DNA from: Paramagnetospirillum kuznetsovii
Lineage (GTDB): Bacteria; Pseudomonadota; Alphaproteobacteria; Rhodospirillales; Magnetospirillaceae
Assembly (NCBI RefSeq): GCF_003284725.1
Contig: NZ_PGTO01000007.1
Coordinates: 124,001-188,000, forward strand
Direction of reading: 5' to 3'
Length of the DNA: 64,000 bases
Numbering within the stretch: position 1 is the stretch's first letter; every line of letters starts with the position of its first letter. This document shows positions 1-64,000 of the stretch, piece by piece. Position numbers and translations under genes: made by a program. The notes beneath the pieces are model-generated. The model did no database searches. It had not been told where the DNA came from and saw only the letters and a list, made by a program, of their open reading frames with translations.

Positions 1-1329
1 CGCGAATTTCGCAATCAGATGCTGGATTTTCTTGGCAGCAATCCTCCCGGCTGGGGGGTTAATTGGGCTTGCGCCATGGATGTGGCGATCAGGGCGGCCA
101 ATATGCTGCTGGCTTGGGATTTATTCCGCGCAGCCGGTGCAACCTTCGATGCTGCATTTGAATCGGAATTGGCCTCCGCCGCACTGGCCCATGGGCGCCA
201 TGTCCGAGCCAATCTGGAGTGGAATGCGGAGCACCGAGGCAATCACTATCTGGCGGATATCTGTGGTTTGGCCTTTTGTGCCGCCTTTCTGGCCGAGAGT
301 AGCGAGGCCGCTGACTGGATGGCCTTCTGCCGAACCGAATTGAGCGCGGAAATCCAACGCCAGTTTCTTCCCGACGGCAGCAATTTCGAGGCATCGACCG
401 CCTATCATCGGCTGTCGGCAGAGATGGCCCTCTACACTGCGGCCCTAATGGGGGGACTGTCAAAATCGGTCATGGATCGACTGTCATTGGTGGCTCGGTT
501 CGCCCGGGATATCACCAAACCTTCCGGCGAGATCGTTCAGATCGGCGATAATGATTCCGGCCGGTTCATCAGGCTGCGTTGCCATGAATCGCCTTTGGAC
601 ATGTCGAGTCTGCTCTTTTTGTCCGAAGGCCTGTTCGGCCAGGAAGATGCCGTAACGCCGGAAAGCGATGTCGTCCGGCAATTAGCAGGACGACAGTTCG
701 AGGCAGCCCAGCCCAGGCTGCGGCACCCAGGAACCGGCGCGGTGGAACTTGGGGGGTGCTCGCGTCTGATCATCTTGCCGTCCAATCCCGCTGCCTTAGA
801 CGGATTGGAGGCCATCGCCTATCCGGATTTCGGCCTGTTCATCTGGAAAAATGCACGGAGCTTCGTATCGGTGCGCTGTGGCCCAATTGGTCAGAACGGC
901 AACGGCGGTCACGCTCATAACGACCAGTTGGCGGTAGAGATCGAGATTGACGGAATCAACTGGGCCCGTGATCCGGGAACCTTTGTCTATACCCCGGATC
1001 TGGTCGCTCGGAACGCCTATCGTTCAGCCCTCGCCCATTTCGTGCCGCGCCACGGCGCCGCCGAGCCCGCAAGATTCATCTCGCCATTCCGACTTGAGGA
1101 TAAGGCAAGAGCGAAAGTGCTGCGCTTTGGACCGGACTTCGTTGGCCGTCATGACGGCTTTACTCGGCCGGTACAGCGACGGGTTGTCATCGAGGGGGGG
1201 ATGGTGATTGTGGAAGATTGGCCGGGAGTCGGCGAGAAGACGGTTCGTTCGCCGCAAGAACTTTCTGAGCTATGGGGGTTGTCGTTGCCGTTTTCACCCG
1301 GTTATGGGCTAAGGCTGTCGGCTAGGTGA
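1..1329 (+). CDS. Heparinase II/III-like polysaccharide lyase family protein, 5' end outside the window
   Basis: The frame is open from base 1, so the start codon lies upstream; 442 residues are visible. The segment with NWACAMDVAIRAAN, followed by HRGNHYLADICGL and then EASTAYHRLSAE, matches the alpha-helical toroid of heparinase II/III and alginate-lyase-like proteins. A beta-rich C-terminal part with GGHAHNDQLAVEIEIDG carries the His/Asp-containing motif typical of the heparinase II/III C-terminal domain. Such proteins often sit in export loci for uronate-containing polysaccharides, which agrees with the UDP-HexNAc dehydrogenase nearby. The gene converges on the SGNH hydrolase gene and their ends overlap by 28 bases. 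Substrate and direction of chemistry (lyase or modification) are not known. Confidence 0.85.
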   Translation, partial: REFRNQMLDFLGSNPPGWGVNWACAMDVAIRAANMLLAWDLFRAAGATFDAAFESELASAALAHGRHVRANLEWNAEHRGNHYLADICGLAFCAAFLAESSEAADWMAFCRTELSAEIQRQFLPDGSNFEASTAYHRLSAEMALYTAALMGGLSKSVMDRLSLVARFARDITKPSGEIVQIGDNDSGRFIRLRCHESPLDMSSLLFLSEGLFGQEDAVTPESDVVRQLAGRQFEAAQPRLRHPGTGAVELGGCSRLIILPSNPAALDGLEAIAYPDFGLFIWKNARSFVSVRCGPIGQNGNGGHAHNDQLAVEIEIDGINWARDPGTFVYTPDLVARNAYRSALAHFVPRHGAAEPARFISPFRLEDKARAKVLRFGPDFVGRHDGFTRPVQRRVVIEGGMVIVEDWPGVGEKTVRSPQELSELWGLSLPFSPGYGLRLSAR

Positions 1330-2417
1330 CGACCCATCAGGCGGTAACCATCAGCGGTCAGGTGTACCGAATCAACGAAATAGCGATCACGTGGAACCAA
1401 GGCTTCGCGACTCCAGGCTTCCAAATCGAGCAATTTCCAGCCTCGGCTTACCGCCAGTTCTCGGAGATTTTGGTTGGCTCTGTCCGTGACGATCGCCAGC
1501 GCCAGGGGATTGTCGGTCCATTGCGGTAAATGTCCCTTGGCCAGTGTGGCGCCATCGGGAATTTGGTCGGGCATATAAAGCCCAGGCAGGGTAGCGAGAA
1601 CAACCCGTGCACCGTTCTTCGACAAGCTGTCACCCAGTTGTTTGGTCCGTTCCAGAAAAAGTGGAGTGTCGTGCTGGAGGCGGCCTAGGATCGGATCGGT
1701 GGGATCAAGTCGTTTTCGCTTGTTGAGAAGAGCTCGGGCGCGGGTCTTGTCGTCGCTGCCGAGTCTCGCAAGCAGTCGGCCCACTTGTTCCAGCAGCCGT
1801 ATGGTTGCAAAGGATGATGATAGGGCTGGAGGATACTCGCCGTAGATATCATTCCACCCGGCAAAGATCACAACGATGTCGGGCTTAAGCGCAATATAGC
1901 GGTTGATTTCCAGCAGGTGATTGCGCAGCCAGTAACCTTCGACGCCGCCATTGATGGCCTCGACCAAGCGTCCACGGGCGGCGAGGTTTTCCTGATAGAG
2001 ACTGACATAGTCAACTCCCGGCAGACCGAATGTAACGGAATCTCCAAGAAACAGAATGCGCCTAAGCCGATGCCCCAAATCAATTTCCTGCCCTTTGAAG
2101 CCTTGGCTGTTGATGGCAAGTCGCCCTGTCGGCACGGTGGCGATCGCGATGCCGCCTTCCACTTTGCCGACGGCCAATTTAGCGGCAACAAGTTCTTGGG
2201 AATCAGCCGTATAGCCTGGCTTTAGTCCCCAATGGCCGCCATAGCGATCCGAGGCGACCTTGTAGGGGTCCAGCACCATGGTTTCATTGATGGCCTTGGC
2301 GATGGCGGGAATGGCAATCAACTGCTCCCTTCCGGCTTCGATCAGTCGGGCGACCAACTCCACGCCGAGCATCACGATGGCGAGAATGACAGCCCACCCG
2401 ATGAGTTTGGTTCTCAT
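1302..2417 (-). CDS. SGNH/GDSL-type hydrolase or O-acyl-modifying protein, membrane anchored
   Basis: The 371-residue protein begins with a hydrophobic segment (about residues 5-25) that would anchor it in the membrane or serve as a signal. The SGNH blocks are visible: ILFLGDSVTFG supplies the nucleophile Ser, GWNDIYG the block III Asn, and DSVHLTADGY the C-terminal Asp-His pair. Family members remove or transfer acyl groups on polysaccharides; the substrate here is unknown. It ends a reverse-strand run (GT9, UDP-HexNAc dehydrogenase, two-domain oxidoreductase, SGNH) with only one base between its start and the preceding stop, so co-transcription is likely. The 3' end overlaps the convergent heparinase-like gene. 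Confidence 0.8.
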   Translation of the reverse strand: MRTKLIGWAVILAIVMLGVELVARLIEAGREQLIAIPAIAKAINETMVLDPYKVASDRYGGHWGLKPGYTADSQELVAAKLAVGKVEGGIAIATVPTGRLAINSQGFKGQEIDLGHRLRRILFLGDSVTFGLPGVDYVSLYQENLAARGRLVEAINGGVEGYWLRNHLLEINRYIALKPDIVVIFAGWNDIYGEYPPALSSSFATIRLLEQVGRLLARLGSDDKTRARALLNKRKRLDPTDPILGRLQHDTPLFLERTKQLGDSLSKNGARVVLATLPGLYMPDQIPDGATLAKGHLPQWTDNPLALAIVTDRANQNLRELAVSRGWKLLDLEAWSREALVPRDRYFVDSVHLTADGYRLMGRHLADSLSP

Positions 2418-2418
2418 G

Positions 2419-4539
2419 TCAGGCCGAGATCAGACGCTGAATTCTCAGGGCGGCTCGTGCTATGGCGATCTGCTGATCCAACGCGATGGGCCAAATTCCG
2501 GTGCGCAGGCCGTCGCCCAGGGCCACCATCAGCGCCTTGTGGCCCTTGTCCTGACCGCCTTGCCAGCCCTTGGTCCGGCGCCCCGCCACCGTCAGCGAGC
2601 GATAGTCGTCGAGGGCGAGAACCATGCCGTCGGCGAAGACCTCCAATCGTTCCTTGGGGTGTTCCTTGGTCCCTAGGGCGGTATAGAGCAAGGTGCAGAC
2701 GGAGCCGTCGGCGAAGGCGAGGCTGGCGGAGAAATTGTCATCGGCCCGCCACTGCTTGCTCGGAGCCCGCATGGACCGGGCCTGGATGTCCACCGGCAGG
2801 CTGCCGGTCAGGGCGCAGAACAGGTCGTAGACATGGCAGGCCTCGCCCAGATTACGGCCGCCGCCTTCCGGTCCCTGGGTCCAGTGGTCGGCGGGCAGGA
2901 AGCCGGCATTCATGCGATAAGACGCCATCAGCGGCGTCGAGCGGCCGCGCAGCAGTTCGGCAATGCGCCGGATGGCGGGCGAGAAGCGGCGGTTGAAACC
3001 GGTCAGCAGCATGGGGCCGTCGGGATGGGCGGCGTAGAAATCCTCGATGGCCGCCAGCTCCGCGTCGGTCAGGCAAAGCGGTTTTTCCACCAGGACCGCC
3101 TTGCCGGCCCGCAGCGCCCGCAGCGTCAGGTCGCCGTGCAGGTCGTGGCGGGTGCCGATCATCACCAGCCCGATTGCGTCGTCGTTGAGTACCTCGTCCA
3201 CTTCGCTGGTGGCATAGGCGGCTCCGGCGCGGGTGGCGACCGCCTTGGCGGTGGCGCCGGTGCGGCTCATGACGCCGCGTAGATGGAAGCGCTCGGGCAT
3301 GGCCAGCATATTGGGGATATGGACGGCCTGAAGAAAGGAACCGGCGCCCAGGATGCCGACTCCGATGCTCCCCGAAAGCCCCGGCTTGGCGGCAAGCGCG
3401 ATGCGGCGGCTGGGGCGCCCGTCGGGCTCGGGGTAGGACAGCAGCGCCAGCAGCGGCCTGTCGGCGGCATCCTTCAGCCGGGCATAGGCGGCAGGCGCCT
3501 GCCCGATGGGAAAGACTTCGGGCGACAAGGGCGCCAGCGTCACCGATCCCTCGGCCAGCAGGGCCAGATAGGCCTCCATGTTGCGGGTCTCGGTCCAGCG
3601 CACATATGCCAGCGGATAATCGGCGCCGCCCCGCTCGAAGACCGGGTCGTAGCGTCCGGGGCCGTAAGAGCACGAGATCAGGAAGTCCACTTCCTTGGCG
3701 TAGAAATCGGCGCGGTCCAGCGACAGGCCCACATCGCCCACCAGGACCACCCGGCCCTTGCGGCGGCAGCACTGGGCTGCCTGGGCGACGATGGCGTCGG
3801 AGCTGGAGGCGGCGCAGATGATGACGGCGTCGGCGCCGAATCCATCGGTCAGCCGCGCCACGGTGCCGACGGCGTCATCGACGGGGTCCAGCGCCGCGGT
3901 GGCGCCGGTGGCCAGGGCGATGGAGCGGCGCTTGGGGTCGGGGTCGATGCCGATCACCCGGACGCCGTTGGCTTTCAGCATCTGAACGCTCAACAGGCCC
4001 AGTACCCCGAGGCCGAGGACCACCACGCTCTCGCCCAGGGTGGGATTGGCGCGGCGGATGCCTTGCAGGGCGATGGCGCCCAGGGTGACGGTGCAGGCCT
4101 CGTCGCTTTCAAGCCCATGGGGAATGCGGGTGGCGAGATTGACCGGCACCGCGATGATCTCGGCATGATTGGCGATGCCCGCACCGGCGCAGGCGACCCG
4201 GTCGCCCACGGCGAATCCGTCCACCCGCTCGCCCACCGCGATAACCGTCCCGGCGGCGGAATAGCCGGTGGGAGTGCCCGCATCCAACTGGCCCTTGACC
4301 CGATTGATGGTGGCCGCCAGCCCCTGGTCGCGCACCATCTCCAGCACCCGCTTCACATGCTGGGGCTGCTTCATGGCACGGCGATACAGCGGCATGCCCG
4401 ACAGCGCCACTCCCGCCCCCTCGGTTCCCGCCGAGATGCAGGAATAGGCGGCGCAAACCAAGACTTCTCCTGGCCCGGCCAGGGGCGCTGGGACATCTTC
4501 CACCACGGCTTGGCCGGATCGGATCAGAACCTGCTTCAC
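2419..4539 (-). CDS. Two-domain oxidoreductase: zinc-type alcohol dehydrogenase fused to Gfo/Idh/MocA dehydrogenase
   Basis: The product is about 706 residues. The N-terminal half resembles medium-chain zinc-type dehydrogenases, with a GroES-like part and the nucleotide-binding motif VVLGLGVLGLLSVQML. The C-terminal half (from about residue 390) is Gfo/Idh/MocA-like, with VGILGAGSFLQAVHIP and the motif VEKPLCLT. Fusions of this kind recur in polysaccharide loci next to heparinase-like genes. I chose the GTG start at 4539 because TAGGAGGGAGC lies just upstream, with the TAG being the stop of the preceding gene; the longer frame would overlap that gene. Acting on a nucleotide-sugar or lipid-linked sugar is inference from context. 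Confidence 0.88.
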   Translation of the reverse strand: MKQVLIRSGQAVVEDVPAPLAGPGEVLVCAAYSCISAGTEGAGVALSGMPLYRRAMKQPQHVKRVLEMVRDQGLAATINRVKGQLDAGTPTGYSAAGTVIAVGERVDGFAVGDRVACAGAGIANHAEIIAVPVNLATRIPHGLESDEACTVTLGAIALQGIRRANPTLGESVVVLGLGVLGLLSVQMLKANGVRVIGIDPDPKRRSIALATGATAALDPVDDAVGTVARLTDGFGADAVIICAASSSDAIVAQAAQCCRRKGRVVLVGDVGLSLDRADFYAKEVDFLISCSYGPGRYDPVFERGGADYPLAYVRWTETRNMEAYLALLAEGSVTLAPLSPEVFPIGQAPAAYARLKDAADRPLLALLSYPEPDGRPSRRIALAAKPGLSGSIGVGILGAGSFLQAVHIPNMLAMPERFHLRGVMSRTGATAKAVATRAGAAYATSEVDEVLNDDAIGLVMIGTRHDLHGDLTLRALRAGKAVLVEKPLCLTDAELAAIEDFYAAHPDGPMLLTGFNRRFSPAIRRIAELLRGRSTPLMASYRMNAGFLPADHWTQGPEGGGRNLGEACHVYDLFCALTGSLPVDIQARSMRAPSKQWRADDNFSASLAFADGSVCTLLYTALGTKEHPKERLEVFADGMVLALDDYRSLTVAGRRTKGWQGGQDKGHKALMVALGDGLRTGIWPIALDQQIAIARAALRIQRLISA

Positions 4540-4547
4540 GCTCCCTC

Positions 4548-5813
4548 CTACAGCCGCCACAACCTCACAGCCTCGGGGATATCCATGCCGCGCCACATAC
4601 CCTTGACATCGGCCACCAGACCGCCGGGCCGTACCAGCATCGAGAAGGCTTCATCGGTGAAGCCCAGATAAGGCGAATGGGGCACCGCGCCGATCAGGCA
4701 GTCATAGCCGCCTGCCCCGTCCAGCGAGGCCATCAGCGTCTCGCCATATTCATGGGTGGCCTCGGCGGGGTCGGCGAAGGGATCGTGAACTTCCACCGCG
4801 TGGCCCAACTCGCGCAATGTGCGGATGACGTCGACCACCTTGCTGTTGCGCAGGTCGGGGACGTTCTCCTTGAAGGTCAGGCCCAGCATCAGGATGCGGG
4901 ACTCCGGGGCCAACTGGGCGGAAATCTGCCGGGCGATCCAAGGCCCCATGCCGTCGTTGATGCGGCGCCCGGCCAGGATGATCTCGGGATGCAATCCGTT
5001 GTTCTGGGCGCAGCGGGCCAGATAGAACGGATCGACGCCGATGCAGTGGCCGCCCACCAGTCCGGGCATGAATTTCAGGAAGTTCCACTTGGTGGCCGAG
5101 GCGTCCAGCACGTCATAGATGGAAATCCCCAGCTTCTGGAAGATTTGGGTGATTTCGTTGATGAAGGCGATGTTGATGTCGCGCTGGGAATTCTCGATCA
5201 CCTTGGCGGCCTCGGCCACCCTGATGGAGGCGGCGGCGAACACGCCCCCGGTGGTCACGGCGCCGTAGACCTTGGTCAGCAGGGCGGTGACCTCGGGGGT
5301 CTGACCGGCGATGACCTTGGTGATGCGGTCCACCGTGTGCTCGCGGTCGCCGGGATTGATGCGCTCGGGGCTGTAGCCCAGGAAGAAGTCCGCGCCGCAG
5401 GTCAGTCCGGAAATGCGCTCCAGCTCGGGGCCGCAGACATCCTCGGTGACACCGGGATAGACGGTGCTCTCATAGACCACCACGGCGCCCTTCTTCATGG
5501 CGCGGCCAACGGTGCCGCTGGCGCTGATCATGGGGCGCAGGTCGGGTTCGTTGGCGTCGTCCACCGGCGTCGGCACCGTGACGATATAGACGTCGGCGCC
5601 CTCGATATCGCCGCTGTTGGCGGTCAGCTTCAAGGTGCTGGCGCGCAGCCGGGCGGGCTCCACCTCGTCGGTGCGGTCGAAGCCCTTGTGCAACTCGCCG
5701 ATACGGTCCTTGGAAATGTCAAAGCCGGTGGTGGGAAAGTGACGTGCCAGCGCCACGGCGAGCGGTAAGCCCACATAGCCCAGGCCGATGACGGCGATCT
5801 TGGTGGAATTCAT
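4548..5813 (-). CDS. Nucleotide-sugar (UDP-HexNAc) 6-dehydrogenase, TviB/WbpO type
   Basis: The 421-residue protein starts with the Rossmann motif IAVIGLGYVGLPLAV, carries YESTVYPGVTED in the NAD domain, and has the catalytic Cys near residue 257 in GGHCIGVDPFYLA. It should oxidise the C6 alcohol of a UDP-HexNAc to the uronic acid with two NAD+. The closest type by motif is the Vi-antigen/WbpO group (UDP-GalNAc or UDP-GlcNAc 6-dehydrogenase) rather than UDP-glucose dehydrogenase, but substrate cannot be fixed by eye. The ATG at 5813 gives a 4-base ATGA overlap with the stop of the GT9 gene, which supports this start and translational coupling. Confidence 0.9.
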   Translation of the reverse strand: MNSTKIAVIGLGYVGLPLAVALARHFPTTGFDISKDRIGELHKGFDRTDEVEPARLRASTLKLTANSGDIEGADVYIVTVPTPVDDANEPDLRPMISASGTVGRAMKKGAVVVYESTVYPGVTEDVCGPELERISGLTCGADFFLGYSPERINPGDREHTVDRITKVIAGQTPEVTALLTKVYGAVTTGGVFAAASIRVAEAAKVIENSQRDINIAFINEITQIFQKLGISIYDVLDASATKWNFLKFMPGLVGGHCIGVDPFYLARCAQNNGLHPEIILAGRRINDGMGPWIARQISAQLAPESRILMLGLTFKENVPDLRNSKVVDVIRTLRELGHAVEVHDPFADPAEATHEYGETLMASLDGAGGYDCLIGAVPHSPYLGFTDEAFSMLVRPGGLVADVKGMWRGMDIPEAVRLWRL

Positions 5814-6802
5814 GGCGCAACCCGTTCTGTCGACAGCCGAGGTGTAGCGCAGCCCTTCGTCCGGGTCCACAGACTTCGCGCCGCCTCGATCACCCTTTGG
5901 GGCGAGAGATCGCGCATCATGCAGTCCTGGCTGCGATAGTCGTAGTCGGGGGCGTGGCAGATATCCTCGAACGAGCGCGGTCCCCGCACGCTGGCGGCGT
6001 GGGGGCCGAAGGGGCCGTAGAACACTTCCGACGATGGCCCGAACAGGCCGAGCGTGGGAATCCCGGCCGCCGCCGCCATGTGCATCAGGCCGGAATCATT
6101 GCCGAGATAGAAGGCGCAGCGTCGCAGGCAGGCATAGGCGGTGGGCAGGTCGATGCCGCCCGCCAGATCGATGAGGCGCTCCGGCGCGACGGAATCCAGA
6201 ACCGGGGCCGCCTTGGCGCGTTCGTCGGCCGAAGCGAAGACGGCGACGCGGGCCTGGGGCAGGATACTGTCCGCCGAGGTCAGGGCGGCGATGACCTGGG
6301 CGAAGCTTTCCGCCGGCCATTGCTTGGCGCCCCAATTGGCGGTGGGGCCGATCGCCAGCACCGGCCCGCCGGGCGGAATCAATCGGGCGGCCTCCGAGCA
6401 CTGGGCATCGGTGGCCCACAACTTGGGGGGCAAGGCTTGGTCGAGCCCCAGGGCCGAGGCCAGATGCACCAGACGGTGCTTGGGCTCCCATGATGACTTC
6501 AGTCCCCGGCGGCGCAGCGTGGGCAGCAGCCAGCCGATGGCCGAGCCGCGCAAATCCACCACCAGCGACCACGGCCGGGTGACGGTGCGCTTCCACAAAT
6601 CCATCCAATGACCGGCGCGCTTGCGCTTGACCATGGGAATGACCTCGTCCACGAAGGGCGCGGCGGCGAACAGGGGGGCGGCGGGTGCGCCGCAGGCCAC
6701 GGTGAATCGGGCCTGTGGATAGTGTTCGGCCAGATGGGCCAGCAGTCCTGTGGACAGGACGGCGTCGCCGATGCGGCTGGCGGTGACGAACAGGATGCGC
6801 AT
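5810..6802 (-). CDS. Glycosyltransferase family 9 (heptosyltransferase-like)
   Basis: The 330-residue protein opens with MRILFVTASRIGDAVLSTG and contains GNDSGLMHMAAAAGIPTLGLFGPS. These are the two hallmarks of the ADP-heptose:LPS heptosyltransferase fold (GT9, GT-B). It would transfer a heptose or another sugar onto an LPS core or related glycan at the inner face of the membrane. It is the first gene of the reverse-strand run toward the SGNH hydrolase and is divergent from the asparagine-synthase-like gene, with 99 bases between the starts. Confidence 0.88.
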   Translation of the reverse strand: MRILFVTASRIGDAVLSTGLLAHLAEHYPQARFTVACGAPAAPLFAAAPFVDEVIPMVKRKRAGHWMDLWKRTVTRPWSLVVDLRGSAIGWLLPTLRRRGLKSSWEPKHRLVHLASALGLDQALPPKLWATDAQCSEAARLIPPGGPVLAIGPTANWGAKQWPAESFAQVIAALTSADSILPQARVAVFASADERAKAAPVLDSVAPERLIDLAGGIDLPTAYACLRRCAFYLGNDSGLMHMAAAAGIPTLGLFGPSSEVFYGPFGPHAASVRGPRSFEDICHAPDYDYRSQDCMMRDLSPQRVIEAARSLWTRTKGCATPRLSTERVAP

Positions 6803-6901
6803 GGCTCGGTGTACCGCAGCCGGTTGTCCGGCGCAACCGGGGCATGACGCCGTCCCTCCGCCCTGCTAAACAGGAGCAGGTTTGGCAGCGGGTATGGCGT
6901 C

Positions 6902-8929
6902 GTGTGCGGTATCGCCGGATTGATCGGGCCGGGCGTGAATGGGGTCTTGCTGACCGCCATGCGCGAAGCCATGGCCCATCGCGGTCCCGACGGCGCCGGG
7001 CTTTGGCTGTCGGCGGATGGCCGGGTCGGGCTGGCCCATCGCCGTTTGTCCATTCTCGATCTGGCGGATAATGCCGGCCAGCCCATGGCCAACGAGGACG
7101 GCTCGGTGGTCGTCGCCTTCAACGGCGAGATCTACAACCATCTGGTCCTTCGGCGGGAACTGACCGAGGCCGGGCATGTCTTCGCCACCGATCATTCCGA
7201 TACCGAGGTTCTGGTTCATGGCTACGAGCAATGGGGTCTGGACGGGCTGCTGGCCCGCCTGTCGGGCATGTTCGCCTTCGCCCTGTGGGACGCGGCTGCG
7301 GCGAAACTGTTGCTCGTCCGCGATCGGGTCGGCGTCAAGCCGCTGTATTTCAGCCGCATCGACGGAACCCTCGCCTTTGCCTCCGAGATCAAGGGCCTGC
7401 TGGCCCATCCCGGATTGGAGCGCGATGTCTGCGCCCCCGCCCTGTGGCATACCCTGTCCTTCCTGACGCCACCGGCGCCGCTGACCCTGTTCGACGGGGT
7501 GTTCAAGCTGCCCGCCGGTCATGTGCTGGAGGTGGACGCAAACGGTGCCATGCGGGCGCGCCGTTGGTGGCGAGCGGTGCCGGGTCTGGTGGAGCCGGTC
7601 CCAGGCGGCCTGTCCGAGGCGGCGCGGCGGGACTATTTCGTCCAGGGCATTCGCTCGCGCCTGGAAGCCTCGGTGGCCAGCCATCTCGCCGCCGACGTGC
7701 CGGTGGGGGCCTTCCTGTCGGGCGGCATCGATTCCTCCACCCTGGTGGGGCTGATGAGCCGTCTGGCCGGGGGGCGGGTCAACACCTTCACCATCGGCTT
7801 TTCCGACCACAAGCATCTGAACGAGCTGGATTGGGCCGACAGGGTGGCGCGCCACTTCGGCACCGAGCATCACGTGGTCCGCATCTCCGGCGAGCATATG
7901 GAGAGCTATCTGGAGGAGCTGGTCCACACCCAGGACGAGCCCATCGCCGACTGGGTCTGCATTCCGCTGCATTTCGTCTCCTCGGTGGTGCGTCAGGCCG
8001 GGGTCAAGGTGGTGCAGGTGGGCGAGGGCGCCGACGAACTGTTCTGCGGCTATCCCAGCTGGATGACCTGGCTGGACCTGCATCATCGCGCCTGGGGGCC
8101 GTGGCGCAAATGGATGCCGGGGCCGTTGCGGGCGGTGGCGGCGGAAGCGGCGGCGCTGGGCGCCTGGGCGCGGCCCGATCTGGCCGCCAAGCTGGACATC
8201 GTGCGCCGGGCGGCGGATCGGGACGGCGAGCTGTTCTGGACCGGCGCCATATCGCTGTGGGACGGGCAGAAGCGCGGGCTGATCCCCGATCCCCAGGCCT
8301 TCTGCTCGGTGGGACGGGCGGGCGAGATGGCCGATCTCGGTCTGCTGCCGGACTCATGGCTGACGCCCGACAGCGCGGCGGTGCCCGCCTCCTTCATGGC
8401 GGCGTTCGACCGCGATTTTCCCGGCCGCGACCAGCTTAGCCGCATGACCCATGCGGAATTCAGGCTGCGGCTGCCGGAACTGCTGCTGATGCGGGTGGAC
8501 AAGATCACCATGGGCCAGTCCATCGAGGCGCGGGTGCCGTTCCTCGACAAGGATCTGGTGGAATTCGTCCTCGACATTCCCCAGGCCGACAAACTGGCGG
8601 GCGGTGCCAAGGCCTTGTTGAAGCAGGCGGTGCGCGGCCTGATTCCCGACGACATCATCGACCGCCCCAAGATGGGATTCGGCGCCCCCATGTCCCAGTG
8701 GCTGCGCGGCGAGTTCGGCCGCCGGGCGGAAAGCGAGATCCTGTCGTCGTCGCTGCTGGACCGCTTCGGCTTTTCCAAGAAGGCGGTGGCCGCCATGATC
8801 GACGATCACCGCCAGGGCCGCCGCGACGTCTCGCTGCCCATCTGGGTGCTCTACAATACGGTGGCGTGGCACCGCAAATGGATCGGCGAGGCCCCCAAGG
8901 GCAGGCGATTGGGCGGCTGTTGCGGCTGA
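6902..8929 (+). CDS. Glutamine-dependent amidotransferase, asparagine synthase (AsnB) family
   Basis: The 675-residue product begins MCGIAGLIG, so the nucleophilic Cys2 of class II glutamine amidotransferases is in place. MAHRGPDGAG and FNGEIYNH complete the glutaminase domain. The synthetase domain carries the ATP-pyrophosphatase loop FLSGGIDSSTLVGLM near residue 275. The start is GTG at 6902, required to place Cys at position 2. In polysaccharide loci AsnB homologues usually amidate uronic acid carboxyl groups, which would fit the UDP-HexNAc dehydrogenase next door; amidation of free aspartate is the alternative. A short inverted repeat (6864-6887) lies just before the start. Confidence 0.88.
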   Translation: MCGIAGLIGPGVNGVLLTAMREAMAHRGPDGAGLWLSADGRVGLAHRRLSILDLADNAGQPMANEDGSVVVAFNGEIYNHLVLRRELTEAGHVFATDHSDTEVLVHGYEQWGLDGLLARLSGMFAFALWDAAAAKLLLVRDRVGVKPLYFSRIDGTLAFASEIKGLLAHPGLERDVCAPALWHTLSFLTPPAPLTLFDGVFKLPAGHVLEVDANGAMRARRWWRAVPGLVEPVPGGLSEAARRDYFVQGIRSRLEASVASHLAADVPVGAFLSGGIDSSTLVGLMSRLAGGRVNTFTIGFSDHKHLNELDWADRVARHFGTEHHVVRISGEHMESYLEELVHTQDEPIADWVCIPLHFVSSVVRQAGVKVVQVGEGADELFCGYPSWMTWLDLHHRAWGPWRKWMPGPLRAVAAEAAALGAWARPDLAAKLDIVRRAADRDGELFWTGAISLWDGQKRGLIPDPQAFCSVGRAGEMADLGLLPDSWLTPDSAAVPASFMAAFDRDFPGRDQLSRMTHAEFRLRLPELLLMRVDKITMGQSIEARVPFLDKDLVEFVLDIPQADKLAGGAKALLKQAVRGLIPDDIIDRPKMGFGAPMSQWLRGEFGRRAESEILSSSLLDRFGFSKKAVAAMIDDHRQGRRDVSLPIWVLYNTVAWHRKWIGEAPKGRRLGGCCG

Positions 8930-8941
8930 TTTCGGTAAGAA

Positions 8942-8996
8942 TTGCACCCGGAATAATTTCTGCGCATAATTTGGCGCATGAATTTGCGTATGGAGC
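8942..8996 (+). promoter_or_regulatory. Candidate promoter and operator of the ccdAB pair
   Basis: TTGCAC at 8942-8947 and CATAAT at 8965-8970 are separated by 17 bases, a good sigma-70 arrangement. Overlapping and following the -10 are iterated GCGCAT/AATTTG units: GCGCATAATTTG, then GCGCATGAATTTG, then CGTATG. Such phased repeats are what an autoregulating antitoxin-toxin complex would bind; that role is inference. Confidence 0.55.
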
Positions 8997-9002
8997 ATGG
9001 CT

Positions 9003-9233
9003 ATGACCGCCACCATTAAAAGGCCGACCAATGTTTCATTGCCGCAGAATTTAGTGCTTGAGGCAAAAAGCCTGGACATCAGCCTGTCCAAGGCGTGTGA
9101 ACGGGGCTTGACGGAGGCCATAGCCGAGGCCCGTTCCGCCCGCTGGCTTGCCGAAAATAAAGGTGCGGTCGAGGCCTGGAATCAGCGGGTGGAAGCCGTT
9201 GGCCTTCCGCTGGCACGGTTTCGTCAATTCTGA
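9003..9233 (+). CDS. ccdA: CcdA-type antitoxin of a type II toxin-antitoxin pair
   Basis: The 76-residue protein has an N-terminal ribbon-helix-helix region (TNVSLPQNLVLEAKSLDIS) and the characteristic CcdA tail with RSARWLAENKGAVEAWNQRVE. The tail is the part that wraps the toxin in known CcdA. I prefer the ATG at 9003 because GGAG at 8992-8995 is seven bases away; the ATG at 8997 would be only one base from it. The stop overlaps the ccdB start as TGATG, typical of coupled pairs. Confidence 0.88.
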   Translation: MTATIKRPTNVSLPQNLVLEAKSLDISLSKACERGLTEAIAEARSARWLAENKGAVEAWNQRVEAVGLPLARFRQF

Positions 9234-9532
9234 TGGCGCGTGAATTGTATCGCCTTGCTGGCGTGAACGGCTATGTCATGAACGTTCAGGCGGATCTCTT
9301 GGCGTCGTTCGCGACGACGGTGGTGGTGCCGATATTGCCAGCAGAGGAAATATCACAGCCCATGGCGCGGCTGAATCCGACATTTGAGATAGACGGCAGA
9401 CCATATGTCATGGTGACCCAGGCCATAGCGGCGGTTGCTCGGCGCGACCTTGGCGAAGCCGTTGGGCTTGTCGGTGAAGATCGGCATTCCGACCTTACTC
9501 AAGCCTTGGATTTGTTGTTCTCCGGATTTTGA
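9233..9532 (+). CDS. ccdB: CcdB-type toxin (gyrase poison family)
   Basis: This 99-residue protein shows the CcdB pattern: VVVPILPAEEISQPMARLNP, then VMVTQAIAAVARRDLGEAVG, and a C-terminal DLTQALDLLFSGF. In the F plasmid system the last residues of CcdB contact GyrA; the last three there are WGI, whereas here the chain ends SGF, so target affinity could differ. The start codon overlaps the ccdA stop. The 3' end overlaps the convergent GT4 gene by 34 bases, suggesting insertion of the pair next to a pre-existing polysaccharide gene. Confidence 0.87.
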   Translation: MARELYRLAGVNGYVMNVQADLLASFATTVVVPILPAEEISQPMARLNPTFEIDGRPYVMVTQAIAAVARRDLGEAVGLVGEDRHSDLTQALDLLFSGF

Positions 9533-10569
9533 GCGATTTTCCCGATCCGCTCGAACTCGGCCGCCGCGTGGTCCCAGCGCCAGGACCGCTGCCTGGCGAG
9601 GCAAGCCCGATGGAAGTCTCGCCACAGATCGTCGTCGGTCAGCAGGCGGATGCCCGCTTCGGCGAAGGCGTCGTCGGTCTTGACGCAATAGCCGGTTTCT
9701 CCCTCGACCACCCGTTCGTTCATGCAGGCGATGTCGCCGAGGACGGCGGGCACCCCCATGGCCTGGGCCTCGGCCACCGCCGAGCAGAAGGTCTCGCCGA
9801 TATCGCCGCGATAGAGCAGGGCGCGGGCCTGGGCCAGTTCCTCGACCAACTGGGTCTTGGGGACGGGGCCGCGCAGGATGACTCCCTGGTCGGCGAGGGC
9901 GGCGGCGCGCTCCAGCACCGGCCCCATGCGGCCCGCCTTGGCCGCCCCGGCGGCGCCATAGGTGGCGATTCCGGCGAAGATGTGCAGTTCGGCGGCGGGT
10001 ACGGCGGGGCGGATGCGGGCTTCCCACAGATCCAGCAGCCAATCCAGCGAGCGCATGGGATTGGAGGTGAACACCACCCGGGGCGGCGGCGCCTCGGTGC
10101 GTTCCCCGGCATGGCAGAACAGATCGGTGAGGCCGTAGAGCACGGTCTCGCGGCCGCCGTCGAATCCCCAGCCGGGATAGGTGGAGGCGTGACTGGCGCC
10201 CGAGAACACGATCACCGGGCGACGCAGCGCCAGCTTCCACTGATAGCGCCACTTCAGCAGGTATCCGGCCGGATTGTGAATCCAGAAAATAGTCTTTCTG
10301 GCGTTGGGGCACCGCCGGATCAGCTTGTCGCCGCGATTGGCGATGTAGAGATCGGCCGAGTCCGGCACGCCCTGGGCCAGCGACCTCCAGCGGACGCCGC
10401 GATGGACGCGCTCATCCTCGCACTTGTTGCAGACCAGCACGTCATGGCCGCGCGCCGCCAGGGCGTTGGCCATCTCGATGAACGAGGTTTCGGCGCCGCC
10501 GAGAGGACGCTCGTCCAGGGTGGCGCCGTCGAAGGTGATGCCGTCGTCGGTCATGACGATGCGGGCCAT
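9499..10569 (-). CDS. Glycosyltransferase family 4
   Basis: The 356-residue protein has the GT4 layout: N-terminal [22 protein letters not shown], a middle SNPMRSLDWLLDLW strand-helix region, and a C-terminal donor-binding segment AEAQAMGVPAVLGDI with a preceding Glu-containing loop. It should transfer a sugar from a nucleotide-sugar to a growing glycan in the cytoplasm. The start ATG at 10569 is 3 bases after the stop of the parE-like toxin, and its ribosome-binding site (AAGGA) lies inside that toxin gene. Thus the toxin-antitoxin pair is embedded in the same transcriptional direction as the polysaccharide genes. Confidence 0.86.
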   Translation of the reverse strand: MARIVMTDDGITFDGATLDERPLGGAETSFIEMANALAARGHDVLVCNKCEDERVHRGVRWRSLAQGVPDSADLYIANRGDKLIRRCPNARKTIFWIHNPAGYLLKWRYQWKLALRRPVIVFSGASHASTYPGWGFDGGRETVLYGLTDLFCHAGERTEAPPPRVVFTSNPMRSLDWLLDLWEARIRPAVPAAELHIFAGIATYGAAGAAKAGRMGPVLERAAALADQGVILRGPVPKTQLVEELAQARALLYRGDIGETFCSAVAEAQAMGVPAVLGDIACMNERVVEGETGYCVKTDDAFAEAGIRLLTDDDLWRDFHRACLARQRSWRWDHAAAEFERIGKIAQNPENNKSKA

Positions 10570-10572
10570 GGG

Positions 10573-10860
10573 TTATTCCTTCTTATTCAATTGGCGGCCG
10601 TGGCGGATGTGGATAATTTCCGTTTCGCCTCGGTGTCGGCGCACGGTCAGGATATAAGGACCGACCACGAGACGGCGGGTTCCGGGCGAGCGGCCCGAGG
10701 GTCCGATATTCGGGTATTCGGCCAAGGTCTGCCGGGCACCGCGCATTTTTTCGGAAACCTTGGCGGCGGCGACTGGATTGCGTTCCGAGAGATACGCGAT
10801 CTCGGCCAGATACCACGCCCGTGCGGCAGGCGACATTCCGGCCAGACGTGTTCGACTCAT
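10573..10860 (-). CDS. RelE/ParE-superfamily toxin
   Basis: The 95-residue product has the ParE pattern AARAWYLAEIAYLSERNPVAAAKVSEKM, then YPNIGPSGRSPGTRRLVVGPYILTVRR, ending in the IIHIRHGRQ strand. Known ParE toxins poison gyrase and RelE toxins cleave ribosome-bound mRNA; the sequence alone does not settle which applies here. It starts four bases inside the end of its antitoxin gene, so the two are translationally coupled. Confidence 0.85.
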   Translation of the reverse strand: MSRTRLAGMSPAARAWYLAEIAYLSERNPVAAAKVSEKMRGARQTLAEYPNIGPSGRSPGTRRLVVGPYILTVRRHRGETEIIHIRHGRQLNKKE

Positions 10861-11141
10861 CCGGCTTTCCTGGCCAGCCTGGCTTCGGCGGCAGCAATGA
10901 TGGCATCGGCCTCATCCATCACCGTATCAAAATCGATGCCCTCGCCTCGGTCCAGGGCGGCGATGCCCTCGGCCTCGGCCAGGGTATCCGACCCTTCCTC
11001 GCTTTCCAGATACTGCTTCAAGGCGCGCAGCATCATCCAACTGCGGTCGCGCTCCATGGCTTTGGCCATGGTGTCGTAGGCCTCCACCAAGTCGGAGGGG
11101 ATGCGGAGCGAAATCTGGATCTTGGCGGCGGGCTCATCCAT
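10857..11141 (-). CDS. CopG/ParD-like ribbon-helix-helix antitoxin
   Basis: The 94-residue protein starts with an RHH-type N-terminus: KIQISLRIPSDLVEAYDTMAKAMERDRSWMM forms the strand, first helix and second helix. It ends in a long acidic helical tail likely to bind the toxin. A strong ribosome-binding site (AGGAGG) lies eight bases before the ATG. It precedes the ParE-like toxin with a four-base overlap. Confidence 0.83.
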   Translation of the reverse strand: MDEPAAKIQISLRIPSDLVEAYDTMAKAMERDRSWMMLRALKQYLESEEGSDTLAEAEGIAALDRGEGIDFDTVMDEADAIIAAAEARLARKAG

Positions 11142-11154
11142 GGCGGGGCCTCCT

Positions 11155-11201
11155 GGGATGCGGCGGGATGCAGTGTATCACGCCGCATCCCAAAGAGTCA
11201 G
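11155..11201 (-). promoter_or_regulatory. Candidate promoter/operator of the parDE-like pair, with an 11-bp inverted repeat
   Basis: Read on the reverse strand, CTGACT (11201-11196) and TACACT (11177-11172) are 18 bases apart, with TG one base before the -10 as in extended -10 promoters. GGGATGCGGCG (11155-11165) and CGCCGCATCCC (11181-11191) form a perfect inverted repeat around the -10. This could be the autoregulatory operator, or a hairpin ending the upstream GT2 transcript; the lack of a T-run favours the former. Confidence 0.5.
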
Positions 11202-11953
11202 TCCTTCTCGTGCTTGGCCTTGAGGTGAGACAGCATGGGATAGAGGGCGGCGCAAATGGCGATGATGAAGCCGTAGCCGCCTTCCTTCCAGCCGCCGCGC
11301 CGGACATAGCATTTGAAGAAGCGCGACGCCATGCGGCGGACATTGCTCAGGGTGCCGCCCCAGGTCTCGCCCCGCTCGCGCAGATCCCTGGCCCGGGCGG
11401 TGGAGTAGGAGTCGAGGCGGCGGATCATGTCCGAGATGTTCTTGTCCACGTAATGCAGCAGCCGGTGTTCCAGCATGGGCCCCTTGGTCCCCCGCCAGAC
11501 CAGCGAGGGATGGACGCGGTCGTTGCCCCAGGTCTTGGCCTCCTTGCGGAACAGGCCGGGATAGGCGGCCTTGCCGTAGCTGGCGCCCCAGCCGTGGCGC
11601 ACCAGCCTCTCGCCGATGAAATTGTCCACCGGGATTTCGTGCCAGGCGAAGGAACTGCTGGCGATGACCCGGCGGATTTCCTCGGCTAGGGCGGCGGGAA
11701 CATGCTCGTCGGCGTCCACCTCCAACACCCAGTCGGTGCGGCAGGCGGCAATGCCGGTGTTGCGGCGCTCGCCTTCGCGGTCCCAAGTTCCCTCGACGAT
11801 GCGGGCGCCGAACGACAGGGCGATCTCCTTGGAGCGGTCGGTGCACTTGTCCAGCACCACCACCAACTCGTCGACGAAGCGCAGCCTTTCCAGGCAGGAC
11901 GGCAGCCGCTTCTCCTCATTATAGACGACCACCAGGGCGGTGAGGGTGCTCAT
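11198..11953 (-). CDS. Glycosyltransferase family 2
   Basis: The protein is 251 residues from the ATG at 11953, which overlaps the stop of the upstream GT4 gene as ATGA. It opens with LTALVVVYNEEKRLPSCLERL, followed by VDELVVVLDKCTDRS and EVDADEHVP, the GT-A nucleotide-binding core with a DAD-type DxD motif. It resembles the KdtX/WaaE-like group that adds a sugar to lipopolysaccharide core; the exact acceptor is unknown. A longer upstream frame exists but would run far into the neighbouring gene. Confidence 0.87.
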   Translation of the reverse strand: MSTLTALVVVYNEEKRLPSCLERLRFVDELVVVLDKCTDRSKEIALSFGARIVEGTWDREGERRNTGIAACRTDWVLEVDADEHVPAALAEEIRRVIASSSFAWHEIPVDNFIGERLVRHGWGASYGKAAYPGLFRKEAKTWGNDRVHPSLVWRGTKGPMLEHRLLHYVDKNISDMIRRLDSYSTARARDLRERGETWGGTLSNVRRMASRFFKCYVRRGGWKEGGYGFIIAICAALYPMLSHLKAKHEKD

Positions 11954-13101
11954 GGCCCATTCCCCTTGAAACGCGGAAAGGCCCGCTTCCGCGCATGGGT
12001 CATGGCGGTGCGGTAGGTCTCCAGGGTCTGGGCCATGCGGTGGTCGAAGCGCATGGTCTGCTCCGCCATCTTGCGGGCATTGGCGGCGATCCGGGCGGTG
12101 GTCTCGGCATCGGTCATCACCTGGGCCATGGCCTCGCACAGCGCGCTCGGCTGGGCGGGGGGGACCAGACGGCCGGTCTCGCCGTCGAAGACGATTTCCG
12201 GCACGCCGCCCACATTGCTGGCGACAACCGGCTTGCCCACCGCGAAAGCCTGGACGGCGACGCGGGGCTGGGCCTCTGTCAGCGACGGGATGACGACGGC
12301 GTCGCCCATCTGCATCAACTCGGAGACGTCGTCGCGATAGCCGGTGAACACCACCCGTCCGTCGAGGCCCAATTGCTCCACCTGCCGATACAGACCGGCT
12401 TCATAGTCGGCGCATTCATCGGTGGCCGAGCCGACCACCACCAGGGTGGGTTCCAAACCCTTGTCCCGCAGCAGGGCCAGGGCGGCGAGCAGGTGATCCT
12501 GGCCCTTGTCGGGGCGGATCATGCCGACGCAAACCCAGACATAAAGATCCTCGCCCAGCCGCAACTCCGTCCGCAGTCGCACCCGTGTCGCCACCGGGTC
12601 GGGCAGCTCGAAGAACCGCTCGTCGGCCCAGCCGCCGATGGAGACCGAACGCTTGGGATCGGCCAGTCCGATTTCCATCAGATGCTGGCGGGTGCATTCC
12701 GCCACGGTGATGATGTGGTCGGCTCCCATGCGCCATTGGGCGCGGCGGACCAGGGTGGGCTTCAGCGGCTGGTTGACGTGGCGCGACCGCACCACGGCGC
12801 AGAGGTCGAGGCAGGCCGCCGCCGCCTTGGCGTCGCGGGTTACATGGCTGTCGATCACCTCGATGGCGCGCTCGATGACCAGCTTGCGCAGGGCGCGGAT
12901 GGTGGACGGTCGCCAGGGACGGTCGAAGTCGAAGTCGATGACCGGCAGGCCCAGGGACTCCGCCCGCCTGTAGGACTCGCCGTTGGCGGGCGAGGCCAGC
13001 CATACGGCGTGGCCGTGGCCTTTCAGCCAGCGCACCTGCTCGATGGTGCGATGCTCCATGCCGCCCCAATTGCGTCCGGGAATGGTGTGAAGAATGCGCA
13101 A
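11950..13101 (-). CDS. Glycosyltransferase family 4
   Basis: The 383-residue GT4 enzyme begins at a TTG (13101), giving MRILHTIPGRNWGGMEHRT. The ribosome-binding site AAGGAG lies six bases before it, and this start avoids overlapping the deacetylase gene. Visible family features are GGMEHRTIEQVRWLKGHGH at the acceptor side, VCVGMIRPDKGQDHLLAAL, and SLTEAQPRVAVQAFAVGKP with the conserved Glu of the donor site. It lies between a polysaccharide deacetylase and a GT2 in one reverse-strand run. Confidence 0.87.
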   Translation of the reverse strand: MRILHTIPGRNWGGMEHRTIEQVRWLKGHGHAVWLASPANGESYRRAESLGLPVIDFDFDRPWRPSTIRALRKLVIERAIEVIDSHVTRDAKAAAACLDLCAVVRSRHVNQPLKPTLVRRAQWRMGADHIITVAECTRQHLMEIGLADPKRSVSIGGWADERFFELPDPVATRVRLRTELRLGEDLYVWVCVGMIRPDKGQDHLLAALALLRDKGLEPTLVVVGSATDECADYEAGLYRQVEQLGLDGRVVFTGYRDDVSELMQMGDAVVIPSLTEAQPRVAVQAFAVGKPVVASNVGGVPEIVFDGETGRLVPPAQPSALCEAMAQVMTDAETTARIAANARKMAEQTMRFDHRMAQTLETYRTAMTHARKRAFPRFKGNGP

Positions 13102-13112
13102 CAGGGACTCCT

Positions 13113-13844
13113 TCAAGTCAGCGCGAACCGGCGCCACCAGGCCTGGGGCGGCGGCGCGGGCAGGATGACCGAGCGCAGGCCCTTGGCGGCGAGGCCTTCC
13201 AGCAGCAGCCGCATCAGGGTGACGGTGACCGCCGGTTTGAAGGCGTGGCCGGGACGCTCGTTGATGGGCTGGTCATGCATCAGGATGATGCCGCCGGGCA
13301 AGCGGGGATCGCTCATCAGACGCTCCACCTCGCGGCGGCATTCCGACTCCACGTCTTCCGGCTTGGCGCAGCGGGTGGAGATCATGTGGTCCTCGGTGCT
13401 TAGGGACCAATGGACCACGGCGCAGCCGGGCTGCCATGCCGCCAGGGTGCGGTGGACGCGGGCATTGCGCCAGCCGCCGTTATAGGGCAGCCGCACCAGA
13501 TAGGGCGACGGCGTCGGGCGATGCCGGGCCAGCAGCGCCTCGCAGCGCGCCATGTCCTCGGTCAGGCGCTCAGGCGCCTCGCGGTCGAGGCGGATATGGT
13601 CCCAGCCATGGGCATAGACGGCATGGCCGCGCCGTACCGTCTCGGCCACCAGATCATCGGCGGCCACGGCGCGACAGCCGCTCATGAAGAATGTGGCCTT
13701 GGCACCGAAACGGTCCAGCAGGTCCAGCATCTCGGGCATGGAATCGGGCATGGGGGCGTCGTCCACCGTGATGGCGACGCTGGCGGGATCCATCAATTGC
13801 CGCATGGCCGGAAGCCAATGCCCCAGTGACCAGGAAATCCTCAC
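13113..13844 (-). CDS. Polysaccharide deacetylase (NodB homology) family protein
   Basis: About 243 residues from the GTG at 13844, preceded by AGGG six bases away. The catalytic-domain motifs are SVAITVDDAPMPDS (the Asp pair of motif 1), YAHGWDHIRLD, a degenerate form of the His-x-x-x-His metal motif with H-x3-H spacing, and RLPYNGGW (motif 3). Family 4 carbohydrate esterases remove N- or O-acetyl groups from polysaccharides. The motif 1 spelling VDDAP rather than TFDDG is unusual but is seen in divergent members. No signal peptide is visible, so a cytoplasmic or precursor-level substrate is possible. Confidence 0.78.
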   Translation of the reverse strand: MRISWSLGHWLPAMRQLMDPASVAITVDDAPMPDSMPEMLDLLDRFGAKATFFMSGCRAVAADDLVAETVRRGHAVYAHGWDHIRLDREAPERLTEDMARCEALLARHRPTPSPYLVRLPYNGGWRNARVHRTLAAWQPGCAVVHWSLSTEDHMISTRCAKPEDVESECRREVERLMSDPRLPGGIILMHDQPINERPGHAFKPAVTVTLMRLLLEGLAAKGLRSVILPAPPPQAWWRRFALT

Positions 13845-13910
13845 GCCAAGCCCTTTTCCCAAAACCTTTTCATGAAAAGCGCGGCATGGTGCCACGCGGC
13901 GGGCGTCCCA

Positions 13911-16739
13911 TCAATCCTCGGCCGCCTCGCGCAGGATGTCGGCGGTCAGATCGGCGGTCCGCTCCCACGAAAAGTCCCGCGCCCGTTCCAGTCCCCTGGC
14001 CGACATCTCTGCCCACAAGGTGGAGTCGTCCAGCAGGCGGCGGATCTGCGCTGCCATATGCTCCACGTCACGCGGCCGAGCCAATAGGGCCGCGCCACCG
14101 GTGACTTCCGGCATGGCGGCGGAATCGGAGCACACTACCGGGATACCCGAAGCCATGGCTTCCACCAGCGGATTGCCGAAGGTTTCCACCAACGACGGGA
14201 ACACGAAGACTTGGGCCTGGCGATAAAGCTCGGCCACCTTGGCGGGAGGTTGGCCGCCCAGGAAGGCGACGCGGCCTTCGATCCCCAACTCCCGGCACAG
14301 TGCCTTCAGGCGCTCGGCATAGGTTGGATCCAACTCGTTGCCCGCGATATCCAGGCGCAGGTCGCGATGATCGGGCGCCAGCAGGGCGACCGCACGCAGA
14401 AGGGTCTCGAAATTCTTCTGCACATAAATATCGGAGACCGCCAGCAGGCGGCCGGGACTACGGGCGCCGTCATCGGCGGGCGGATGAAACCCGATTCCAA
14501 CGCCATGATGAACGACGTCGATGCGCGGGTCGGAATCCAAGCCGAACACGTCGAGGAAGGTGTTGCTGGCATGCTTGGAAACGATGATGGCGCGGCGGCA
14601 GGTGGCGAAGCACAGTCGGGTCAGCAATTTCACGCCCAACCAATAAAGCTGCTTGGCACGGCGTTGCTCCAATGCGGTGACCTCGAAGGCATTGCGCAGC
14701 AAGATAACGGATCGGCTCGCCATCACGGGACCGTAATTGGCTGGCGAGAAGACCACGTCGGCATGGATTCTGCGGGCTAGCAGCGGGATCGAAACCTGCT
14801 CTTGCAGCAAGACGGTGCCAAGCCTGGACCATGTGGGCAGCAGATGAATGGTGACGCCCGCATCGGCGCAAATGGGGCTGGCCGACTCGGCCTGATCCGA
14901 TTGAACCACCACATGGATATCAAAACCCGCCCGTGTCGCCAGCAGGGGAATCACATTGCGCAGATAGGTCAGTCCACCGCCGCTCTTGGAATGAACCGCG
15001 TTGACGAGAATCCGTCGGCACACGATGCCGCCGGGGAGGGCGGGTGCGGGCGCGAGTCTTGAGCCGAGTCCGGCGAGGATGGCCCCCACATGGTGGCCCC
15101 AGGTGTAGCGCTCCAAGGCCCGGCGGCGGGCATTGATGCCCGCGCTTTGCCGCCAATTGGGATGATCAGTCAGATAGACCAGCCCATCGGCTAATGCGCC
15201 GATATTCGCGGGTTCGACCAATACGCCGCATTGGTCGGGTTCGGCCGCCTCGTCCCAATTCCGGCAATCCCTAAGCCGGGGGGCGCCCGCCATGACTTCG
15301 CCGATTTGGGCCAGATTGCTGGCAAGGACCGGCTTGGCCATGCCCATGTATTCGAACAGCTTGGTGGGAGAGCCGAAGAATTCCGAGCCGTCGGGATTGG
15401 GAACATGGGGGGCGACGAAGAAATCCGAGGCGGCTAGGTATTGCGGCGTCTCATGGGGCTGGACCAGACCGGTGAAGGTGTAGCGGCCTTCAAGGCCCTG
15501 TCCGGCCAGGATGTTCTCCACATTGGTGCGGTTGACTCCGTCGCCGACGAAGACCACGTGCAGGCGCGACGAGTCCAGCCATTCCATGTGATGGTGGCCC
15601 AGATGGACCAGGGCATGGGCCAGGATATCGGCCCCATGCCACATGCCGAAGGTGCCCACGAAAGTTGCGACCACCGCGTCCGGGGCGATCTTGAGACTGT
15701 CTCGGACCCTTGCGACCTGTTCGGGGCCGAACTGCCGGGGATCGAAACGGGTCTCGTCGAAACCGTTGGGATGGGCGACGATGCGCTCGGCCTCGACGCC
15801 ACGGGCGATCAATTCGCGGCGCAGCGGCGCCGAGACCGCCACCACAAGATGGGCATGGCGAAGCACCGCGTCTTCCGCCATGACCGCCAGACCCTCCAGC
15901 TTCAGCCGGGTTCCCCAGTTGCGGTTGATCCAAACTTCCGAGCCATTGTATTCCACCACCAGGGGAATGCCCAGGCGGCGGGCCGCCGTGACGGCGGCGA
16001 AGCTTCCCAGGCTGAGCCGGTGGTAGATGAAGCCGAACCGACGCTTGGGCAGCTTCGCCGCCCACTGGGTCAAGGCGCGATTGTAGCGCAGCGAATTGAG
16101 TTCACGGGGGTAGACGAAGCCGCCGTGGATCGACAGGCGGTTGGCCGTCGCGTCCTTGATAGAGGACAGTTCCGGGGCCGCGCCGGGCGAAATGTACAAG
16201 ACGCTGCGGCCGATATTGGACAGCGCCTTGATCACACCGGCGGTGTGGGAGATGGAGCCGCCTGCCGTAATGCCGGCCCAAAGGTTGGACTTGATATAGA
16301 GGACATGTCGTTTGTCGGCGTCCAGGCCGCAATCCTGCCTCTCTTTGGCCAGCAGGAGCTTAAGCTGCCAATACTGCATCATGGTCAAGGCCAAGGCGGC
16401 GGCTGTGCGCAGGATTACGCCGAGCAGCAGCGGCAGGACCGTCCATGGCGGATCCTGGCGGAACACTAGTTTATCGTCCACCAGAATGACCTGGCGGGGA
16501 CGCGCGATCTGGGCGATCAGGCGCAGCAATGGGGTGAAGGCGGTCCAGTCGCGATCGGGCGTCGGCACATAGATCGTGTCCACCTCCAGCCGGGCCAGCT
16601 GGGTCACGATATCCAGGGTGCCGACGCCCTTGAGGCTTGAAATCACCAGATTGCGGATATGCCCACCCGCTTTCTGTTCCAGCGTCTCCAGATAGTCCAC
16701 CGGCAGCGAGTAGTAAGACAGGGCGATGCGGGGTTCCAT
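13911..16739 (-). CDS. Large protein with two tandem GT4 glycosyltransferase domains
   Basis: The 942-residue chain has a hydrophobic stretch near residues 100-120 (WTVLPLLLGVILRTAAALAL), then two GT4 units. The first (about residues 145-560) shows GGSISHTAGVIKAL, IAPDAVVATFVGTFGMWHG and GSPTKLFEYMGMAKPVLASN. The second (about 575-942) shows SGGGLTYLRNVIPLL, LLAVSDIYVQKNFETLL and PSLVETFGNPLVEAMASGIP. It could build a disaccharide repeat in a single polypeptide. Its ATG overlaps the stop of the upstream DUF2478 gene (TAATG), so the two are coupled even though functions look unrelated. No frameshift or internal stop separates the domains. Confidence 0.86.
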   Translation of the reverse strand: MEPRIALSYYSLPVDYLETLEQKAGGHIRNLVISSLKGVGTLDIVTQLARLEVDTIYVPTPDRDWTAFTPLLRLIAQIARPRQVILVDDKLVFRQDPPWTVLPLLLGVILRTAAALALTMMQYWQLKLLLAKERQDCGLDADKRHVLYIKSNLWAGITAGGSISHTAGVIKALSNIGRSVLYISPGAAPELSSIKDATANRLSIHGGFVYPRELNSLRYNRALTQWAAKLPKRRFGFIYHRLSLGSFAAVTAARRLGIPLVVEYNGSEVWINRNWGTRLKLEGLAVMAEDAVLRHAHLVVAVSAPLRRELIARGVEAERIVAHPNGFDETRFDPRQFGPEQVARVRDSLKIAPDAVVATFVGTFGMWHGADILAHALVHLGHHHMEWLDSSRLHVVFVGDGVNRTNVENILAGQGLEGRYTFTGLVQPHETPQYLAASDFFVAPHVPNPDGSEFFGSPTKLFEYMGMAKPVLASNLAQIGEVMAGAPRLRDCRNWDEAAEPDQCGVLVEPANIGALADGLVYLTDHPNWRQSAGINARRRALERYTWGHHVGAILAGLGSRLAPAPALPGGIVCRRILVNAVHSKSGGGLTYLRNVIPLLATRAGFDIHVVVQSDQAESASPICADAGVTIHLLPTWSRLGTVLLQEQVSIPLLARRIHADVVFSPANYGPVMASRSVILLRNAFEVTALEQRRAKQLYWLGVKLLTRLCFATCRRAIIVSKHASNTFLDVFGLDSDPRIDVVHHGVGIGFHPPADDGARSPGRLLAVSDIYVQKNFETLLRAVALLAPDHRDLRLDIAGNELDPTYAERLKALCRELGIEGRVAFLGGQPPAKVAELYRQAQVFVFPSLVETFGNPLVEAMASGIPVVCSDSAAMPEVTGGAALLARPRDVEHMAAQIRRLLDDSTLWAEMSARGLERARDFSWERTADLTADILREAAED

Positions 16740-17980
16740 TATACGGATCCGATGCCGCCGGTCCGGCGCAAAGTGGCGGGGCGGCAGAAGCGCTTCAGAT
16801 CCTTGGCCCCGCCGCCTTCCGAGACCACGCGGGCAAGGCCGTCCGGGTCTTCGGCCACCAGTCCGGACAGAACCTCGATGCCATAGGAGAACAGGCGCTC
16901 GGTCATGGCGGCGCCCGGCCCCACCAGGGCGACGCGGGCGTCGCGGGCCAGCACCAGTAGACGGGGCAGCGAGCGGTTGGCCAGGGTCGCCGAGGTGATG
17001 ATCACGGTTTCCGCCGCCGGAAGCAGGGTCTCGGCGGCTTCTTCCGGATACTGGCCGGGGCCGGGACGCCGGTCGATCACCTTGATGCCGGGCAGCCGCT
17101 CGGCGATGGCGGGAAAGGCGCCGATCACCACCGCCTCACCCTCGGGACGGCCGAAACTGTCCAGACCGTTGCCGGTCTCTGCGGCCAGATCGAAGCGATT
17201 GTAATGGGCGTTGCAGGCGGCGACGCCCAAGGCCACGTCGAACGGGTTGTTAGAGCGGACCAGCGCCGCCAGCTCCGGCAGCGAGCCGCCCGCCCGATAA
17301 CCCGCCTGGGGGGCGGCGAGGCAGGCCGGCGTGCCGCGTTCCGGCGTCTGCGCCAGTCCGACGCCGAACGGCGTTTCCACCATGGTCCAGTTGAGGCCGA
17401 CCACCACCCGTTTGACCTCGGCTTCGGTGACGCCTTGGGCCAGATCGGCGTAGAGGCGGCGCGGCCCCCACCAGCGCCACAGCGCCTCCATGGTGGGGGG
17501 CAGCAGATCGGTGCGCCCGCCGGTGAACTCCACCCATTGCCCGATCAGCACGCCGGGCACCGCCGTCAGGACGGGAATCCCCTCGGCCACGGTGGCCAGC
17601 ATGTCCGAGGCCAGCCCCTGGCCCTCGCATTCCGACTTGGAGAATTTGTTGAAGAAGACCAGATCGGCCCGATCCTCCAGGGCGCGGCGCATGGCGCCCG
17701 ACGCTTCCGCCAGGGCTTGGGTGTCCAGGATGCAGGCCTTGGACGCCTTGCCCAGGGACTGGCCGATGGAAATCTGGCGGCCGGTATCGAGTTCGGTCAC
17801 CCGCATATCGGTCTTGCGGCCGTCCTCGGCGCGCTCGGTATGCTGGATCAGGCCGCCGATCCTGAAGCCGCGCGCCAGCAATTGCCCGGCGAAATCGGCC
17901 AGAAGCTGTTCCGGCGGCTGTCCCGGCGCATAGATGACGGCGCCGATGGGAGGGACGCCCGGCTGGGCGGTTGCGGTCAT
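16739..17980 (-). CDS. DUF2478 domain fused to DUF4213/DUF364-like domains, probably molybdenum-related
   Basis: The 413-residue protein starts with a DUF2478-like NTPase-fold region: IGAVIYAPGQPPEQLLADFA, then DLVFFNKFSKSECEGQGLAS and PVLTAVPG at about residues 10-165. A DUF4213-like segment follows (VVVGLNWTMVETPFGVGLAQ) and then a DUF364-like Rossmann part (VVIGAFPAIAERLPGIKVID, TVIITSATLANRSLPRLL). DUF2478 genes are known near molybdate and molybdenum-cofactor genes; DUF364 structures suggest a metal or small-molecule chelation enzyme. It is divergent from moaA with 93 bases between starts. Function beyond a molybdenum link is not known. Confidence 0.78.
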   Translation of the reverse strand: MTATAQPGVPPIGAVIYAPGQPPEQLLADFAGQLLARGFRIGGLIQHTERAEDGRKTDMRVTELDTGRQISIGQSLGKASKACILDTQALAEASGAMRRALEDRADLVFFNKFSKSECEGQGLASDMLATVAEGIPVLTAVPGVLIGQWVEFTGGRTDLLPPTMEALWRWWGPRRLYADLAQGVTEAEVKRVVVGLNWTMVETPFGVGLAQTPERGTPACLAAPQAGYRAGGSLPELAALVRSNNPFDVALGVAACNAHYNRFDLAAETGNGLDSFGRPEGEAVVIGAFPAIAERLPGIKVIDRRPGPGQYPEEAAETLLPAAETVIITSATLANRSLPRLLVLARDARVALVGPGAAMTERLFSYGIEVLSGLVAEDPDGLARVVSEGGGAKDLKRFCRPATLRRTGGIGSV

Positions 17981-18073
17981 GGTTTATCCTTGATCAAAGC
18001 CATTCCTGTTTCTCGCAGGCCTTCCTATATATCATCCTGACAAGCCCCCGCCGAGGGGTATGGAGGACGAGCC

Positions 18074-19060
18074 ATGATCGATCCGTTTGGACGCGCCATC
18101 AGCTATCTGCGCGTGTCGGTGACCGACCGCTGCGATTTGCGCTGCGTCTATTGCATGGGCGAGGATATGCATTTCCTGCCCAAGGCCGAAATTCTGTCCC
18201 TGGAAGAGCTGGAGCGCCTGTGCGGCGCCTTCGTGCGTTTCGGGGTGCGCAAGATCCGCCTGACCGGCGGCGAGCCGCTGGTGCGTCGCAACGTCATGAG
18301 CCTGGTCGCCAATCTGGGCAAGCTGGTCAAGTCCGGCGATCTCGACGAACTGACCCTGACCACCAACGCCACCCAATTGGCCAAGCATGCCGAGGGTCTG
18401 GCCCAGGCGGGCATCCGCCGCATCAACATCTCGCTGGACAGCCTGAACCCGGAACGGTTCCAGGCCATCACCCGCTGGGGCAGGCTCGATCAGGTGATCG
18501 AGGGCATCATGGCGGCCAAGGCGGCCGGTCTGGCGGTCAAGATCAATACTGTCGCCCTGAAGGAGGGCAACGAGGACGAGCACGACCGTCTGGTGGAATG
18601 GTGCGGCGAGCATGGCTTCGACCTCACCTTCATCGAGACCATGCCCATGGGCGAGATCCACGCCGACCGCACCGAGCAGTATCTGCCGCTGTCGCTGGTG
18701 CGCTCTCGGTTGGAAAACCGCTGGACCCTGACCGATATCGATTATCGGACCGGCGGTCCGGCCACCTATGTCAAGGTGGCGGAAACCGGGCGTCGCATCG
18801 GCTTCATCACGCCTCTGACCCATAATTTCTGCGAATCGTGCAACCGGGTGCGGGTCACCTGCACCGGCACCCTGTTCATGTGCCTGGGCCAGGAGGACGC
18901 CGCCGATCTCCGCACGCCGCTACGCGCCAGCGAATCCGACCATTTGCTGGAATCCGCCATCACCGAGGCCATCTCGCGCAAGCCCAAGGGCCACGACTTC
19001 ATCATCGACCGCAACGCCCATCCGGCGGTCGGCCGCCATATGAGCGTCACCGGCGGCTAA
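18074..19060 (+). CDS. moaA: GTP 3',8-cyclase, molybdenum cofactor biosynthesis
   Basis: A 328-residue radical SAM enzyme that converts GTP to 3',8-cyclo-7,8-dihydro-GTP, the first step of molybdopterin synthesis. The N-terminal cluster ligands Cys20, Cys24 and Cys27 are in [11 protein letters not shown]. The second 4Fe-4S cluster ligands are in [11 protein letters not shown], and the chain ends in the GlyGly tail needed in MoaA. GGAGG lies in front of the ATG. It is divergent from the DUF2478 gene and convergent with recQ, with a palindromic repeat in between. Confidence 0.96.
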
Positions 19061-19097
19061 GGCCATGGTCCTATACGCTCGGCCGATGACGTGATGG

Positions 19098-19172
19098 GGT
19101 GGAAAGCGGCCGGGACGGCCGCGCTCCAAGAATAGCGAGTCGTTCGGAGCGCGGGCGTCTCGCCCGCCCGCG
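19098..19172. repeat. Dispersed GC-rich palindromic repeat, copy 1
   Basis: The gap between moaA and recQ holds GCGGCCGGGACGGCCGC and GCGGGCGTCTCGCCCGC palindromes joined by a spacer in which GCGCTCC pairs with GGAGCGC. Near-identical copies are at 46425-46497 and, more diverged, at 39412-39485. It may act as a bidirectional transcription barrier between the two convergent genes. Confidence 0.8.
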
Positions 19173-19174
19173 GG

Positions 19175-21001
<1,827 letters not shown>

Positions 21002-21029
21002 GCGCCCATGTTCTAAGCCAAACCCGGCT

Positions 21030-21058
21030 TTGGGACAATGCACAGCAGGGTATATACT
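21030..21058 (+). promoter_or_regulatory. Candidate nadK promoter
   Basis: TTGGGA (21030-21035) and TATACT (21053-21058) are 17 bases apart, about 30 bases before the nadK start codon. The fit to sigma-70 is good at -10 and moderate at -35. No operator is evident. Confidence 0.5.
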
Positions 21059-21088
21059 CCCCGCAGCACAACGCGCCGCGAGGCTTGC

Positions 21089-21856
21089 ATGAACTTTTCC
21101 TCCATCGCCTTCGTCGGCGCCGAAACCGAGGCCGCCAAGGCCGGACTGGGGCGGCTGACCAGCCGCTACCCCCACGTCTCCCCCGATGAAGCCGACCTGA
21201 TCGTGGCGCTGGGCGGCGATGGCTTCATGCTGGAAACCCTGCACCGCTTCATCTCGCGCCGGGTTCCCATCTACGGCATGAATCGCGGGACGGTGGGATT
21301 CCTGATGAATACCTTCCGCGAGCACGGACTGATCGAACGGCTGTCGCGAGCCCAGAAGGTGACGCTGCACCCGCTGCGCATGCGCGCCCGCACCGGCTCG
21401 GGCGAGGTGGTCGAGGCGCTGGCCATGAACGAGGTCTCCTTGCTGCGCGAAACTCGCCAGGCCGCCAAGCTGCGCATCCGCATCGACAACAAGGTCCGCC
21501 TGGAAGAACTGATCTGCGACGGCATCTTGCTGTCCACTCCGGCGGGCAGCACCGCCTATAACCTGTCCGCCCACGGACCGATCATCCCCTTGGGGGCGGG
21601 CATCACCGCGCTGACGCCCATCAGTCCGTTCCGGCCGCGTCGCTGGCGCGGCGCCCTGTTGCCCCATACGGCCAAGGTGCTGTTCGAGATCCAGGAATCG
21701 GACAAGCGGCCGGTCAGCGCCGTGGCCGATTACACCGAAGTGCGCGACGTGATCGAGGTGGAGGTGACGGAAGACCGGAGCTGCGACCTGACCCTGCTGT
21801 TCGACCCCGAACACAATCTGGAAGAGCGCATCATCGCCGAGCAGTTTCTTCAGTGA
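21089..21856 (+). CDS. nadK: NAD kinase
   Basis: 255 residues from the ATG at 21089, with GAGG five bases upstream. The diagnostic [12 protein letters not shown] carries the catalytic Asp, and [10 protein letters not shown] and [18 protein letters not shown] match the NAD- and ATP-binding parts. It phosphorylates NAD to NADP in the cytoplasm. Its stop overlaps the GTG start of the AbrB-type gene (GTGA), and that gene overlaps the cupin gene, so the three form one operon. Confidence 0.95.
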
Positions 21857-22902
21857 GGCAGGTTCTGGGATCCTGGGCGCTGGGCCTGGGACTCGGCGCC
21901 TTGGGCGGCGCCCTGTTCGCCGCCCTGGACCTGCCCTTGCCGTGGATGCTGGGGGCGCTCGGCGCCACCACCGTCGCATCCCTGTCGGGCTGGTCGCCCG
22001 CGGTGCCCAGGCCGCTCCGCGCCACCATGATCGGCGTGCTGGGGCTGATGCTGGGAAGCGCCTTCGCCCCCGATCTGCTGGACCGCGTCGGCCGCTGGGC
22101 CGACAGCATGGCCGTGCTGGCGGTGGCCATGACGTTGACCACGGCGCTGGTGGTGGCCTATCTGCGGCGGCTGGGCCGAATGGACAAGGTTACCGCCTTT
22201 TTCGCGGGGGCGCCCGGCGGCATCAATGAAATGGTGATGACGGGGGGCGCCATGGGCGGCGACGAGCGCACCATCGCGCTGTCGCATTCCCTGCGCATTC
22301 TTCTGATCGTCTTCGCCGTGCCGTTCGGCTATCGGCTGATCGCCCATGTCCATTCCGTTCCCATGGCCCAGAGCATGGGGCGGCTGCTGGATCTTGGCGG
22401 CATGGATGCGCTGGTCCTGGCCGGATCGGCGTTGCTCGGCGCTCTACTGGCCCGGCTTGCCCGGTTGCCCGCCTGGACGCTGACCGGTCCCATGATGTTC
22501 AGCGCCGGGCTGCATCTGGCCGGACTGACCGCGTCAAAGCCACCGGCGGAACTGGTGATCCTCGCCCAACTGGTGACCGGGGCCTCCATCGGATCGCGGT
22601 TTCGCGGGCTGGGGTGGTCCGAGGTCGCGGTCATGGCGCGTCCCGCCCTGGGGGCGACGGTCATCATGTTGGGGGTTTCCGCCGCCGCCGCCTGGGCCAT
22701 GGCGGCGATGTCCGATCTGCCCTTCGCGGTCCTGCTGCTGTCCTTCGTGCCGGGCGGCATCGCCGAGATGTGTCTGGTGGCGCTGGCCCTGGGCCAGGAT
22801 GTCGCCTTCGTATCGACCCATCATGTGGTCAGGGTGGTTCTGGTCATCATGCTGGCGCCCGTGGCATTCAGAATTTTTGGGCGAGGAGGAAATTCATCAT
22901 GA
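21853..22902 (+). CDS. AbrB-family (AmoA-like) integral membrane protein
   Basis: 349 residues made of about ten hydrophobic segments in two similar halves, each with a proline-containing helix such as [16 protein letters not shown] and [28 protein letters not shown] and [10 protein letters not shown] at equivalent points of the halves match the AbrB duplication (Pfam PF05145). Despite the family name these are membrane proteins of unknown function, not DNA-binding regulators. The start is GTG at 21853, overlapping the nadK stop; its own stop overlaps the cupin start. Confidence 0.85.
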
Positions 22903-23387
22903 AGCTTGTCGACCCCCGACGCCTGTCCGCCCTGGTGGAACAAGCCCGGACTTCGCCGCGGCGGCGCGCGCACCTGAACATCCACGACGATACCGCCGAG
23001 TCCATTAACCGGCTGGCCATCGCGCTGGAGCCCGACACCTATATCCGTCCCCATCGCCACTCGGACAAATTCGAACTCTTCGTGTTGCTGGTGGGGCGCG
23101 CCGTGCTGATCGGTTTCGATGGCGACGGCGTGGTGACCGAGCGGGTCGAGGTCGGCGGCGAGGGGACGCGGATCGCCGAATTTCCCGTCGGGACATGGCA
23201 TAGCCTGGTGGCACTGGACAGTGGATCGATCATGTTGGAGGTCAAGCCTGGTCCCTATAGCCCGACGCCCGAAGCAGATTTCGCCGCTTGGGCTCCGGCC
23301 GAAGGCGATGCGGCGGCGGCGGCGTGTCGGGACTGGCTGCAAGACCATGCGGTGCCCGGCTTGCGGTGGCCGGGGCAATTCACCTGA
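22899..23387 (+). CDS. WbuC-type cupin-fold metalloprotein
   Basis: 162 residues from the ATG at 22899, with GAGGAGG upstream and an ATGA overlap with the preceding gene. The cupin signature is TYIRPHRHSDKFELFVLLVG, followed by EFPVGTWHSLVALDSGS with a further conserved His, consistent with a metal site. WbuC-type proteins are often found in O-antigen or exopolysaccharide clusters, but the reaction is not established. A GC-rich Ala stretch precedes the C-terminal DWLQDHAVPG. Confidence 0.82.
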   Translation: MKLVDPRRLSALVEQARTSPRRRAHLNIHDDTAESINRLAIALEPDTYIRPHRHSDKFELFVLLVGRAVLIGFDGDGVVTERVEVGGEGTRIAEFPVGTWHSLVALDSGSIMLEVKPGPYSPTPEADFAAWAPAEGDAAAAACRDWLQDHAVPGLRWPGQFT

Positions 23388-23620
23388 TTCGCCGAATGAT
23401 CGCAGTAATGGGGGCAATGGATATTTGCATAGGCAAGCCCGAGCCGGTGCGAATGCCCCTATTTTGCTGCGCCGCAGCAAGAAAAGTTTCACGTAACCCC
23501 GGACAATGGTCCTTTGATGGACTTTTCTTTGCTGTCGTTTGTGCCATACTCTTGTCCAGCTACTGACTTTGGGCGGGTGGCCCTGGTTCCGGTGGCATAT
23601 GGTTTTCAAAGGAGGGACGG
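23388..23620 (+). other. Intergenic region upstream of the DUF992 gene
   Basis: This gap is more AT-rich than the flanking genes. I could not place a well-spaced -35/-10 pair with confidence. AAAGGAGG in the last 20 bases is a strong ribosome-binding site for the DUF992 gene. TTGCTGCGCCGCAGCAA (about 23464-23480) is a perfect inverted repeat with a three-base centre that could be an operator or the end of the cupin operon transcript. Confidence 0.4.
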
Positions 23621-24097
23621 ATGAAGAAGTGGATTGCTTCGGCTCTTTTCGCTGCGGCCGCCATGTTCACCCTGAGTGGTGAGGCGAAGGCCGAAGGTGG
23701 CGTTGTTCTCGGTGTCTTGGCCTGCTCCAAGACCGGAACCGGCACGACCTATGTGCTGCATTCCCGCAATCCGGTGGAATGCACCTATGAGGGCGTCGGC
23801 GGCCCCCAGAAGTACACCGGCATTGACGGCATTCTGTTCGGCATCGATCTCGAAATCGAGCACAAGGCCGGCATGGGCTATCTGGTGATCGGCGGTACCT
23901 GGAAGGACAAGTCGAGCCTCGAGGGCTATTTCGTCGGTGCCAAGGCTTCGGCCACCGTCGGTCTCGGCCTCGCGGTGCAGGCGGGCTTGGCGGGTGTCGG
24001 CAACGACATCACCCTGGTTCCGCTCGGCCTCGGCGGCCAGATCGGCATCGGCGCCACCGGTGGCATCAGCTATATGGCGATCAACGGCGCCAAGTAA
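23621..24097 (+). CDS. Secreted DUF992 family protein
   Basis: 158 residues with a signal peptide: MKKWIASALFAAAAMFTLSG then EAKA before the mature chain, cleavage expected after AKA. The mature part matches DUF992: GVLACSKTGTGTTYVLHSRNPVECTY with two Cys that could form a disulfide, then Gly-rich strands ending in GATGGISYMAI. DUF992 is a periplasmic family of unknown function in alphaproteobacteria. The gene stands alone with a strong ribosome-binding site and its own terminator, suggesting high, independent expression. Confidence 0.87.
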   Translation: MKKWIASALFAAAAMFTLSGEAKAEGGVVLGVLACSKTGTGTTYVLHSRNPVECTYEGVGGPQKYTGIDGILFGIDLEIEHKAGMGYLVIGGTWKDKSSLEGYFVGAKASATVGLGLAVQAGLAGVGNDITLVPLGLGGQIGIGATGGISYMAINGAK

Positions 24098-24122
24098 GCT
24101 GTGCTGTTCGGTTTGGGATAAG

Positions 24123-24155
24123 CGGTGGAGCCCCCTGGGCTCCGCCGTTTTCTTT
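24123..24155 (+). terminator. Rho-independent terminator after the DUF992 gene
   Basis: CGGTGGAGCCC (24123-24133), loop CCT and GGGCTCCGCCG (24137-24147) form an 11-bp stem with one G-T pair, followed by TTTTCTTT. It lies between convergent genes and may also stop the long sugar operon on the other strand. Confidence 0.85.
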
Positions 24156-24161
24156 GGCCGG

Positions 24162-25166
24162 TCAGCTGTTTTCCAGGCCGTTTGGTTCGTAGACCACGAT
24201 CTTGCTGCCGGAATTGTCGATGTTGAAATCCACATGGATCAGGGACTTCAGCCGCTCCCTGACCTTGGCCTGTAGCTCCGGCTTCACGTAGAACAGCACG
24301 AAGCCGCCGCCTCCGGCACCCAGCAGCTTGCCGCCGATCGCCCCGGCATCCATGGCGGCCTGATAGATCTCGTCGATTTCCGGGGTGGTGACGGCGTCGG
24401 CCAGTTCCCGCTTCAGCCGCCAACTGTCGTGCAGCAAGCGGCCCAGGTCGTCGAGCTGGCGCCCGTCGCTGCCCATGATGGCGACCGCTTCGTCCACCAT
24501 GGCGACCATCTTGTGGACATGGGCCTCGCGGTTGGCCAGATTGGCGATCTGCTTGGCGGCGATCTTGTCGGCGTAGCGGGAAAAGCCGGTGAAGAACAGC
24601 ATCAGCGAGCCCAGCATGGCGCGGCGGCGCTCCACCGGAATGATCAGCGGCACCACGTCGAAGGTGTCGTCGCGCAGGAAGGTGATGCGATTCATTCCGC
24701 CATAAGCGGCCCAGACCTGATCTTGCGAGCCCACATTCTCGCCGATGACATTCTGCTCGATGCGGATGGCTTCCTGGGCCAACTGCTTCTTGGTGGCCAT
24801 CCTGCCCTGCTTGGCCAGCAGGGTGTTGATCAGCCCGACGGTGAAGGAGGACGAGGAGCCCATGCCGGAACGGGCGGGCAGATCGCCGTCGTGATGAATC
24901 TCGACGCCCGACGACACCCCCATTTCCGTCAGCACGGCGCGAACCGCCGGATGTTGGATATCGGCGATGTCATCGACGGTTTCCACCTTGGAATAGGCGA
25001 TGCGATGCTTGTGCTCGAAGAAGGGCGGCAGGGTGCGCAGCGTGATGTAGCAGTATTTGTCGATGGTGAAGCCCACCACCGCGCCGCCATGCTGGCGGAA
25101 CCATGCCGGATAGTCGGACCCGCCGCCGAACAGTGAAACGCGGAAGGGGGTGCGGCTGATGATCAT
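24162..25166 (-). CDS. hddA: HddA-like sugar kinase (D-glycero-D-manno-heptose 7-phosphate kinase type, GHMP family)
   Basis: 334 residues from the ATG at 25166, which overlaps the stop of the nucleotidyltransferase gene (ATGA). N-terminal MIISRTPFRVSLFGGGSDYP, the ATP loop PARSGMGSSSSFTVGLINTL and C-terminal KLLGAGGGGFVLFYV are GHMP kinase motifs 1-3. HddA kinases make heptose 1,7-bisphosphate on the way to GDP-D-glycero-alpha-D-manno-heptose. Pairing with an HddC-like gene supports this call; an alternative is a kinase for another sugar phosphate. It is the last gene of the ten-gene operon. GmhA and GmhB are not in the window. Confidence 0.78.
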   Translation of the reverse strand: MIISRTPFRVSLFGGGSDYPAWFRQHGGAVVGFTIDKYCYITLRTLPPFFEHKHRIAYSKVETVDDIADIQHPAVRAVLTEMGVSSGVEIHHDGDLPARSGMGSSSSFTVGLINTLLAKQGRMATKKQLAQEAIRIEQNVIGENVGSQDQVWAAYGGMNRITFLRDDTFDVVPLIIPVERRRAMLGSLMLFFTGFSRYADKIAAKQIANLANREAHVHKMVAMVDEAVAIMGSDGRQLDDLGRLLHDSWRLKRELADAVTTPEIDEIYQAAMDAGAIGGKLLGAGGGGFVLFYVKPELQAKVRERLKSLIHVDFNIDNSGSKIVVYEPNGLENS

Positions 25167-25924
25167 CCCGGTGTCTTTCCTTTGGCCGCGATCGCATCGT
25201 GTGGCAGCACGTTCCCCGCTTCGGCCAAGCTTTCGGGAGTGCCGATATCGATGAAGGCGGCGCCCTCGGCGCGCCAACCGAAAATCCAGCCCGGCGGCAA
25301 CTGCGCCAGGAAATCGCGTTCCAGCGACGGCCCGGTCTCGGCGGCCAGACGGTCCAGCGCCGGACGCGACAACAGGGCGGCGCCGCCGTTGATCCAGCCC
25401 GGCCCCGCCAGTGTCGGATCCTTCTCGGCGAAGCGGGTGACTTGGCCGTCGGCGGCGATCTCCACCCGACCATAGCGTGAAACCTCGGCGACGGCGACAC
25501 ACAACAGCGATACCGCGCGGCCAGAACGACGATGCTCGGCGAGGAATTGGGCGAAATCGGCTTCCAGCCAGGTGTCGCCGTTCATGACCATGACCGGGTC
25601 GCCGACAAGCCGGGGCATGACGTGGCGCAGCGCGCCGCCGGTCCCCAAGGGAGCCGGTTCCGCCACCGCCAGAACCTGCAGCGGCAGGTCGCGTCCGTCA
25701 AGGTGAGCCCTCACCTGATCGGCGCCCACGCCCAGGGAAAGCACCACGCGCCCGGCGCCCAGGGCGGCCAGGTGGTCCAGCAGGTGATCGAGGAAGGGAC
25801 GGCCGTTGATGGGGGCCAGCACTTTCGGGATGTCGCCGAGAACGCTCCGGATGCGGGTTCCCAAACCACCGGCCAGCACCACCACGTCGATGCCGCCCAG
25901 TCCGTTGTCGCCGCTTTCGGTCAT
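25163..25924 (-). CDS. hddC: HddC-like sugar-1-phosphate nucleotidyltransferase
   Basis: 253 residues from the ATG at 25924, overlapping the GT2 stop as TGATG. IDVVVLAGGLGTRIRSVLGD is the nucleotidyltransferase signature, followed by IPKVLAPINGRPFLDHLL, VMNGDTWLEADF (metal-binding Asp) and AFIDIGTPES. It matches the group containing D-glycero-alpha-D-manno-heptose 1-phosphate guanylyltransferase. Substrate assignment rests on the adjacent HddA-like kinase and is not proven by sequence reading. Confidence 0.77.
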   Translation of the reverse strand: MTESGDNGLGGIDVVVLAGGLGTRIRSVLGDIPKVLAPINGRPFLDHLLDHLAALGAGRVVLSLGVGADQVRAHLDGRDLPLQVLAVAEPAPLGTGGALRHVMPRLVGDPVMVMNGDTWLEADFAQFLAEHRRSGRAVSLLCVAVAEVSRYGRVEIAADGQVTRFAEKDPTLAGPGWINGGAALLSRPALDRLAAETGPSLERDFLAQLPPGWIFGWRAEGAAFIDIGTPESLAEAGNVLPHDAIAAKGKTPG

Positions 25925-26871
25925 CACGGCCCCATGACGGCGCGGTCCGGCACCAGCGCGACGCCCTCGGCCTCGGCGATGATCCAGCGCGGACGGCCCC
26001 GCACGTCCTTGTAGACCCGGATCACGTAAAGACCGGTGGCGCCGACGGCCAGCATCAGGCTGCCCCACAAGAAAAAGGCCAGGGAAGCGAACAGCCAGCC
26101 GCTGCCGGCGAACAGTCCGATCAGCAGCAGCAGGACCGACAGGGCCAAACCGCACAGTCCGGCCCAATTGACCATGTAGATGGGCAGAAACGAGAACGAG
26201 GTGACGCCCGCCACCATGGTCTTGACCGCATTACGGTGAAGGCCGGAGAACTTGCTTTCGCCGCAATGGCGCGGTTGGCGTTCGTAATCGACGAAGGTCT
26301 GATCGAACCCCATCCACACCGCCAGTCCACGGATATAGGGGTCGTGTTCGCGCAAGCTCAGCATGTGCTGGGCGGCCCGGCGCGACAACAGCTTGAAGTC
26401 GCCCGACTCGATGGGCATCTGCCCGCGCGAGGTCCAGTTGATAACCTCGTAGGCGCGGCGCGTCAGCCACATGCGCAGGGGGTCTTCGCCGTGGCGGACG
26501 CTGCGCCTTGTGTGGACCACGTCGTGTCCGGCCCGCCAATGTTCGATCAAGGTGGGCAGCAGCTCGGGCGGGTCTTGAAGATCGCAGTCCATATAGATCA
26601 TGGCGTCGCCGGTGGCGGCGGCAAGGCCCGCCAGCACGCCCTCGGACGGCCCGGCGCGCCGGGCGGTGGTGATGATCTTCACCCGCGGATCCTTGGCACG
26701 GGCTTCGACCAGGATCTGGCGTGAACGGTCGGTGGAGCAGTCATTGACGAAGATGAACTCAAAGCCTTCCGGACGCCCGTCGGCCATCAGCGCCAGCCGC
26801 CGGATCAGTTCCGGCAGATTGTCTTCCTCGTTGCGGAACGAGAGGATGATGGAGACTGCGTCTTGGCTCAT
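25924..26871 (-). CDS. GtrB/CsbB-like family 2 glycosyltransferase with two C-terminal membrane helices
   Basis: The 315-residue protein has a GT-A domain (VSIILSFRNEEDNLPELIRRL, IFVNDCSTDRS, MIYMDCDLQDPPELLP with the DCDLQDPPE donor site). Two membrane helices follow, near residues 235-260 and 265-290. This is the layout of GtrB, CsbB and DPM1-like enzymes that load a sugar onto undecaprenyl phosphate at the cytoplasmic face. With the YfhO-like membrane protein two genes upstream, it could form part of a lipid-carrier glycosylation system. Confidence 0.87.
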   Translation of the reverse strand: MSQDAVSIILSFRNEEDNLPELIRRLALMADGRPEGFEFIFVNDCSTDRSRQILVEARAKDPRVKIITTARRAGPSEGVLAGLAAATGDAMIYMDCDLQDPPELLPTLIEHWRAGHDVVHTRRSVRHGEDPLRMWLTRRAYEVINWTSRGQMPIESGDFKLLSRRAAQHMLSLREHDPYIRGLAVWMGFDQTFVDYERQPRHCGESKFSGLHRNAVKTMVAGVTSFSFLPIYMVNWAGLCGLALSVLLLLIGLFAGSGWLFASLAFFLWGSLMLAVGATGLYVIRVYKDVRGRPRWIIAEAEGVALVPDRAVMGP

Positions 26872-26881
26872 GATTCCGCCC

Positions 26882-27598
26882 TCACCGTGGTTTCCAGAAC
26901 CACAACTCGCGGAAGAACTGGAAGTAATAGGCGGCTCCCCAGCGAAGAATCTGGAGTTTGCGCTCGCCGCCGATACGGGGCGGCTCGCCCACGCCGATCT
27001 CGCCGATCCGCATCTTGGCCTTGGCGGCGCGGACCGACATGACCGGCTCCCAACTGATGATGGTTCCGAACAACCGTTCGGGCAGAAGATAGGTTTCGTC
27101 CTTGTCCAGATCCAGTCGGGCGATCAGGTCGCGGCGGAACGCCCGGTAGATCACCATGGCATCGGTATAGCGGGCGCCGTGCAGAAGATTAACGGTGCGG
27201 GTGAATAGCCAGTTGCCGAACCCCGTGATGACATCGTCATCCTGGCTTGATGTGCCATCGCAATAGCGCGATCCGATGACAAGGTCATATCCCTGCCGCA
27301 TCTTGTCGATCAGCGCGGGGATAAATTCCGGCGCGCAATTCCCGTCAGGGCTGATGGTGATGACCATATCGCCGGAGATCAATGGCATGGCCTCCAGATA
27401 GGCAAAGCGGATGCCCCGGCGTTTCTGGACGTATACCTCGTAGCCGTTTTCGCGGCACCATTCGATGGTCCCATCGGTTGAACCGCCATCCAGGACAAGA
27501 ATCTGGCTTGCCCATTCCCGCTTGATCTGGGGCAGGATGGCACGCACGCCATCAATCTCGTTCAGGGTCAGGGCGACGATGGAAACAGTCATACACAA
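26882..27598 (-). CDS. Soluble family 2 glycosyltransferase
   Basis: The 238-residue protein begins VSIVALTLNEIDGVRAILPQ and has QILVLDGGSTDGTIEWCREN and ISPDGNCAPEFIPALI in the donor site, where an SPDG segment stands in place of a plain DxD. No membrane helix is visible, unlike the other GT2 in the operon. The start could be ATG at 27598 or the in-frame ATG two codons later (27592); no clear ribosome-binding site decides. It sits ten bases or so after the YfhO-like gene. Confidence 0.82.
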   Translation of the reverse strand: MCMTVSIVALTLNEIDGVRAILPQIKREWASQILVLDGGSTDGTIEWCRENGYEVYVQKRRGIRFAYLEAMPLISGDMVITISPDGNCAPEFIPALIDKMRQGYDLVIGSRYCDGTSSQDDDVITGFGNWLFTRTVNLLHGARYTDAMVIYRAFRRDLIARLDLDKDETYLLPERLFGTIISWEPVMSVRAAKAKMRIGEIGVGEPPRIGGERKLQILRWGAAYYFQFFRELWFWKPR

Positions 27599-27607
27599 GA
27601 AGCTTTC

Positions 27608-29731
27608 TTACGGGGAAAGAAGAGAGTTACCTGCATGGGAAACAGCCTGAACCCAAGGCAAATAAGATGGGACGTAAGTGAAGACAACACGGTGATTCCC
27701 CTTTTCCAGTGCGATCCCCCAGAAGGTGTGATCGGCCGGAAAAAGAGCAGTGGGAACGTCGTCAACACTGGCCTTCCAATATCGTGAAAAGGTATTCGTG
27801 ACAACCAGAACCTGTCGTCCATCGACGCTGATATCCAACTCAATCCGATCGCTTGAATAGACCCTTGGGGTAATTTTTCCGGGTGTCGGAGTTGCGTCCA
27901 CCGCCAATCCTGGGGGCAATTCATCGCGTCTGGCGAACAAGGTTTCCCTCAGGATTTCCACTGGAGCTTGAGCCATGGCCTCGACGGTAGCGCGGTCGTT
28001 ATCGAATGCGCGGATATTTCCAACGGTAAAAAAACGGGGGAGGGCCAGGTCATTGCGGTAGACATAAAGCCATTGTCGTCCGGAGAGATTCTCCGTCAAG
28101 GAGACCATTACCTTCTCGCGCAGGGACAACCCGCCCCAGGGTTTCGGGGCCCGTTCCACCTCCACTAGGCCGGGGCCGGATAGCGGCTCGCGCGAGACGA
28201 AATAACGGACATTGGCCAGGGACAGCAGATTCATGCGGTACAGCCGGTCCATGGGGCGGACGGCATAGCTTTCCGCCGTCCGGGTCCCCGATGTGACCAA
28301 ATTAGGCCGCTCGCTCCGGAATTGGGGCCAGCCCCCATCCCGCTCCAGGAGATCCTTCATGTCGGGCGACACCGCTTCCGGCCCGCCTTCCTGGGCGATC
28401 CAGGGTTCCATGATGGCACTCCAGAATTCGAAATGCCGCCGCGGTCCCGCCGGCATATCCCCGGACTCCGTCTCCAGACCGTAGGCGTTAAGATGAGCCG
28501 GATATAGAAAAATGGGTTCCACTCGGCTGGGCCACGGATCCTGGGCGACCCGCTGAGCCAGGGCGCGCAGGACCGGGCTTTCGAAATTGCGGACGTAATT
28601 CCCGTTGGACAGCCAGTCGAGAGTCAGGTTGCGATACTTTTGGACGCCGGTGGACACGGTCATGGCGGCGATGATCGCCACCGTCATCGCCCCGCCGCCA
28701 ATGGCGGGAAGGGAACGGGAAAGATATCTGATGCCGATGGCCATGGTCACAGCCAGTTCCGGCAAGATCATATAGCCCATAATCTTAACGTAGGAAAAGG
28801 ACAGAACCAGTGCCGACAGGGGGCCATCATAGCTGGAAACGAAGGTGCGGGAGAATAGGAGCGCCAGAACAGCCGCAGTCGGAAGAAGTATATATGCGGC
28901 GCTGTTCCTGCGGATCAGGAAGACGCCGACCGGTAGGCCCAAATGAATCAACAGGAATTCCACATGGAACGAGGACAGAGTCCCGATGATTTCCGTAAGG
29001 ACCGTCGTAGCGGTGTAGTGCTTCATGCCACGGGTGTAATAAAACGCCGACTCATTCAGGTGGGCCGACAGGGAAAAGGCCTCATTGATCCGAATGAGTG
29101 GGATGGCACAGAACAGGAAGATAATGATCCAGTCCGTCCGTGATGTCCTCCGCTCCACTACGGCAAACCACAGTACCAGGGCAAGTGAGAAATATTGCAG
29201 GACATCCGACGGGAACGGCACCCCAACGGTCACCAGCGCACTGGCCAGCGCGACCAAACCGCGGAGGACCGAATATTTAGCATCCAAATAACGACTGATG
29301 GCCAGCAGCACTACCGGCAATAGAGCCAAGTTGATGTTAACCAGAAAGACCGAGGTGGCGCACGCACCGTAGGCCATGGCTGCCAGGGTAGCCGGCATGG
29401 GTTCCGCCATCTGGTTGCGGATCAGGCGGTACATGCACCACGTTCCGCCGATCAGAGATGCTGTGATCAATACCGGATAGCTGAACCGGATCGGAATGCC
29501 TCCGAACAGTATTTGACTGATCAGGGAGGCCGATCCGGTTTGGGCCAGATCGGCCCCCCCCCTAATCAAGGGACTCCAGGCCTGCCCTATCGTCTCCAGG
29601 GCCGGCAAATGCATGTATAGCTCACTGGTATCGTAGAGGGGGAAGTAAGAGTACTTTGCCAAAACAAAATACTCGAATGATATCCAGAGCATCCAAAGTA
29701 TTAATATAGGGACGTTCCTGCAGCGGATCAT
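27608..29731 (-). CDS. Large polytopic membrane protein, YfhO/GT-C glycosyltransferase-like
   Basis: The 707-residue chain has about ten to twelve hydrophobic segments in residues 8-370. A soluble part follows, ending in a domain with WKASVDDVPTALFPADHTF, GIALEKGNHRVVFTYVP and a final hydrophobic stretch. That C-terminal pattern is typical of the YfhO group, in which GT-C enzymes use undecaprenyl-phosphate sugars outside the membrane. An acidic loop after the first helix (LYDTSELY) could hold the catalytic Asp/Glu. The DNA is clearly less GC-rich than its neighbours (32/60 and 24/60 G+C in two sampled lines), hinting at separate origin. The assignment is to fold class only. Confidence 0.62.
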   Translation of the reverse strand: MIRCRNVPILILWMLWISFEYFVLAKYSYFPLYDTSELYMHLPALETIGQAWSPLIRGGADLAQTGSASLISQILFGGIPIRFSYPVLITASLIGGTWCMYRLIRNQMAEPMPATLAAMAYGACATSVFLVNINLALLPVVLLAISRYLDAKYSVLRGLVALASALVTVGVPFPSDVLQYFSLALVLWFAVVERRTSRTDWIIIFLFCAIPLIRINEAFSLSAHLNESAFYYTRGMKHYTATTVLTEIIGTLSSFHVEFLLIHLGLPVGVFLIRRNSAAYILLPTAAVLALLFSRTFVSSYDGPLSALVLSFSYVKIMGYMILPELAVTMAIGIRYLSRSLPAIGGGAMTVAIIAAMTVSTGVQKYRNLTLDWLSNGNYVRNFESPVLRALAQRVAQDPWPSRVEPIFLYPAHLNAYGLETESGDMPAGPRRHFEFWSAIMEPWIAQEGGPEAVSPDMKDLLERDGGWPQFRSERPNLVTSGTRTAESYAVRPMDRLYRMNLLSLANVRYFVSREPLSGPGLVEVERAPKPWGGLSLREKVMVSLTENLSGRQWLYVYRNDLALPRFFTVGNIRAFDNDRATVEAMAQAPVEILRETLFARRDELPPGLAVDATPTPGKITPRVYSSDRIELDISVDGRQVLVVTNTFSRYWKASVDDVPTALFPADHTFWGIALEKGNHRVVFTYVPSYLPWVQAVSHAGNSLLSP

Positions 29732-31227
29732 TTAGCCCCCATCTCCTCGACGATCTTGCGCGCCAGGCGATGCTCGGCCATGTCCTCGATATGCTTGCGG
29801 GTGTCCCAGCCGAAGCGTTGGGCCACCATGCCGAGATAGCGGGGATCGGCGAAGTATTCGTGGAAGGCGTCGTCGCGGAACTTCAGCACCTGGGCCGCCG
29901 AGCAATGCTCGGTGGGCAGCGGCTTGCAGTCGTAGGAATGCTGGGAGAATCCGGCCCAGCCGTCGGGCAGCGCCCAGCCGTTCTCCACCGCCTGGGTATA
30001 GAGGCCCGATCCGGGATAGGCCATGGCGGAATAGAAATTGGCGAACTCGCAGTTCAATTCCTTGGCCAGGTCCAGGGTTTCGCGCATGGTCGCCACCGTA
30101 TCGTCGGGCAGGCCGAAGATGTAGTTGCCGATGACGCAGATTCCCGCCTTCTGGATATCGCGGACGATGCCGACGATGTCCTCGTATTTCAGCGCCTTGT
30201 CGGCGCCGTCGCGCACATGCTTCGAGCCCGATTCGATGCCCAGCGCCAGCCAGCGGATACCGGCCTTGCGCAATTTGGCCAGCATGGCGGGCTTGACGGT
30301 GTCGACGCGGGCATAAGCCCAGAAATTCAGCTCGTCGGAATAGCCCAGCTCGATCAGCCCGTCGCAGATGGCGGTGACGTGGCGGTCGTTGAGCACGAAC
30401 ATCTCGTCGATGATCTTGAAGGTCTTGACGCCGTAGGTGCGATATAGCCGGTCCACTTCGGCCACCACCTGGACGGGCGAGCGCATGCGATAGCGGTTGG
30501 CGTCGAAGGGCGCGTTGATGCAGCAGAAGCTGCACTTATAGGGGCAGCCCAGCGAGGTGTAGATGCTGGCATAGGGCATGCGCGCCCCCAGATCGCCGAA
30601 GCACTGCCAGTTATGGGCGCGGTATTTCTCCATGGGCAGCAGATGCCAGACATTGCCGTGCAGATCGGCGTCCAGATCACTGATCAGCGGCGCCGACATA
30701 TTGACCCGGATTTCGTCCTCGCCGTCGCGCCAGACCAGACCGGCCACCTCGGTGGGGTCGGTCTCGGCACCCAGTTCCAGCCAGTCCAGCAACTGCACCA
30801 CCGTGGCCGGTCCCTCGCCCTTGCAGGCGAAGTCCACCTGCTCTTCGGCCAGGGTGCGCTCGGGCAGGGCCGAGACATGGCCGCCGACGATGATGATGGG
30901 AATTTCCGGCGCCACGGCCTTGATGGCGGCGCAGGATTCGCCCGCCGCCACCATCTGCTGGGTCGAGGCCGAGGGCTGGTGGCCGAACACCACCATGCCC
31001 ACCAGCACCGGATTCAACGCCTTGACCCGTTCGGCCACCGAGGCGGGGCCCATGCCCTCGGCCTCGGAATCCACGATCACCACGCTCTTGCCCCGGTCGA
31101 TGGCGTAACCGGCGATCAGGCGGCACCACAGCGGCGGCTCGATGGCCGTCAGCTCGTTGCCGAGCTGCTGATAGATGCGCTCGCGGCCGCCCGGATTGAC
31201 CAGGACGAGATCGGGGCGCTGGGACAT
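29728..31227 (-). CDS. B12-binding domain radical SAM enzyme
   Basis: 499 residues. Residues 1-150 form a cobalamin-binding-like Rossmann domain (LVLVNPGG, VIVDSEAEGMG, IPIIIVGGHVSALPE); a classical DxHxxG motif is not obvious. The radical SAM core has its cluster Cys near residues 228, 232 and 235 in SLGCPYKCSFCC, followed by FKIIDEMFVLN and WLALGIESGSKHVRDGA. Class B radical SAM enzymes of this type do C-methylations, ring changes or other hard transformations. In a sugar operon it probably modifies a sugar or a lipid carrier, but no substrate can be named. Its stop overlaps the next start. Confidence 0.87.
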   Translation of the reverse strand: MSQRPDLVLVNPGGRERIYQQLGNELTAIEPPLWCRLIAGYAIDRGKSVVIVDSEAEGMGPASVAERVKALNPVLVGMVVFGHQPSASTQQMVAAGESCAAIKAVAPEIPIIIVGGHVSALPERTLAEEQVDFACKGEGPATVVQLLDWLELGAETDPTEVAGLVWRDGEDEIRVNMSAPLISDLDADLHGNVWHLLPMEKYRAHNWQCFGDLGARMPYASIYTSLGCPYKCSFCCINAPFDANRYRMRSPVQVVAEVDRLYRTYGVKTFKIIDEMFVLNDRHVTAICDGLIELGYSDELNFWAYARVDTVKPAMLAKLRKAGIRWLALGIESGSKHVRDGADKALKYEDIVGIVRDIQKAGICVIGNYIFGLPDDTVATMRETLDLAKELNCEFANFYSAMAYPGSGLYTQAVENGWALPDGWAGFSQHSYDCKPLPTEHCSAAQVLKFRDDAFHEYFADPRYLGMVAQRFGWDTRKHIEDMAEHRLARKIVEEMGAK

Positions 31228-32165
31228 CAGACGTTTCCGTAGATGCTGTTCTTGATCATGGTGAAGCCCTTGATCAGATCCTGGATGCCGAGATCGAGGG
31301 AGTGAGCGGGCTTGAAGCCGGTCTTCTCGATCTTCTCGTTGGACACGATGTAGTCGCGCTTATCGGGATCCTCGCCGATGGGGGCCTCGACGAAGACGAA
31401 TTTGGGCAGGTGCTTCTGGATCACCTGACACAGTTCCCACTTGGACAAATTGGCGTCGGACAGGCCCACATTGTAGGGCTGGTTCTTCATGGATTCGAAA
31501 TTTTCCAAGCCGTGCATGAAGGCGCGGGTCACGTCGCGAACATGAATGTAGTTGCGCTTGAAATGGGGCTCGAACAGCACCACGGCGCGGTCGGTGACGG
31601 CGCGGTAGACGAAGTCGTTGACCAGAAGGTCGATGCGCATGCGCGGCGCCATGCCGAACACGGTGGCGAGACGGAAGCTGATGGCGTTGCCGCGCTCCAT
31701 CAGCGCCTGCTCCACTTCCACCTTGTGGACGCCGTAGAGCGAGATGGGGCGCAGCGGAGTTTCTTCCGTGCAGAACTTGCCCTGCTCGCCGACGCCGTAG
31801 CCGGAATTGGTGATGGGCATCAAGACGCGCTGGTTGGGCGAGAGCATCTTGAACAGCATCTTCTGGGCGTCGAGATTGGTGGTGGTGGCGCCGATGGGGT
31901 CCATGGCGCAGAGCGGCGCGCCCACCAGCGCGGCCAGCGGAACCACCACGTCCTTGTCCTTGATCAGGCCCTTCATCAGCGTCTCGTCGCGGCAATCGCC
32001 CTTGACCACGCTGAAATTGGGGTTCGAGCAGCAATGGCCCAGCGAGTGCTGCTTGAACATGAAATTGTCCAGCACCGCGACCTTATGCCCGGCCGCCAGC
32101 AGTTCGGGAACCATGATGGAGCCGAGATAGCCCGCGCCGCCGGTCACCAGGATGTTGTAGGTCAT
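31227..32165 (-). CDS. NAD-dependent sugar epimerase/dehydratase (extended SDR)
   Basis: 312 residues with NILVTGGAGYLGSIMVPEL for NAD binding, a Ser/Thr in ITNSGYGVGEQG, and the catalytic Tyr-x3-Lys as SLYGVHKVE. RNYIHVRDVTRAFMHGL and QPYNVGLSDANLSKWELC belong to the nucleotide-sugar side. It could be the 4,6-dehydratase, an epimerase or a 4-reductase for the operon's sugar. It overlaps the radical SAM gene by one base. The 118 bases between it and the ColD-like gene are filled by a GC-rich hairpin repeat. Confidence 0.87.
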   Translation of the reverse strand: MTYNILVTGGAGYLGSIMVPELLAAGHKVAVLDNFMFKQHSLGHCCSNPNFSVVKGDCRDETLMKGLIKDKDVVVPLAALVGAPLCAMDPIGATTTNLDAQKMLFKMLSPNQRVLMPITNSGYGVGEQGKFCTEETPLRPISLYGVHKVEVEQALMERGNAISFRLATVFGMAPRMRIDLLVNDFVYRAVTDRAVVLFEPHFKRNYIHVRDVTRAFMHGLENFESMKNQPYNVGLSDANLSKWELCQVIQKHLPKFVFVEAPIGEDPDKRDYIVSNEKIEKTGFKPAHSLDLGIQDLIKGFTMIKNSIYGNV

Positions 32166-32197
32166 TGTGTGGTCCCTCTCTGTATTATCGTTTCAGT

Positions 32198-32281
32198 CCC
32201 CCCACCCCATCCCTCCCCACCAGGGGGAGGGGGGTGATCCCGTATCTCCCCTCCCCTCGATGGGGAGGGGCCGGGGTGGGG
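32198..32281. repeat. Nested GC-rich inverted repeat inside the sugar operon
   Basis: An outer pair CCCCACCCC (32200-32208) / GGGGTGGGG (32273-32281) encloses two hairpins: CCCTCCCC/GGGGAGGG (32211-32231) and CCCCTCCCC/GGGGAGGGG (32248-32270). No T-run follows on either strand. It may be an mRNA-stabilising or attenuating structure between the ColD-like and SDR genes. Confidence 0.8.
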
Positions 32282-32283
32282 TG

Positions 32284-33456
32284 CTACCCGCAGGCCTTGT
32301 CCAAGACCTCGCGCAGACGGGTGATCTGCTCCGTCAGGTCGAAGGGATGGTTGCCGACGAAGAAGCCGTGGTCGTGGGCGAGGTCGGCATTGGGCACCGC
32401 ACCGCCCACCACCTCGTAGTCGTAGTGCTTGATCACGTCGTGGCGCAGGAAATTGCCGCCGGTGATGATGCGATAGCCGATATCGGCGTCCTTCAAGGCG
32501 GCGAAGACCTTGTTGCGGTCGATCTTCCTGGCCGGATTGAGGATGATGGTGAACGAGAAGGCCGAGCTCTTGCCGTTTTCCTTTTGGATGATGAAGCGGT
32601 CGTCATTGCCCATCAGCTTTTGGAACAGCGCCAGATTCTTGCGGCGCTGGGCCGTGAAGCCGGGCAGCTTCTTGATCTGCTCGCGGCCGATGGCGGCCTC
32701 GATTTCCAGCGGCCGCACATTGTAGCCGGGCAGCACGAAGCGATAGGCCTCGAAGAAGTCGTTGCCCTTCTTCTGGAACACCGGGCTGTCGTTGGGCAGG
32801 TCGCGGGTCCAGCCATGGGCGCGCAGGGACCGGCTTAAGTGCGCCAGCTCGGTGTCATCGGTGAGGATGATGCCGCCTTCCATGGTGGAGATGTGGTGCG
32901 AGAAGAAGAAGCTGAAGGTGTTGAGATGGCCGAAGGTGCCGCACTTCTTGCCGCCCAGTTCGGCGTCCATGCTCTCGCAATTGTCTTCCAGCAGATACAG
33001 GCCGTGCTTGTCGGCGAAGGCGCGGGTCACGTCCAGCGCCGCCGGATTGCCGAGAATGGAAACCGCGACGATGGCCCGCGTCTTGGGGGTCAGCGCCTTT
33101 TCCAACTGGGCGACGTCCATGTTGAGCGTCTGCAGGTCCACGTCGACGAAGCGCAGCTTCAGCCCGTATTGCTGCAGCGGGTGGTAGGTGGTGGCCCAAC
33201 TGATCACCGGAACGATGACCTCGTCGCCGCGCTGAAGGGGGCGCTCGCTCTTATAGGCCAGGGCGGCCACCGCGATCAGATTGGCCGAAGAGCCGGAATT
33301 GACCATGATGCCGTGCTTCACGCCGTGATAGGCGGCGAATTCCTCCTCGAACGCCTTGACGTTGGCGCCCATGGTGTAGAAGCCGGAATCGATGACGGCC
33401 TTGGCGGCGGCGGCCTCTTCAGGGCCCCAGGTCGGGGCGGCGAGCTCGTAGAACAT
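32284..33456 (-). CDS. DegT/DnrJ/EryC1-fold PLP enzyme with His replacing the Schiff-base Lys, ColD-like sugar 3-dehydratase
   Basis: The 390-residue protein has the DegT fold: VNSGSSANLIAVAAL, LLEDNCESMDAELGGK and the active-site strand FFFSHHISTMEGG. The family's PLP-binding Lys (pattern K-x-I-T-T-x-E-G-G) is replaced by His at about residue 187. This substitution is the hallmark of GDP-4-keto-6-deoxymannose 3-dehydratase ColD (His188) and of the CDP-sugar enzyme E1. E1 has a 2Fe-2S Cys cluster after this point; none is seen here, so the ColD type fits better. It would remove the C3 hydroxyl of a 4-keto-6-deoxy nucleotide sugar, giving a 3,6-dideoxy-4-keto sugar. Confidence 0.85.
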   Translation of the reverse strand: MFYELAAPTWGPEEAAAAKAVIDSGFYTMGANVKAFEEEFAAYHGVKHGIMVNSGSSANLIAVAALAYKSERPLQRGDEVIVPVISWATTYHPLQQYGLKLRFVDVDLQTLNMDVAQLEKALTPKTRAIVAVSILGNPAALDVTRAFADKHGLYLLEDNCESMDAELGGKKCGTFGHLNTFSFFFSHHISTMEGGIILTDDTELAHLSRSLRAHGWTRDLPNDSPVFQKKGNDFFEAYRFVLPGYNVRPLEIEAAIGREQIKKLPGFTAQRRKNLALFQKLMGNDDRFIIQKENGKSSAFSFTIILNPARKIDRNKVFAALKDADIGYRIITGGNFLRHDVIKHYDYEVVGGAVPNADLAHDHGFFVGNHPFDLTEQITRLREVLDKACG

Positions 33457-33477
33457 GATCCAAGCAATCCTGATTGT

Positions 33478-34437
33478 TTAAGTCTTAAGAAAGGCCCGCA
33501 CTCGCGCCTCGGCCACCAGGGGGCCGATTCCCACCTGCTCGTGCAGGGTGGCGCGGTCGCCCAGCTCGAAACGATAGGCCGGTTCCACCCCGATGCCCAG
33601 GGTCGGGCGCTCCAACCCCTTGCGGCTCAACAGATCGCGGGCCAGGGAATCGACGCCGCCCCGGCCGCTGAAGCCCTCTTCCATGCTGATCAGCGCGGGC
33701 CTCGCGGCCAGCAGCGCGGCCAGCGCGTCCTGGTCGAAGCCCGACAGGTCAAACAGGTCGATGACGGCGAGGCTGATGCCGTCCTGGGCCAGCTTGTCCG
33801 CCACTTTCAGCGCGGTATGGACCATATAGCCGGTGGCAACCACGCTGGCGTCGGACCCATCGCGCAACTGGGTGAAGCCCTTGTTCAGGTCGGGGGCGGT
33901 CTCGCCATGGAGGACCGGCAGGTTCTGGGCGTCGAAGCGCAGGTATTTCAGACCCCGCTGTCCGGCGCAGCGGTCGAACAGCGCCCCGGCGGTGACGTGA
34001 TCGGCGGGCGACAGCACCGAGAACCCCGGCAGGGTCCGCATCAGGGTGATGTCCTCGTAGCACTGGTGGGTCGGTCCCGACACCACGTAGCTGTAGCCTG
34101 CTCCGACACCCACCAGGGTGACATTCATGGGCCGCACCGTGGACAGCAGGGCCAGATTGGTGCGGCACTGTTCATAGCAGCGCATGGTGATGAAGGGCGC
34201 TATGGCGTAGGCGAAGACCTTGAACCCTTCCAGCGCCAGCCCGGCGGACACATTGATCAGATTCTGCTCGGCGATGCCCACATTGATGAAGCGCTTGGGG
34301 AAGTCGCCGCGGATGCGGTCCAGGGTGGGGGCGCCGAAATCGGCGGCGACGAAGAACAGGCGTTCGTCCGTCGCCATGTTCTCCCAGATGCGCTCAAGCA
34401 GGGCATCGCGCATGGCCCTTGGCTGAAGGGCGGTCAT
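33478..34437 (-). CDS. Transketolase-like, C-terminal (pyrimidine-binding) subunit
   Basis: The 319-residue protein contains FINVGIAEQNLINVSAGLALEG, with the Glu that activates the ThDP ring, and GPTHQCYEDITLMRTLPG. This covers the pyrimidine-binding and C-terminal domains of transketolase or DXP synthase. The matching N-terminal half is the adjacent upstream gene, with a four-base overlap, so the active enzyme should be a heteromer. Split transketolases in sugar clusters have been linked to two-carbon transfer or branched-chain sugars; that role here is inference. Confidence 0.88.
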   Translation of the reverse strand: MTALQPRAMRDALLERIWENMATDERLFFVAADFGAPTLDRIRGDFPKRFINVGIAEQNLINVSAGLALEGFKVFAYAIAPFITMRCYEQCRTNLALLSTVRPMNVTLVGVGAGYSYVVSGPTHQCYEDITLMRTLPGFSVLSPADHVTAGALFDRCAGQRGLKYLRFDAQNLPVLHGETAPDLNKGFTQLRDGSDASVVATGYMVHTALKVADKLAQDGISLAVIDLFDLSGFDQDALAALLAARPALISMEEGFSGRGGVDSLARDLLSRKGLERPTLGIGVEPAYRFELGDRATLHEQVGIGPLVAEARVRAFLKT

Positions 34438-35261
34438 TGCTGGGGCTCCCGCAGCAGGGAGTCGATGGTCTCGAATTTGGGCGACATCACATGGGACAGG
34501 GGGGCGTTTTCCAGGCCGGGGACGCCCCGCCCCTTGATGGTGCGGGCCACCAGCGCCTTAGGCCGGCCGTCGCGGGTCTTCTTCAGATGCGACAGCGCCG
34601 CGTGAACCGCCATGACATCGTGGCCGTCCACCTCCAGGCAGTCCCAGCCGAAGCCGCCCAGGCGGTCGGCAAGCCTGCCCAGCGAGTTGATCTCGTCGGT
34701 GAAGCCCAGCATGCAGATGCGGTTGTCGTCGACGATCAGGGTCAGGTTGTCCAGCCGGTTCTGAGCGGCGAACATGATGGCCTCCCAGTTGGCGCCTTCA
34801 TGCAGTTCGCCGTCGCCGGTCACCACGAAGACGTCCTGGGCGCCGCCCTTGACCTTGAGCCCCAGCGCCATGCCGCTGGCCACGCCCAAGCCATGGCCCA
34901 GCGAGCCGTTGACCGTCTCGTAGCCGGGGATCACCGGATCGGGAATACCGCCCAGGAAACTGCCGGCCTGGCACACCCGCTCCAGTTCTTCTGCCGGGAA
35001 ATAGCCCAGGTCGGCCAGGATCGGATACATGCAGATGGAGCCGTGGCCCTTGCTGATGATGCAGCGGTCGCGTTCTTCCCAGTCGGTGCGCTGGGGATCG
35101 AAGCGCAGCAGGCCGCCGTAATAGAGCGAGACGAAGATCTCGACGGGCGACAGCGACGACGCCAAGCGGACTTCCGGAGCCCGGCGATAGACCTCCAGGG
35201 TCTGGCGCCAGACCCAGTCCGCCTTGGCCCGCAAATCAACGTTAACCCCTGAAGCTTCCAA
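34434..35261 (-). CDS. Transketolase-like, N-terminal (diphosphate-binding) subunit
   Basis: 275 residues from a TTG at 35261, with AAGGGGG a few bases upstream; the longer frame would run through non-coding repeat DNA. The ThDP-binding part is GDGELHEGANWEAIMFAAQN, preceded by SKGHGSICMYPIL and GSLGHGLGVASGMALG. It lacks the pyrimidine and C-terminal domains, supplied by the next gene. It is the first gene of the ten-gene operon running to 24162. The start is my least certain point; no stronger start codon lies near. Confidence 0.86.
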   Translation of the reverse strand: MEASGVNVDLRAKADWVWRQTLEVYRRAPEVRLASSLSPVEIFVSLYYGGLLRFDPQRTDWEERDRCIISKGHGSICMYPILADLGYFPAEELERVCQAGSFLGGIPDPVIPGYETVNGSLGHGLGVASGMALGLKVKGGAQDVFVVTGDGELHEGANWEAIMFAAQNRLDNLTLIVDDNRICMLGFTDEINSLGRLADRLGGFGWDCLEVDGHDVMAVHAALSHLKKTRDGRPKALVARTIKGRGVPGLENAPLSHVMSPKFETIDSLLREPQQ

Positions 35262-35339
35262 GCCTTGCCCCCTTATCCTTCGGTTCGAGCGCACACTAGC
35301 AAATCGCCCCCATCGCTCCAAGCGGTCAATCGCTTTCTC

Positions 35340-35395
35340 ATTGCCCCTCAGTCGCCGGGCCTCAATGGCCCAGGCGCTCGCTTCGCGAGCTCTAG
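35340..35395. repeat. Diverged member of an intergenic GC-rich repeat family
   Basis: GCCGGGCCTCAATGGCCCAG and CGCTCGCTTCGCGAGCTC resemble parts of the gaps at 37805-37900 and 52188-52285. It fills the gap between the transketolase start and the small RHH gene. The relation is by eye and weak. Confidence 0.4.
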
Positions 35396-35589
35396 TCGCT
35401 CCAGTCCTCGTCGCGGACCCAATGATCGCCGCCGCCCAGGCGGGCCCGCAGGGATTGGGCCTCTTCGCAATCGGTGACGAAGGCCAGGATGGCGGATATG
35501 GCGCATTCGGCCGGATCACGCTTCAACTGGCGGGCGACGGTGGTCAGGCGCGCGGCGAGGTCAAGGTCGAGGTCGAGGTCGATTTTCAT
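35392..35589 (-). CDS. Small ribbon-helix-helix-like protein, orphan antitoxin candidate
   Basis: 65 residues from the ATG at 35589 (a TTG five codons upstream is possible). The N-terminal strand KIDLDLDLDLAARL and helices LTTVARQLKRDPAECAISAILAFV look like an RHH antitoxin, followed by an acidic end with WVRDEDWSD. No toxin gene follows on this strand. It is divergent from a parDE pair 85 bases away, so it may be a leftover antitoxin. No ribosome-binding site is obvious. Confidence 0.5.
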   Translation of the reverse strand: MKIDLDLDLDLAARLTTVARQLKRDPAECAISAILAFVTDCEEAQSLRARLGGGDHWVRDEDWSD

Positions 35590-35673
35590 GGGGGTGGTTC
35601 TCAATCATAGGAACACCAAGGAGTCATATGATATTCTGCGCGACATTGAAGCCCCAACCAAGGCCTGCCAATC

Positions 35674-35889
35674 ATGCGCGTCAATCGCGAATTTCTTGAT
35701 CCCGATCTGGCCGGTTTTCTCCAGACGGCGGAAGAATCTGCGATCGCCGTCGCCCTTGCCGGGGGCGAAGCTGCTCGCGTCAAGGCATTGCGTGCCGCCT
35801 TGGACGACGGTGTCGCCAGCGGCGAGTCTGTCGATGCCGGTCCGGTGTTCCAGCGCCTTCTCGCCAAGTATGGCGCAGCCGATCGTTGA
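35674..35889 (+). CDS. ParD-like antitoxin
   Basis: 71 residues. The part AARVKALRAALDDGVASGESVDAGPVFQRLLAKY matches the C-terminal toxin-binding region of ParD-like antitoxins (DDG..SGES/D). The N-terminal DNA-binding part is short and atypical: the usual RHH start is not seen, so the protein may have lost or diverged in DNA binding. It overlaps the toxin gene by one base (TGATG). Confidence 0.75.
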   Translation: MRVNREFLDPDLAGFLQTAEESAIAVALAGGEAARVKALRAALDDGVASGESVDAGPVFQRLLAKYGAADR

Positions 35890-36173
35890 TGGCGCGAGTT
35901 CGCTTTCGTCCCCGCGCCATCGCCGACCTGGAACAGATCGGCGACTTCATCGCGACCGACAATCCCGCTGCCGCCGCAACTTTCATCGCTGAAATCATGC
36001 GGTGCTGCGAGCTTCTGGCGGGCTCTCCCATGATCGGTCGGGACCGTGCGGCGCTTCGCTCCGGGACGCGCAGCTTTCCCGTTGGACACTACATCGTCTT
36101 TTACAGCCCAGCCTCCGACGGAATCGAGGTTGTTCGCGTTCTTCACGGTGCACGGGATGTTCAAAGCCTTTAA
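35889..36173 (+). CDS. ParE-like toxin
   Basis: 94 residues with VRFRPRAIADLEQIGDFIATDNPAAAATFI, then PMIGRDRAALRSGTRSFPVGHYIVFY and the closing VVRVLHGARDV, the full ParE/RelE-superfamily pattern. The ATG at 35889 shares a base with the antitoxin stop. The pair sits between the sugar operon and prfC. Confidence 0.87.
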   Translation: MARVRFRPRAIADLEQIGDFIATDNPAAAATFIAEIMRCCELLAGSPMIGRDRAALRSGTRSFPVGHYIVFYSPASDGIEVVRVLHGARDVQSL

Positions 36174-36213
36174 CCCTTGATCTTTGCACCGGTTCCGACG
36201 AAAACCCAGGACC

Positions 36214-37800
36214 ATGAGCACATTGTCCGACGCCCTGGCGCTGCGGCGCACCTTCGCCATCATCTCGCATCCCGATGCGGGCAAGACCACGCTGACCGAA
36301 AAGCTGCTGCTGTTCGGCGGAGCCATTCAGTTGGCTGGCGCCGTGCGCGCCCGTGGCGAACAGCGCCGCACCCGCTCGGACTGGATGTCCATCGAGAAGG
36401 AGCGCGGCATCTCGGTGTCGGCCTCGGTGATGACCTTCGAGCATGAAGGACTGACCTTCAACCTGCTGGACACGCCCGGCCACGAAGACTTTTCCGAGGA
36501 TACCTATCGCACGCTCACGGCGGTGGATTCGGCCATCATGGTGCTGGACGCCGCCAAGGGTATCGAGACCCAGACGCTCAAGCTGTTCGAGGTCTGTCGC
36601 CTGCGCGACGTGCCCATCATCACCTTCGTCAACAAGGTGGACAGGGAAGGCCGTGACACCTTCGATCTGCTGCACGAGGTGGAAAAGACCCTGGCGCTGG
36701 ACGTGACGCCGGTGACCTGGCCCATCGGCATGGGCCGCGACTTGAAGGGCGTCTACGATCTGGTGCGCGATCGCGTCATCCTGTTCGATCCCGGCCGTGG
36801 CGATCACATCGCCGAAATCAGCGTCGACGCCTCGCTGGATTCTCCCAAGCTGGACGAGGCGGTGGGCAAGACGGCGGCGGCCAAGCTGCGCGAGGAAGTG
36901 GAACTGGTCCGGGGCGGCTATCCCGAATTCGACCTGGAAAGCTTCCGCGCCGGTCACCTGACGCCGGTCTTCTTCGGTTCCGCCTTGAAGACCTTCGGCG
37001 TCGCCGAACTGCTGCGCGGCGTCGGCCGTCTGGCGCCGCCGCCTTTGGCGCGCAAGTCCGACAAGCGGGTGGTCGAGCCCGACGAGGCCAAGGTCAGCGG
37101 CTTCGTCTTCAAGGTCCAGGCCAACATGGACCCCAACCATCGCGACCGCATCGCCTTCTTCCGCATCTGCTCGGGCCGCTTCAAGCGCGGCATGAAGCTG
37201 AAGCATGTGCGCACGGGCAAGCAGATGGCCCTGGTCAATCCGGTGTTCTTCCTGGCCCGCGACCGCGAACTGGCGGAAGAGGCCTTTCCCGGCGACATCA
37301 TGGGCATTCCCAATCACGGCCAATTGCGCATCGGCGACACGCTGAGCGAGGCCGAGGACATGAACTTCCTCGGCATTCCCACCTTCGCCCCGGAAGTGTT
37401 GCGCCGCGTCCGCCTTGACGATCCCATGAAGGCCAAGCAGTTGAAGAAGGCCGTGGAGGATCTGGCGGAAGAGGGGATCTCCCAGGTGTTCAAGCCCATC
37501 GACGGTTCCACCTGGATCGTCGGCGTGGTGGGCGCGCTGCAGTTCGACGTGCTGACCACCCGCATCGAGTCCGAATACAACATCAAGGCCGGCTTCGAGG
37601 AAGCCCCCTTCGTCACCGCCCGCTGGGTCGCCTGCGACGACGAGGCCGAATTGAAGCGCTTCATGGAGGCCAACAAGTCCAACATGGCCGAGGACCGCGA
37701 CGGTGGCATCGTCTATCTGGCCCGCAATACCTGGCAGATGAACCGCGCCCAGCAGGATTTCGAGAAAGTTCGCTTCACCGCCACGCGGGAACAGCATTAG
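36214..37800 (+). CDS. prfC: Peptide chain release factor 3
   Basis: 528 residues from ATG 36214, the usual RF3 length. The G domain has SHPDAGKTTLTEKLL, DWMSIEKERGISVSAS, LLDTPGHEDFSEDTYR and FVNKVDREG. RTRSDWM followed by the KERGISV switch region and the domain IV segment VGALQFDVLTTRI distinguish RF3 from EF-G. It releases RF1/RF2 from ribosomes after termination using GTP. It appears to be monocistronic. Confidence 0.96.
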   Translation: MSTLSDALALRRTFAIISHPDAGKTTLTEKLLLFGGAIQLAGAVRARGEQRRTRSDWMSIEKERGISVSASVMTFEHEGLTFNLLDTPGHEDFSEDTYRTLTAVDSAIMVLDAAKGIETQTLKLFEVCRLRDVPIITFVNKVDREGRDTFDLLHEVEKTLALDVTPVTWPIGMGRDLKGVYDLVRDRVILFDPGRGDHIAEISVDASLDSPKLDEAVGKTAAAKLREEVELVRGGYPEFDLESFRAGHLTPVFFGSALKTFGVAELLRGVGRLAPPPLARKSDKRVVEPDEAKVSGFVFKVQANMDPNHRDRIAFFRICSGRFKRGMKLKHVRTGKQMALVNPVFFLARDRELAEEAFPGDIMGIPNHGQLRIGDTLSEAEDMNFLGIPTFAPEVLRRVRLDDPMKAKQLKKAVEDLAEEGISQVFKPIDGSTWIVGVVGALQFDVLTTRIESEYNIKAGFEEAPFVTARWVACDDEAELKRFMEANKSNMAEDRDGGIVYLARNTWQMNRAQQDFEKVRFTATREQH

Positions 37801-37804
37801 ACAT

Positions 37805-37900
37805 GCCCCTCAAGCGCCGGGCGCGAACTCCGTTCGCTTGGCTTCCGCGCCACGCGGCGCGCCGGCCCTTGGCCGCAACTCCTCGCCTGCGGCTCGTCGG
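37805..37900. repeat. Intergenic GC-rich repeat, copy A
   Basis: This gap between prfC and cbiO shares the blocks CCTCAA, TCGCTTGGC.TTCCGC and GCCTGCGGCTCG, in the same order and spacing, with 52188-52285. Both lie just outside genes. The family looks like a decayed mobile or regulatory repeat; no coding function is seen. Confidence 0.55.
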
Positions 37901-37902
37901 GG

Positions 37903-38688
37903 TTAACGGCGTGCCGCCAGCGCTTCTTCCCGCGTCTTGAATCCCAGTTCCAGCAGCAGCGGCGGTTCCAGCCCCGCTTCCGCCAAGGCGGCGCGGTCGG
38001 CCAGCACCTCGGCGGCGGTGCCGTGCCGCGTCACCCTGCCCCGGTTGAACAGCGCCACCTCGTCGGCGAAAGCCCAGGCCAGATCCACGTCATGGGTGGT
38101 GAAGACCAGGGTGGTGCCCGCCTCGGACAATGTCGCCAGGGCGTCCAGCAGCCGCCTGGCGCCTTGGTGGTCGAGGCCCGCCACCGGCTCGTCCAGCAAC
38201 AGCACCTCGGGCCGCATGGCCAAGGCTCCGGCGATGGCGACCCGCTTCTTCTGGCCGAACGACAGCATATGGGTGGCGCGGTCGGCCAGATCGCCGATGC
38301 CGAGCGCGTCCAAGGCTTCCGCGACCCGCTGGCGGGTTTCAGTCTCGTCGAGGCCGAGATTGAGCGGGCCGAACGAGACGTCTTCCGCCACCGTGGCGGC
38401 GAACAATTGGTCGTCGGGCTCTTGCATCACCAGCCCGACCCGCTTGCGCCAATCCGCCAGGGCCGCCCGTGAATAAGCGGCTTCGGCGCCGTCCAGCAGC
38501 ACCCTTCCGCCCGACGGCTTCAAACTGCCGTTGAGATGCAGCAGCAAGGTCGACTTGCCCGCCCCATTGGGGCCCAGCACCGCCAGCCTGCGCCCCCTTG
38601 CGACGGCGAGGTCGAGCCCGTCCAGGGCCTTGATGCCGCCGGGATAGGCGTAGTTCAGGGCTTGGGCGTCGAGGATCAGGCCAGCCAC
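37903..38688 (-). CDS. cbiO: Cobalt ECF transporter ATP-binding protein
   Basis: 261 residues from a GTG at 38688. Walker A is GPNGAGKSTLLLHLNG, the Q-loop VMQEPDDQLF, the signature MLSFGQKKRVAIAGAL and Walker B LLLDEPVAGLD. The LSFGQKKR signature and the QEPDDQLF segment are typical of CbiO. It energises uptake of Co2+ through CbiMNQ. Its start overlaps the end of cbiQ by 13 bases. Confidence 0.92.
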   Translation of the reverse strand: MAGLILDAQALNYAYPGGIKALDGLDLAVARGRRLAVLGPNGAGKSTLLLHLNGSLKPSGGRVLLDGAEAAYSRAALADWRKRVGLVMQEPDDQLFAATVAEDVSFGPLNLGLDETETRQRVAEALDALGIGDLADRATHMLSFGQKKRVAIAGALAMRPEVLLLDEPVAGLDHQGARRLLDALATLSEAGTTLVFTTHDVDLAWAFADEVALFNRGRVTRHGTAAEVLADRAALAEAGLEPPLLLELGFKTREEALAARR

Positions 38689-39410
38689 AGGCAGGCTCCC
38701 GCCAGGGCGGCTTCGCCCGCTAGGATCGCGGCCAGCATGGGCAGCGAGGCCTGCCGCCTTGGGCTCAACATGCGCAGCGTGCCGTCGAAGCCGCGCGCCG
38801 CCAGTCCCATCTCCAGCCGCCTCGCGCTGTCCATGGCACGGGGCAGCAGCAGGGCGATCAAAAGCCCCAGCGAGCGGATGGACCGCCGCCAGCCGTGCCA
38901 GCCCAGCCGCGCCTCTTGCGCCGTCTGGATGGCGGCGGCGGCATCGAGCAGCAGGAACAGGAACCGCCAGGTCAGCAGCATGATCTCGGCGATCTCGGCG
39001 GGCAGGCCCAGCCGTCGCATGCCCCGGATCAAATCCGGCGTCGGCGTGGTGGCGGCCAGCAGCAGCAGGCAGGCCACCGCCGCCCAGGCGCGCAGCATGA
39101 CCATGGCCGCCGCCTGTCCGTGGTCGGCGGCAAGACCGATGCCCTGCGGCCCCAGGTCAATGGCGATGGCGGCGGCGCCGGTCAGGATGAAGCCCATGGG
39201 CGCCGCGTTGAGCCGCAGCCAATCGGCAAGCCTTATGCGGGCGCCGATCAGGGCGGTGCCCCAGGCGGCCGCCAGCACCAGGGCCGCCCCCGGCCAGGGC
39301 GGAAGCGTCAGGGCGAGGGCCAGCAGGCCGAGGGCGAGCGCCGCCTTCTCGGCCAGCGCCCGGCCCCGCCATGGACTTGCCTGGGCCAGACGGTCGATGT
39401 GGAGACTCAT
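38676..39410 (-). CDS. cbiQ: Cobalt ECF transporter membrane (T) component
   Basis: 244 residues from the ATG at 39410 with about five or six membrane helices. The coupling motif appears as GLAARGFDG near the C-terminus, and LIRGMRRLGLPAEIAEIMLLTWRF is characteristic of CbiQ. It links the ATPase to the substrate-specific CbiMN. No good ribosome-binding site precedes the start; the gap before it is a dispersed palindromic repeat that separates it from cbiN. Confidence 0.9.
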   Translation of the reverse strand: MSLHIDRLAQASPWRGRALAEKAALALGLLALALTLPPWPGAALVLAAAWGTALIGARIRLADWLRLNAAPMGFILTGAAAIAIDLGPQGIGLAADHGQAAAMVMLRAWAAVACLLLLAATTPTPDLIRGMRRLGLPAEIAEIMLLTWRFLFLLLDAAAAIQTAQEARLGWHGWRRSIRSLGLLIALLLPRAMDSARRLEMGLAARGFDGTLRMLSPRRQASLPMLAAILAGEAALAGACLWLA

Positions 39411-39411
39411 G

Positions 39412-39485
39412 AGGAATGCGGCCGGGACGGCCGCGCTCCCGATTGTGGCGTCCGGGATCGGGGCGCGGGCATCCTGCCCGCATCC
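39412..39485. repeat. Dispersed GC-rich palindromic repeat, copy 2 (diverged), inside the cbi operon
   Basis: GCGGCCGGGACGGCCGCGCTCC is identical to the other copies, while the second half differs (GGGGCGCGGGCATCCTGCCCGC). It sits between cbiN and cbiQ, so it is transcribed with the operon and may affect relative expression. Confidence 0.75.
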
Positions 39486-39492
39486 TGTCGGC

Positions 39493-39765
39493 TCATTTGT
39501 CCCTGCGACCGTGCATCCGGCCGAGGACATAGCCCAGGATTCCAGCCCCGAAGGCAGCCTGCAGCGCGAACAGGGTGGCCTCGATTTCCTTGGTGGGGGC
39601 CCAGAACGGCTCGGTCCATTTCCGGTAATCGGGGTTGGACGCGGTGACCACCTCGCTGGCGGCGTCGTCGGTGCCGCCGAACTGGGCGGCCGGGTTGAGG
39701 ATCAGCGGCGCGGCGACGATCAGGGCCGCCATGCCCAGCAGCAGGGCGTTGCTCTTGGCGGTCAT
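39493..39765 (-). CDS. cbiN: Cobalt ECF transporter small subunit
   Basis: 90 residues from the ATG at 39765, overlapping the cbiM stop as ATGA. A first membrane helix ([16 protein letters not shown]), a periplasmic loop with [15 protein letters not shown] and [11 protein letters not shown], and a second helix ([18 protein letters not shown]) match CbiN. It assists CbiM in metal loading. Confidence 0.93.
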
Positions 39766-40415
39766 GCCTTTGCTCCCAGAATGCGAATATGGCCGCGTGC
39801 CGCCAGGGCGTTCATCACCACGATGGTGACCAATCCCTCGGCCACCGCCAGCGGCGCCTGGGTCACGGCGAAGATGCCCGCGAACTTGGCGAAGGATCCG
39901 GCGAAGCCGGTCTCGGCATCGGGGAAGGCCAGGGCCAATTGGGTCGAGGTCACCACATAGGTGGCCATATCGCCCAGGCAGGCCGACAGGAAGACAGCGA
40001 CGGAGGCGGGCAGGGCCAGCCGTCCCGCCAGCTTCCAGATGCCATAGGCGACCCAGGGACCGGCGATGGCCATGGAAAAGATATTGGCGCCCAGGGTGGT
40101 CAGGCCGCCATGGGCCAGCAGCAGGGCCTGGAACAGCAGGACGACGCTTCCCATCACCGCCATCACCGAGGGGCCGAACATCATGGCCCCCAGGCTGGTG
40201 CCGGTGGGATGCGAGCACGATCCGGTGACGCTGGGCAGCTTCAGGGCCGATAGCACGAAGGTGAAGCCGCCGGCCGCGGCCAGTTGCAGCCGTGCTTCCG
40301 GGTGTTCGGCGACGATGCGCTTCAGCCGCCGCGCGCCCATCACCACGAAGGGGGCGGAAATCACCGTCCAGGCAAGGGCATGCCCGGCGGGAAGAAAACC
40401 TTCCATGATATGCAT
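39762..40415 (-). CDS. cbiM: Cobalt ECF transporter substrate-specific component
   Basis: 217 residues from the ATG at 40415, beginning [16 protein letters not shown], where the N-terminal Met-His-Ile provides the metal-binding amino terminus in Cbi[21 protein letters not shown] with conserved His is also present. Several membrane helices follow. It is the first gene of cbiMNQO, preceded by a cobalamin riboswitch, so cobalt uptake falls when B12 is plentiful. Confidence 0.95.
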
Positions 40416-40513
40416 TTTGAACAGACTCCGTTCGTCGAGACCAAACGTCGTCGCGAAACGGAACACCAACCCACCGACTCACCCCGGCCGAACGGGCTCG
40501 CAACGACTCTCGC

Positions 40514-40709
40514 GATGGCAGGTCTCCTGACTTGCGGGTCATAAGGTCCGGCATAGCCTTCCCAGCCCGTTTGGGGGCCAGTGGCGATCTCTGGGGCCGA
40601 ACCCTCTCCGCTTACAGTTGCGGGGGCAGTCACGGATTTAGCCCCCTTTTCGGGCGCCGCACCGTAGTTCCCATTTTCACCCGACGCCCTTGGGACGCCG
40701 GGAACCATC
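40514..40709 (-). ncRNA. Cobalamin riboswitch upstream of cbiMNQO
   Basis: On the reverse strand the B12 box AGTCAGGAGACCTGCC (40532-40517) is an exact match to the consensus. GCCACTG (40585-40579) and GGGAACTACGGTGCGG are further conserved elements, and GGTTCC (40706-40701) marks the 5' stem. About 100 bases separate it from the cbiM start. It should lower cbi expression when adenosylcobalamin binds. Confidence 0.94.
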
Positions 40710-40715
40710 ACGGCC

Positions 40716-40744
40716 ACTATAATTTCGCCATGATCGGGATGCAA
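40716..40744 (-). promoter_or_regulatory. Candidate promoter of the cbi riboswitch transcript
   Basis: TATAGT (40721-40716) is a near-consensus -10 and lies just before the riboswitch 5' stem. The -35 position 17 bases upstream reads TTGCAT (40744-40739), a half match. Confidence 0.55.
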
Positions 40745-40770
40745 ACCCTTCGCGAGGTGCTAACCTTATT

Positions 40771-40879
40771 CCCTCTCCCGCTTGCGGGAGAGGGTGGCGC
40801 GGAACGCGCCGGGTGAGGGTTCGTCTATTGGCATCCAGCCCCCTCACCCCAACCCTCTCCCCCGAATCGGGGGAGAGGG
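40771..40879. repeat. Pair of CCCTCTCCC-type hairpins between the cbi promoter and chvI
   Basis: CCCTCTCCCG/CGGGAGAGGG (40771-40794, four-base loop) and CCCTCTCCCCCG/CGGGGGAGAGGG (40853-40879, loop AAT) are perfect stems of 10 and 12 bp, with GGTGAGGG and CCCTCACC between them forming a further pair. This layout is a common bacterial dispersed repeat. The rest of the gap to chvI (40880-40905) holds the AGGGAGG ribosome-binding site; no clear chvI promoter was found. Confidence 0.85.
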
Positions 40880-40905
40880 AGTGACGATTTAGGGAGGTTT
40901 CTTTC

Positions 40906-41601
40906 GTGTCCCACACCATTGCCCTGGTCGATGACGACCGCAACATCCTGACCTCGGTGTCCATGGCGCTGGAGGCCGAGGGCTTCAAGGTCCGCACCTA
41001 TACCGACGGCGCCGAGGCCCTGCGCGGCCTGACCGGCCAGCCCGCCGATCTTGCCGTGCTCGACATCAAGATGCCGCGCATGGACGGCATGGAATTGCTG
41101 CAACGCCTGCGCAAGCAATCGGCTATTCCGGTGATCTTCCTCACCTCCAAGGATGACGAGATCGACGAGTTGATGGGGCTGCGCATGGGCGCCGACGACT
41201 ACATCAAGAAGCCGTTCTCGCAGAAGCTGCTGATCGAGCGCATCCGCACCCTGATCCGCCGCCTGGAGGCCAATGTGATCGGCGATCAGCCGGGCGGCGA
41301 CGCCCTGGTGCGCGGCCAATTGGTCATGGACCCCGCCCGCCATGCCAGCACCTGGAAGGGCAAGAAGGTGGACCTCACCGTCACCGAGTTCCTGCTGCTC
41401 AAGGCCCTGGCCCAGCGGCCCGGCCATGTGAAGAACCGCGACCAGTTGATCGACGCGGCTTACGGCGAATCCATCTATGTGGACGACCGCACCATCGACA
41501 GCCACATCAAGCGGCTGCGCAAGAAGTTCCGCGACGTGGACGAGGAATTCAGCCAGATCGAGACCCTCTACGGCGTGGGCTATCGCTACGGCGAGGAATA
41601 G
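40906..41601 (+). CDS. chvI: Response regulator ChvI (OmpR family)
   Basis: 231 residues from a GTG at 40906, with AGGGAGG eight bases upstream. The receiver domain has IALVDDDRN, the phosphorylatable Asp in [13 protein letters not shown] and the Lys of DDYIKKPFS. The winged-helix output domain ends in [19 protein letters not shown] and [13 protein letters not shown], typical of ChvI/OmpR. ChvI with ChvG controls envelope, acid and host-related responses in alphaproteobacteria. The kinase gene follows after two bases. Confidence 0.94.
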
Positions 41602-41603
41602 GC

Positions 41604-43205
41604 ATGACCGAGGTGGTCCAAAGAAAGCTCCCCCGCTGGCGGCCCCTGGCCTCGCCTTTGACCCGGCGCATTCTGGCGGTCAATCTGCTGGCGCCGGTGG
41701 TCCTGGTGATCGGACTGTTCTATCTGGACCACTATAAGCAGGGACTGGTCCGCACCGAATTGGAGGCGCTCGGCACCCATGCCAAGATGATGGCCGCCGC
41801 CATCGGCGAAAGCGCGGTGTTCGAGGAAGAGCGCGGCAATATCGAATTCAATCACGATCTGGTGCAGCTCCTGGTGCGGCGTCTGGCCGAACCGGCCAAT
41901 CTGCGTGCCCGCCTGTTCGAGATGGATGGCGATCTGGCGGCGGATTCCCGAGGGCGGCGGGGGGCGGTCGGGCTGGTTCATATCGAGGAACTGCCGGTGC
42001 CGCAAATCCCGAAGTGGAGCGATCGTCTGCGTCTGTGGTTGGAACACGTCACCCGCTGGGTTCCCGCCGACGACGGATTGCCGGTCTATCAGGAACGCCT
42101 GCATCACCGCGCCGGCGACTTCGCCGAGGTGATGAGCGCCATGGCGGGACGCCAGGATTGGGGCGTGCGGACGCGGCCGATCGGAGGGCTGATTCTGTCG
42201 GTGGCGGTGCCGGTGCAGCATTACAAGCAGGTGGTCGGCGCCCTGCTGATCACCACCGACGGCACCAATATCGCCCGTTCGCTGTTTCAGATCCGCATCG
42301 CCATCCTGGAAGCCTTCGCGGTGTCCCTGGCCTTGACCATCGGCCTGTCGCTCTACATGGCGGGGGCCATCGCGCGGCCCATCCGCCGCCTTGCCCTGGC
42401 GGCCGAGCGGGTGCGCCACGGCCATGGAAGCAACCATTCCATTCCCGACATGTCCGCCCGCAAGGACGAGATCGGCGAGCTGTCGCTGGCCCTGAAGGAG
42501 ATGACCGAGGCGTTGTGGCGACGCATGAATGCCATCGAGGCTTTCGCCGCCGACGTGGCCCATGAAATCAAGAATCCGCTGACCTCGTTGCGCTCGGCGG
42601 TGGAGACCGCCGCCCGCATCGAGAACCCCGATCAGCAGCGCAAGCTGATGGCCATCATCCTCGACGATGTGGGGCGGCTGAACCGGCTGATCAGCGATAT
42701 TTCCGACGCGTCGCGCATCGATGCCGAAATGCAGCGGATCGAGACCGAACCGGTGGCGGTGACCGCCATGATGGACGCCCTGACCGAGGTCTACCGCTCC
42801 ACCACCGCCGATCAGGGGCTGAGCTTCACCCTGGAACGGCCCGACGGCGATCCGCTGATGGTCATGGGCCTGGAACCGCGTTTGGTGCAGGTGTTGCGGA
42901 ACCTCATCGCCAATGCCATCTCGTTCAGCCCGCCCCAGGGGACCATCGCCCTTCGGGCCTTGCGGATGGACGGCATGGTCCGCATGGAAATCGACGATCA
43001 GGGGCCGGGCATTCCGTCCAACAAGCTGGACGCCATCTTCGAGCGCTTTTATTCCGAGCGCCCCGAAGGCGAGAAGTTCGGCACCCATTCCGGGCTCGGC
43101 CTGTCCATCTCGCGCCAGATCATCGACGCCCATGGCGGCCGTCTGTTCGCCGCCAACCGTCCCGAGGGCGGGGCGCGCTTCACGGTGGATTTGCCCACCG
43201 TGTGA
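41604..43205 (+). CDS. chvG: Sensor histidine kinase ChvG
   Basis: 533 residues. Two membrane helices (about 27-45 and 228-250) flank a periplasmic sensor of roughly 180 residues. A HAMP region follows (ARPIRRLALAAERVRHGHG), then the H-box AADVAHEIKNPLTSLRSA, N-box VLRNLIANAISFSPPQ, DQGPGIP and SGLGLSISRQIIDAHGG. The H-box and linked regulator identify it as ChvG. The partner regulator is immediately upstream. Confidence 0.94.
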   Translation: MTEVVQRKLPRWRPLASPLTRRILAVNLLAPVVLVIGLFYLDHYKQGLVRTELEALGTHAKMMAAAIGESAVFEEERGNIEFNHDLVQLLVRRLAEPANLRARLFEMDGDLAADSRGRRGAVGLVHIEELPVPQIPKWSDRLRLWLEHVTRWVPADDGLPVYQERLHHRAGDFAEVMSAMAGRQDWGVRTRPIGGLILSVAVPVQHYKQVVGALLITTDGTNIARSLFQIRIAILEAFAVSLALTIGLSLYMAGAIARPIRRLALAAERVRHGHGSNHSIPDMSARKDEIGELSLALKEMTEALWRRMNAIEAFAADVAHEIKNPLTSLRSAVETAARIENPDQQRKLMAIILDDVGRLNRLISDISDASRIDAEMQRIETEPVAVTAMMDALTEVYRSTTADQGLSFTLERPDGDPLMVMGLEPRLVQVLRNLIANAISFSPPQGTIALRALRMDGMVRMEIDDQGPGIPSNKLDAIFERFYSERPEGEKFGTHSGLGLSISRQIIDAHGGRLFAANRPEGGARFTVDLPTV

Positions 43206-43271
43206 CGTTGCCCAATTTATGTCGCAAAGGGATGCTCTACTCCATCCATCCCTTCAACCGGAGTTACGTCC

Positions 43272-43625
43272 ATGAAAAAGCTTCTGATTGCCCTGATCGC
43301 CGCCCTTCCCGTGGTGATGACCATGCCCGCCTCGGCCCAGCAACCGGGCGAGATGCGCAAGGACCGCCCGGAAATGCGCAAGGACCGCGAGGACATGCGT
43401 GAGGACCGGCGCGAGATCGGCCAGGATCGCCGCAAGGAGGTCCATGACCGCAATGAATTGCGCAAGGACCGCAAGGACGGCGACAAGGAGGCCATGGCCA
43501 AGGATCGCAAGGAGCTTCGCGAGGACCGCAAGGAAATGCGCGACGACAAGCGCGAGATGCGCCACGACCGCAAGGAGCATCGCGAGGACCGTCGTGAGAT
43601 GCGCGAGGACCGCAAGGATCGCTAG
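43272..43625 (+). CDS. Periplasmic charged heptad-repeat protein of unknown function
   Basis: 117 residues: a signal peptide MKKLLIALIAALPVVMTMPASA with cleavage expected after ASA, then almost only Glu, Asp, Arg, Lys and Met in seven-residue steps of the type E-M-R-K-D-R-x. About twelve units can be laid out, with one irregular step around GDKEAMAKDRKE. One hydrophobic residue per heptad is too few for a stable coiled coil; alternating acidic and basic residues suggest a single long charged helix. It follows chvG by 66 bases and may belong to its envelope-stress output. Function unknown. Confidence 0.75.
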   Translation: MKKLLIALIAALPVVMTMPASAQQPGEMRKDRPEMRKDREDMREDRREIGQDRRKEVHDRNELRKDRKDGDKEAMAKDRKELREDRKEMRDDKREMRHDRKEHREDRREMREDRKDR

Positions 43626-44989
43626 TAGGCGTATTCCTTGAAGATCGGATCGACGCATCCCTGCCAGCGGCCCTCATAGGCCTCCAGCATATCCTCGGCG
43701 GGGGTGCGTCCGGTCCGCACCGTGTTTTCCAAGGTGTCGAGATAGATGGACTCGTCACGGCCGGAATCGTTGAGCCGGGCGCGCCGCTTCAGCCCGCCCG
43801 AGGCCAGCGCCAGGACATCGGCGGCGATGTCGCGCACCGTGCGGCCGCCGACCTTGGCCGCCAGGGCCTGGGCGGGAACGTCGCGGCGCAGCCCGTGGCG
43901 GTCCTCCGCCGTCCAGTCCTTGACCAACTGCCAGGCGCCGTCCAGCGCCACGTCGTCATAGAGCAATCCGGTCCAAAGGGCGGGCAGGGCGCATAGACGC
44001 CGCCACGGCCCGGCATCGGCGCCGCGCATTTCCAGGAACTGCTTCAGGCGCACATCGGGAAAGGCGGTGGTCAGGTGATCGGCCCAGTCGCCCATGGTGG
44101 GCGTCTCGCCCGGCAGGGCGGGCAGCTTGCCCGCCATGAAGTCGCGGAAGCTCTGGCCCGCCGCGTCGATGTATTTTCCGTCGCGGTAGACGAAATACAT
44201 GGGCACGTCGAGCATCCAGTCCACGTAGCGCTCGAACCCCATTCCGTCCTCGAAGGCGAAGGGCAGCGGTCCGGTGCGATGGGGGTCGGTGTCGGTCCAC
44301 ACATCGGCCCGCGCCGACAGCAGGCCCGACGGCTTGCCGTCCACGAAGGGCGACGAGGCGAACAGGGCGGTGGCGATGGATTGCAGCGCCAGCGAGACGC
44401 GCAGCTTCTTCACCATGTCGGCTTCCGAGGCGAAGTCCAGGTTCACCTGCACCGTGCAGGTGCGCAGCATCATGTCGAGGCCCTTGCCGCCCACCAGCGG
44501 CATGTAGCGGCGCATGATGTCGTAGCGGCCCTTGGGCATCCAGGGGATGTCGCCCTGGCCCCATTTGGGCTGGAACCCGGCGCCGAGAAAGCCGATGCCC
44601 AGCGGTTCGGCCACCTGCTTGACCTGCTCCAGGTGATGGGTGACCTCGGCGGCGGTCTGGTGGATGTTTTCCATCAGGCCGCCGGACAGTTCCAACTGGC
44701 CGCCCGGCTCCAGGCTGACCGAGGCGCCCTGGCCGTCCAGCAGCGCGATGACCTTGCCGGTTTCCTCGAATTTTTCCCAGCCCAGCGCCGCCAACCCGTC
44801 CAGCATGGCCTTGATGCCGCGCTTGCCGTCATAGGGCAGCGGGCGCAGATCGCCGTCGGTATAGCCGAATTTCTCGTGCTCGGTGCCGATGCGCCATTGG
44901 TCGCGCGGCTTGCACCCTCGTTCCAGCGAGTCCACCAATTGGCGCTTGCCGGTGACGGGCGCGCTGCTGGGCGTGGCGGGTGCGGACAT
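43622..44989 (-). CDS. gshA: Glutamate-cysteine ligase, class II (plant type)
   Basis: 455 residues with RIGTEHEKFGYTDGDLRPL, LEPGGQLELSGGLMENIHQTA and TCTVQVNLDFASEADM, the ATP-grasp-like glutamine-synthetase fold signature of class II GshA. It makes gamma-glutamylcysteine, the first step of glutathione synthesis. The gene converges on the heptad-repeat gene with a four-base overlap and is divergent from panD. Confidence 0.95.
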   Translation of the reverse strand: MSAPATPSSAPVTGKRQLVDSLERGCKPRDQWRIGTEHEKFGYTDGDLRPLPYDGKRGIKAMLDGLAALGWEKFEETGKVIALLDGQGASVSLEPGGQLELSGGLMENIHQTAAEVTHHLEQVKQVAEPLGIGFLGAGFQPKWGQGDIPWMPKGRYDIMRRYMPLVGGKGLDMMLRTCTVQVNLDFASEADMVKKLRVSLALQSIATALFASSPFVDGKPSGLLSARADVWTDTDPHRTGPLPFAFEDGMGFERYVDWMLDVPMYFVYRDGKYIDAAGQSFRDFMAGKLPALPGETPTMGDWADHLTTAFPDVRLKQFLEMRGADAGPWRRLCALPALWTGLLYDDVALDGAWQLVKDWTAEDRHGLRRDVPAQALAAKVGGRTVRDIAADVLALASGGLKRRARLNDSGRDESIYLDTLENTVRTGRTPAEDMLEAYEGRWQGCVDPIFKEYAY

Positions 44990-45172
44990 GGAACCGGTAA
45001 TCCTGACTCTTGCGATGAGGGACCAGCAAACGACAGGGCGGGTAAGCCCGTCAAGCGCCGAATCCGTGGGGGTCCCTCTTGATTTGACGCCCTTGAATGC
45101 AATTAAGGTGTTGCGGAAAGCGCGCCACTCAGTTTAGGTCACATTCGACCATATCTGTTGTTCCGGTGTCTC

Positions 45173-45715
45173 ATGATGAATGTTATCCGCGCGAAGCTTC
45201 ACGGCATTCGCGTCACCAATGCCGATCTCAACTACCACGGCTCCATCACGCTGGATCCCGAGCAGTGCGAGATGGCCGGCATCTATCCCATGGAATTCGT
45301 CGAGATCTGGAACAAGAATTCCGCCGCCCGCATCTCCACCTATGTGATCTACGGCGAGCCCGGCTCGCGCTGCTGCGTGCTCAACGGCGCCGCCGCCCGG
45401 ACCTGCCAGAAGGGCGACGAGTTGATCATCGCCGCCTCCGAGTTGATCAGCGGGCCGGAAAAGCTCTATGACATCAAGCCGCGCATCCTGACCTTCCTGC
45501 CCGACAATCACGTTGATCAGGTGCTGTATTACGACGTCTTTCAAAGCGAGAGGCGGCCCTACGACTTCCGCATCGTCGACGCCGACAAGCACACGGTGGA
45601 AAGCTGCCACACTTGGCCCAACGTGGATATCACCCGGGTGCGCGACGGCCTGATCGCCAAGGGGTGGAGCGAGGCGGAAAGCGACGATTTCATCGCCAAG
45701 CATTTCTCGCTGTGA
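45173..45715 (+). CDS. panD: Aspartate 1-decarboxylase with a C-terminal extension
   Basis: 180 residues from ATG 45173 (ATG 45176 equally possible). The pyruvoyl precursor pattern is clear: [20 protein letters not shown], self-cleavage between Gly and Ser at about residues 23/24, the substrate Arg and Tyr in [14 protein letters not shown], and [19 protein letters not shown]. The core should convert aspartate to beta-alanine for pantothenate and CoA. Usual PanD is near 120-140 residues; here about 55 extra residues follow ([17 protein letters not shown] onward), of unknown role. queC follows after seven bases. Confidence 0.85.
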
Positions 45716-45722
45716 GCCGCTG

Positions 45723-46418
45723 ATGAAGCCCGCCGTCGTTCTGCTGTCCGGCGGTCTCGATTCGGCGACCACGCTGGCCATGGCCAAGGCCGACGGTTTC
45801 GCCCCGGCGGCGCTGACGTTCCGCTATGGCCAGCGTCACGCCGTCGAGATCGACGCGGCGCGCCGGGTGGCGCTCGCCATCGGGGTTTCCGATCACCGCA
45901 TCGCCGATATCGACCTCCGGGTGTTCGGCGGCTCGGCGCTGACCTCCGACTTGGCGGTGCCCAAGGGCCGCGCCGACGCGGAAATCTCGACGGGGATTCC
46001 GGTCACCTATGTGCCTGCCCGCAATACCATCATGCTGTCCTTCGCCCTGGCCTTCGCCGAGGTGATCGGCGCCGCCGACATCTTCGTCGGCGTCAACGCG
46101 GTGGATTATTCCGGCTATCCCGACTGCCGCCCCGACTACATCAAGGCGTTCGAGGACATGGCCAATCTGGCCACCAAGGCGGCGGTGGAGGGGCGCCGCC
46201 TCACGCTGCACACGCCGCTGATCAACCTGACCAAGGGCGAGATCATCAAGAAGGGGCTGGCGCTTGGCGTGGACTATGCCATCACGTCGACCTGCTACGA
46301 CCCCGATCCGCTGGGGCATGCCTGCGGCCAGTGCGATTCGTGTCGGTTGCGTCTGAAGGGCTTCGCCGAGGCCGGTCTGGCCGATCCGGCGCCTTATGCC
46401 GCTCGGCCGATGAAATGA
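45723..46418 (+). CDS. queC: 7-cyano-7-deazaguanine synthase
   Basis: 231 residues. The PP-loop [21 protein letters not shown] binds ATP, and the zinc site is [18 protein letters not shown] with an upstream Cys in [27 protein letters not shown] and [17 protein letters not shown] are further QueC signatures. It makes preQ0 from carboxydeazaguanine for queuosine tRNA modification. Other queuosine genes are not in the window. Confidence 0.96.
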
Positions 46419-46424
46419 CCCTTG

Positions 46425-46497
46425 TGGAATGCGGCCGGGACGGCCGCGCTCCGAGAATAGCGCGCCGTTCGGAGCGCGGGCGTCTCGCCCGCCCGAG
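46425..46497. repeat. Dispersed GC-rich palindromic repeat, copy 3
   Basis: This gap between the convergent queC and the unknown gene carries the same two palindromes as copy 1, with a nearly identical spacer (CCGAGAATAGCGCGCCGTTCGG against CCAAGAATAGCGAGTCGTTCGG). Confidence 0.8.
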
Positions 46498-46521
46498 AGT
46501 CACATCAAGTGACCAGCGGCC

Positions 46522-47058
46522 TTACATCCCGTTGAGCACCCCGTCGATTTCCAACTGAGCCATGGCGCGGTCGGAGCCGTGGATGATGGCGTTGGCACAG
46601 TCCATCAGCGCCTGGGCGGCGCGGCTGATGGCCTTGACATGCTCGGTGATCAGTCCGGGATCGGACCCGGCCAGGATTTCTTCTTCCAGCTTGTTGACGC
46701 CGCCGATGATCAGGCCGTTCAACTGGTTCAGCGTCTCCTCGAAGGGACGGCGGAACTTGCTCGGCACCCGGTCATAGGCCTCGATGGCCAGTTGCTTGTC
46801 CTTGAAGCTGGAATCGGCGAAATGCTCGGTATAGCTCTTGGGCTGCCACATCTTGCATTCCTCGACCATGTCCGGCATGTCCGGAATCATGTCGATCAGC
46901 ATGACGATTTCGTTGAAGTGGTTGAGGTAGTCCGTCGCGAGCAGGGTCTGGGCACTGATATTCGTGCCATCCACCCTGGCGACGAATTCCTGAAAAGCCG
47001 CGAACTCGTCCGGAGGAATATCCGATTCCGACACCATCCCTCCTGCCCCGGTTGTCAT
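46522..47058 (-). CDS. Conserved-looking all-helical protein of unknown function
   Basis: I do not recognise the family. The 178-residue product looks soluble and helical, with FAAFQEFVARVDGTN, TDYLNHFNEIVMLIDMIPDMPDMVEE, KSYTEHFADSSFKDKQLAIEAYDRVP and a C-terminal Asn-His pair in CANAIIHGSDRAMAQLE. The conserved-type His, Asp and Glu residues could bind a metal or ligand, but nothing decides this. Start choice lies between ATG 47058, ATG 47037 and GTG 47034, all near GGAGG-like sequence. It lies 70 bases after rlmH on the same strand. Confidence 0.6.
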   Translation of the reverse strand: MTTGAGGMVSESDIPPDEFAAFQEFVARVDGTNISAQTLLATDYLNHFNEIVMLIDMIPDMPDMVEECKMWQPKSYTEHFADSSFKDKQLAIEAYDRVPSKFRRPFEETLNQLNGLIIGGVNKLEEEILAGSDPGLITEHVKAISRAAQALMDCANAIIHGSDRAMAQLEIDGVLNGM

Positions 47059-47128
47059 TTCTCCCCGAACCCCATCCTTGCGCCATAAAGCGAAGAAGTT
47101 CAAGAGGCCAGCGGCGTTTGTTGCCAGA

Positions 47129-47587
47129 TTACGTTCGATGATACGGGTGGCCCGCGAGTATGGCCTGGGCCCGCCACAGCTGTTCCGCCAACAGGGCGCG
47201 GACCAGCATGTGCGGCCAGGTCATGCCGCCCAGCGACAAAAGCAGGTCGGCGCGTGCCCGCACCGCCTCGCCATGGCCGTCGGCGCCGCCGATCAGGAAG
47301 GCCACATCGCCGATACCGCCGTCGCGCCAGACGCGAATCTTCTCGGCGAAGTCGGGCGATGTCATATGGCGGCCGCGCTCGTCCAGCGCCACCACCACGG
47401 CGCCGTTCGGAACCGTGGACAGCAGCAGCTCCGCCTCGCGGGCCTTCAACTGGGCCGAGGCCAAGGGCCGCTTCTCCTCCACTTCCTTGAGGGTGAGCGG
47501 AGGGCTGAGACGCTTCACATACTGGTGGAACAGGTCAAGCTCCGGCCCCGGCTTGGCCTTGCCGACGGCGGCCAGCAGGATGCGCAT
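47129..47587 (-). CDS. rlmH: 23S rRNA (pseudouridine1915-N3)-methyltransferase
   Basis: 152 residues from ATG 47587, which shares a base with the rsfS stop (TGATG). The SPOUT-knot motifs are VALDERGRHMTSPDFAEKI and VAFLIGGADGHGEAV, with C-terminal MLVRALLAEQLWRAQAILAGHPYHR. It methylates helix 69 pseudouridine 1915 on 70S ribosomes. Gene order rsfS-rlmH is standard. Confidence 0.95.
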   Translation of the reverse strand: MRILLAAVGKAKPGPELDLFHQYVKRLSPPLTLKEVEEKRPLASAQLKAREAELLLSTVPNGAVVVALDERGRHMTSPDFAEKIRVWRDGGIGDVAFLIGGADGHGEAVRARADLLLSLGGMTWPHMLVRALLAEQLWRAQAILAGHPYHRT

Positions 47588-47991
47588 CAACCGCCTTGCA
47601 TGGCCTTGGCGCGGATGGCGGCGGCGTTGGGCTGTTCCGACTTGGCTTCCAGCGTGCCCCACATCTTTTCCAGATTGTAGAAGGCGCGGACCTCGGGGCG
47701 GAACAGATGGATGATGACGTCGCCGGCATCCACCAGAACCCAATCGCACTGCGCCTCGCCCTCGGTCTGCACATGCTGTCCGGCGGTCTTCAGGGCGCGG
47801 GCCACGTGATCGGCCATGGCGCCAACCTGGCGCTGCGACTTGCCGGTGGCGATGACCATGTGATCACAGATGGAGGTGCGGCCCTTGAGGTCGATGACGG
47901 CGATGTCCTCGGCCTTGTGGTCTTCCAGGGTGGCGACGACGAGTTCGACCAGGGACTGGGCCGGGGCGGCGGGGGGCGTTGGGGAAGTGAT
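47587..47991 (-). CDS. rsfS: Ribosomal silencing factor RsfS, probably with a non-canonical ATC start
   Basis: The RsfS fold is clear: VELVVATLEDHKAEDIAVID, then TSICDHMVIATGKSQRQVGA, VLVDAGDVIIHLFRPEVRAFY and NLEKMWG. The only ATG in the frame (47859) would remove the first strand and helix of the domain. Upstream the frame runs to a stop at about 48004 without ATG, GTG or TTG. An ATC at 47991 is preceded by AGGAG with six bases between, ideal spacing, giving 134 residues. A CTG further in lacks a ribosome-binding site. RsfS blocks subunit joining in stationary phase. Confidence 0.85.
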   Translation of the reverse strand: MTSPTPPAAPAQSLVELVVATLEDHKAEDIAVIDLKGRTSICDHMVIATGKSQRQVGAMADHVARALKTAGQHVQTEGEAQCDWVLVDAGDVIIHLFRPEVRAFYNLEKMWGTLEAKSEQPNAAAIRAKAMQGG

Positions 47992-48007
47992 GGTCGGCTC
48001 CTAAGGT

Positions 48008-48616
48008 CTAGACGAGGCGGCTGCGGATGGCGGTGGACGAGGCCGGATGCCGCCTTATGTGAAGGAAGGCCCAGGCCGGGGGCCGTTTGGCGCACAGGGC
48101 GCGCGGCCGGGTCGGGCTGACACGGAAACGGCCGAAGCGGCGGGCGGCCTTTGTGGCCAATGTCCGGGCAGAATAGGGACCACGGGCGAAAATCGCAACC
48201 GGAACGGTCCGGAAGATGCGCGGCCAGCGCGCCCAATGCTCCATCTGGGCCAGATTGTCGGCCCCCATCAGCCAGACGAAGCGGGCACAGGGGAAGCGGA
48301 TGGCCAGGGCGGTCAAGGTGTCGGCGGTATAGCGGGTGCCCAGCGCCGTCTCCAGCGTGGTGGGGCGCAGACGAGGATTTCCCGCCATCACTGCCTGCGC
48401 CGATGCCAGCCGCTCCGCCAACGCGGCCATGCCGGAGGTGGATTTCAACGGGTTCTGCGGACTGACCAGCAGCCAAACTTCGTGAAGCCGCAACAACTTC
48501 AGGCTCAGTTGCGCGATGTGGCGGTGCCCGTCATGGGCGGGATTGAACGAGCCGCCCAGCAGGCCGATCCGCACCCGGCGGCGGTCGCCCCAGGGATTGG
48601 GCGCCAGCGGCGTCAT
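48008..48616 (-). CDS. nadD: Nicotinate-nucleotide adenylyltransferase
   Basis: 202 residues from ATG 48616, overlapping the proA stop as [24 protein letters not shown] holds the nucleotidyltransferase HxGH-type site (here HDGH), [16 protein letters not shown] and C-terminal SSTAIRSR complete the family pattern. It makes nicotinate adenine dinucleotide, fitting nadK elsewhere in the window. The next gene rsfS follows after 16 bases. Confidence 0.94.
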
Positions 48617-49875
48617 CCCGGCCGGACCTGACCGCTGCCCTTGACCACGTATTTGAAGGTGCAGAGTTGTTCCACCCCCACCGGGCCGCGGGCATGCAGC
48701 TTGCCGGTGGAAATGCCGATCTCGGCGCCCATGCCGAACTCGCCGCCATCGGCGAACTGGGTCGAGGCGTTCCACAGCACGATGGCGGAATCGCAGCCCT
48801 GCAGGAAGGTCTCCGCCGCCTTGGCGTCCTCGGTGACGATGGCTTCGGTGTGGTGCGAGCCATGGGTGTTGATGTGATCCACCGCCGCCGCGACCCCGTC
48901 CACCACCTTCACCGCGATGATGGAATCGAGATATTCCGTGCTCCAATCCGCTTCCGTGGCGGGCAGCGTCCGGCAATCGGCCTCTTGCGCCAGATGATCG
49001 CCGCGAACCTCGCACCCCGAGTCGATCAGCATGGCGACCAGCGGCTTCAGATGGGTCTTGGCGCAGGCCTTGTCCACCAGCAGGGTCTCGGTGGCGCCAC
49101 AGACGCCGGTGCGGCGCATCTTGGCGTTGAGCACCACCTGCTTAGCCATTTCCAGATCGGCGGCGCCATCCACATAGGTGTGGCAGATGCCTTCCAGGTG
49201 CTGGAACAGCGGAATACGGCTTTCCTCCACCACCCGGGCCACCAGCGATTTGCCGCCCCGGGGCACGATCACATCGATGTAATCGGACAGCCGCAGCATG
49301 ACGCCCACCGCCGCGCGGTCGGTGGTGGGAACCATCTGGACCGCCTCCTTGGGCAGGCCGCAGGCGGTGATGCCGCCCACCAGGGCGGTCATGATGGCCG
49401 AGGAGGAATGAAAGCTTTCCGAGCCGCCGCGCAGGATGGCGGCATTGCCCGATTTCAGGCACAGGCCGGCGGCGTCGGCGGTGACGTTGGGGCGGCTCTC
49501 ATAGATGATGCCCACCACCCCCAGCGGCACGGCGACGCGGGAAATGGCCAGCCCGTTGGGCCGGGTCCATTCCGCCAGGGTGCGGCCGACCGGATCGGGC
49601 AGGGCGGCGATCTCTTCCAGACCCTTGGCCATGGCCTCGACTCGGGCCGGATTGAGCATCAGGCGGTCCAGCAGGGCCTTGGACAGCCCCTTGGCCTCGC
49701 CCGCCGCCATGTCCTTGGCATTGGCCTCGAGGATCAGGCGCGCATCGATGCGGATGGCCTGGGCCGAAGCGCGCAGGGCCTTGTTCTTGTCGAAGGCGGG
49801 CGTCAGCGCCAATTGCCGCGCGGCGGCGCGGGCGCGCTTGCCCAATTCGGTCATCAGGGTCTGAAGGTCGCTCAT
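48613..49875 (-). CDS. proA: Gamma-glutamyl phosphate reductase
   Basis: 420 residues with the aldehyde-dehydrogenase-like fold: [36 protein letters not shown], the catalytic Cys in [15 protein letters not shown], and [21 protein letters not shown]. It reduces gamma-glutamyl phosphate to the semialdehyde in proline synthesis. proB lies five bases upstream and nadD overlaps downstream. Confidence 0.97.
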
Positions 49876-49880
49876 GATGC

Positions 49881-52183
<2,303 letters not shown>

Positions 52184-52187
52184 TCAA

Positions 52188-52285
52188 ACGTCGGCGCGCA
52201 CATCCGTGCGCTTGGCTCTTCCGCTAAAGCTCCGGGCGCCTCAATGGCGCCGCGCTTCGCCTGCGGCTCGCTCGTGGTGCCCGTG
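52188..52285. repeat. Intergenic GC-rich repeat, copy B
   Basis: This gap before obgE shares ordered blocks with 37805-37900 (CCTCAA, GCGCTTGGCTCTTCCGC, GGGCGCCTCAATGGCGCC, TCGCCTGCGGCTCG). The inner GGCGCCTCAATGGCGCC is a palindrome. The obgE promoter should lie in or near this gap, but I could not place it. Confidence 0.55.
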
Positions 52286-52304
52286 TCCTATCATCCTTGC
52301 GCCG

Positions 52305-52339
52305 AAAATCAAAAAGGGGAACGGTTTCCCGTTCCCCTT
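52305..52339 (-). terminator. Rho-independent terminator after rpmA
   Basis: Read on the reverse strand, AAGGGGAACGG (52339-52329), loop GAAA and CCGTTCCCCTT (52324-52314) form an 11-bp stem followed by TTTTTGATTTT. It ends the rplU-rpmA transcript before obgE. Confidence 0.93.
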
Positions 52340-52368
52340 CTCGATAACGCAAGCGTTCGGGAACGGCC

Positions 52369-52638
52369 TTACTCGGCAGCCTCCGGCAGCGGCTCGACGA
52401 CCACGAAGGTGCGACCCTCGGCCTTGTGCTTGAAGGCGACCTTGCCCTCGGCGGTGGCGAACAGGGTGTGGTCGGTGCCCATGCCCACATTGGCGCCCGG
52501 ATAGAACTTGGTGCCGCGCTGGCGCACGATGATGTTGCCGGGAATGACCAGCTCGCCGCCGAACTTCTTGACGCCGAGTCGCTGACCCGCGGAGTCGCGG
52601 CCGTTGCGGGAAGAACCGCCAGCCTTTTTATGAGCCAT
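52369..52638 (-). CDS. rpmA: 50S ribosomal protein bL27
   Basis: 89 residues starting [20 protein letters not shown], the invariant bL27 N-terminus that reaches the peptidyl transferase centre, then [21 protein letters not shown]. No Firmicutes-type N-terminal leader is present. It follows rplU by 30 bases and is followed by a strong terminator. Confidence 0.98.
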
Positions 52639-52668
52639 AGTCTACTCTCCTCGTATCCGCTGCTGCGA

Positions 52669-52971
52669 TCAGCCGGCGGAAATATCGGTGATGCGCAGGA
52701 TCGTCAAGTCCTGGCGGTGGCCGTTCTTACGGCGCGAATTCTGGCGGCGGCGCTTCTTGAAGACGATGACCTTCTCGCCGCGGGCCTGGGCAACCACGGT
52801 GGCCTTCACCTGAGCGCCGTCCACATTGGGAGCGCCGATCTTGTCGCCGACCATCAGCACCTGATCGAGCACGACCTCGGCACCGGCCTCACCGGCCAGC
52901 TTCTCGACGCGGATCACGTCGCCCGATGCCACCTTGTACTGCTTACCGCCGGTCTGAATGACTGCGAACAT
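52669..52971 (-). CDS. rplU: 50S ribosomal protein bL21
   Basis: 100 residues: [19 protein letters not shown], then [20 protein letters not shown] and the C-terminal [15 protein letters not shown]. It binds 23S rRNA domain I. It is first in the rplU-rpmA operon, with a clear sigma-70 promoter upstream. Confidence 0.98.
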
Positions 52972-53036
52972 GACGATTCTACCTGAGCAAAAGAAATAGT
53001 GACGCGCAAGGTTTGACCCCCGCGCGAGAGGGCCGA

Positions 53037-53064
53037 ACTATACTCAGGCGCAAATCAGAGTCAA
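53037..53064 (-). promoter_or_regulatory. Promoter of rplU-rpmA
   Basis: TTGACT (53064-53059) and TATAGT (53042-53037) are 16 bases apart, both close to consensus. The start would be about 60 bases before the rplU ATG. The -35 lies at the end of the upstream unknown gene. Confidence 0.8.
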
Positions 53065-53561
53065 CGCCTTTGTGTGCCATATCGTCGCACTTGATGGGCG
53101 CTGGCCGCAGGTTCGACGACGGAGTGGGCGGAAAGCTTGTGTTCGGCGTTAAGCAAGGAATGGACGATGGCCTCCCTGACCCGGTGCGGATCATCCGCAT
53201 CAATCAGATGGGCCACGCCAATGATTTCAGCCGCCCCCAGCGACAGAACCGCAAGAACCTGAATGCCTTTCTTGCGCTCGGACCGCTGGCCAACGAATAT
53301 CTCGCAGCGCCGGATTTCCGGAAAGTGACGGACCAGCATGGCCACCCGATGTTCGGCGAATGCCAGCGTGGCCGGATCGTCTCCGGTCCCGTTGAAAGCA
53401 AAATCAAACGACGAACTGGCCCGCGGAGAAGCGCCGACATTCTTGGCGTGAAAGCTGCGCGCGCGGCTGGCACGGATGGAGGCCTCCCGGGTGGCATCGG
53501 CAAAGTCGGCCGTCAGTTGATCCACCCAGGCGGCATCGAATCGCTCTTTCGTCTTCTTCAT
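53061..53561 (-). CDS. Protein of unknown function, coupled to the zeta-toxin-like gene
   Basis: 166 residues, not a family I recognise. The start ATG at 53561 overlaps the zeta-like gene stop by four bases, so it is probably translated with it. Features: a basic N-terminus MKKTKERFDAAW, a central GGTGDDP-like loop (NGTGDDPATLAFAEHR), strands CEIFVGQRS and GIQVLAVLSLGAAEIIGV and a basic C-terminus. An antitoxin or accessory role is a guess from position only; known epsilon antitoxins are small helical proteins encoded upstream. Confidence 0.55.
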   Translation of the reverse strand: MKKTKERFDAAWVDQLTADFADATREASIRASRARSFHAKNVGASPRASSSFDFAFNGTGDDPATLAFAEHRVAMLVRHFPEIRRCEIFVGQRSERKKGIQVLAVLSLGAAEIIGVAHLIDADDPHRVREAIVHSLLNAEHKLSAHSVVEPAASAHQVRRYGTQRR

Positions 53562-54136
53562 CCGAACTCCTCCAAGAGGGGAGACTGGCCGAACCGTCGC
53601 CGCATCATGCCCTGTCGAATTTCGGCAAGCAATATGGCCTTGTCTCTCGAATTGTCAAAGACCAGGGCGAGGTCCGCCGCCCGGACGTAATCGGGAAAAT
53701 TCTTATTGATACGATCAAAACGTCTCACGATATCCGCGTCGGGAATGTCATGTCCACCATCGGCGACACGGATATCGACCCTGGCGCGGGATAGCGCCGC
53801 ACTTTCCAGCCCGACGAAAAACAGGTTGCACTCCCAGCCTTCCATCTTGAATTCAGCCATGGTGCGGAGATAGCCCCGCGAAGCCAAGGTGGTCTCGACG
53901 ACGAAGGACTGACGCGACGCCCTCAACTCTCTGATCCTCTCGATGGCCTCGCGTCCTGCGGCGATCAGGCTTTCGCTCGGATTCAGCGGGTTCATGCGGG
54001 CGGCTATCTCGTCGACATTGACGAAGGGCAAGCCGTCCAGTTGGCTCTTAAGCACTCTTTTTGCCGTCGTTGTCTTTCCCGCTCCATTTGGACCCCCGAA
54101 AATCCATAATACGGGCGGAGCGCTATCGTGAGGCAT
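53558..54136 (-). CDS. Zeta-toxin-like P-loop kinase
   Basis: 192 residues from ATG 54136 (an upstream TTG is possible). Walker A appears as IFGGPNGAGKTTTAKRV, followed by LPFVNVDEIAARMNP with the Asp used by zeta toxins in substrate binding, SFVVETTLASRGYLRTM, and Arg-rich SRARVDIRVADGGHDIP. Zeta toxins phosphorylate UDP-N-acetylglucosamine; related chromosomal kinases may have other substrates. The downstream coupled gene is unknown and no epsilon-like gene is upstream. Confidence 0.83.
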   Translation of the reverse strand: MPHDSAPPVLWIFGGPNGAGKTTTAKRVLKSQLDGLPFVNVDEIAARMNPLNPSESLIAAGREAIERIRELRASRQSFVVETTLASRGYLRTMAEFKMEGWECNLFFVGLESAALSRARVDIRVADGGHDIPDADIVRRFDRINKNFPDYVRAADLALVFDNSRDKAILLAEIRQGMMRRRFGQSPLLEEFG

Positions 54137-54230
54137 GCCTGATGGTGTCGCCAAAAACGTGAATCATCCGCAGAATACGACATGTGGCGGGCAGCGCAAC
54201 GCTTTTTTTCTCTTATTCCGCGCAGAGCGA

Positions 54231-54446
54231 TTATAGGGACCGCGCTCCGGACAGCATTTCCTCTTCCCCAGCGCGTCGCTTCGCCACCAGATCGAGGATC
54301 CTCTCCTTCTCCACCTCGCTGGCGGTGGACCAGGCCTTGATCTCCGCTCGCGTGCGTTTGCAGCCGATGCACCAGCCGAGGCGATCATCGATGCGGCAGA
54401 CGGATTTGCAGGGACTGTCGAAAATGCGGAGCGGCGGGTGGGGCAA
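54231..54446 (-). CDS. DUF1289 family small Cys-rich protein
   Basis: 71 residues. DSPCKSVCRIDDRLGWCIGCKRT gives four Cys in the DUF1289 arrangement CxxxC...CxxC, probably a metal or Fe-S site, followed by a helical tail EIKAWSTASEVEKERIL. The family is common in proteobacteria with unknown function. It is divergent from the phosphofructokinase gene; the intervening gap holds the palindrome CCCCATATGGGG (54488-54499). Confidence 0.88.
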   Translation of the reverse strand: MPHPPLRIFDSPCKSVCRIDDRLGWCIGCKRTRAEIKAWSTASEVEKERILDLVAKRRAGEEEMLSGARSL

Positions 54447-54596
54447 TCATACCTCCTCGGTTACGCCCCGTTTGGTGGGGCCTTTCCCCATATGGGGCCT
54501 ACTCAAGAGACCTAAAACCCCCAGCGCCTCTGGTCGGAGGCGGCGGACAAGCGTAATCTGGGGGCAACAAGCAGAATGAAACCGGGAGAAAGCGTG

Positions 54597-55811
54597 ATGC
54601 TGCACGGCAAGGTCTTGGTCGCCCAGGGTGGCGGCCCCACCGCGGTGATCAATCAGTCCATGGTGGGCGCGGTGCTGGAATCGCGCAAGTTCCGCAATGT
54701 GGACCTGGTCTACGGCGCCCATCACGGGGTGCGCGGCATCATCAACGAGGAGTTTCTCGACCTCACCCAAGAGACCAGCCACAACCTGGAAGCGGTGGCG
54801 CAGACGCCGTCCTCGGCCCTGGGCTCGACGCGCGACAAGCCCGACCTTAAATACTGCCAGGAGGTGTTCAAGGTTCTCCAGGCCCACGGCATCGCCTATT
54901 TCTTCTATATCGGCGGCAACGATTCCTCGGACACCGTGCGCATCGTCTCGGAAGAAGCCCACAAGGCGGGCTATCCCCTGCGCTGCATCCATATCCCCAA
55001 GACCATCGACAATGATCTGGTCCACAACGACCATACGCCGGGCTTTCCCTCGGCGGCCCGCTTCGTGGCCCAGGCCTTCATGGGCGCCAATCTGGATAAT
55101 TCGGCACTGAAGGGGGTCTATATCGCGGTGGTGATGGGCCGCCATGCCGGTTTCCTCACCGCCGCCTCGGCGCTGGGCAAGAAGTTTCCCGACGACGGCC
55201 CTCACCTTATCTATATCCCCGAGCGCAATTTCTCGGTGGACTCGTTCCTGGGCGACGTCAAGGCCTGCTACGAAAAGCACGGACGCTGTGTCGTCGCCGT
55301 GTCGGAAGGCATCCACGACGAGAACGGCGCTCCCATCATCACCAAGCTTTCCAAGGACGTGGAAAAGGACGCCCACGGCAATATCCAGCTTTCGGGCACC
55401 GGCGCCCTGGCCGACCTGCTGTGCGAGGAGGTCAAGGCCAAGCTGGGGATCAAGCGGGTCCGGGGCGACACCTTCGGCTATGTGCAGCGCTCGTTCATCG
55501 GCTGCGTCTCGGACCTGGATCAGCGCGAAGCCCGCGAAGTGGGCGAGAAGGCGGTGCAATACGCCATGTGGGGCGCGGTGGACGGATCGGTCACCATCCA
55601 GCGCACCGGCTTCTATTCGGTGGACTACAAGCTGTTGCCGCTGGAGATGGTGGCGGGCAAGACTCGGGTGATGGAAGACCATTTCATCGCCGAGTCGGGC
55701 ACCGACGTCACCGACGCCTTCCGCATGTATCTGCGGCCGCTGTTGGGCTCGGGCATGCCCGACGCCTTCCGCCTGCGGCTGAACTCGGTGCCGAAGATTT
55801 TGAAGCGTTGA
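54597..55811 (+). CDS. pfp: 6-phosphofructokinase, pyrophosphate-dependent type
   Basis: 404 residues from ATG 54597 (ATG 54576 is a longer option); GGGAG lies upstream. GGGPTAVINQSMVG binds phosphate, and the PKTIDNDL catalytic motif and MGRHAGFLTAAS are present. The nucleotide loop reads IGGNDSSDT, with Asp where ATP-dependent enzymes have Gly (GGDGS); Asp at this site blocks ATP and marks the PPi type. It interconverts fructose 6-phosphate and fructose 1,6-bisphosphate reversibly. No other glycolytic gene is near. Confidence 0.9.
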   Translation: MLHGKVLVAQGGGPTAVINQSMVGAVLESRKFRNVDLVYGAHHGVRGIINEEFLDLTQETSHNLEAVAQTPSSALGSTRDKPDLKYCQEVFKVLQAHGIAYFFYIGGNDSSDTVRIVSEEAHKAGYPLRCIHIPKTIDNDLVHNDHTPGFPSAARFVAQAFMGANLDNSALKGVYIAVVMGRHAGFLTAASALGKKFPDDGPHLIYIPERNFSVDSFLGDVKACYEKHGRCVVAVSEGIHDENGAPIITKLSKDVEKDAHGNIQLSGTGALADLLCEEVKAKLGIKRVRGDTFGYVQRSFIGCVSDLDQREAREVGEKAVQYAMWGAVDGSVTIQRTGFYSVDYKLLPLEMVAGKTRVMEDHFIAESGTDVTDAFRMYLRPLLGSGMPDAFRLRLNSVPKILKR

Positions 55812-55836
55812 GCCGACGCACCGCGAAAGAAGCATC

Positions 55837-55864
55837 TTGCCTCCGGACGCGTTTTGGCTATTAT
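55837..55864 (+). promoter_or_regulatory. Candidate promoter of the rimP-nusA-infB operon leader
   Basis: TTGCCT (55837-55842) and TATTAT (55859-55864) are 16 bases apart. Transcripts would start near 55871, 40 bases before the hairpin at 55911. Confidence 0.6.
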
Positions 55865-55910
55865 GACGCCTAGACACATTCTTACGTGCCCGCTTGACGG
55901 GATTGTGAGG

Positions 55911-55935
55911 GTGGGCCATCGGCCCACTTTTTTTT
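55911..55935 (+). terminator. Strong hairpin plus T-run in the rimP leader (terminator or attenuator)
   Basis: GTGGGCC (55911-55917), loop ATC and GGCCCAC (55921-55927) are followed by eight T. It can end the phosphofructokinase transcript, or act as an attenuator for transcripts from the promoter at 55837. An upstream CCCG/CGGG hairpin (about 55888-55900) and GCCC runs could form an alternative fold. Confidence 0.9.
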
Positions 55936-55972
55936 GTTTTTAGGGACCAGAAGGTCGCAGGCGAACAGGGTT

Positions 55973-56470
55973 ATGGATCTTCAAAGCCGTTTGGAGGCCC
56001 TGATCGCGCCGTCTCTCGATGCCTCGGGCTACGAGCTGGTGCGGGTGCAGCTGCAAGGAAAGCAGCGACTCACGCTTCAGATCATGGCCGATCGCAAGGA
56101 CGGCGTGATGATGACGGTGGAAGACTGCGCCGACATCAGTCGCTCGCTCTCGGCCCTGCTTGACGTCGAGGATCCGATCTCGGCGGCCTACACGCTCGAA
56201 GTCAGTTCTCCTGGCATCGACCGGCCGCTGACTCGGGCCAAGGACTTCGAGCGGTGGGCCGGTTTCGAGGCAAAGCTGGATTCCAGCCAGCCGATCGAAG
56301 GGCGTAAGCGGTTCAGGGGCAAGCTGCTCGGTCTTGACGAGGGGGGCAATGTGCGCCTTGTCGTCGAGACCGGTGAGGTCGCCATTCCCATGGCCGATGT
56401 CAGGGGTGCCAAATTGGTGCTCTCCGACGAGCTGATCGCCGCGACCATCCGGGACCAGAAAGAAGACTAA
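55973..56470 (+). CDS. rimP: Ribosome maturation factor RimP
   Basis: 165 residues from ATG 55973. SGYELVRVQLQGKQRLTLQIMADR, TVEDCADISRSLSALLDVEDPI and LEVSSPGIDRPL are the RimP signatures; the C-terminal SH3-like part is RFRGKLLGLDEGGNVRLV. It aids 30S maturation. nusA follows after 14 bases. Confidence 0.96.
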   Translation: MDLQSRLEALIAPSLDASGYELVRVQLQGKQRLTLQIMADRKDGVMMTVEDCADISRSLSALLDVEDPISAAYTLEVSSPGIDRPLTRAKDFERWAGFEAKLDSSQPIEGRKRFRGKLLGLDEGGNVRLVVETGEVAIPMADVRGAKLVLSDELIAATIRDQKED

Positions 56471-56484
56471 GGACCAAGAGTACG

Positions 56485-57996
56485 ATGACCATGGAACGGA
56501 TCGCCGCACTTCCCCGCCCCGAGCTCCTGCAGGTTGCCGACGCCGTCGCCCGCGACAAAGGCATCGACCGCGACGAGGTGCTTGAAGCCATGGAGCAAGC
56601 CATTCAAAAGGCTGGACGCTCCAAATACGGCCACGAGCACGACATTCGCGCCCATATCGATCGCAAGACCGGCGAAATTCAGCTGGCTCGCTTCATCGAG
56701 GTGGTCGAGGAGATCGAGAACGAGGCCACCCAGAAGACCCTGGCCCAGGTGCTGAAGAAGAAGCCCGACGCCCAGATCGGCGACTTCCTGGTCGATCCGC
56801 TGCCGCCCATCGATTTCGGGCGCATCGCGGCGCAGACCGCCAAGCAGGTCATCGTCCAGAAGGTGCGCGACGCCGAACGTCAGCGCCAGTTCAACGAATA
56901 CAAGGACCGCATCGGCGAGATCAGCAACGGCCTGGTCAAGCGCGTCGAATTCGGCAACGTCATCATCGACCTGGGACGCGCCGAGGGATTGCTGCGCCGC
57001 GACGAGTTGATCCCGCGCGAGACCTTCCGCACCGGCGACCGCGTGCGGGCCTATATTCATGACGTGCGCGCCGAGCCCCGGGGGCCGCAGATTTTCCTGT
57101 CGCGCACCCATACGGTGTTCATGTCCAAGCTGTTCGCCCAGGAAGTTCCGGAAATCTATGACGGCATCATCGAGATCAAGGCGGTGGCCCGCGATCCCGG
57201 TTCGCGCGCCAAGATCGCCGTGCTGTCCCACGATTCCTCCATCGACCCGGTCGGCGCCTGCGTCGGCATGCGCGGCTCGCGCGTTCAGGCGGTGGTGGCC
57301 GAGTTGCAGGGCGAGAAGATCGACATCATCCAGTGGTCGCCCGATATCGCCACCTTCGTGGTGAACGCCCTGGCCCCCGCCGAAGTCACCAAGGTGGTGA
57401 TGGACGAGGAAGCCGGCCGCATCGAGGTGGTGGTTCCCGATGATCAGCTCAGCCTCGCCATCGGCCGTCGTGGCCAGAATGTGCGCCTGGCCAGCCAGCT
57501 GACCCAGTGGAACATCGACATCCTGACCGAGGCCGAGGAATCCGAGCGCCGCACCGAGGAATTCCGCTCGCGCTCCAATATGTTCATCAATGCCCTGGAC
57601 GTTGACGACGTCATCGCCCATCTGCTGGTGACCGAAGGCTTCTCGTCGGTGGAGGAGGTGGCCTATGTGCCGCTGGAAGACATCGCCGAGATCGAGGGCT
57701 TCGACGAGAACGTCGCCGAGGAACTGCAGGGCCGCGCCCGCAACTTCCTGTCCGAGCAGGACGAACGCTACGACCAGATGCGCAAGGATCTCGGCGTCGC
57801 CGACGAGCTGACCGGCATCGAGGGTCTGGCGCCGGTCATGCTGGTCAAGCTGGGCGAGAAAGGGGTCAAGACCCTGGACGACCTGGGCGATCTGGCTTCC
57901 GACGAGTTGATCGATATCGTCGGTCGCGACGACATGACAGAGGAACAGGCCAACACCGTGATCATGGCCGCCCGTGCCCATTGGTTCGAGGAATAG
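56485..57996 (+). CDS. nusA: Transcription termination/antitermination factor NusA
   Basis: 503 residues. The order is N-terminal RNA-polymerase-binding domain (1-130), S1 (about 135-200), KH1 and KH2 (about 230-345, with VGACVGMRGSRVQAVVAELQGE and LAIGRRGQNVRLASQLT), then two acidic helix-hairpin repeats ending ANTVIMAARAHWFEE. It regulates pausing, termination and antitermination. The chain ends at TAG 57996, and 54 bases later a near copy of the last residues appears in another frame (MAAKPPAHWFEGEA). Confidence 0.97.
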   Translation: MTMERIAALPRPELLQVADAVARDKGIDRDEVLEAMEQAIQKAGRSKYGHEHDIRAHIDRKTGEIQLARFIEVVEEIENEATQKTLAQVLKKKPDAQIGDFLVDPLPPIDFGRIAAQTAKQVIVQKVRDAERQRQFNEYKDRIGEISNGLVKRVEFGNVIIDLGRAEGLLRRDELIPRETFRTGDRVRAYIHDVRAEPRGPQIFLSRTHTVFMSKLFAQEVPEIYDGIIEIKAVARDPGSRAKIAVLSHDSSIDPVGACVGMRGSRVQAVVAELQGEKIDIIQWSPDIATFVVNALAPAEVTKVVMDEEAGRIEVVVPDDQLSLAIGRRGQNVRLASQLTQWNIDILTEAEESERRTEEFRSRSNMFINALDVDDVIAHLLVTEGFSSVEEVAYVPLEDIAEIEGFDENVAEELQGRARNFLSEQDERYDQMRKDLGVADELTGIEGLAPVMLVKLGEKGVKTLDDLGDLASDELIDIVGRDDMTEEQANTVIMAARAHWFEE

Positions 57997-58105
57997 TGAC
58001 GATGTTTTGTGCCTCCCGTGTCCGAACCAATGAGCACAATTATATCGAAATGGCGGCAAAGCCGCCGGCCCACTGGTTCGAGGGCGAGGCCTAAGGGCCG
58101 GCGGC

Positions 58106-58729
58106 ATGGCCGACGACCCGGACGAGGACGTTGAGGAAACCGGCCCGGAGCGGCGTTGCGTCGCCACCGGGCTGGTCAAGCCGAAGGCCGAGCTGCTGCG
58201 CTTCGTCGTGGCGCCGGACGGGATGCTGGTACCGGATATGGGCCATGCCCTTCCGGGGCGGGGAATCTGGTTGAGCCCCCGTCGGGATGTGGTAAATACG
58301 GCCGTGGCGAAGCGACTTTTCGCCAAGGCGGCGCGCAGGCAGGTGAGCGTGCCCGAGGATCTGGCCGAACGGGTCGGAGAATTGTTGGCGCGGCGCTGTC
58401 TTGACGCCCTCGGTCTGGCGCGTCGTGCCGGTCAGGCGGTCATGGGGTTCGAGAAGGTTTGCGCCGAGGTTCGCGCCGGGCGCGCCGGTCTGGTGCTGGC
58501 GGCCCGCGACGCTTCTCGCGACGGACGCGACAAGGTACGGGCGCTGGGCGCTGGCCTTGCCGTGATAGAGCTTTTCGACGGTGCCGAGTTGGGCGCCGTT
58601 TTCGGCCGGGAGACGGCCGTGCATGTGTGTATGTCCCCGGGCAAGCTGGCCCTTCGCCTTCAAGGTGAAGCGGCGATGCTGGCCGGGTTTCGGGACGGCG
58701 GGTCCGGCGATGTCGCCGGGACGGCGTGA
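58106..58729 (+). CDS. rnpM: YlxR (RnpM) RNA-binding protein fused to an L7Ae-like domain
   Basis: 207 residues. The YlxR half has PERRCVATGLVKPKAELLRFV and GHALPGRGIWLSPRRDVV; the second half (LDALGLARRAGQAVMGFEKVC, AGLVLAARDASRDG) is L7Ae/L30e-like. In Firmicutes these are two genes (ylxR, ylxQ); the fusion is usual in alphaproteobacteria. YlxR modulates RNase P in Bacillus. It lies between nusA and infB. Confidence 0.9.
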   Translation: MADDPDEDVEETGPERRCVATGLVKPKAELLRFVVAPDGMLVPDMGHALPGRGIWLSPRRDVVNTAVAKRLFAKAARRQVSVPEDLAERVGELLARRCLDALGLARRAGQAVMGFEKVCAEVRAGRAGLVLAARDASRDGRDKVRALGAGLAVIELFDGAELGAVFGRETAVHVCMSPGKLALRLQGEAAMLAGFRDGGSGDVAGTA

Positions 58730-58740
58730 AGTGTTTTCTC

Positions 58741-58762
58741 GGCGGCAGTTCGGCCGCCAGTT
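58741..58762 (+). promoter_or_regulatory. Short hairpin with weak T-run between rnpM and infB
   Basis: GGCGGC (58741-58746) and GCCGCC (58753-58758) form a 6-bp stem followed by AGTTTT. It may cause partial attenuation or serve as a processing site. Confidence 0.45.
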
Positions 58763-58789
58763 TTGGCCGCGGAAGAGACGAAGTCCTAC

Positions 58790-61408
58790 ATGAACGATGA
58801 TTCCAAGGATCAAGATCGCAAGACCCCGCTGAAGCTTTCCCAGCCGGGCAAGCTGGAGCTGAAGAAGACGGTGGAGACCGGACAGGTCCGCCAGAGCTTC
58901 TCCCATGGGCGCTCCAAGGTGGTGACCGTCGAGGTTCGCAAGAAGCGCACCTTCAGCAGCGCCGGTGGCGCCATGCACGAGATCAAGGACGGCGCCCATT
59001 CCGCCGCCGAGGCCGATCTCGCCGCCGCCGTGGCCAAGGTGGAGGCGCTGTCGCGCGCCGCCAATGTCCACGATCTCACCAATCATGAGAAGAACGCCCG
59101 CGCCCGCGCCCTGCAAGAGGCTCAACGCCACGAGGAGGACGCGCGCCGCCGCGCCGAGGACGAAGCCGCCCGTGCCGCCCTCGAGGCCGAGGCCAGTCGC
59201 CGCGCCGAAGAGGAAGCCCGCCTGCGCCACGAGGCCGAAGCCGCCTTGCGCGCCGAGGAAGCTTCTTCCGCTCCGGTCGAGGACGTTCTGGTTGCCGCTC
59301 CCGCTCCCGCCGCTCCGGTGGCCGCGGCCGAGCCTGTCGCCGTCGCACCCGCCGCCGCCGCAACCGCAATCGCTCCCGCTCCCGCCGCCGCGCCCGGCGC
59401 CGCCGCCGTGGTTCCCGCCCGGACCCGGATGGAGGAAGAGGAAGAGGAAGAGGAACGCGCCAGGAAGCGCGCCGCCGCCCACAAGCCCGCTCCGGTCAAG
59501 CGTACCGAGCCGCGTCGCCGCACCGGCAAGCTGACCATCACCGACGCCCTGACCGATGACGACCGCTCGGAACGCGGCCGCTCGCTGGCCGCCGTCAAGC
59601 GCGCCCGTGAACGCGAACGCCTGAAGCACATGCAGAAGGGTTCGGAAAAGGTCATCCGCGACGTCATCGTGCCCGAATCCATCACGGTGCAGGAACTGGC
59701 CAACCGCATGGCGGTGCGTGGCGCCGACGTGATCAAGTGCCTGATGCGCCTGGGCGTGATGGCCAATATCAATCAGAACATCGACGCCGATACCGCCGAG
59801 CTGGTGGTGACCGAATTCGGTCACAACATGAAGCGCGTGTCCGAGGCCGACGTGCTGGTGGGTCTGGAAGGCGACGTGGATGCCGACGAGCATCTGATCT
59901 CGCGGCCCCCCGTGGTCACCATCATGGGCCATGTCGATCACGGCAAGACCTCGCTGCTGGACGCGCTGCGGGAAACCGACGTGGTTTCGGGCGAAGCCGG
60001 TGGCATCACCCAGCATATCGGCGCCTATCAGGTGACCATGAGCACGGGTGGCAAGATCACCTTCATCGACACCCCCGGCCACGAAGCCTTCACCGCCATG
60101 CGCGCCCGTGGCGCCAAGGTGACCGATATCGTGGTGCTGGTGGTCGCCGCCGACGACGGCATCATGCCGCAGACGGTGGAAGCCATCCGCCATGCCCGCG
60201 CCGCCGGCGTGCCGATCATCGTTGCCATCAACAAGATCGACAAGCCCGACGCCAACAGCACCAAGGTCCGTCAGGAACTGTTGCAGCACGAATTGGTGAC
60301 CGAGGATCTGGGCGGCGACGTGCTCGCCATCGAGGTTTCCGCCAAGAAGCGCATGAACCTGGAAAAGCTGGAAGAGGCCATTCTTCTCCAGGCCGAAATC
60401 CTCGACCTCAAGGCCAATCCCGAGCGGGTCGGCCAGGGCGTGGTGATCGAGGCCAAGATGGAAAAGGGCCGGGGCTCCGTCGCCACCGTGCTGGTCCAAA
60501 AGGGCACCTTGAAGGTGGGCGACGTTTTCGTGGCCGGTGCCGAATGGGGCCGGGTGCGCGCCCTGGTGGACGATCACGGCAATTCCATCAAGGAAGCCGG
60601 GCCGTCCTCACCCGTGGAAGTGCTGGGTCTTCAGGGCACGCCCGCCGCCGGTGACGATTTCGTCTGCGTCGAGGACGAGCCCCGCGCCCGCGAAATCGCC
60701 AGCTACCGTCAGCGCCTGGATCGCGAGACCAAGGCCAAGCTGGCCCAGCGCGGCACCCTGGAAGAAATGTTCAGCGCCATCAAGTCCGGCGAGGCCAAGG
60801 AACTCCCCATCGTCGTCAAGGGCGACGTGCAGGGCTCCATCGAAGCCATCGTCGGCACCGTGGAAAAGATCGGCAACGACAACGTCAAGGTCCGCACCCT
60901 GCATGCGGCGGTGGGCGGCATCAACGAGTCCGACGTCACCCTGGCGCGCGCCACCGGCGGCCTGATCATCGGCTTCAACGTCCGCGCCAATCCCCAGGCC
61001 CGCGACATGGCGCGCCGCGACGGCGTCGATATCCGCTACTACTCCATCATCTACGACGTCACCGATGATCTGAAGAAGATGCTGTCGGGCATGCTGGCCC
61101 CCACGCTGCGGGAACGCTTCCTGGGTTACGCCAATATCCGCGAGGTGTTCAACATCACCAAGACCGGCAAGGTCGCGGGCTGCATGATCACCGAAGGCAT
61201 CGTCAAGCGCGGCTCCAAGGTTCGCCTGCTGCGCGACGACGTGGTCATCCATACCGGCGATCTGGCCCAGCTCAAGCGCTTCAAGGACGACGTCAAGGAA
61301 GTGCGCGAGAGCTATGAGTGCGGCATGTCCTTCACCAATTACGAAGACATCCGCGTCGGCGACGTGATCGAGTGCTTCGAGATCGAGGAGGTGGCGGGCG
61401 TCCTGTAA
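58790..61408 (+). CDS. infB: Translation initiation factor IF-2
   Basis: 872 residues from ATG 58790 ([20 protein letters not shown]). A long Ala/Glu/Arg-rich N-terminal region reaches about residue 250, then IF2_N ([21 protein letters not shown]). The G domain near 380 has [32 protein letters not shown] and NKIDKPDA. Domains II, III and IV follow, ending in EVAGVL. It places fMet-tRNA on the 30S. A TTG upstream is rejected because family alignment favours the ATG. Confidence 0.96.
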
Positions 61409-61451
61409 GGGACGCGCCGCTTCTCCTGTTCTCACCGGCTCGGAGGGTTCC

Positions 61452-61871
61452 ATGCCCAGAGGCGACAAGGCTCCAACTCAACGGCAATTGCGGGTCGGCG
61501 AGGAATTGCGCCACGCCATCGCCAATGTGATCGAGCGCGGTGAATTCCGCGATCCCGACCTGCAAGGCCGCCCCATCACCGTGACCGAGGTCCGGGTCAG
61601 CCCCGATTTGCGCAACGCCACCGTCTTCGTGGTGCCGCTGGGCGGCGGCGATTCCACGCCCATCCTGGCCGGACTGAAGCGCGCCAAGTCCTTCCTGCGC
61701 CACGAGATCAGCCGCTCCGTGCAACTGCGCGCCGTGCCCGATCTGGCGTTCCAGCCCGACACCAGCTTCGACGAGGCCTCGCGCATCGAGGACATCCTGC
61801 GCTCCCCCGTGGTCCGCCGCGACATCGGGCTGGAGGACGACTTCCAGACCGACGGCGATGACGGGGAATAG
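61452..61871 (+). CDS. rbfA: 30S ribosome-binding factor RbfA
   Basis: 139 residues with TQRQLRVGEELRHAIANVIERG, VTEVRVSPDLRNATVFVVPL and a C-terminal SFDEASRIEDILRSP. GGAGG lies a few bases before the ATG. It acts in 16S 5' maturation at low temperature. Confidence 0.96.
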   Translation: MPRGDKAPTQRQLRVGEELRHAIANVIERGEFRDPDLQGRPITVTEVRVSPDLRNATVFVVPLGGGDSTPILAGLKRAKSFLRHEISRSVQLRAVPDLAFQPDTSFDEASRIEDILRSPVVRRDIGLEDDFQTDGDDGE

Positions 61872-61896
61872 GGTCAGAACCTGTTCAGCGCCTTAA

Positions 61897-61950
61897 CCGT
61901 CATTCCCGCACTCTTTTCCGTCATTCCCGCGAAAGCGGGAATCCACCCGG
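61897..61950. repeat. Left palindromic repeat flanking the GIY-YIG gene
   Basis: ATTCCCGC-GAAA-GCGGGAAT (61923-61942) is a perfect 8-bp hairpin inside CCGTCATTCCCGCGAAAGCG..., with a second partial copy of CCGTCATTCCCGC at 61897-61909. The inverted counterpart is at 62271-62303. Confidence 0.85.
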
Positions 61951-61976
61951 CGCCACCGTCTGGTATGGTCGAGGCT

Positions 61977-62267
61977 ATGCAGCGCCCATGCGTCTACATC
62001 CTCGCCAGCAAGCCCAACGGAACCCTGTATATCGGGGTGACCAGCGATCTGGCTCGTCGGATATGGGAACATAAAGCGGATGCCGTTCCGGGTTTCACCA
62101 GCCGCTATGGCGTTCACAGTCTGGTGTATGTGGAATTCCATGACCTCATGGCTGATGCGATTTTGCGAGAGAAGCGAATAAAGAAGTGGAACCGGGCATG
62201 GAAGCTCCAAATGATTTCCCGCGGCAATCCGACCTGGCGCGACCTGTTCGACGACATCGTCCGTTGA
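61977..62267 (+). CDS. Small GIY-YIG family nuclease
   Basis: 96 residues from ATG 61977 (GAGG just upstream; ATG 61965 also possible). VYILASKPNGTLYIGVTSDLARRIWEHK is the GIY-YIG core with its Tyr pairs, the Arg in RRIWEHK and the Glu in LREKRIKKWNRAWK. UvrC/YhbQ-like stand-alone members are of uncertain function. It sits between rbfA and truB and between inverted palindromes, so a mobile origin is likely. Confidence 0.88.
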   Translation: MQRPCVYILASKPNGTLYIGVTSDLARRIWEHKADAVPGFTSRYGVHSLVYVEFHDLMADAILREKRIKKWNRAWKLQMISRGNPTWRDLFDDIVR

Positions 62268-62270
62268 TGC

Positions 62271-62303
62271 GCGGATGGATCTCCGCCTTCGCGGGGATGA
62301 CGG
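62271..62303. repeat. Right palindromic repeat flanking the GIY-YIG gene (inverted)
   Basis: The reverse complement, CCGTCATCCCCGCGAAGGCG, aligns with the left repeat with a handful of mismatches over about 33 bases. The internal hairpin keeps 8 pairs including one G-T. Confidence 0.82.
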
Positions 62304-62324
62304 TTTGTGAAAAGGCCATGAAAT

Positions 62325-63284
62325 ATGGCCCGTAAGCGCAAGGGAACCCCCATCCACGGCTGGCTGGCCATCGACAAGCCGCTGGGCATGAGCTCGTCCC
62401 AGGTGGTGGGCAAGGTCAAGTGGCTGCTGAAGGCGGCCAAGGTCGGCCATGGCGGCACCTTGGACCCGCTGGCGACGGGGGTTCTGCCCATCGCGCTGGG
62501 CGAGGCCACCAAGACGGTGTCCTATGTCATGGACGGCACCAAGACCTACCGTTTCCAGATCCGCTGGGGCGAGGCCACCGCCACCTTGGACCGCGAGGGC
62601 GAGGTGACCGCGACCTCTGCCGTCCGCCCCGACCCCGCCGCCATCCTCGCCGCGCTGCCCGCCTTCATCGGCGCGATCGAGCAGAGCCCACCCGCCTTTT
62701 CCGCCATCAAGGTGGACGGGGTGCGGGCCTACGATCTGGCCCGCGCCGGGGAAGAGGTGGAGATGAAGTCGCGCACTGTCCGCATCGACTCCTTCACCCT
62801 GCTGGACATGCCGGACGCCGACCATGCCGATTTCCAGGTGGTGTGCGGCAAGGGCACCTATATCCGCTCGCTGGCCCGCGACCTGTCGCTGGCCTTGGGA
62901 ACCCTGGGCCATGTCTCGGTCCTGCGCCGCGCCGCCTGCGGCCCGTTCCGGGAGGAAAGCGCGATTTCCCTTGAAACTCTGGCCGAGCTGGGGCATGGTC
63001 CCGGCCCTTGGGCCTTTATGCTTCCCATCGAGACCGCGCTGGACGACATCCCGGCACTGGCCTTGACGGAGAGCGAGGCCCGCCGCCTCCAAAGCGGTTG
63101 TCCCGTGTCAGTCATGCGCGTGGCTCCCCGTCATCCCGAGGTCAGTCTCGCCGAAGGCACCGTGTGCCGGGCGATGTTGGCCGAGCGGCTGGTGGCGTTG
63201 GCACGTATCGACGGCGACGACATTCGTCCGGTGCGCGTGATGAACCTAGAGAATGAAGGAGTTAACGATGTCGATCACGCCTGA
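62325..63284 (+). CDS. truB: tRNA pseudouridine(55) synthase
   Basis: 319 residues. The catalytic Asp lies in [38 protein letters not shown] and [19 protein letters not shown] are further TruB motifs, and a C-terminal PUA-like part follows. It makes psi55 in the T-loop of tRNAs. Its 3' end overlaps the rpsO start by 17 bases. Confidence 0.96.
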
Positions 63285-63537
63285 ACGCACCCAGGAGCTG
63301 GTGAAGGAATACGCGACCAAGGAAGGCGACACCGGTTCCGCCGATGTCCAGGTCGCCATTCTGTCGGAGCGCATTCGCAATCTGACCGAGCACCTGAAGG
63401 AGCATAAGAAGGATTTCCACTCGCGTCGCGGCCTGCTGATCATGGTCGGCCAGCGTCGTCGCATGCTCGACTATCTGAAGAGCAAGGACCAGAAGCGCTA
63501 CGAGGGGCTTATTGCTCGCCTCGGGCTGCGCAAGTAA
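63268..63537 (+). CDS. rpsO: 30S ribosomal protein uS15
   Basis: 89 residues from ATG 63268; AAGGAG is six bases upstream, which rules out the earlier ATG at 63253. [46 protein letters not shown] and DYLK are uS15 hallmarks. It starts inside the end of truB, so it is coupled to it. Confidence 0.98.
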
Positions 63538-63581
63538 GCGCTCTTCTGACAAGACAGGGCTGGACGTCGGCCCAAGGGACG

Positions 63582-63660
63582 CCCGCGTGGGGATGGCTTC
63601 ACGCGGGTCGTCGCATTTGTAGTTTTGACGTCGGGACCGCCCGCAATCCGGCGGTGGTCC
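63582..63660 (+). promoter_or_regulatory. Two hairpins in the rpsO-pnp spacer (probable RNase III/autoregulatory leader)
   Basis: CCCGCGTG/CACGCGGG (63582-63607) and GGACCGCC/GGTGGTCC (63634-63660, one G-T pair) precede pnp. In enteric bacteria PNPase represses its own mRNA after RNase III cuts a leader stem; a similar role here is inference. No T-run follows either stem. Confidence 0.55.
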
Positions 63661-63681
63661 TAAGAAAAAGGAATTGACCGT

Positions 63682-64000
63682 ATGTCGATGTTCAATGTTC
63701 ACCGCAAGGAAATCACCTGGGGTGGCCGCAAGCTGGTTCTGGAAACCGGCAAGGTCGCTCGTCAGGCCGATGGGGCCGTGATGGCCACCTATGGCGACAC
63801 CACCGTGCTGTGCACCGTGGTCGGCGTGAAGACCCAGCGCCCCGGGATCGATTTCTTCCCGCTCACCGTGAACTACCAGGAAAAGGCCTTTGCCGCGGGC
63901 AAGATCCCCGGCGGCTTCTTCAAGCGCGAAGGCCGTCCGTCGGAGAAGGAGACCCTGGTCTCCCGCCTGATCGACCGCCCCATCCGCCCGCTGTTCGCCG
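63682..64000 (+). CDS. pnp: Polyribonucleotide nucleotidyltransferase, 3' end outside the window
   Basis: The reading frame opens at ATG 63682 (or 63688) and runs off the end. The visible 106 residues include [31 protein letters not shown] and ERP-type [20 protein letters not shown], the first RNase PH domain of PNPase. AAGGA lies about ten bases before the start. It degrades RNA phosphorolytically in the degradosome. Confidence 0.97.

Follow-up and report, generated by a model that had tools for sequence, protein, structure and literature searches.

A ten-gene operon of Paramagnetospirillum kuznetsovii that may build and transfer a C4-branched 3-deoxy-heptose

The PLP 3-dehydratase ColD acts on GDP-4-keto-6-deoxymannose, and the ThDP enzyme YerE branches its sugar at C4. 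Cj1427 oxidises GDP-heptose, its bound NADH being recycled by 2-oxoglutarate. In the yersiniose A pathway, which combines CDP-3,6-dideoxy-4-keto-glucose with YerE, a ThDP enzyme branches a C3-deoxygenated 4-keto nucleotide sugar (PMC12247030). The enzymes described for GDP-heptose modification in Campylobacter jejuni are GmhA, HddA, GmhB, HddC, Cj1427 and the HS:5 C3-dehydratase; GDP-heptose synthesis starts from sedoheptulose 7-phosphate, and the Campylobacter enzymes have already produced GDP-3-deoxy-4-keto-heptose in vitro, a compound listed at m/z 616.08 (PMC10680097). Split-gene transketolases are found in the miharamycin and amipurimycin systems, where transfer of a hydroxyacetyl unit onto a keto sugar has been proposed. 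A review counts 13 split transketolases of this type, all from Streptomycetes, with none characterised in vitro and none yet shown to accept a ketone (PMC12247030). Bradyrhizose, a ten-carbon bicyclic O-antigen sugar, has been linked by mutants to an operon of photosynthetic Bradyrhizobium (PMC4743980).

The operon considered here lies in a 64,000-nucleotide stretch of the P. kuznetsovii genome (contig NZ_PGTO01000007.1, positions 124,001 to 188,000 of the forward strand), hereafter the window. Ten ORFs, all on the reverse strand, follow one another in the order tktN, tktC, colD, SDR, rSAM, YfhO-like, GT2a, GT2b, hddC and hddA:

34434..35261, reverse strand: tktN, N-terminal (ThDP-binding) half of a split transketolase; Transketolase_N 114.9 bits; best solved relative 6yak, the N-terminal chain of a split transketolase, 164 bits
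33478..34437, reverse strand: tktC, C-terminal half of the split transketolase; Transket_pyr 76 bits, Transketolase_C 59 bits; best solved relative 6yaj, 116 bits
32284..33456, reverse strand: ColD-like PLP 3-dehydratase; ColD (2gms) 385 bits, with His replacing the usual Lys
32195..32285, no strand: hairpin repeat in the colD-SDR gap; 33 genome matches, two hairpins in the window copy
31227..32165, reverse strand: SDR, likely GDP-D-glycero-D-manno-heptose 4-dehydrogenase; 6vo6 391 bits, residues 2-311
29728..31227, reverse strand: B12-domain radical SAM enzyme (rSAM); Radical_SAM and B12-binding Pfam families above cut-off
27608..29731, reverse strand: large protein with YfhO-like C-terminus, possible membrane glycosyltransferase; YfhO 33.7 bits, residues 621-697 only
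26882..27592, reverse strand: GT2a glycosyltransferase; Glycos_transf_2 49.9 bits
25924..26871, reverse strand: GT2b glycosyltransferase, perhaps of the polyprenyl-phosphate sugar transferase type; Glycos_transf_2 108 bits
25163..25924, reverse strand: HddC-like sugar-1-phosphate guanylyltransferase; HddC 113.8 bits; best solved relatives 5xhw and 6jq8
24162..25166, reverse strand: HddA-like heptose kinase (GHMP family); HddA 126 bits; best solved relative 3k85

A preliminary description of this DNA had reported ten closely spaced reverse-strand genes interrupted by a hairpin repeat. All ORFs were found where it placed them, Pfam agrees with its family names, and the repeat is present between colD and SDR. 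The tktN and tktC genes overlap by 4 bp, and tktN likely starts at a TTG codon, at which position the orthologue in locus L063 has V. The colD and SDR genes are separated by 118 bp. A 91-base stretch of this gap has 33 matches genome-wide, the window copy counted, which indicates an interspersed element and not a part of the pathway; a regulatory role for the repeat within the pathway was ruled out because of this dispersal.

The precursor and early modification steps appear to follow the Campylobacter pattern. The nearest solved relative of the SDR, 6vo6, which we take to be Campylobacter Cj1427, is similar from end to end (residues 2-311 of 312), and the SDR likely oxidises C4 of GDP-heptose in the same way. 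In the ColD-like protein, an S-H-H motif aligns with ColD, placing His at the position of the PLP lysine; each of the 90 rows in the tree set carries this motif (88 by pattern, the remaining two reading SHHV). From homology, the two enzymes together should convert GDP-heptose into GDP-3-deoxy-4-keto-heptose. The supply of GDP-heptose is suggested by the last two genes of the operon. In the PDB, the HddA-like protein is nearest to the heptose 1-phosphate kinase 3k85 and the HddC-like protein to 5xhw and 6jq8, titled '6-deoxy-D-mannoheptose pathway protein'. Both score below their NCBIfam cut-offs (126 of 600 bits for HddA, 113.8 of 300 for HddC), and the HddC-like protein matches the mannose-1-phosphate guanylyltransferase family at 135.4 of 440 bits.

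That the ColD-like enzyme uses a heptose and not GDP-4-keto-6-deoxymannose is argued from gene context. The same genome encodes GMD above cut-off (C67:48002-49021), so that the hexose on which ColD itself acts may also be available to the ColD-like enzyme. The GMD product could then be deoxygenated by ColD and branched by the ThDP enzyme to a colitose- or yersiniose-like hexose, with HddA and HddC serving another sugar. This is unlikely, because a Cj1427-type 4-dehydrogenase would be needless after GMD, and yet 72 of the 80 named loci (the best 80 of 259 relatives) have one in the colD locus, though not always beside colD. Moreover, hddA is present in 49 of these 80 loci and in all five colD genomes searched whole. 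Of the other heptose genes, hddC occurs in 40 of the same 80 loci, and a SIS-domain (GmhA-like) family, ORF cluster 28, of which one member was tested by Pfam, in 6 of 89. A heptose substrate is therefore preferred. GDP-heptose as the starting sugar, as well as C4 oxidation with loss of the C3 oxygen, all put forward in the preliminary description, are supported by homology or comparison, and the latter two steps have an in-vitro precedent in the Campylobacter enzymes (PMC10680097).

The genes around colD indicate what may happen to the keto sugar. Pairing of a 3-dehydratase gene with the gene of a ThDP carboligase is a YerE-type feature, and the two are adjacent in the window. Among the best 80 of 259 relatives, 78 loci could be assessed for the gene upstream of colD, and in 63 of these a ThDP-enzyme gene lies directly upstream: an E1-alpha/beta pair in 58, a split transketolase in 3 and an acetolactate-synthase-like enzyme in 2. 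In 10 further loci of the 78 a ThDP gene lies elsewhere in the flanks, and in 5 none was found there. For the control aminotransferase PseC, the corresponding figure is 0 of 30 loci (the 30 best matches with 1.5-kb flanks, a few clipped by contig ends). A set of unnamed relatives, which overlaps the named set, gave an adjacent ThDP gene in 12 of 22 loci, one elsewhere in 8 and none in 2. Among ten distant ColD relatives below 50% (L053-L062), an impure control, two have an adjacent E1 pair, four another ThDP match in the flanks and four none; the two adjacent pairs indicate that pairing with a ThDP gene also occurs outside this clade.

Transketolase and E1 pair fill the same slot. Loci L065 (transketolase) and L066 (E1 pair) are sisters at 100/89 in the ColD tree (which has one very distant row, L056, and a bootstrap that had not converged), and both carry SDR, rSAM, GT2b, hddC and hddA downstream. 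A place for the E1 pair in a dehydrogenase complex was ruled out: with both E2 proteins from this genome as queries, which find each other as a positive control, tblastn (E <= 1e-8) gave no E2 match in the best 80 of 259 loci, and the pair thus seems not to serve such a complex. The split transketolase here and the other ThDP enzymes of most relatives look like alternatives for the same job. The conserved unit is a ThDP enzyme with colD and SDR, often accompanied by hddA/hddC and rSAM. Co-occurrence in other genomes, on which the preliminary description had made its reading depend, therefore holds for a widespread core; the complete ten-gene set is absent from every other locus examined. The transketolase halves match in 7 and 5 of the best 80 of 259 loci, and the YfhO-like protein in none (tblastn, E <= 1e-8). 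Apart from that of cluster 28, co-occurrence counts rest on tblastn and not on ORF clustering, a simple rule that missed some genes, and short contigs of the L039 type depress them.

The split transketolase of the window keeps the ThDP site (GDG...N) and the catalytic Glu, as do its relatives. In contrast to ordinary transketolases, it appears from its sequence to lack residues used for sugar phosphates: R, I, G, S and A, in the window as in L063-L065 and L131, align with H26, H100, H461, D469 and R520 of ordinary transketolase (E. coli numbering), residues with roles in donor and sugar phosphate handling (the poorly aligned S385 column was left out). These replacements bear on a simpler role for the enzyme. 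Sedoheptulose 7-phosphate is a transketolase product as well as the compound from which GDP-heptose synthesis begins, and the enzyme might merely supply it, the end product being an unbranched 3-deoxy-heptose. However, the same slot holds an E1-alpha/beta pair in sister operons and an acetolactate-synthase-like enzyme in other loci, neither expected to make sedoheptulose 7-phosphate, and a canonical transketolase frame of 675 aa is encoded elsewhere in the genome. On the slot swaps, the second transketolase and the replaced residues, supply as the main role was rejected and is considered very improbable. Homology and the comparison of loci instead favour a ThDP enzyme that extends the sugar by two carbons, as had been suggested at the outset.

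The radical SAM enzyme is less readily assigned. Among the matches listed for 25 NCBIfam families, none reached its cut-off, the best being HpnJ at 179.5 of 577.6 bits. A C-x3-C-x2-C-C motif is invariant across 35 aligned rSAM sequences. AprD4 is the nearest solved relative by sequence and also the best fold match (6fd2) of an AF2 model with pLDDT 89, followed by TsrM, MgmA and OxsB. AprD4 is a diol dehydratase, TsrM and MgmA are methylases, and OxsB is a ring-contracting enzyme. With a B12-domain rSAM gene in the operon and TsrM, MgmA and OxsB among its fold matches, a change of carbon skeleton such as C-methylation could be the work of rSAM, leaving the ThDP enzyme to act on another molecule. 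This seems highly doubtful: 44 of the best 80 of 259 loci, contig ends included, have no rSAM match and 36 have one, as against 63 of 78 with a ThDP gene upstream of colD, and the best relative is a diol dehydratase. The C-methylation considered in the preliminary description accordingly finds no support so far, methylases ranking behind AprD4.

Taken together, it is fairly probable that this operon serves to make and transfer a 3-deoxy-heptose branched at C4, which would probably have nine carbons. GDP-D-glycero-D-manno-heptose would come from HddA and HddC together with GmhA- and GmhB-like proteins whose genes lie elsewhere, the Cj1427-like SDR would oxidise C4, and the ColD-like PLP enzyme would remove the C3 oxygen to give GDP-3-deoxy-4-keto-heptose, steps that draw on homology and on the published in-vitro chemistry of homologues. 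The split transketolase would then add a two-carbon unit, hydroxyacetyl if the usual transketolase chemistry applies, to the C4 ketone to form a tertiary alcohol; we infer this branching from comparative genomics, as yersiniose logic applied to GDP-heptose. The radical SAM enzyme may introduce some modification of the branched product, and GT2b and a membrane glycosyltransferase may pass the sugar through a lipid carrier to an envelope glycan. Donor, radical step and transfer are presumptive. For transfer through a lipid carrier, proposed earlier, the resemblance in Pfam and NCBIfam is at family level only: GT2b scores 183 bits against PgfS and 133 bits against the ArnC type, both below cut-off, and the YfhO-like protein has no NCBIfam match and gave no PADLOC result.

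Each of the described systems differs from this scheme. In contrast to yersiniose A, the operon would combine GDP and a heptose with a 3-dehydratase of the ColD type and, in place of the decarboxylase-superfamily YerE, a split transketolase; it contains no evident reductase for the ketone of the new side chain. C. jejuni shares the types of the GmhA, HddA, GmhB and HddC precursor steps, the C4-dehydrogenase and the PLP 3-dehydratase, but as described epimerises and reduces next (PMC10680097), whereas in the window the SDR and ColD-like genes are neighbours and follow those of a ThDP enzyme. Miharamycin and amipurimycin belong to secondary metabolism (PMC12247030), unlike this proteobacterial operon for what is apparently an envelope sugar.

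The bradyrhizose operon (loci L209-L212) also carries a split transketolase, of which the text of PMC4743980 makes no mention, together with SDRs, a SIS (GmhA-like) protein and a PfkB+cytidylyltransferase (HldE-like) protein. The 34.5 kb examined of the bradyrhizose locus have no colD-like and no rSAM match, so that only the transketolase and heptose-type genes are common to both, and an identical pathway was ruled out. Its transketolase halves are about 40% and 29-32% alike to those of the window, and the Bradyrhizobium enzyme keeps His at H26 and H100. If the proposed scheme is correct, one of the carbon-carbon bonds in bradyrhizose also gains a candidate enzyme.

Pseudomonas (now Trinickia) caryophylli bears caryose, which resembles the proposed product in its nine carbons, its 3-deoxy position and its extra carbon-carbon bond at C4. 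Caryose is a 4,8-cyclo-3,9-dideoxy-nonose (PMC9671505), a skeleton that could arise by ring closure from a heptose carrying a two-carbon branch at C4. It is a long shot that the product of the operon is a carbocyclic sugar resembling caryose, for which the split transketolase would add two carbons at C4 of GDP-3-deoxy-4-keto-heptose and rSAM would close a carbon ring by linking this branch to the tail of the heptose; if so, this and the transketolase of the bradyrhizose operon would point to a general way of making bicyclic sugars in bacteria.

If the branched-heptose pathway is correct, GDP-3-deoxy-4-keto-heptose, so far an in-tube product, would occur naturally as an intermediate in many bacteria, at the point from which a family of higher-carbon surface sugars branches off. 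The pathway would also provide a split transketolase whose ketone substrate can be defined, in a class not characterised in vitro according to the 2025 review (PMC12247030). Three kinds of ThDP enzyme in one operon slot constitute a natural experiment on donor choice. Within the family to which L107 belongs, few genomes encode the ColD-like protein (2 of 391, at 70% or more), and a plasmid search returned 13 records, four of them from Azospirillum with 76-78% identity. The three plasmid records opened have the order E1a-E1b-colD, with genes annotated by family only.

Ten reverse-strand genes joined by overlaps and small gaps, which the preliminary description placed at window positions 24162-35261, are found there, and Pfam agrees with the names that it gave them: a split transketolase (TK; tktN-tktC), a ColD-like dehydratase (colD), an SDR, a radical SAM protein (rSAM), a YfhO-like protein, two GT2 enzymes (GT2a, GT2b), hddC and hddA. 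As read from its genes, this operon would be a new variation on the branching of nucleotide sugars, with the logic of yersiniose carried over to GDP-heptose. The window spans positions 124001-188000 of contig C67 in a 4.41-Mb genome. A hairpin element sits in the 118-bp colD-SDR gap, and a 91-base stretch of it has 33 matches in the genome, its own copy counted.

The chemistry up to the 3-deoxy-4-keto-heptose is likely. HddA and HddC, both below NCBIfam cut-offs, have heptose enzymes as their closest solved relatives. Elsewhere in the genome there are SIS-domain (GmhA-like) genes as well as a single histidinol-phosphatase-type (GmhB-like) gene that scores above its cut-off. The SDR matches solved structure 6vo6 end to end (391 bits); this entry, named 'putative sugar-nucleotide epimerase', we take to be Cj1427. 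Against ColD, the ColD-like protein scores 385 bits, and 90 of 90 ColD-like rows retain a His where entry 3b8x, presumably the H188N mutant, has Asn. In the work on Campylobacter enzymes, Cj1427 and the HS:5 C3-dehydratase convert GDP-heptose to GDP-D-glycero-3-deoxy-4-keto-heptose; GDP-3-deoxy-heptoses are listed in its abstract under 'novel GDP-heptose modifications' (PMC10680097). The same two enzyme types are encoded side by side in the window operon.

Across the window's own genome and its relatives, the ColD-like protein occurs at 64% identity or more in 21 of 99 genomes (23 hits), and the next match falls to 49%. Scanning GTDB genomes with an alignment of these 23 proteins gave 259 relatives, and the counts below are for the best 80 of them; within these 80, Paramagnetospirillum marisnigri SP-1 and Magnetospirillum sp. 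SS-4 have the named proteins closest to the ColD-like protein of the window. Each locus comprises the colD-like gene with up to 10 kb per side, and contig ends lower the counts that follow. The preliminary description treated the ten genes as one set. Co-occurrence with colD holds for the SDR (72/80 loci, at 50% identity or more), hddA (49/80) and hddC (40/80), and extends to rSAM in 36, GT2b in nine, tktN in seven and tktC in five of these best 80; the YfhO-like gene is found in 0/80, so the complete ten-gene set is not conserved. Where colD genomes were searched whole, hddA was present in five of five, including P. marisnigri, in which hddA and colD are on different contigs.

What is new is that three kinds of ThDP enzyme occupy one slot, the position directly upstream of colD. 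ORF clustering at 89 loci gave two frequent upstream families, E1-alpha (E1_dh) and a pyruvate dehydrogenase E1-beta-like family, each assigned from one tested member, and a third, rarer family that is acetolactate-synthase-like. Adjacency was taken as the same strand and at most 800 bp upstream of colD (tblastn), leaving out two of the 80 loci with less than 1 kb upstream. By this measure, 63 of 78 loci have an adjacent ThDP gene (58 E1, three split TK and two decarboxylase type); among the other 15, ten have a ThDP match elsewhere in the flanks, and tblastn found none in the flanks of five. A second relatives' set of 22 loci, which overlaps the 80, has an adjacent ThDP gene in 12 (six E1, three TK, three decarboxylase type), one elsewhere in eight and none in two; at 12/22 versus 63/78, the window's own order therefore has the lower adjacency rate. 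PseC aminotransferase, used as a control, had an adjacent ThDP gene at 0 of 30 loci (the 30 best matches, flanks of at most 1.5 kb). ColD relatives below 50% identity have an adjacent E1 pair at two of ten loci, and the ThDP-ColD association is thus wider than this clade. No E2 match was found in the 80 loci, which argues that the E1 pair may act as a free carboligase. On plasmids of Azospirillum lipoferum 4B and A. ramasamyi, the E1-alpha-E1-beta-colD core has a different setting, near mtnA, TPR genes and sulfotransferases; one TPR gene at the A. lipoferum 4B locus is annotated GT41.

The split TK would be unlikely to serve as a mere feed to the pentose-phosphate pathway, because sister operons swap TK for E1 and a canonical transketolase (675-aa frame) lies on contig C69 of the window's genome. 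In the ColD tree, the four adjacent-TK rows (the window and relatives' loci L063, L064 and L065) need two label changes, and L065 (TK) and L066 (E1) are sisters with support 100/89; both continue downstream with SDR, rSAM, GT2b, hddC and hddA. Branching at C4 is probable. L066 has an extra B12-domain radical SAM gene (L066:13761-15164) between rSAM and GT2b, 24% like the first.

Residues were aligned to the canonical transketolase of the window's genome, with numbers and roles that we assume to be those of E. coli TktA. In the TKs of the window, L063-L065 and L131, both ThDP residues (Asp and Asn), the catalytic Glu and R358 are conserved, as are the His residues at H66, H261 and H473; the positions of H26, H100, H461, D469 and R520 are instead taken by R, I, G, S and A, respectively. 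Among eleven split TKs compared, the H461 change is common to all, and the window group alone has R, I and A at H26, H100 and R520, respectively. Two further loci (L040:14641-17918 and L052:10135-13376) have rSAM, tktN and tktC adjacent in this order, apart from colD, and a Tyr at the H100 position; their rSAM and TK could form a sub-module.

For the rSAM itself, dehydration, methylation and ring closure are candidate reactions, and its sequence and fold matches do not discriminate among them. The 35 rSAM sequences share C-x3-C-x2-C followed by one more invariant Cys. The best NCBIfam match, HpnJ (hopanoid-associated radical SAM), is far under cut-off (179.5/577.6 bits). AprD4, by its entry title a 1,2-diol dehydratase whose substrate is an aminoglycoside, is the closest solved relative by sequence (67 bits) and the first fold match of the AF2 model (pLDDT 89; Foldseek E 3.4e-21, TM 0.69), with TsrM, MgmA and OxsB following.

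Three superfamilies of sugar-branching ThDP enzymes are reviewed in PMC12247030, which assigns YerE-like enzymes to LPS, and to secondary metabolites both the split TKs and the alpha-keto-acid-dehydrogenase type; its 13 split TKs, with Krug et al. 2024 as sequence source, come without exception from Streptomycetes, and none is characterised in vitro. A literature search, mostly outside subscription journals, found no paper on GDP-heptose branching by a ThDP enzyme. In PMC4743980, in whose text the word 'transketolase' does not occur, an eleven-gene cluster with gdh is tied to bradyrhizose in Bradyrhizobium ORS285, with polar effects as a caveat; bradyrhizose is described as a ten-carbon bicyclic sugar (PMC9912281). 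Both gdh primers match locus L209 exactly, within one 332-aa SDR that adjoins tktN and tktC, and the locus also holds SIS (GmhA-like), PfkB plus cytidylyltransferase (HldE-like), nucleotidyltransferase, SDR and zinc alcohol dehydrogenase genes. Three further loci (L210-L212) retain this TK and its neighbours at 92% identity or more. A split TK thus stands beside heptose-type genes in the one such operon tied here to a known higher-carbon sugar. Like the window operon, it combines a split TK with heptose-type genes; unlike it, the L209 locus has no match to colD or rSAM, which makes it a parallel, not the same pathway.

A second split TK of the window's genome (G000:C11:78089-79866; L184:6090-7867) has halves 51% and 43% identical to those of the bradyrhizose operon; it adjoins a GMD-like SDR and a C-methyltransferase and perhaps marks a second branched-sugar operon. 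Upstream of the window operon, a ParE-type toxin gene lies on the opposite strand (window 35886-36173, forward). Cobalt-uptake genes (ABC ATPase, CbiQ and CbiM; window 37903-40469, reverse strand) lie about 2.6 kb upstream, and their closeness to an operon with a B12-domain radical SAM gene is possibly a coincidence.
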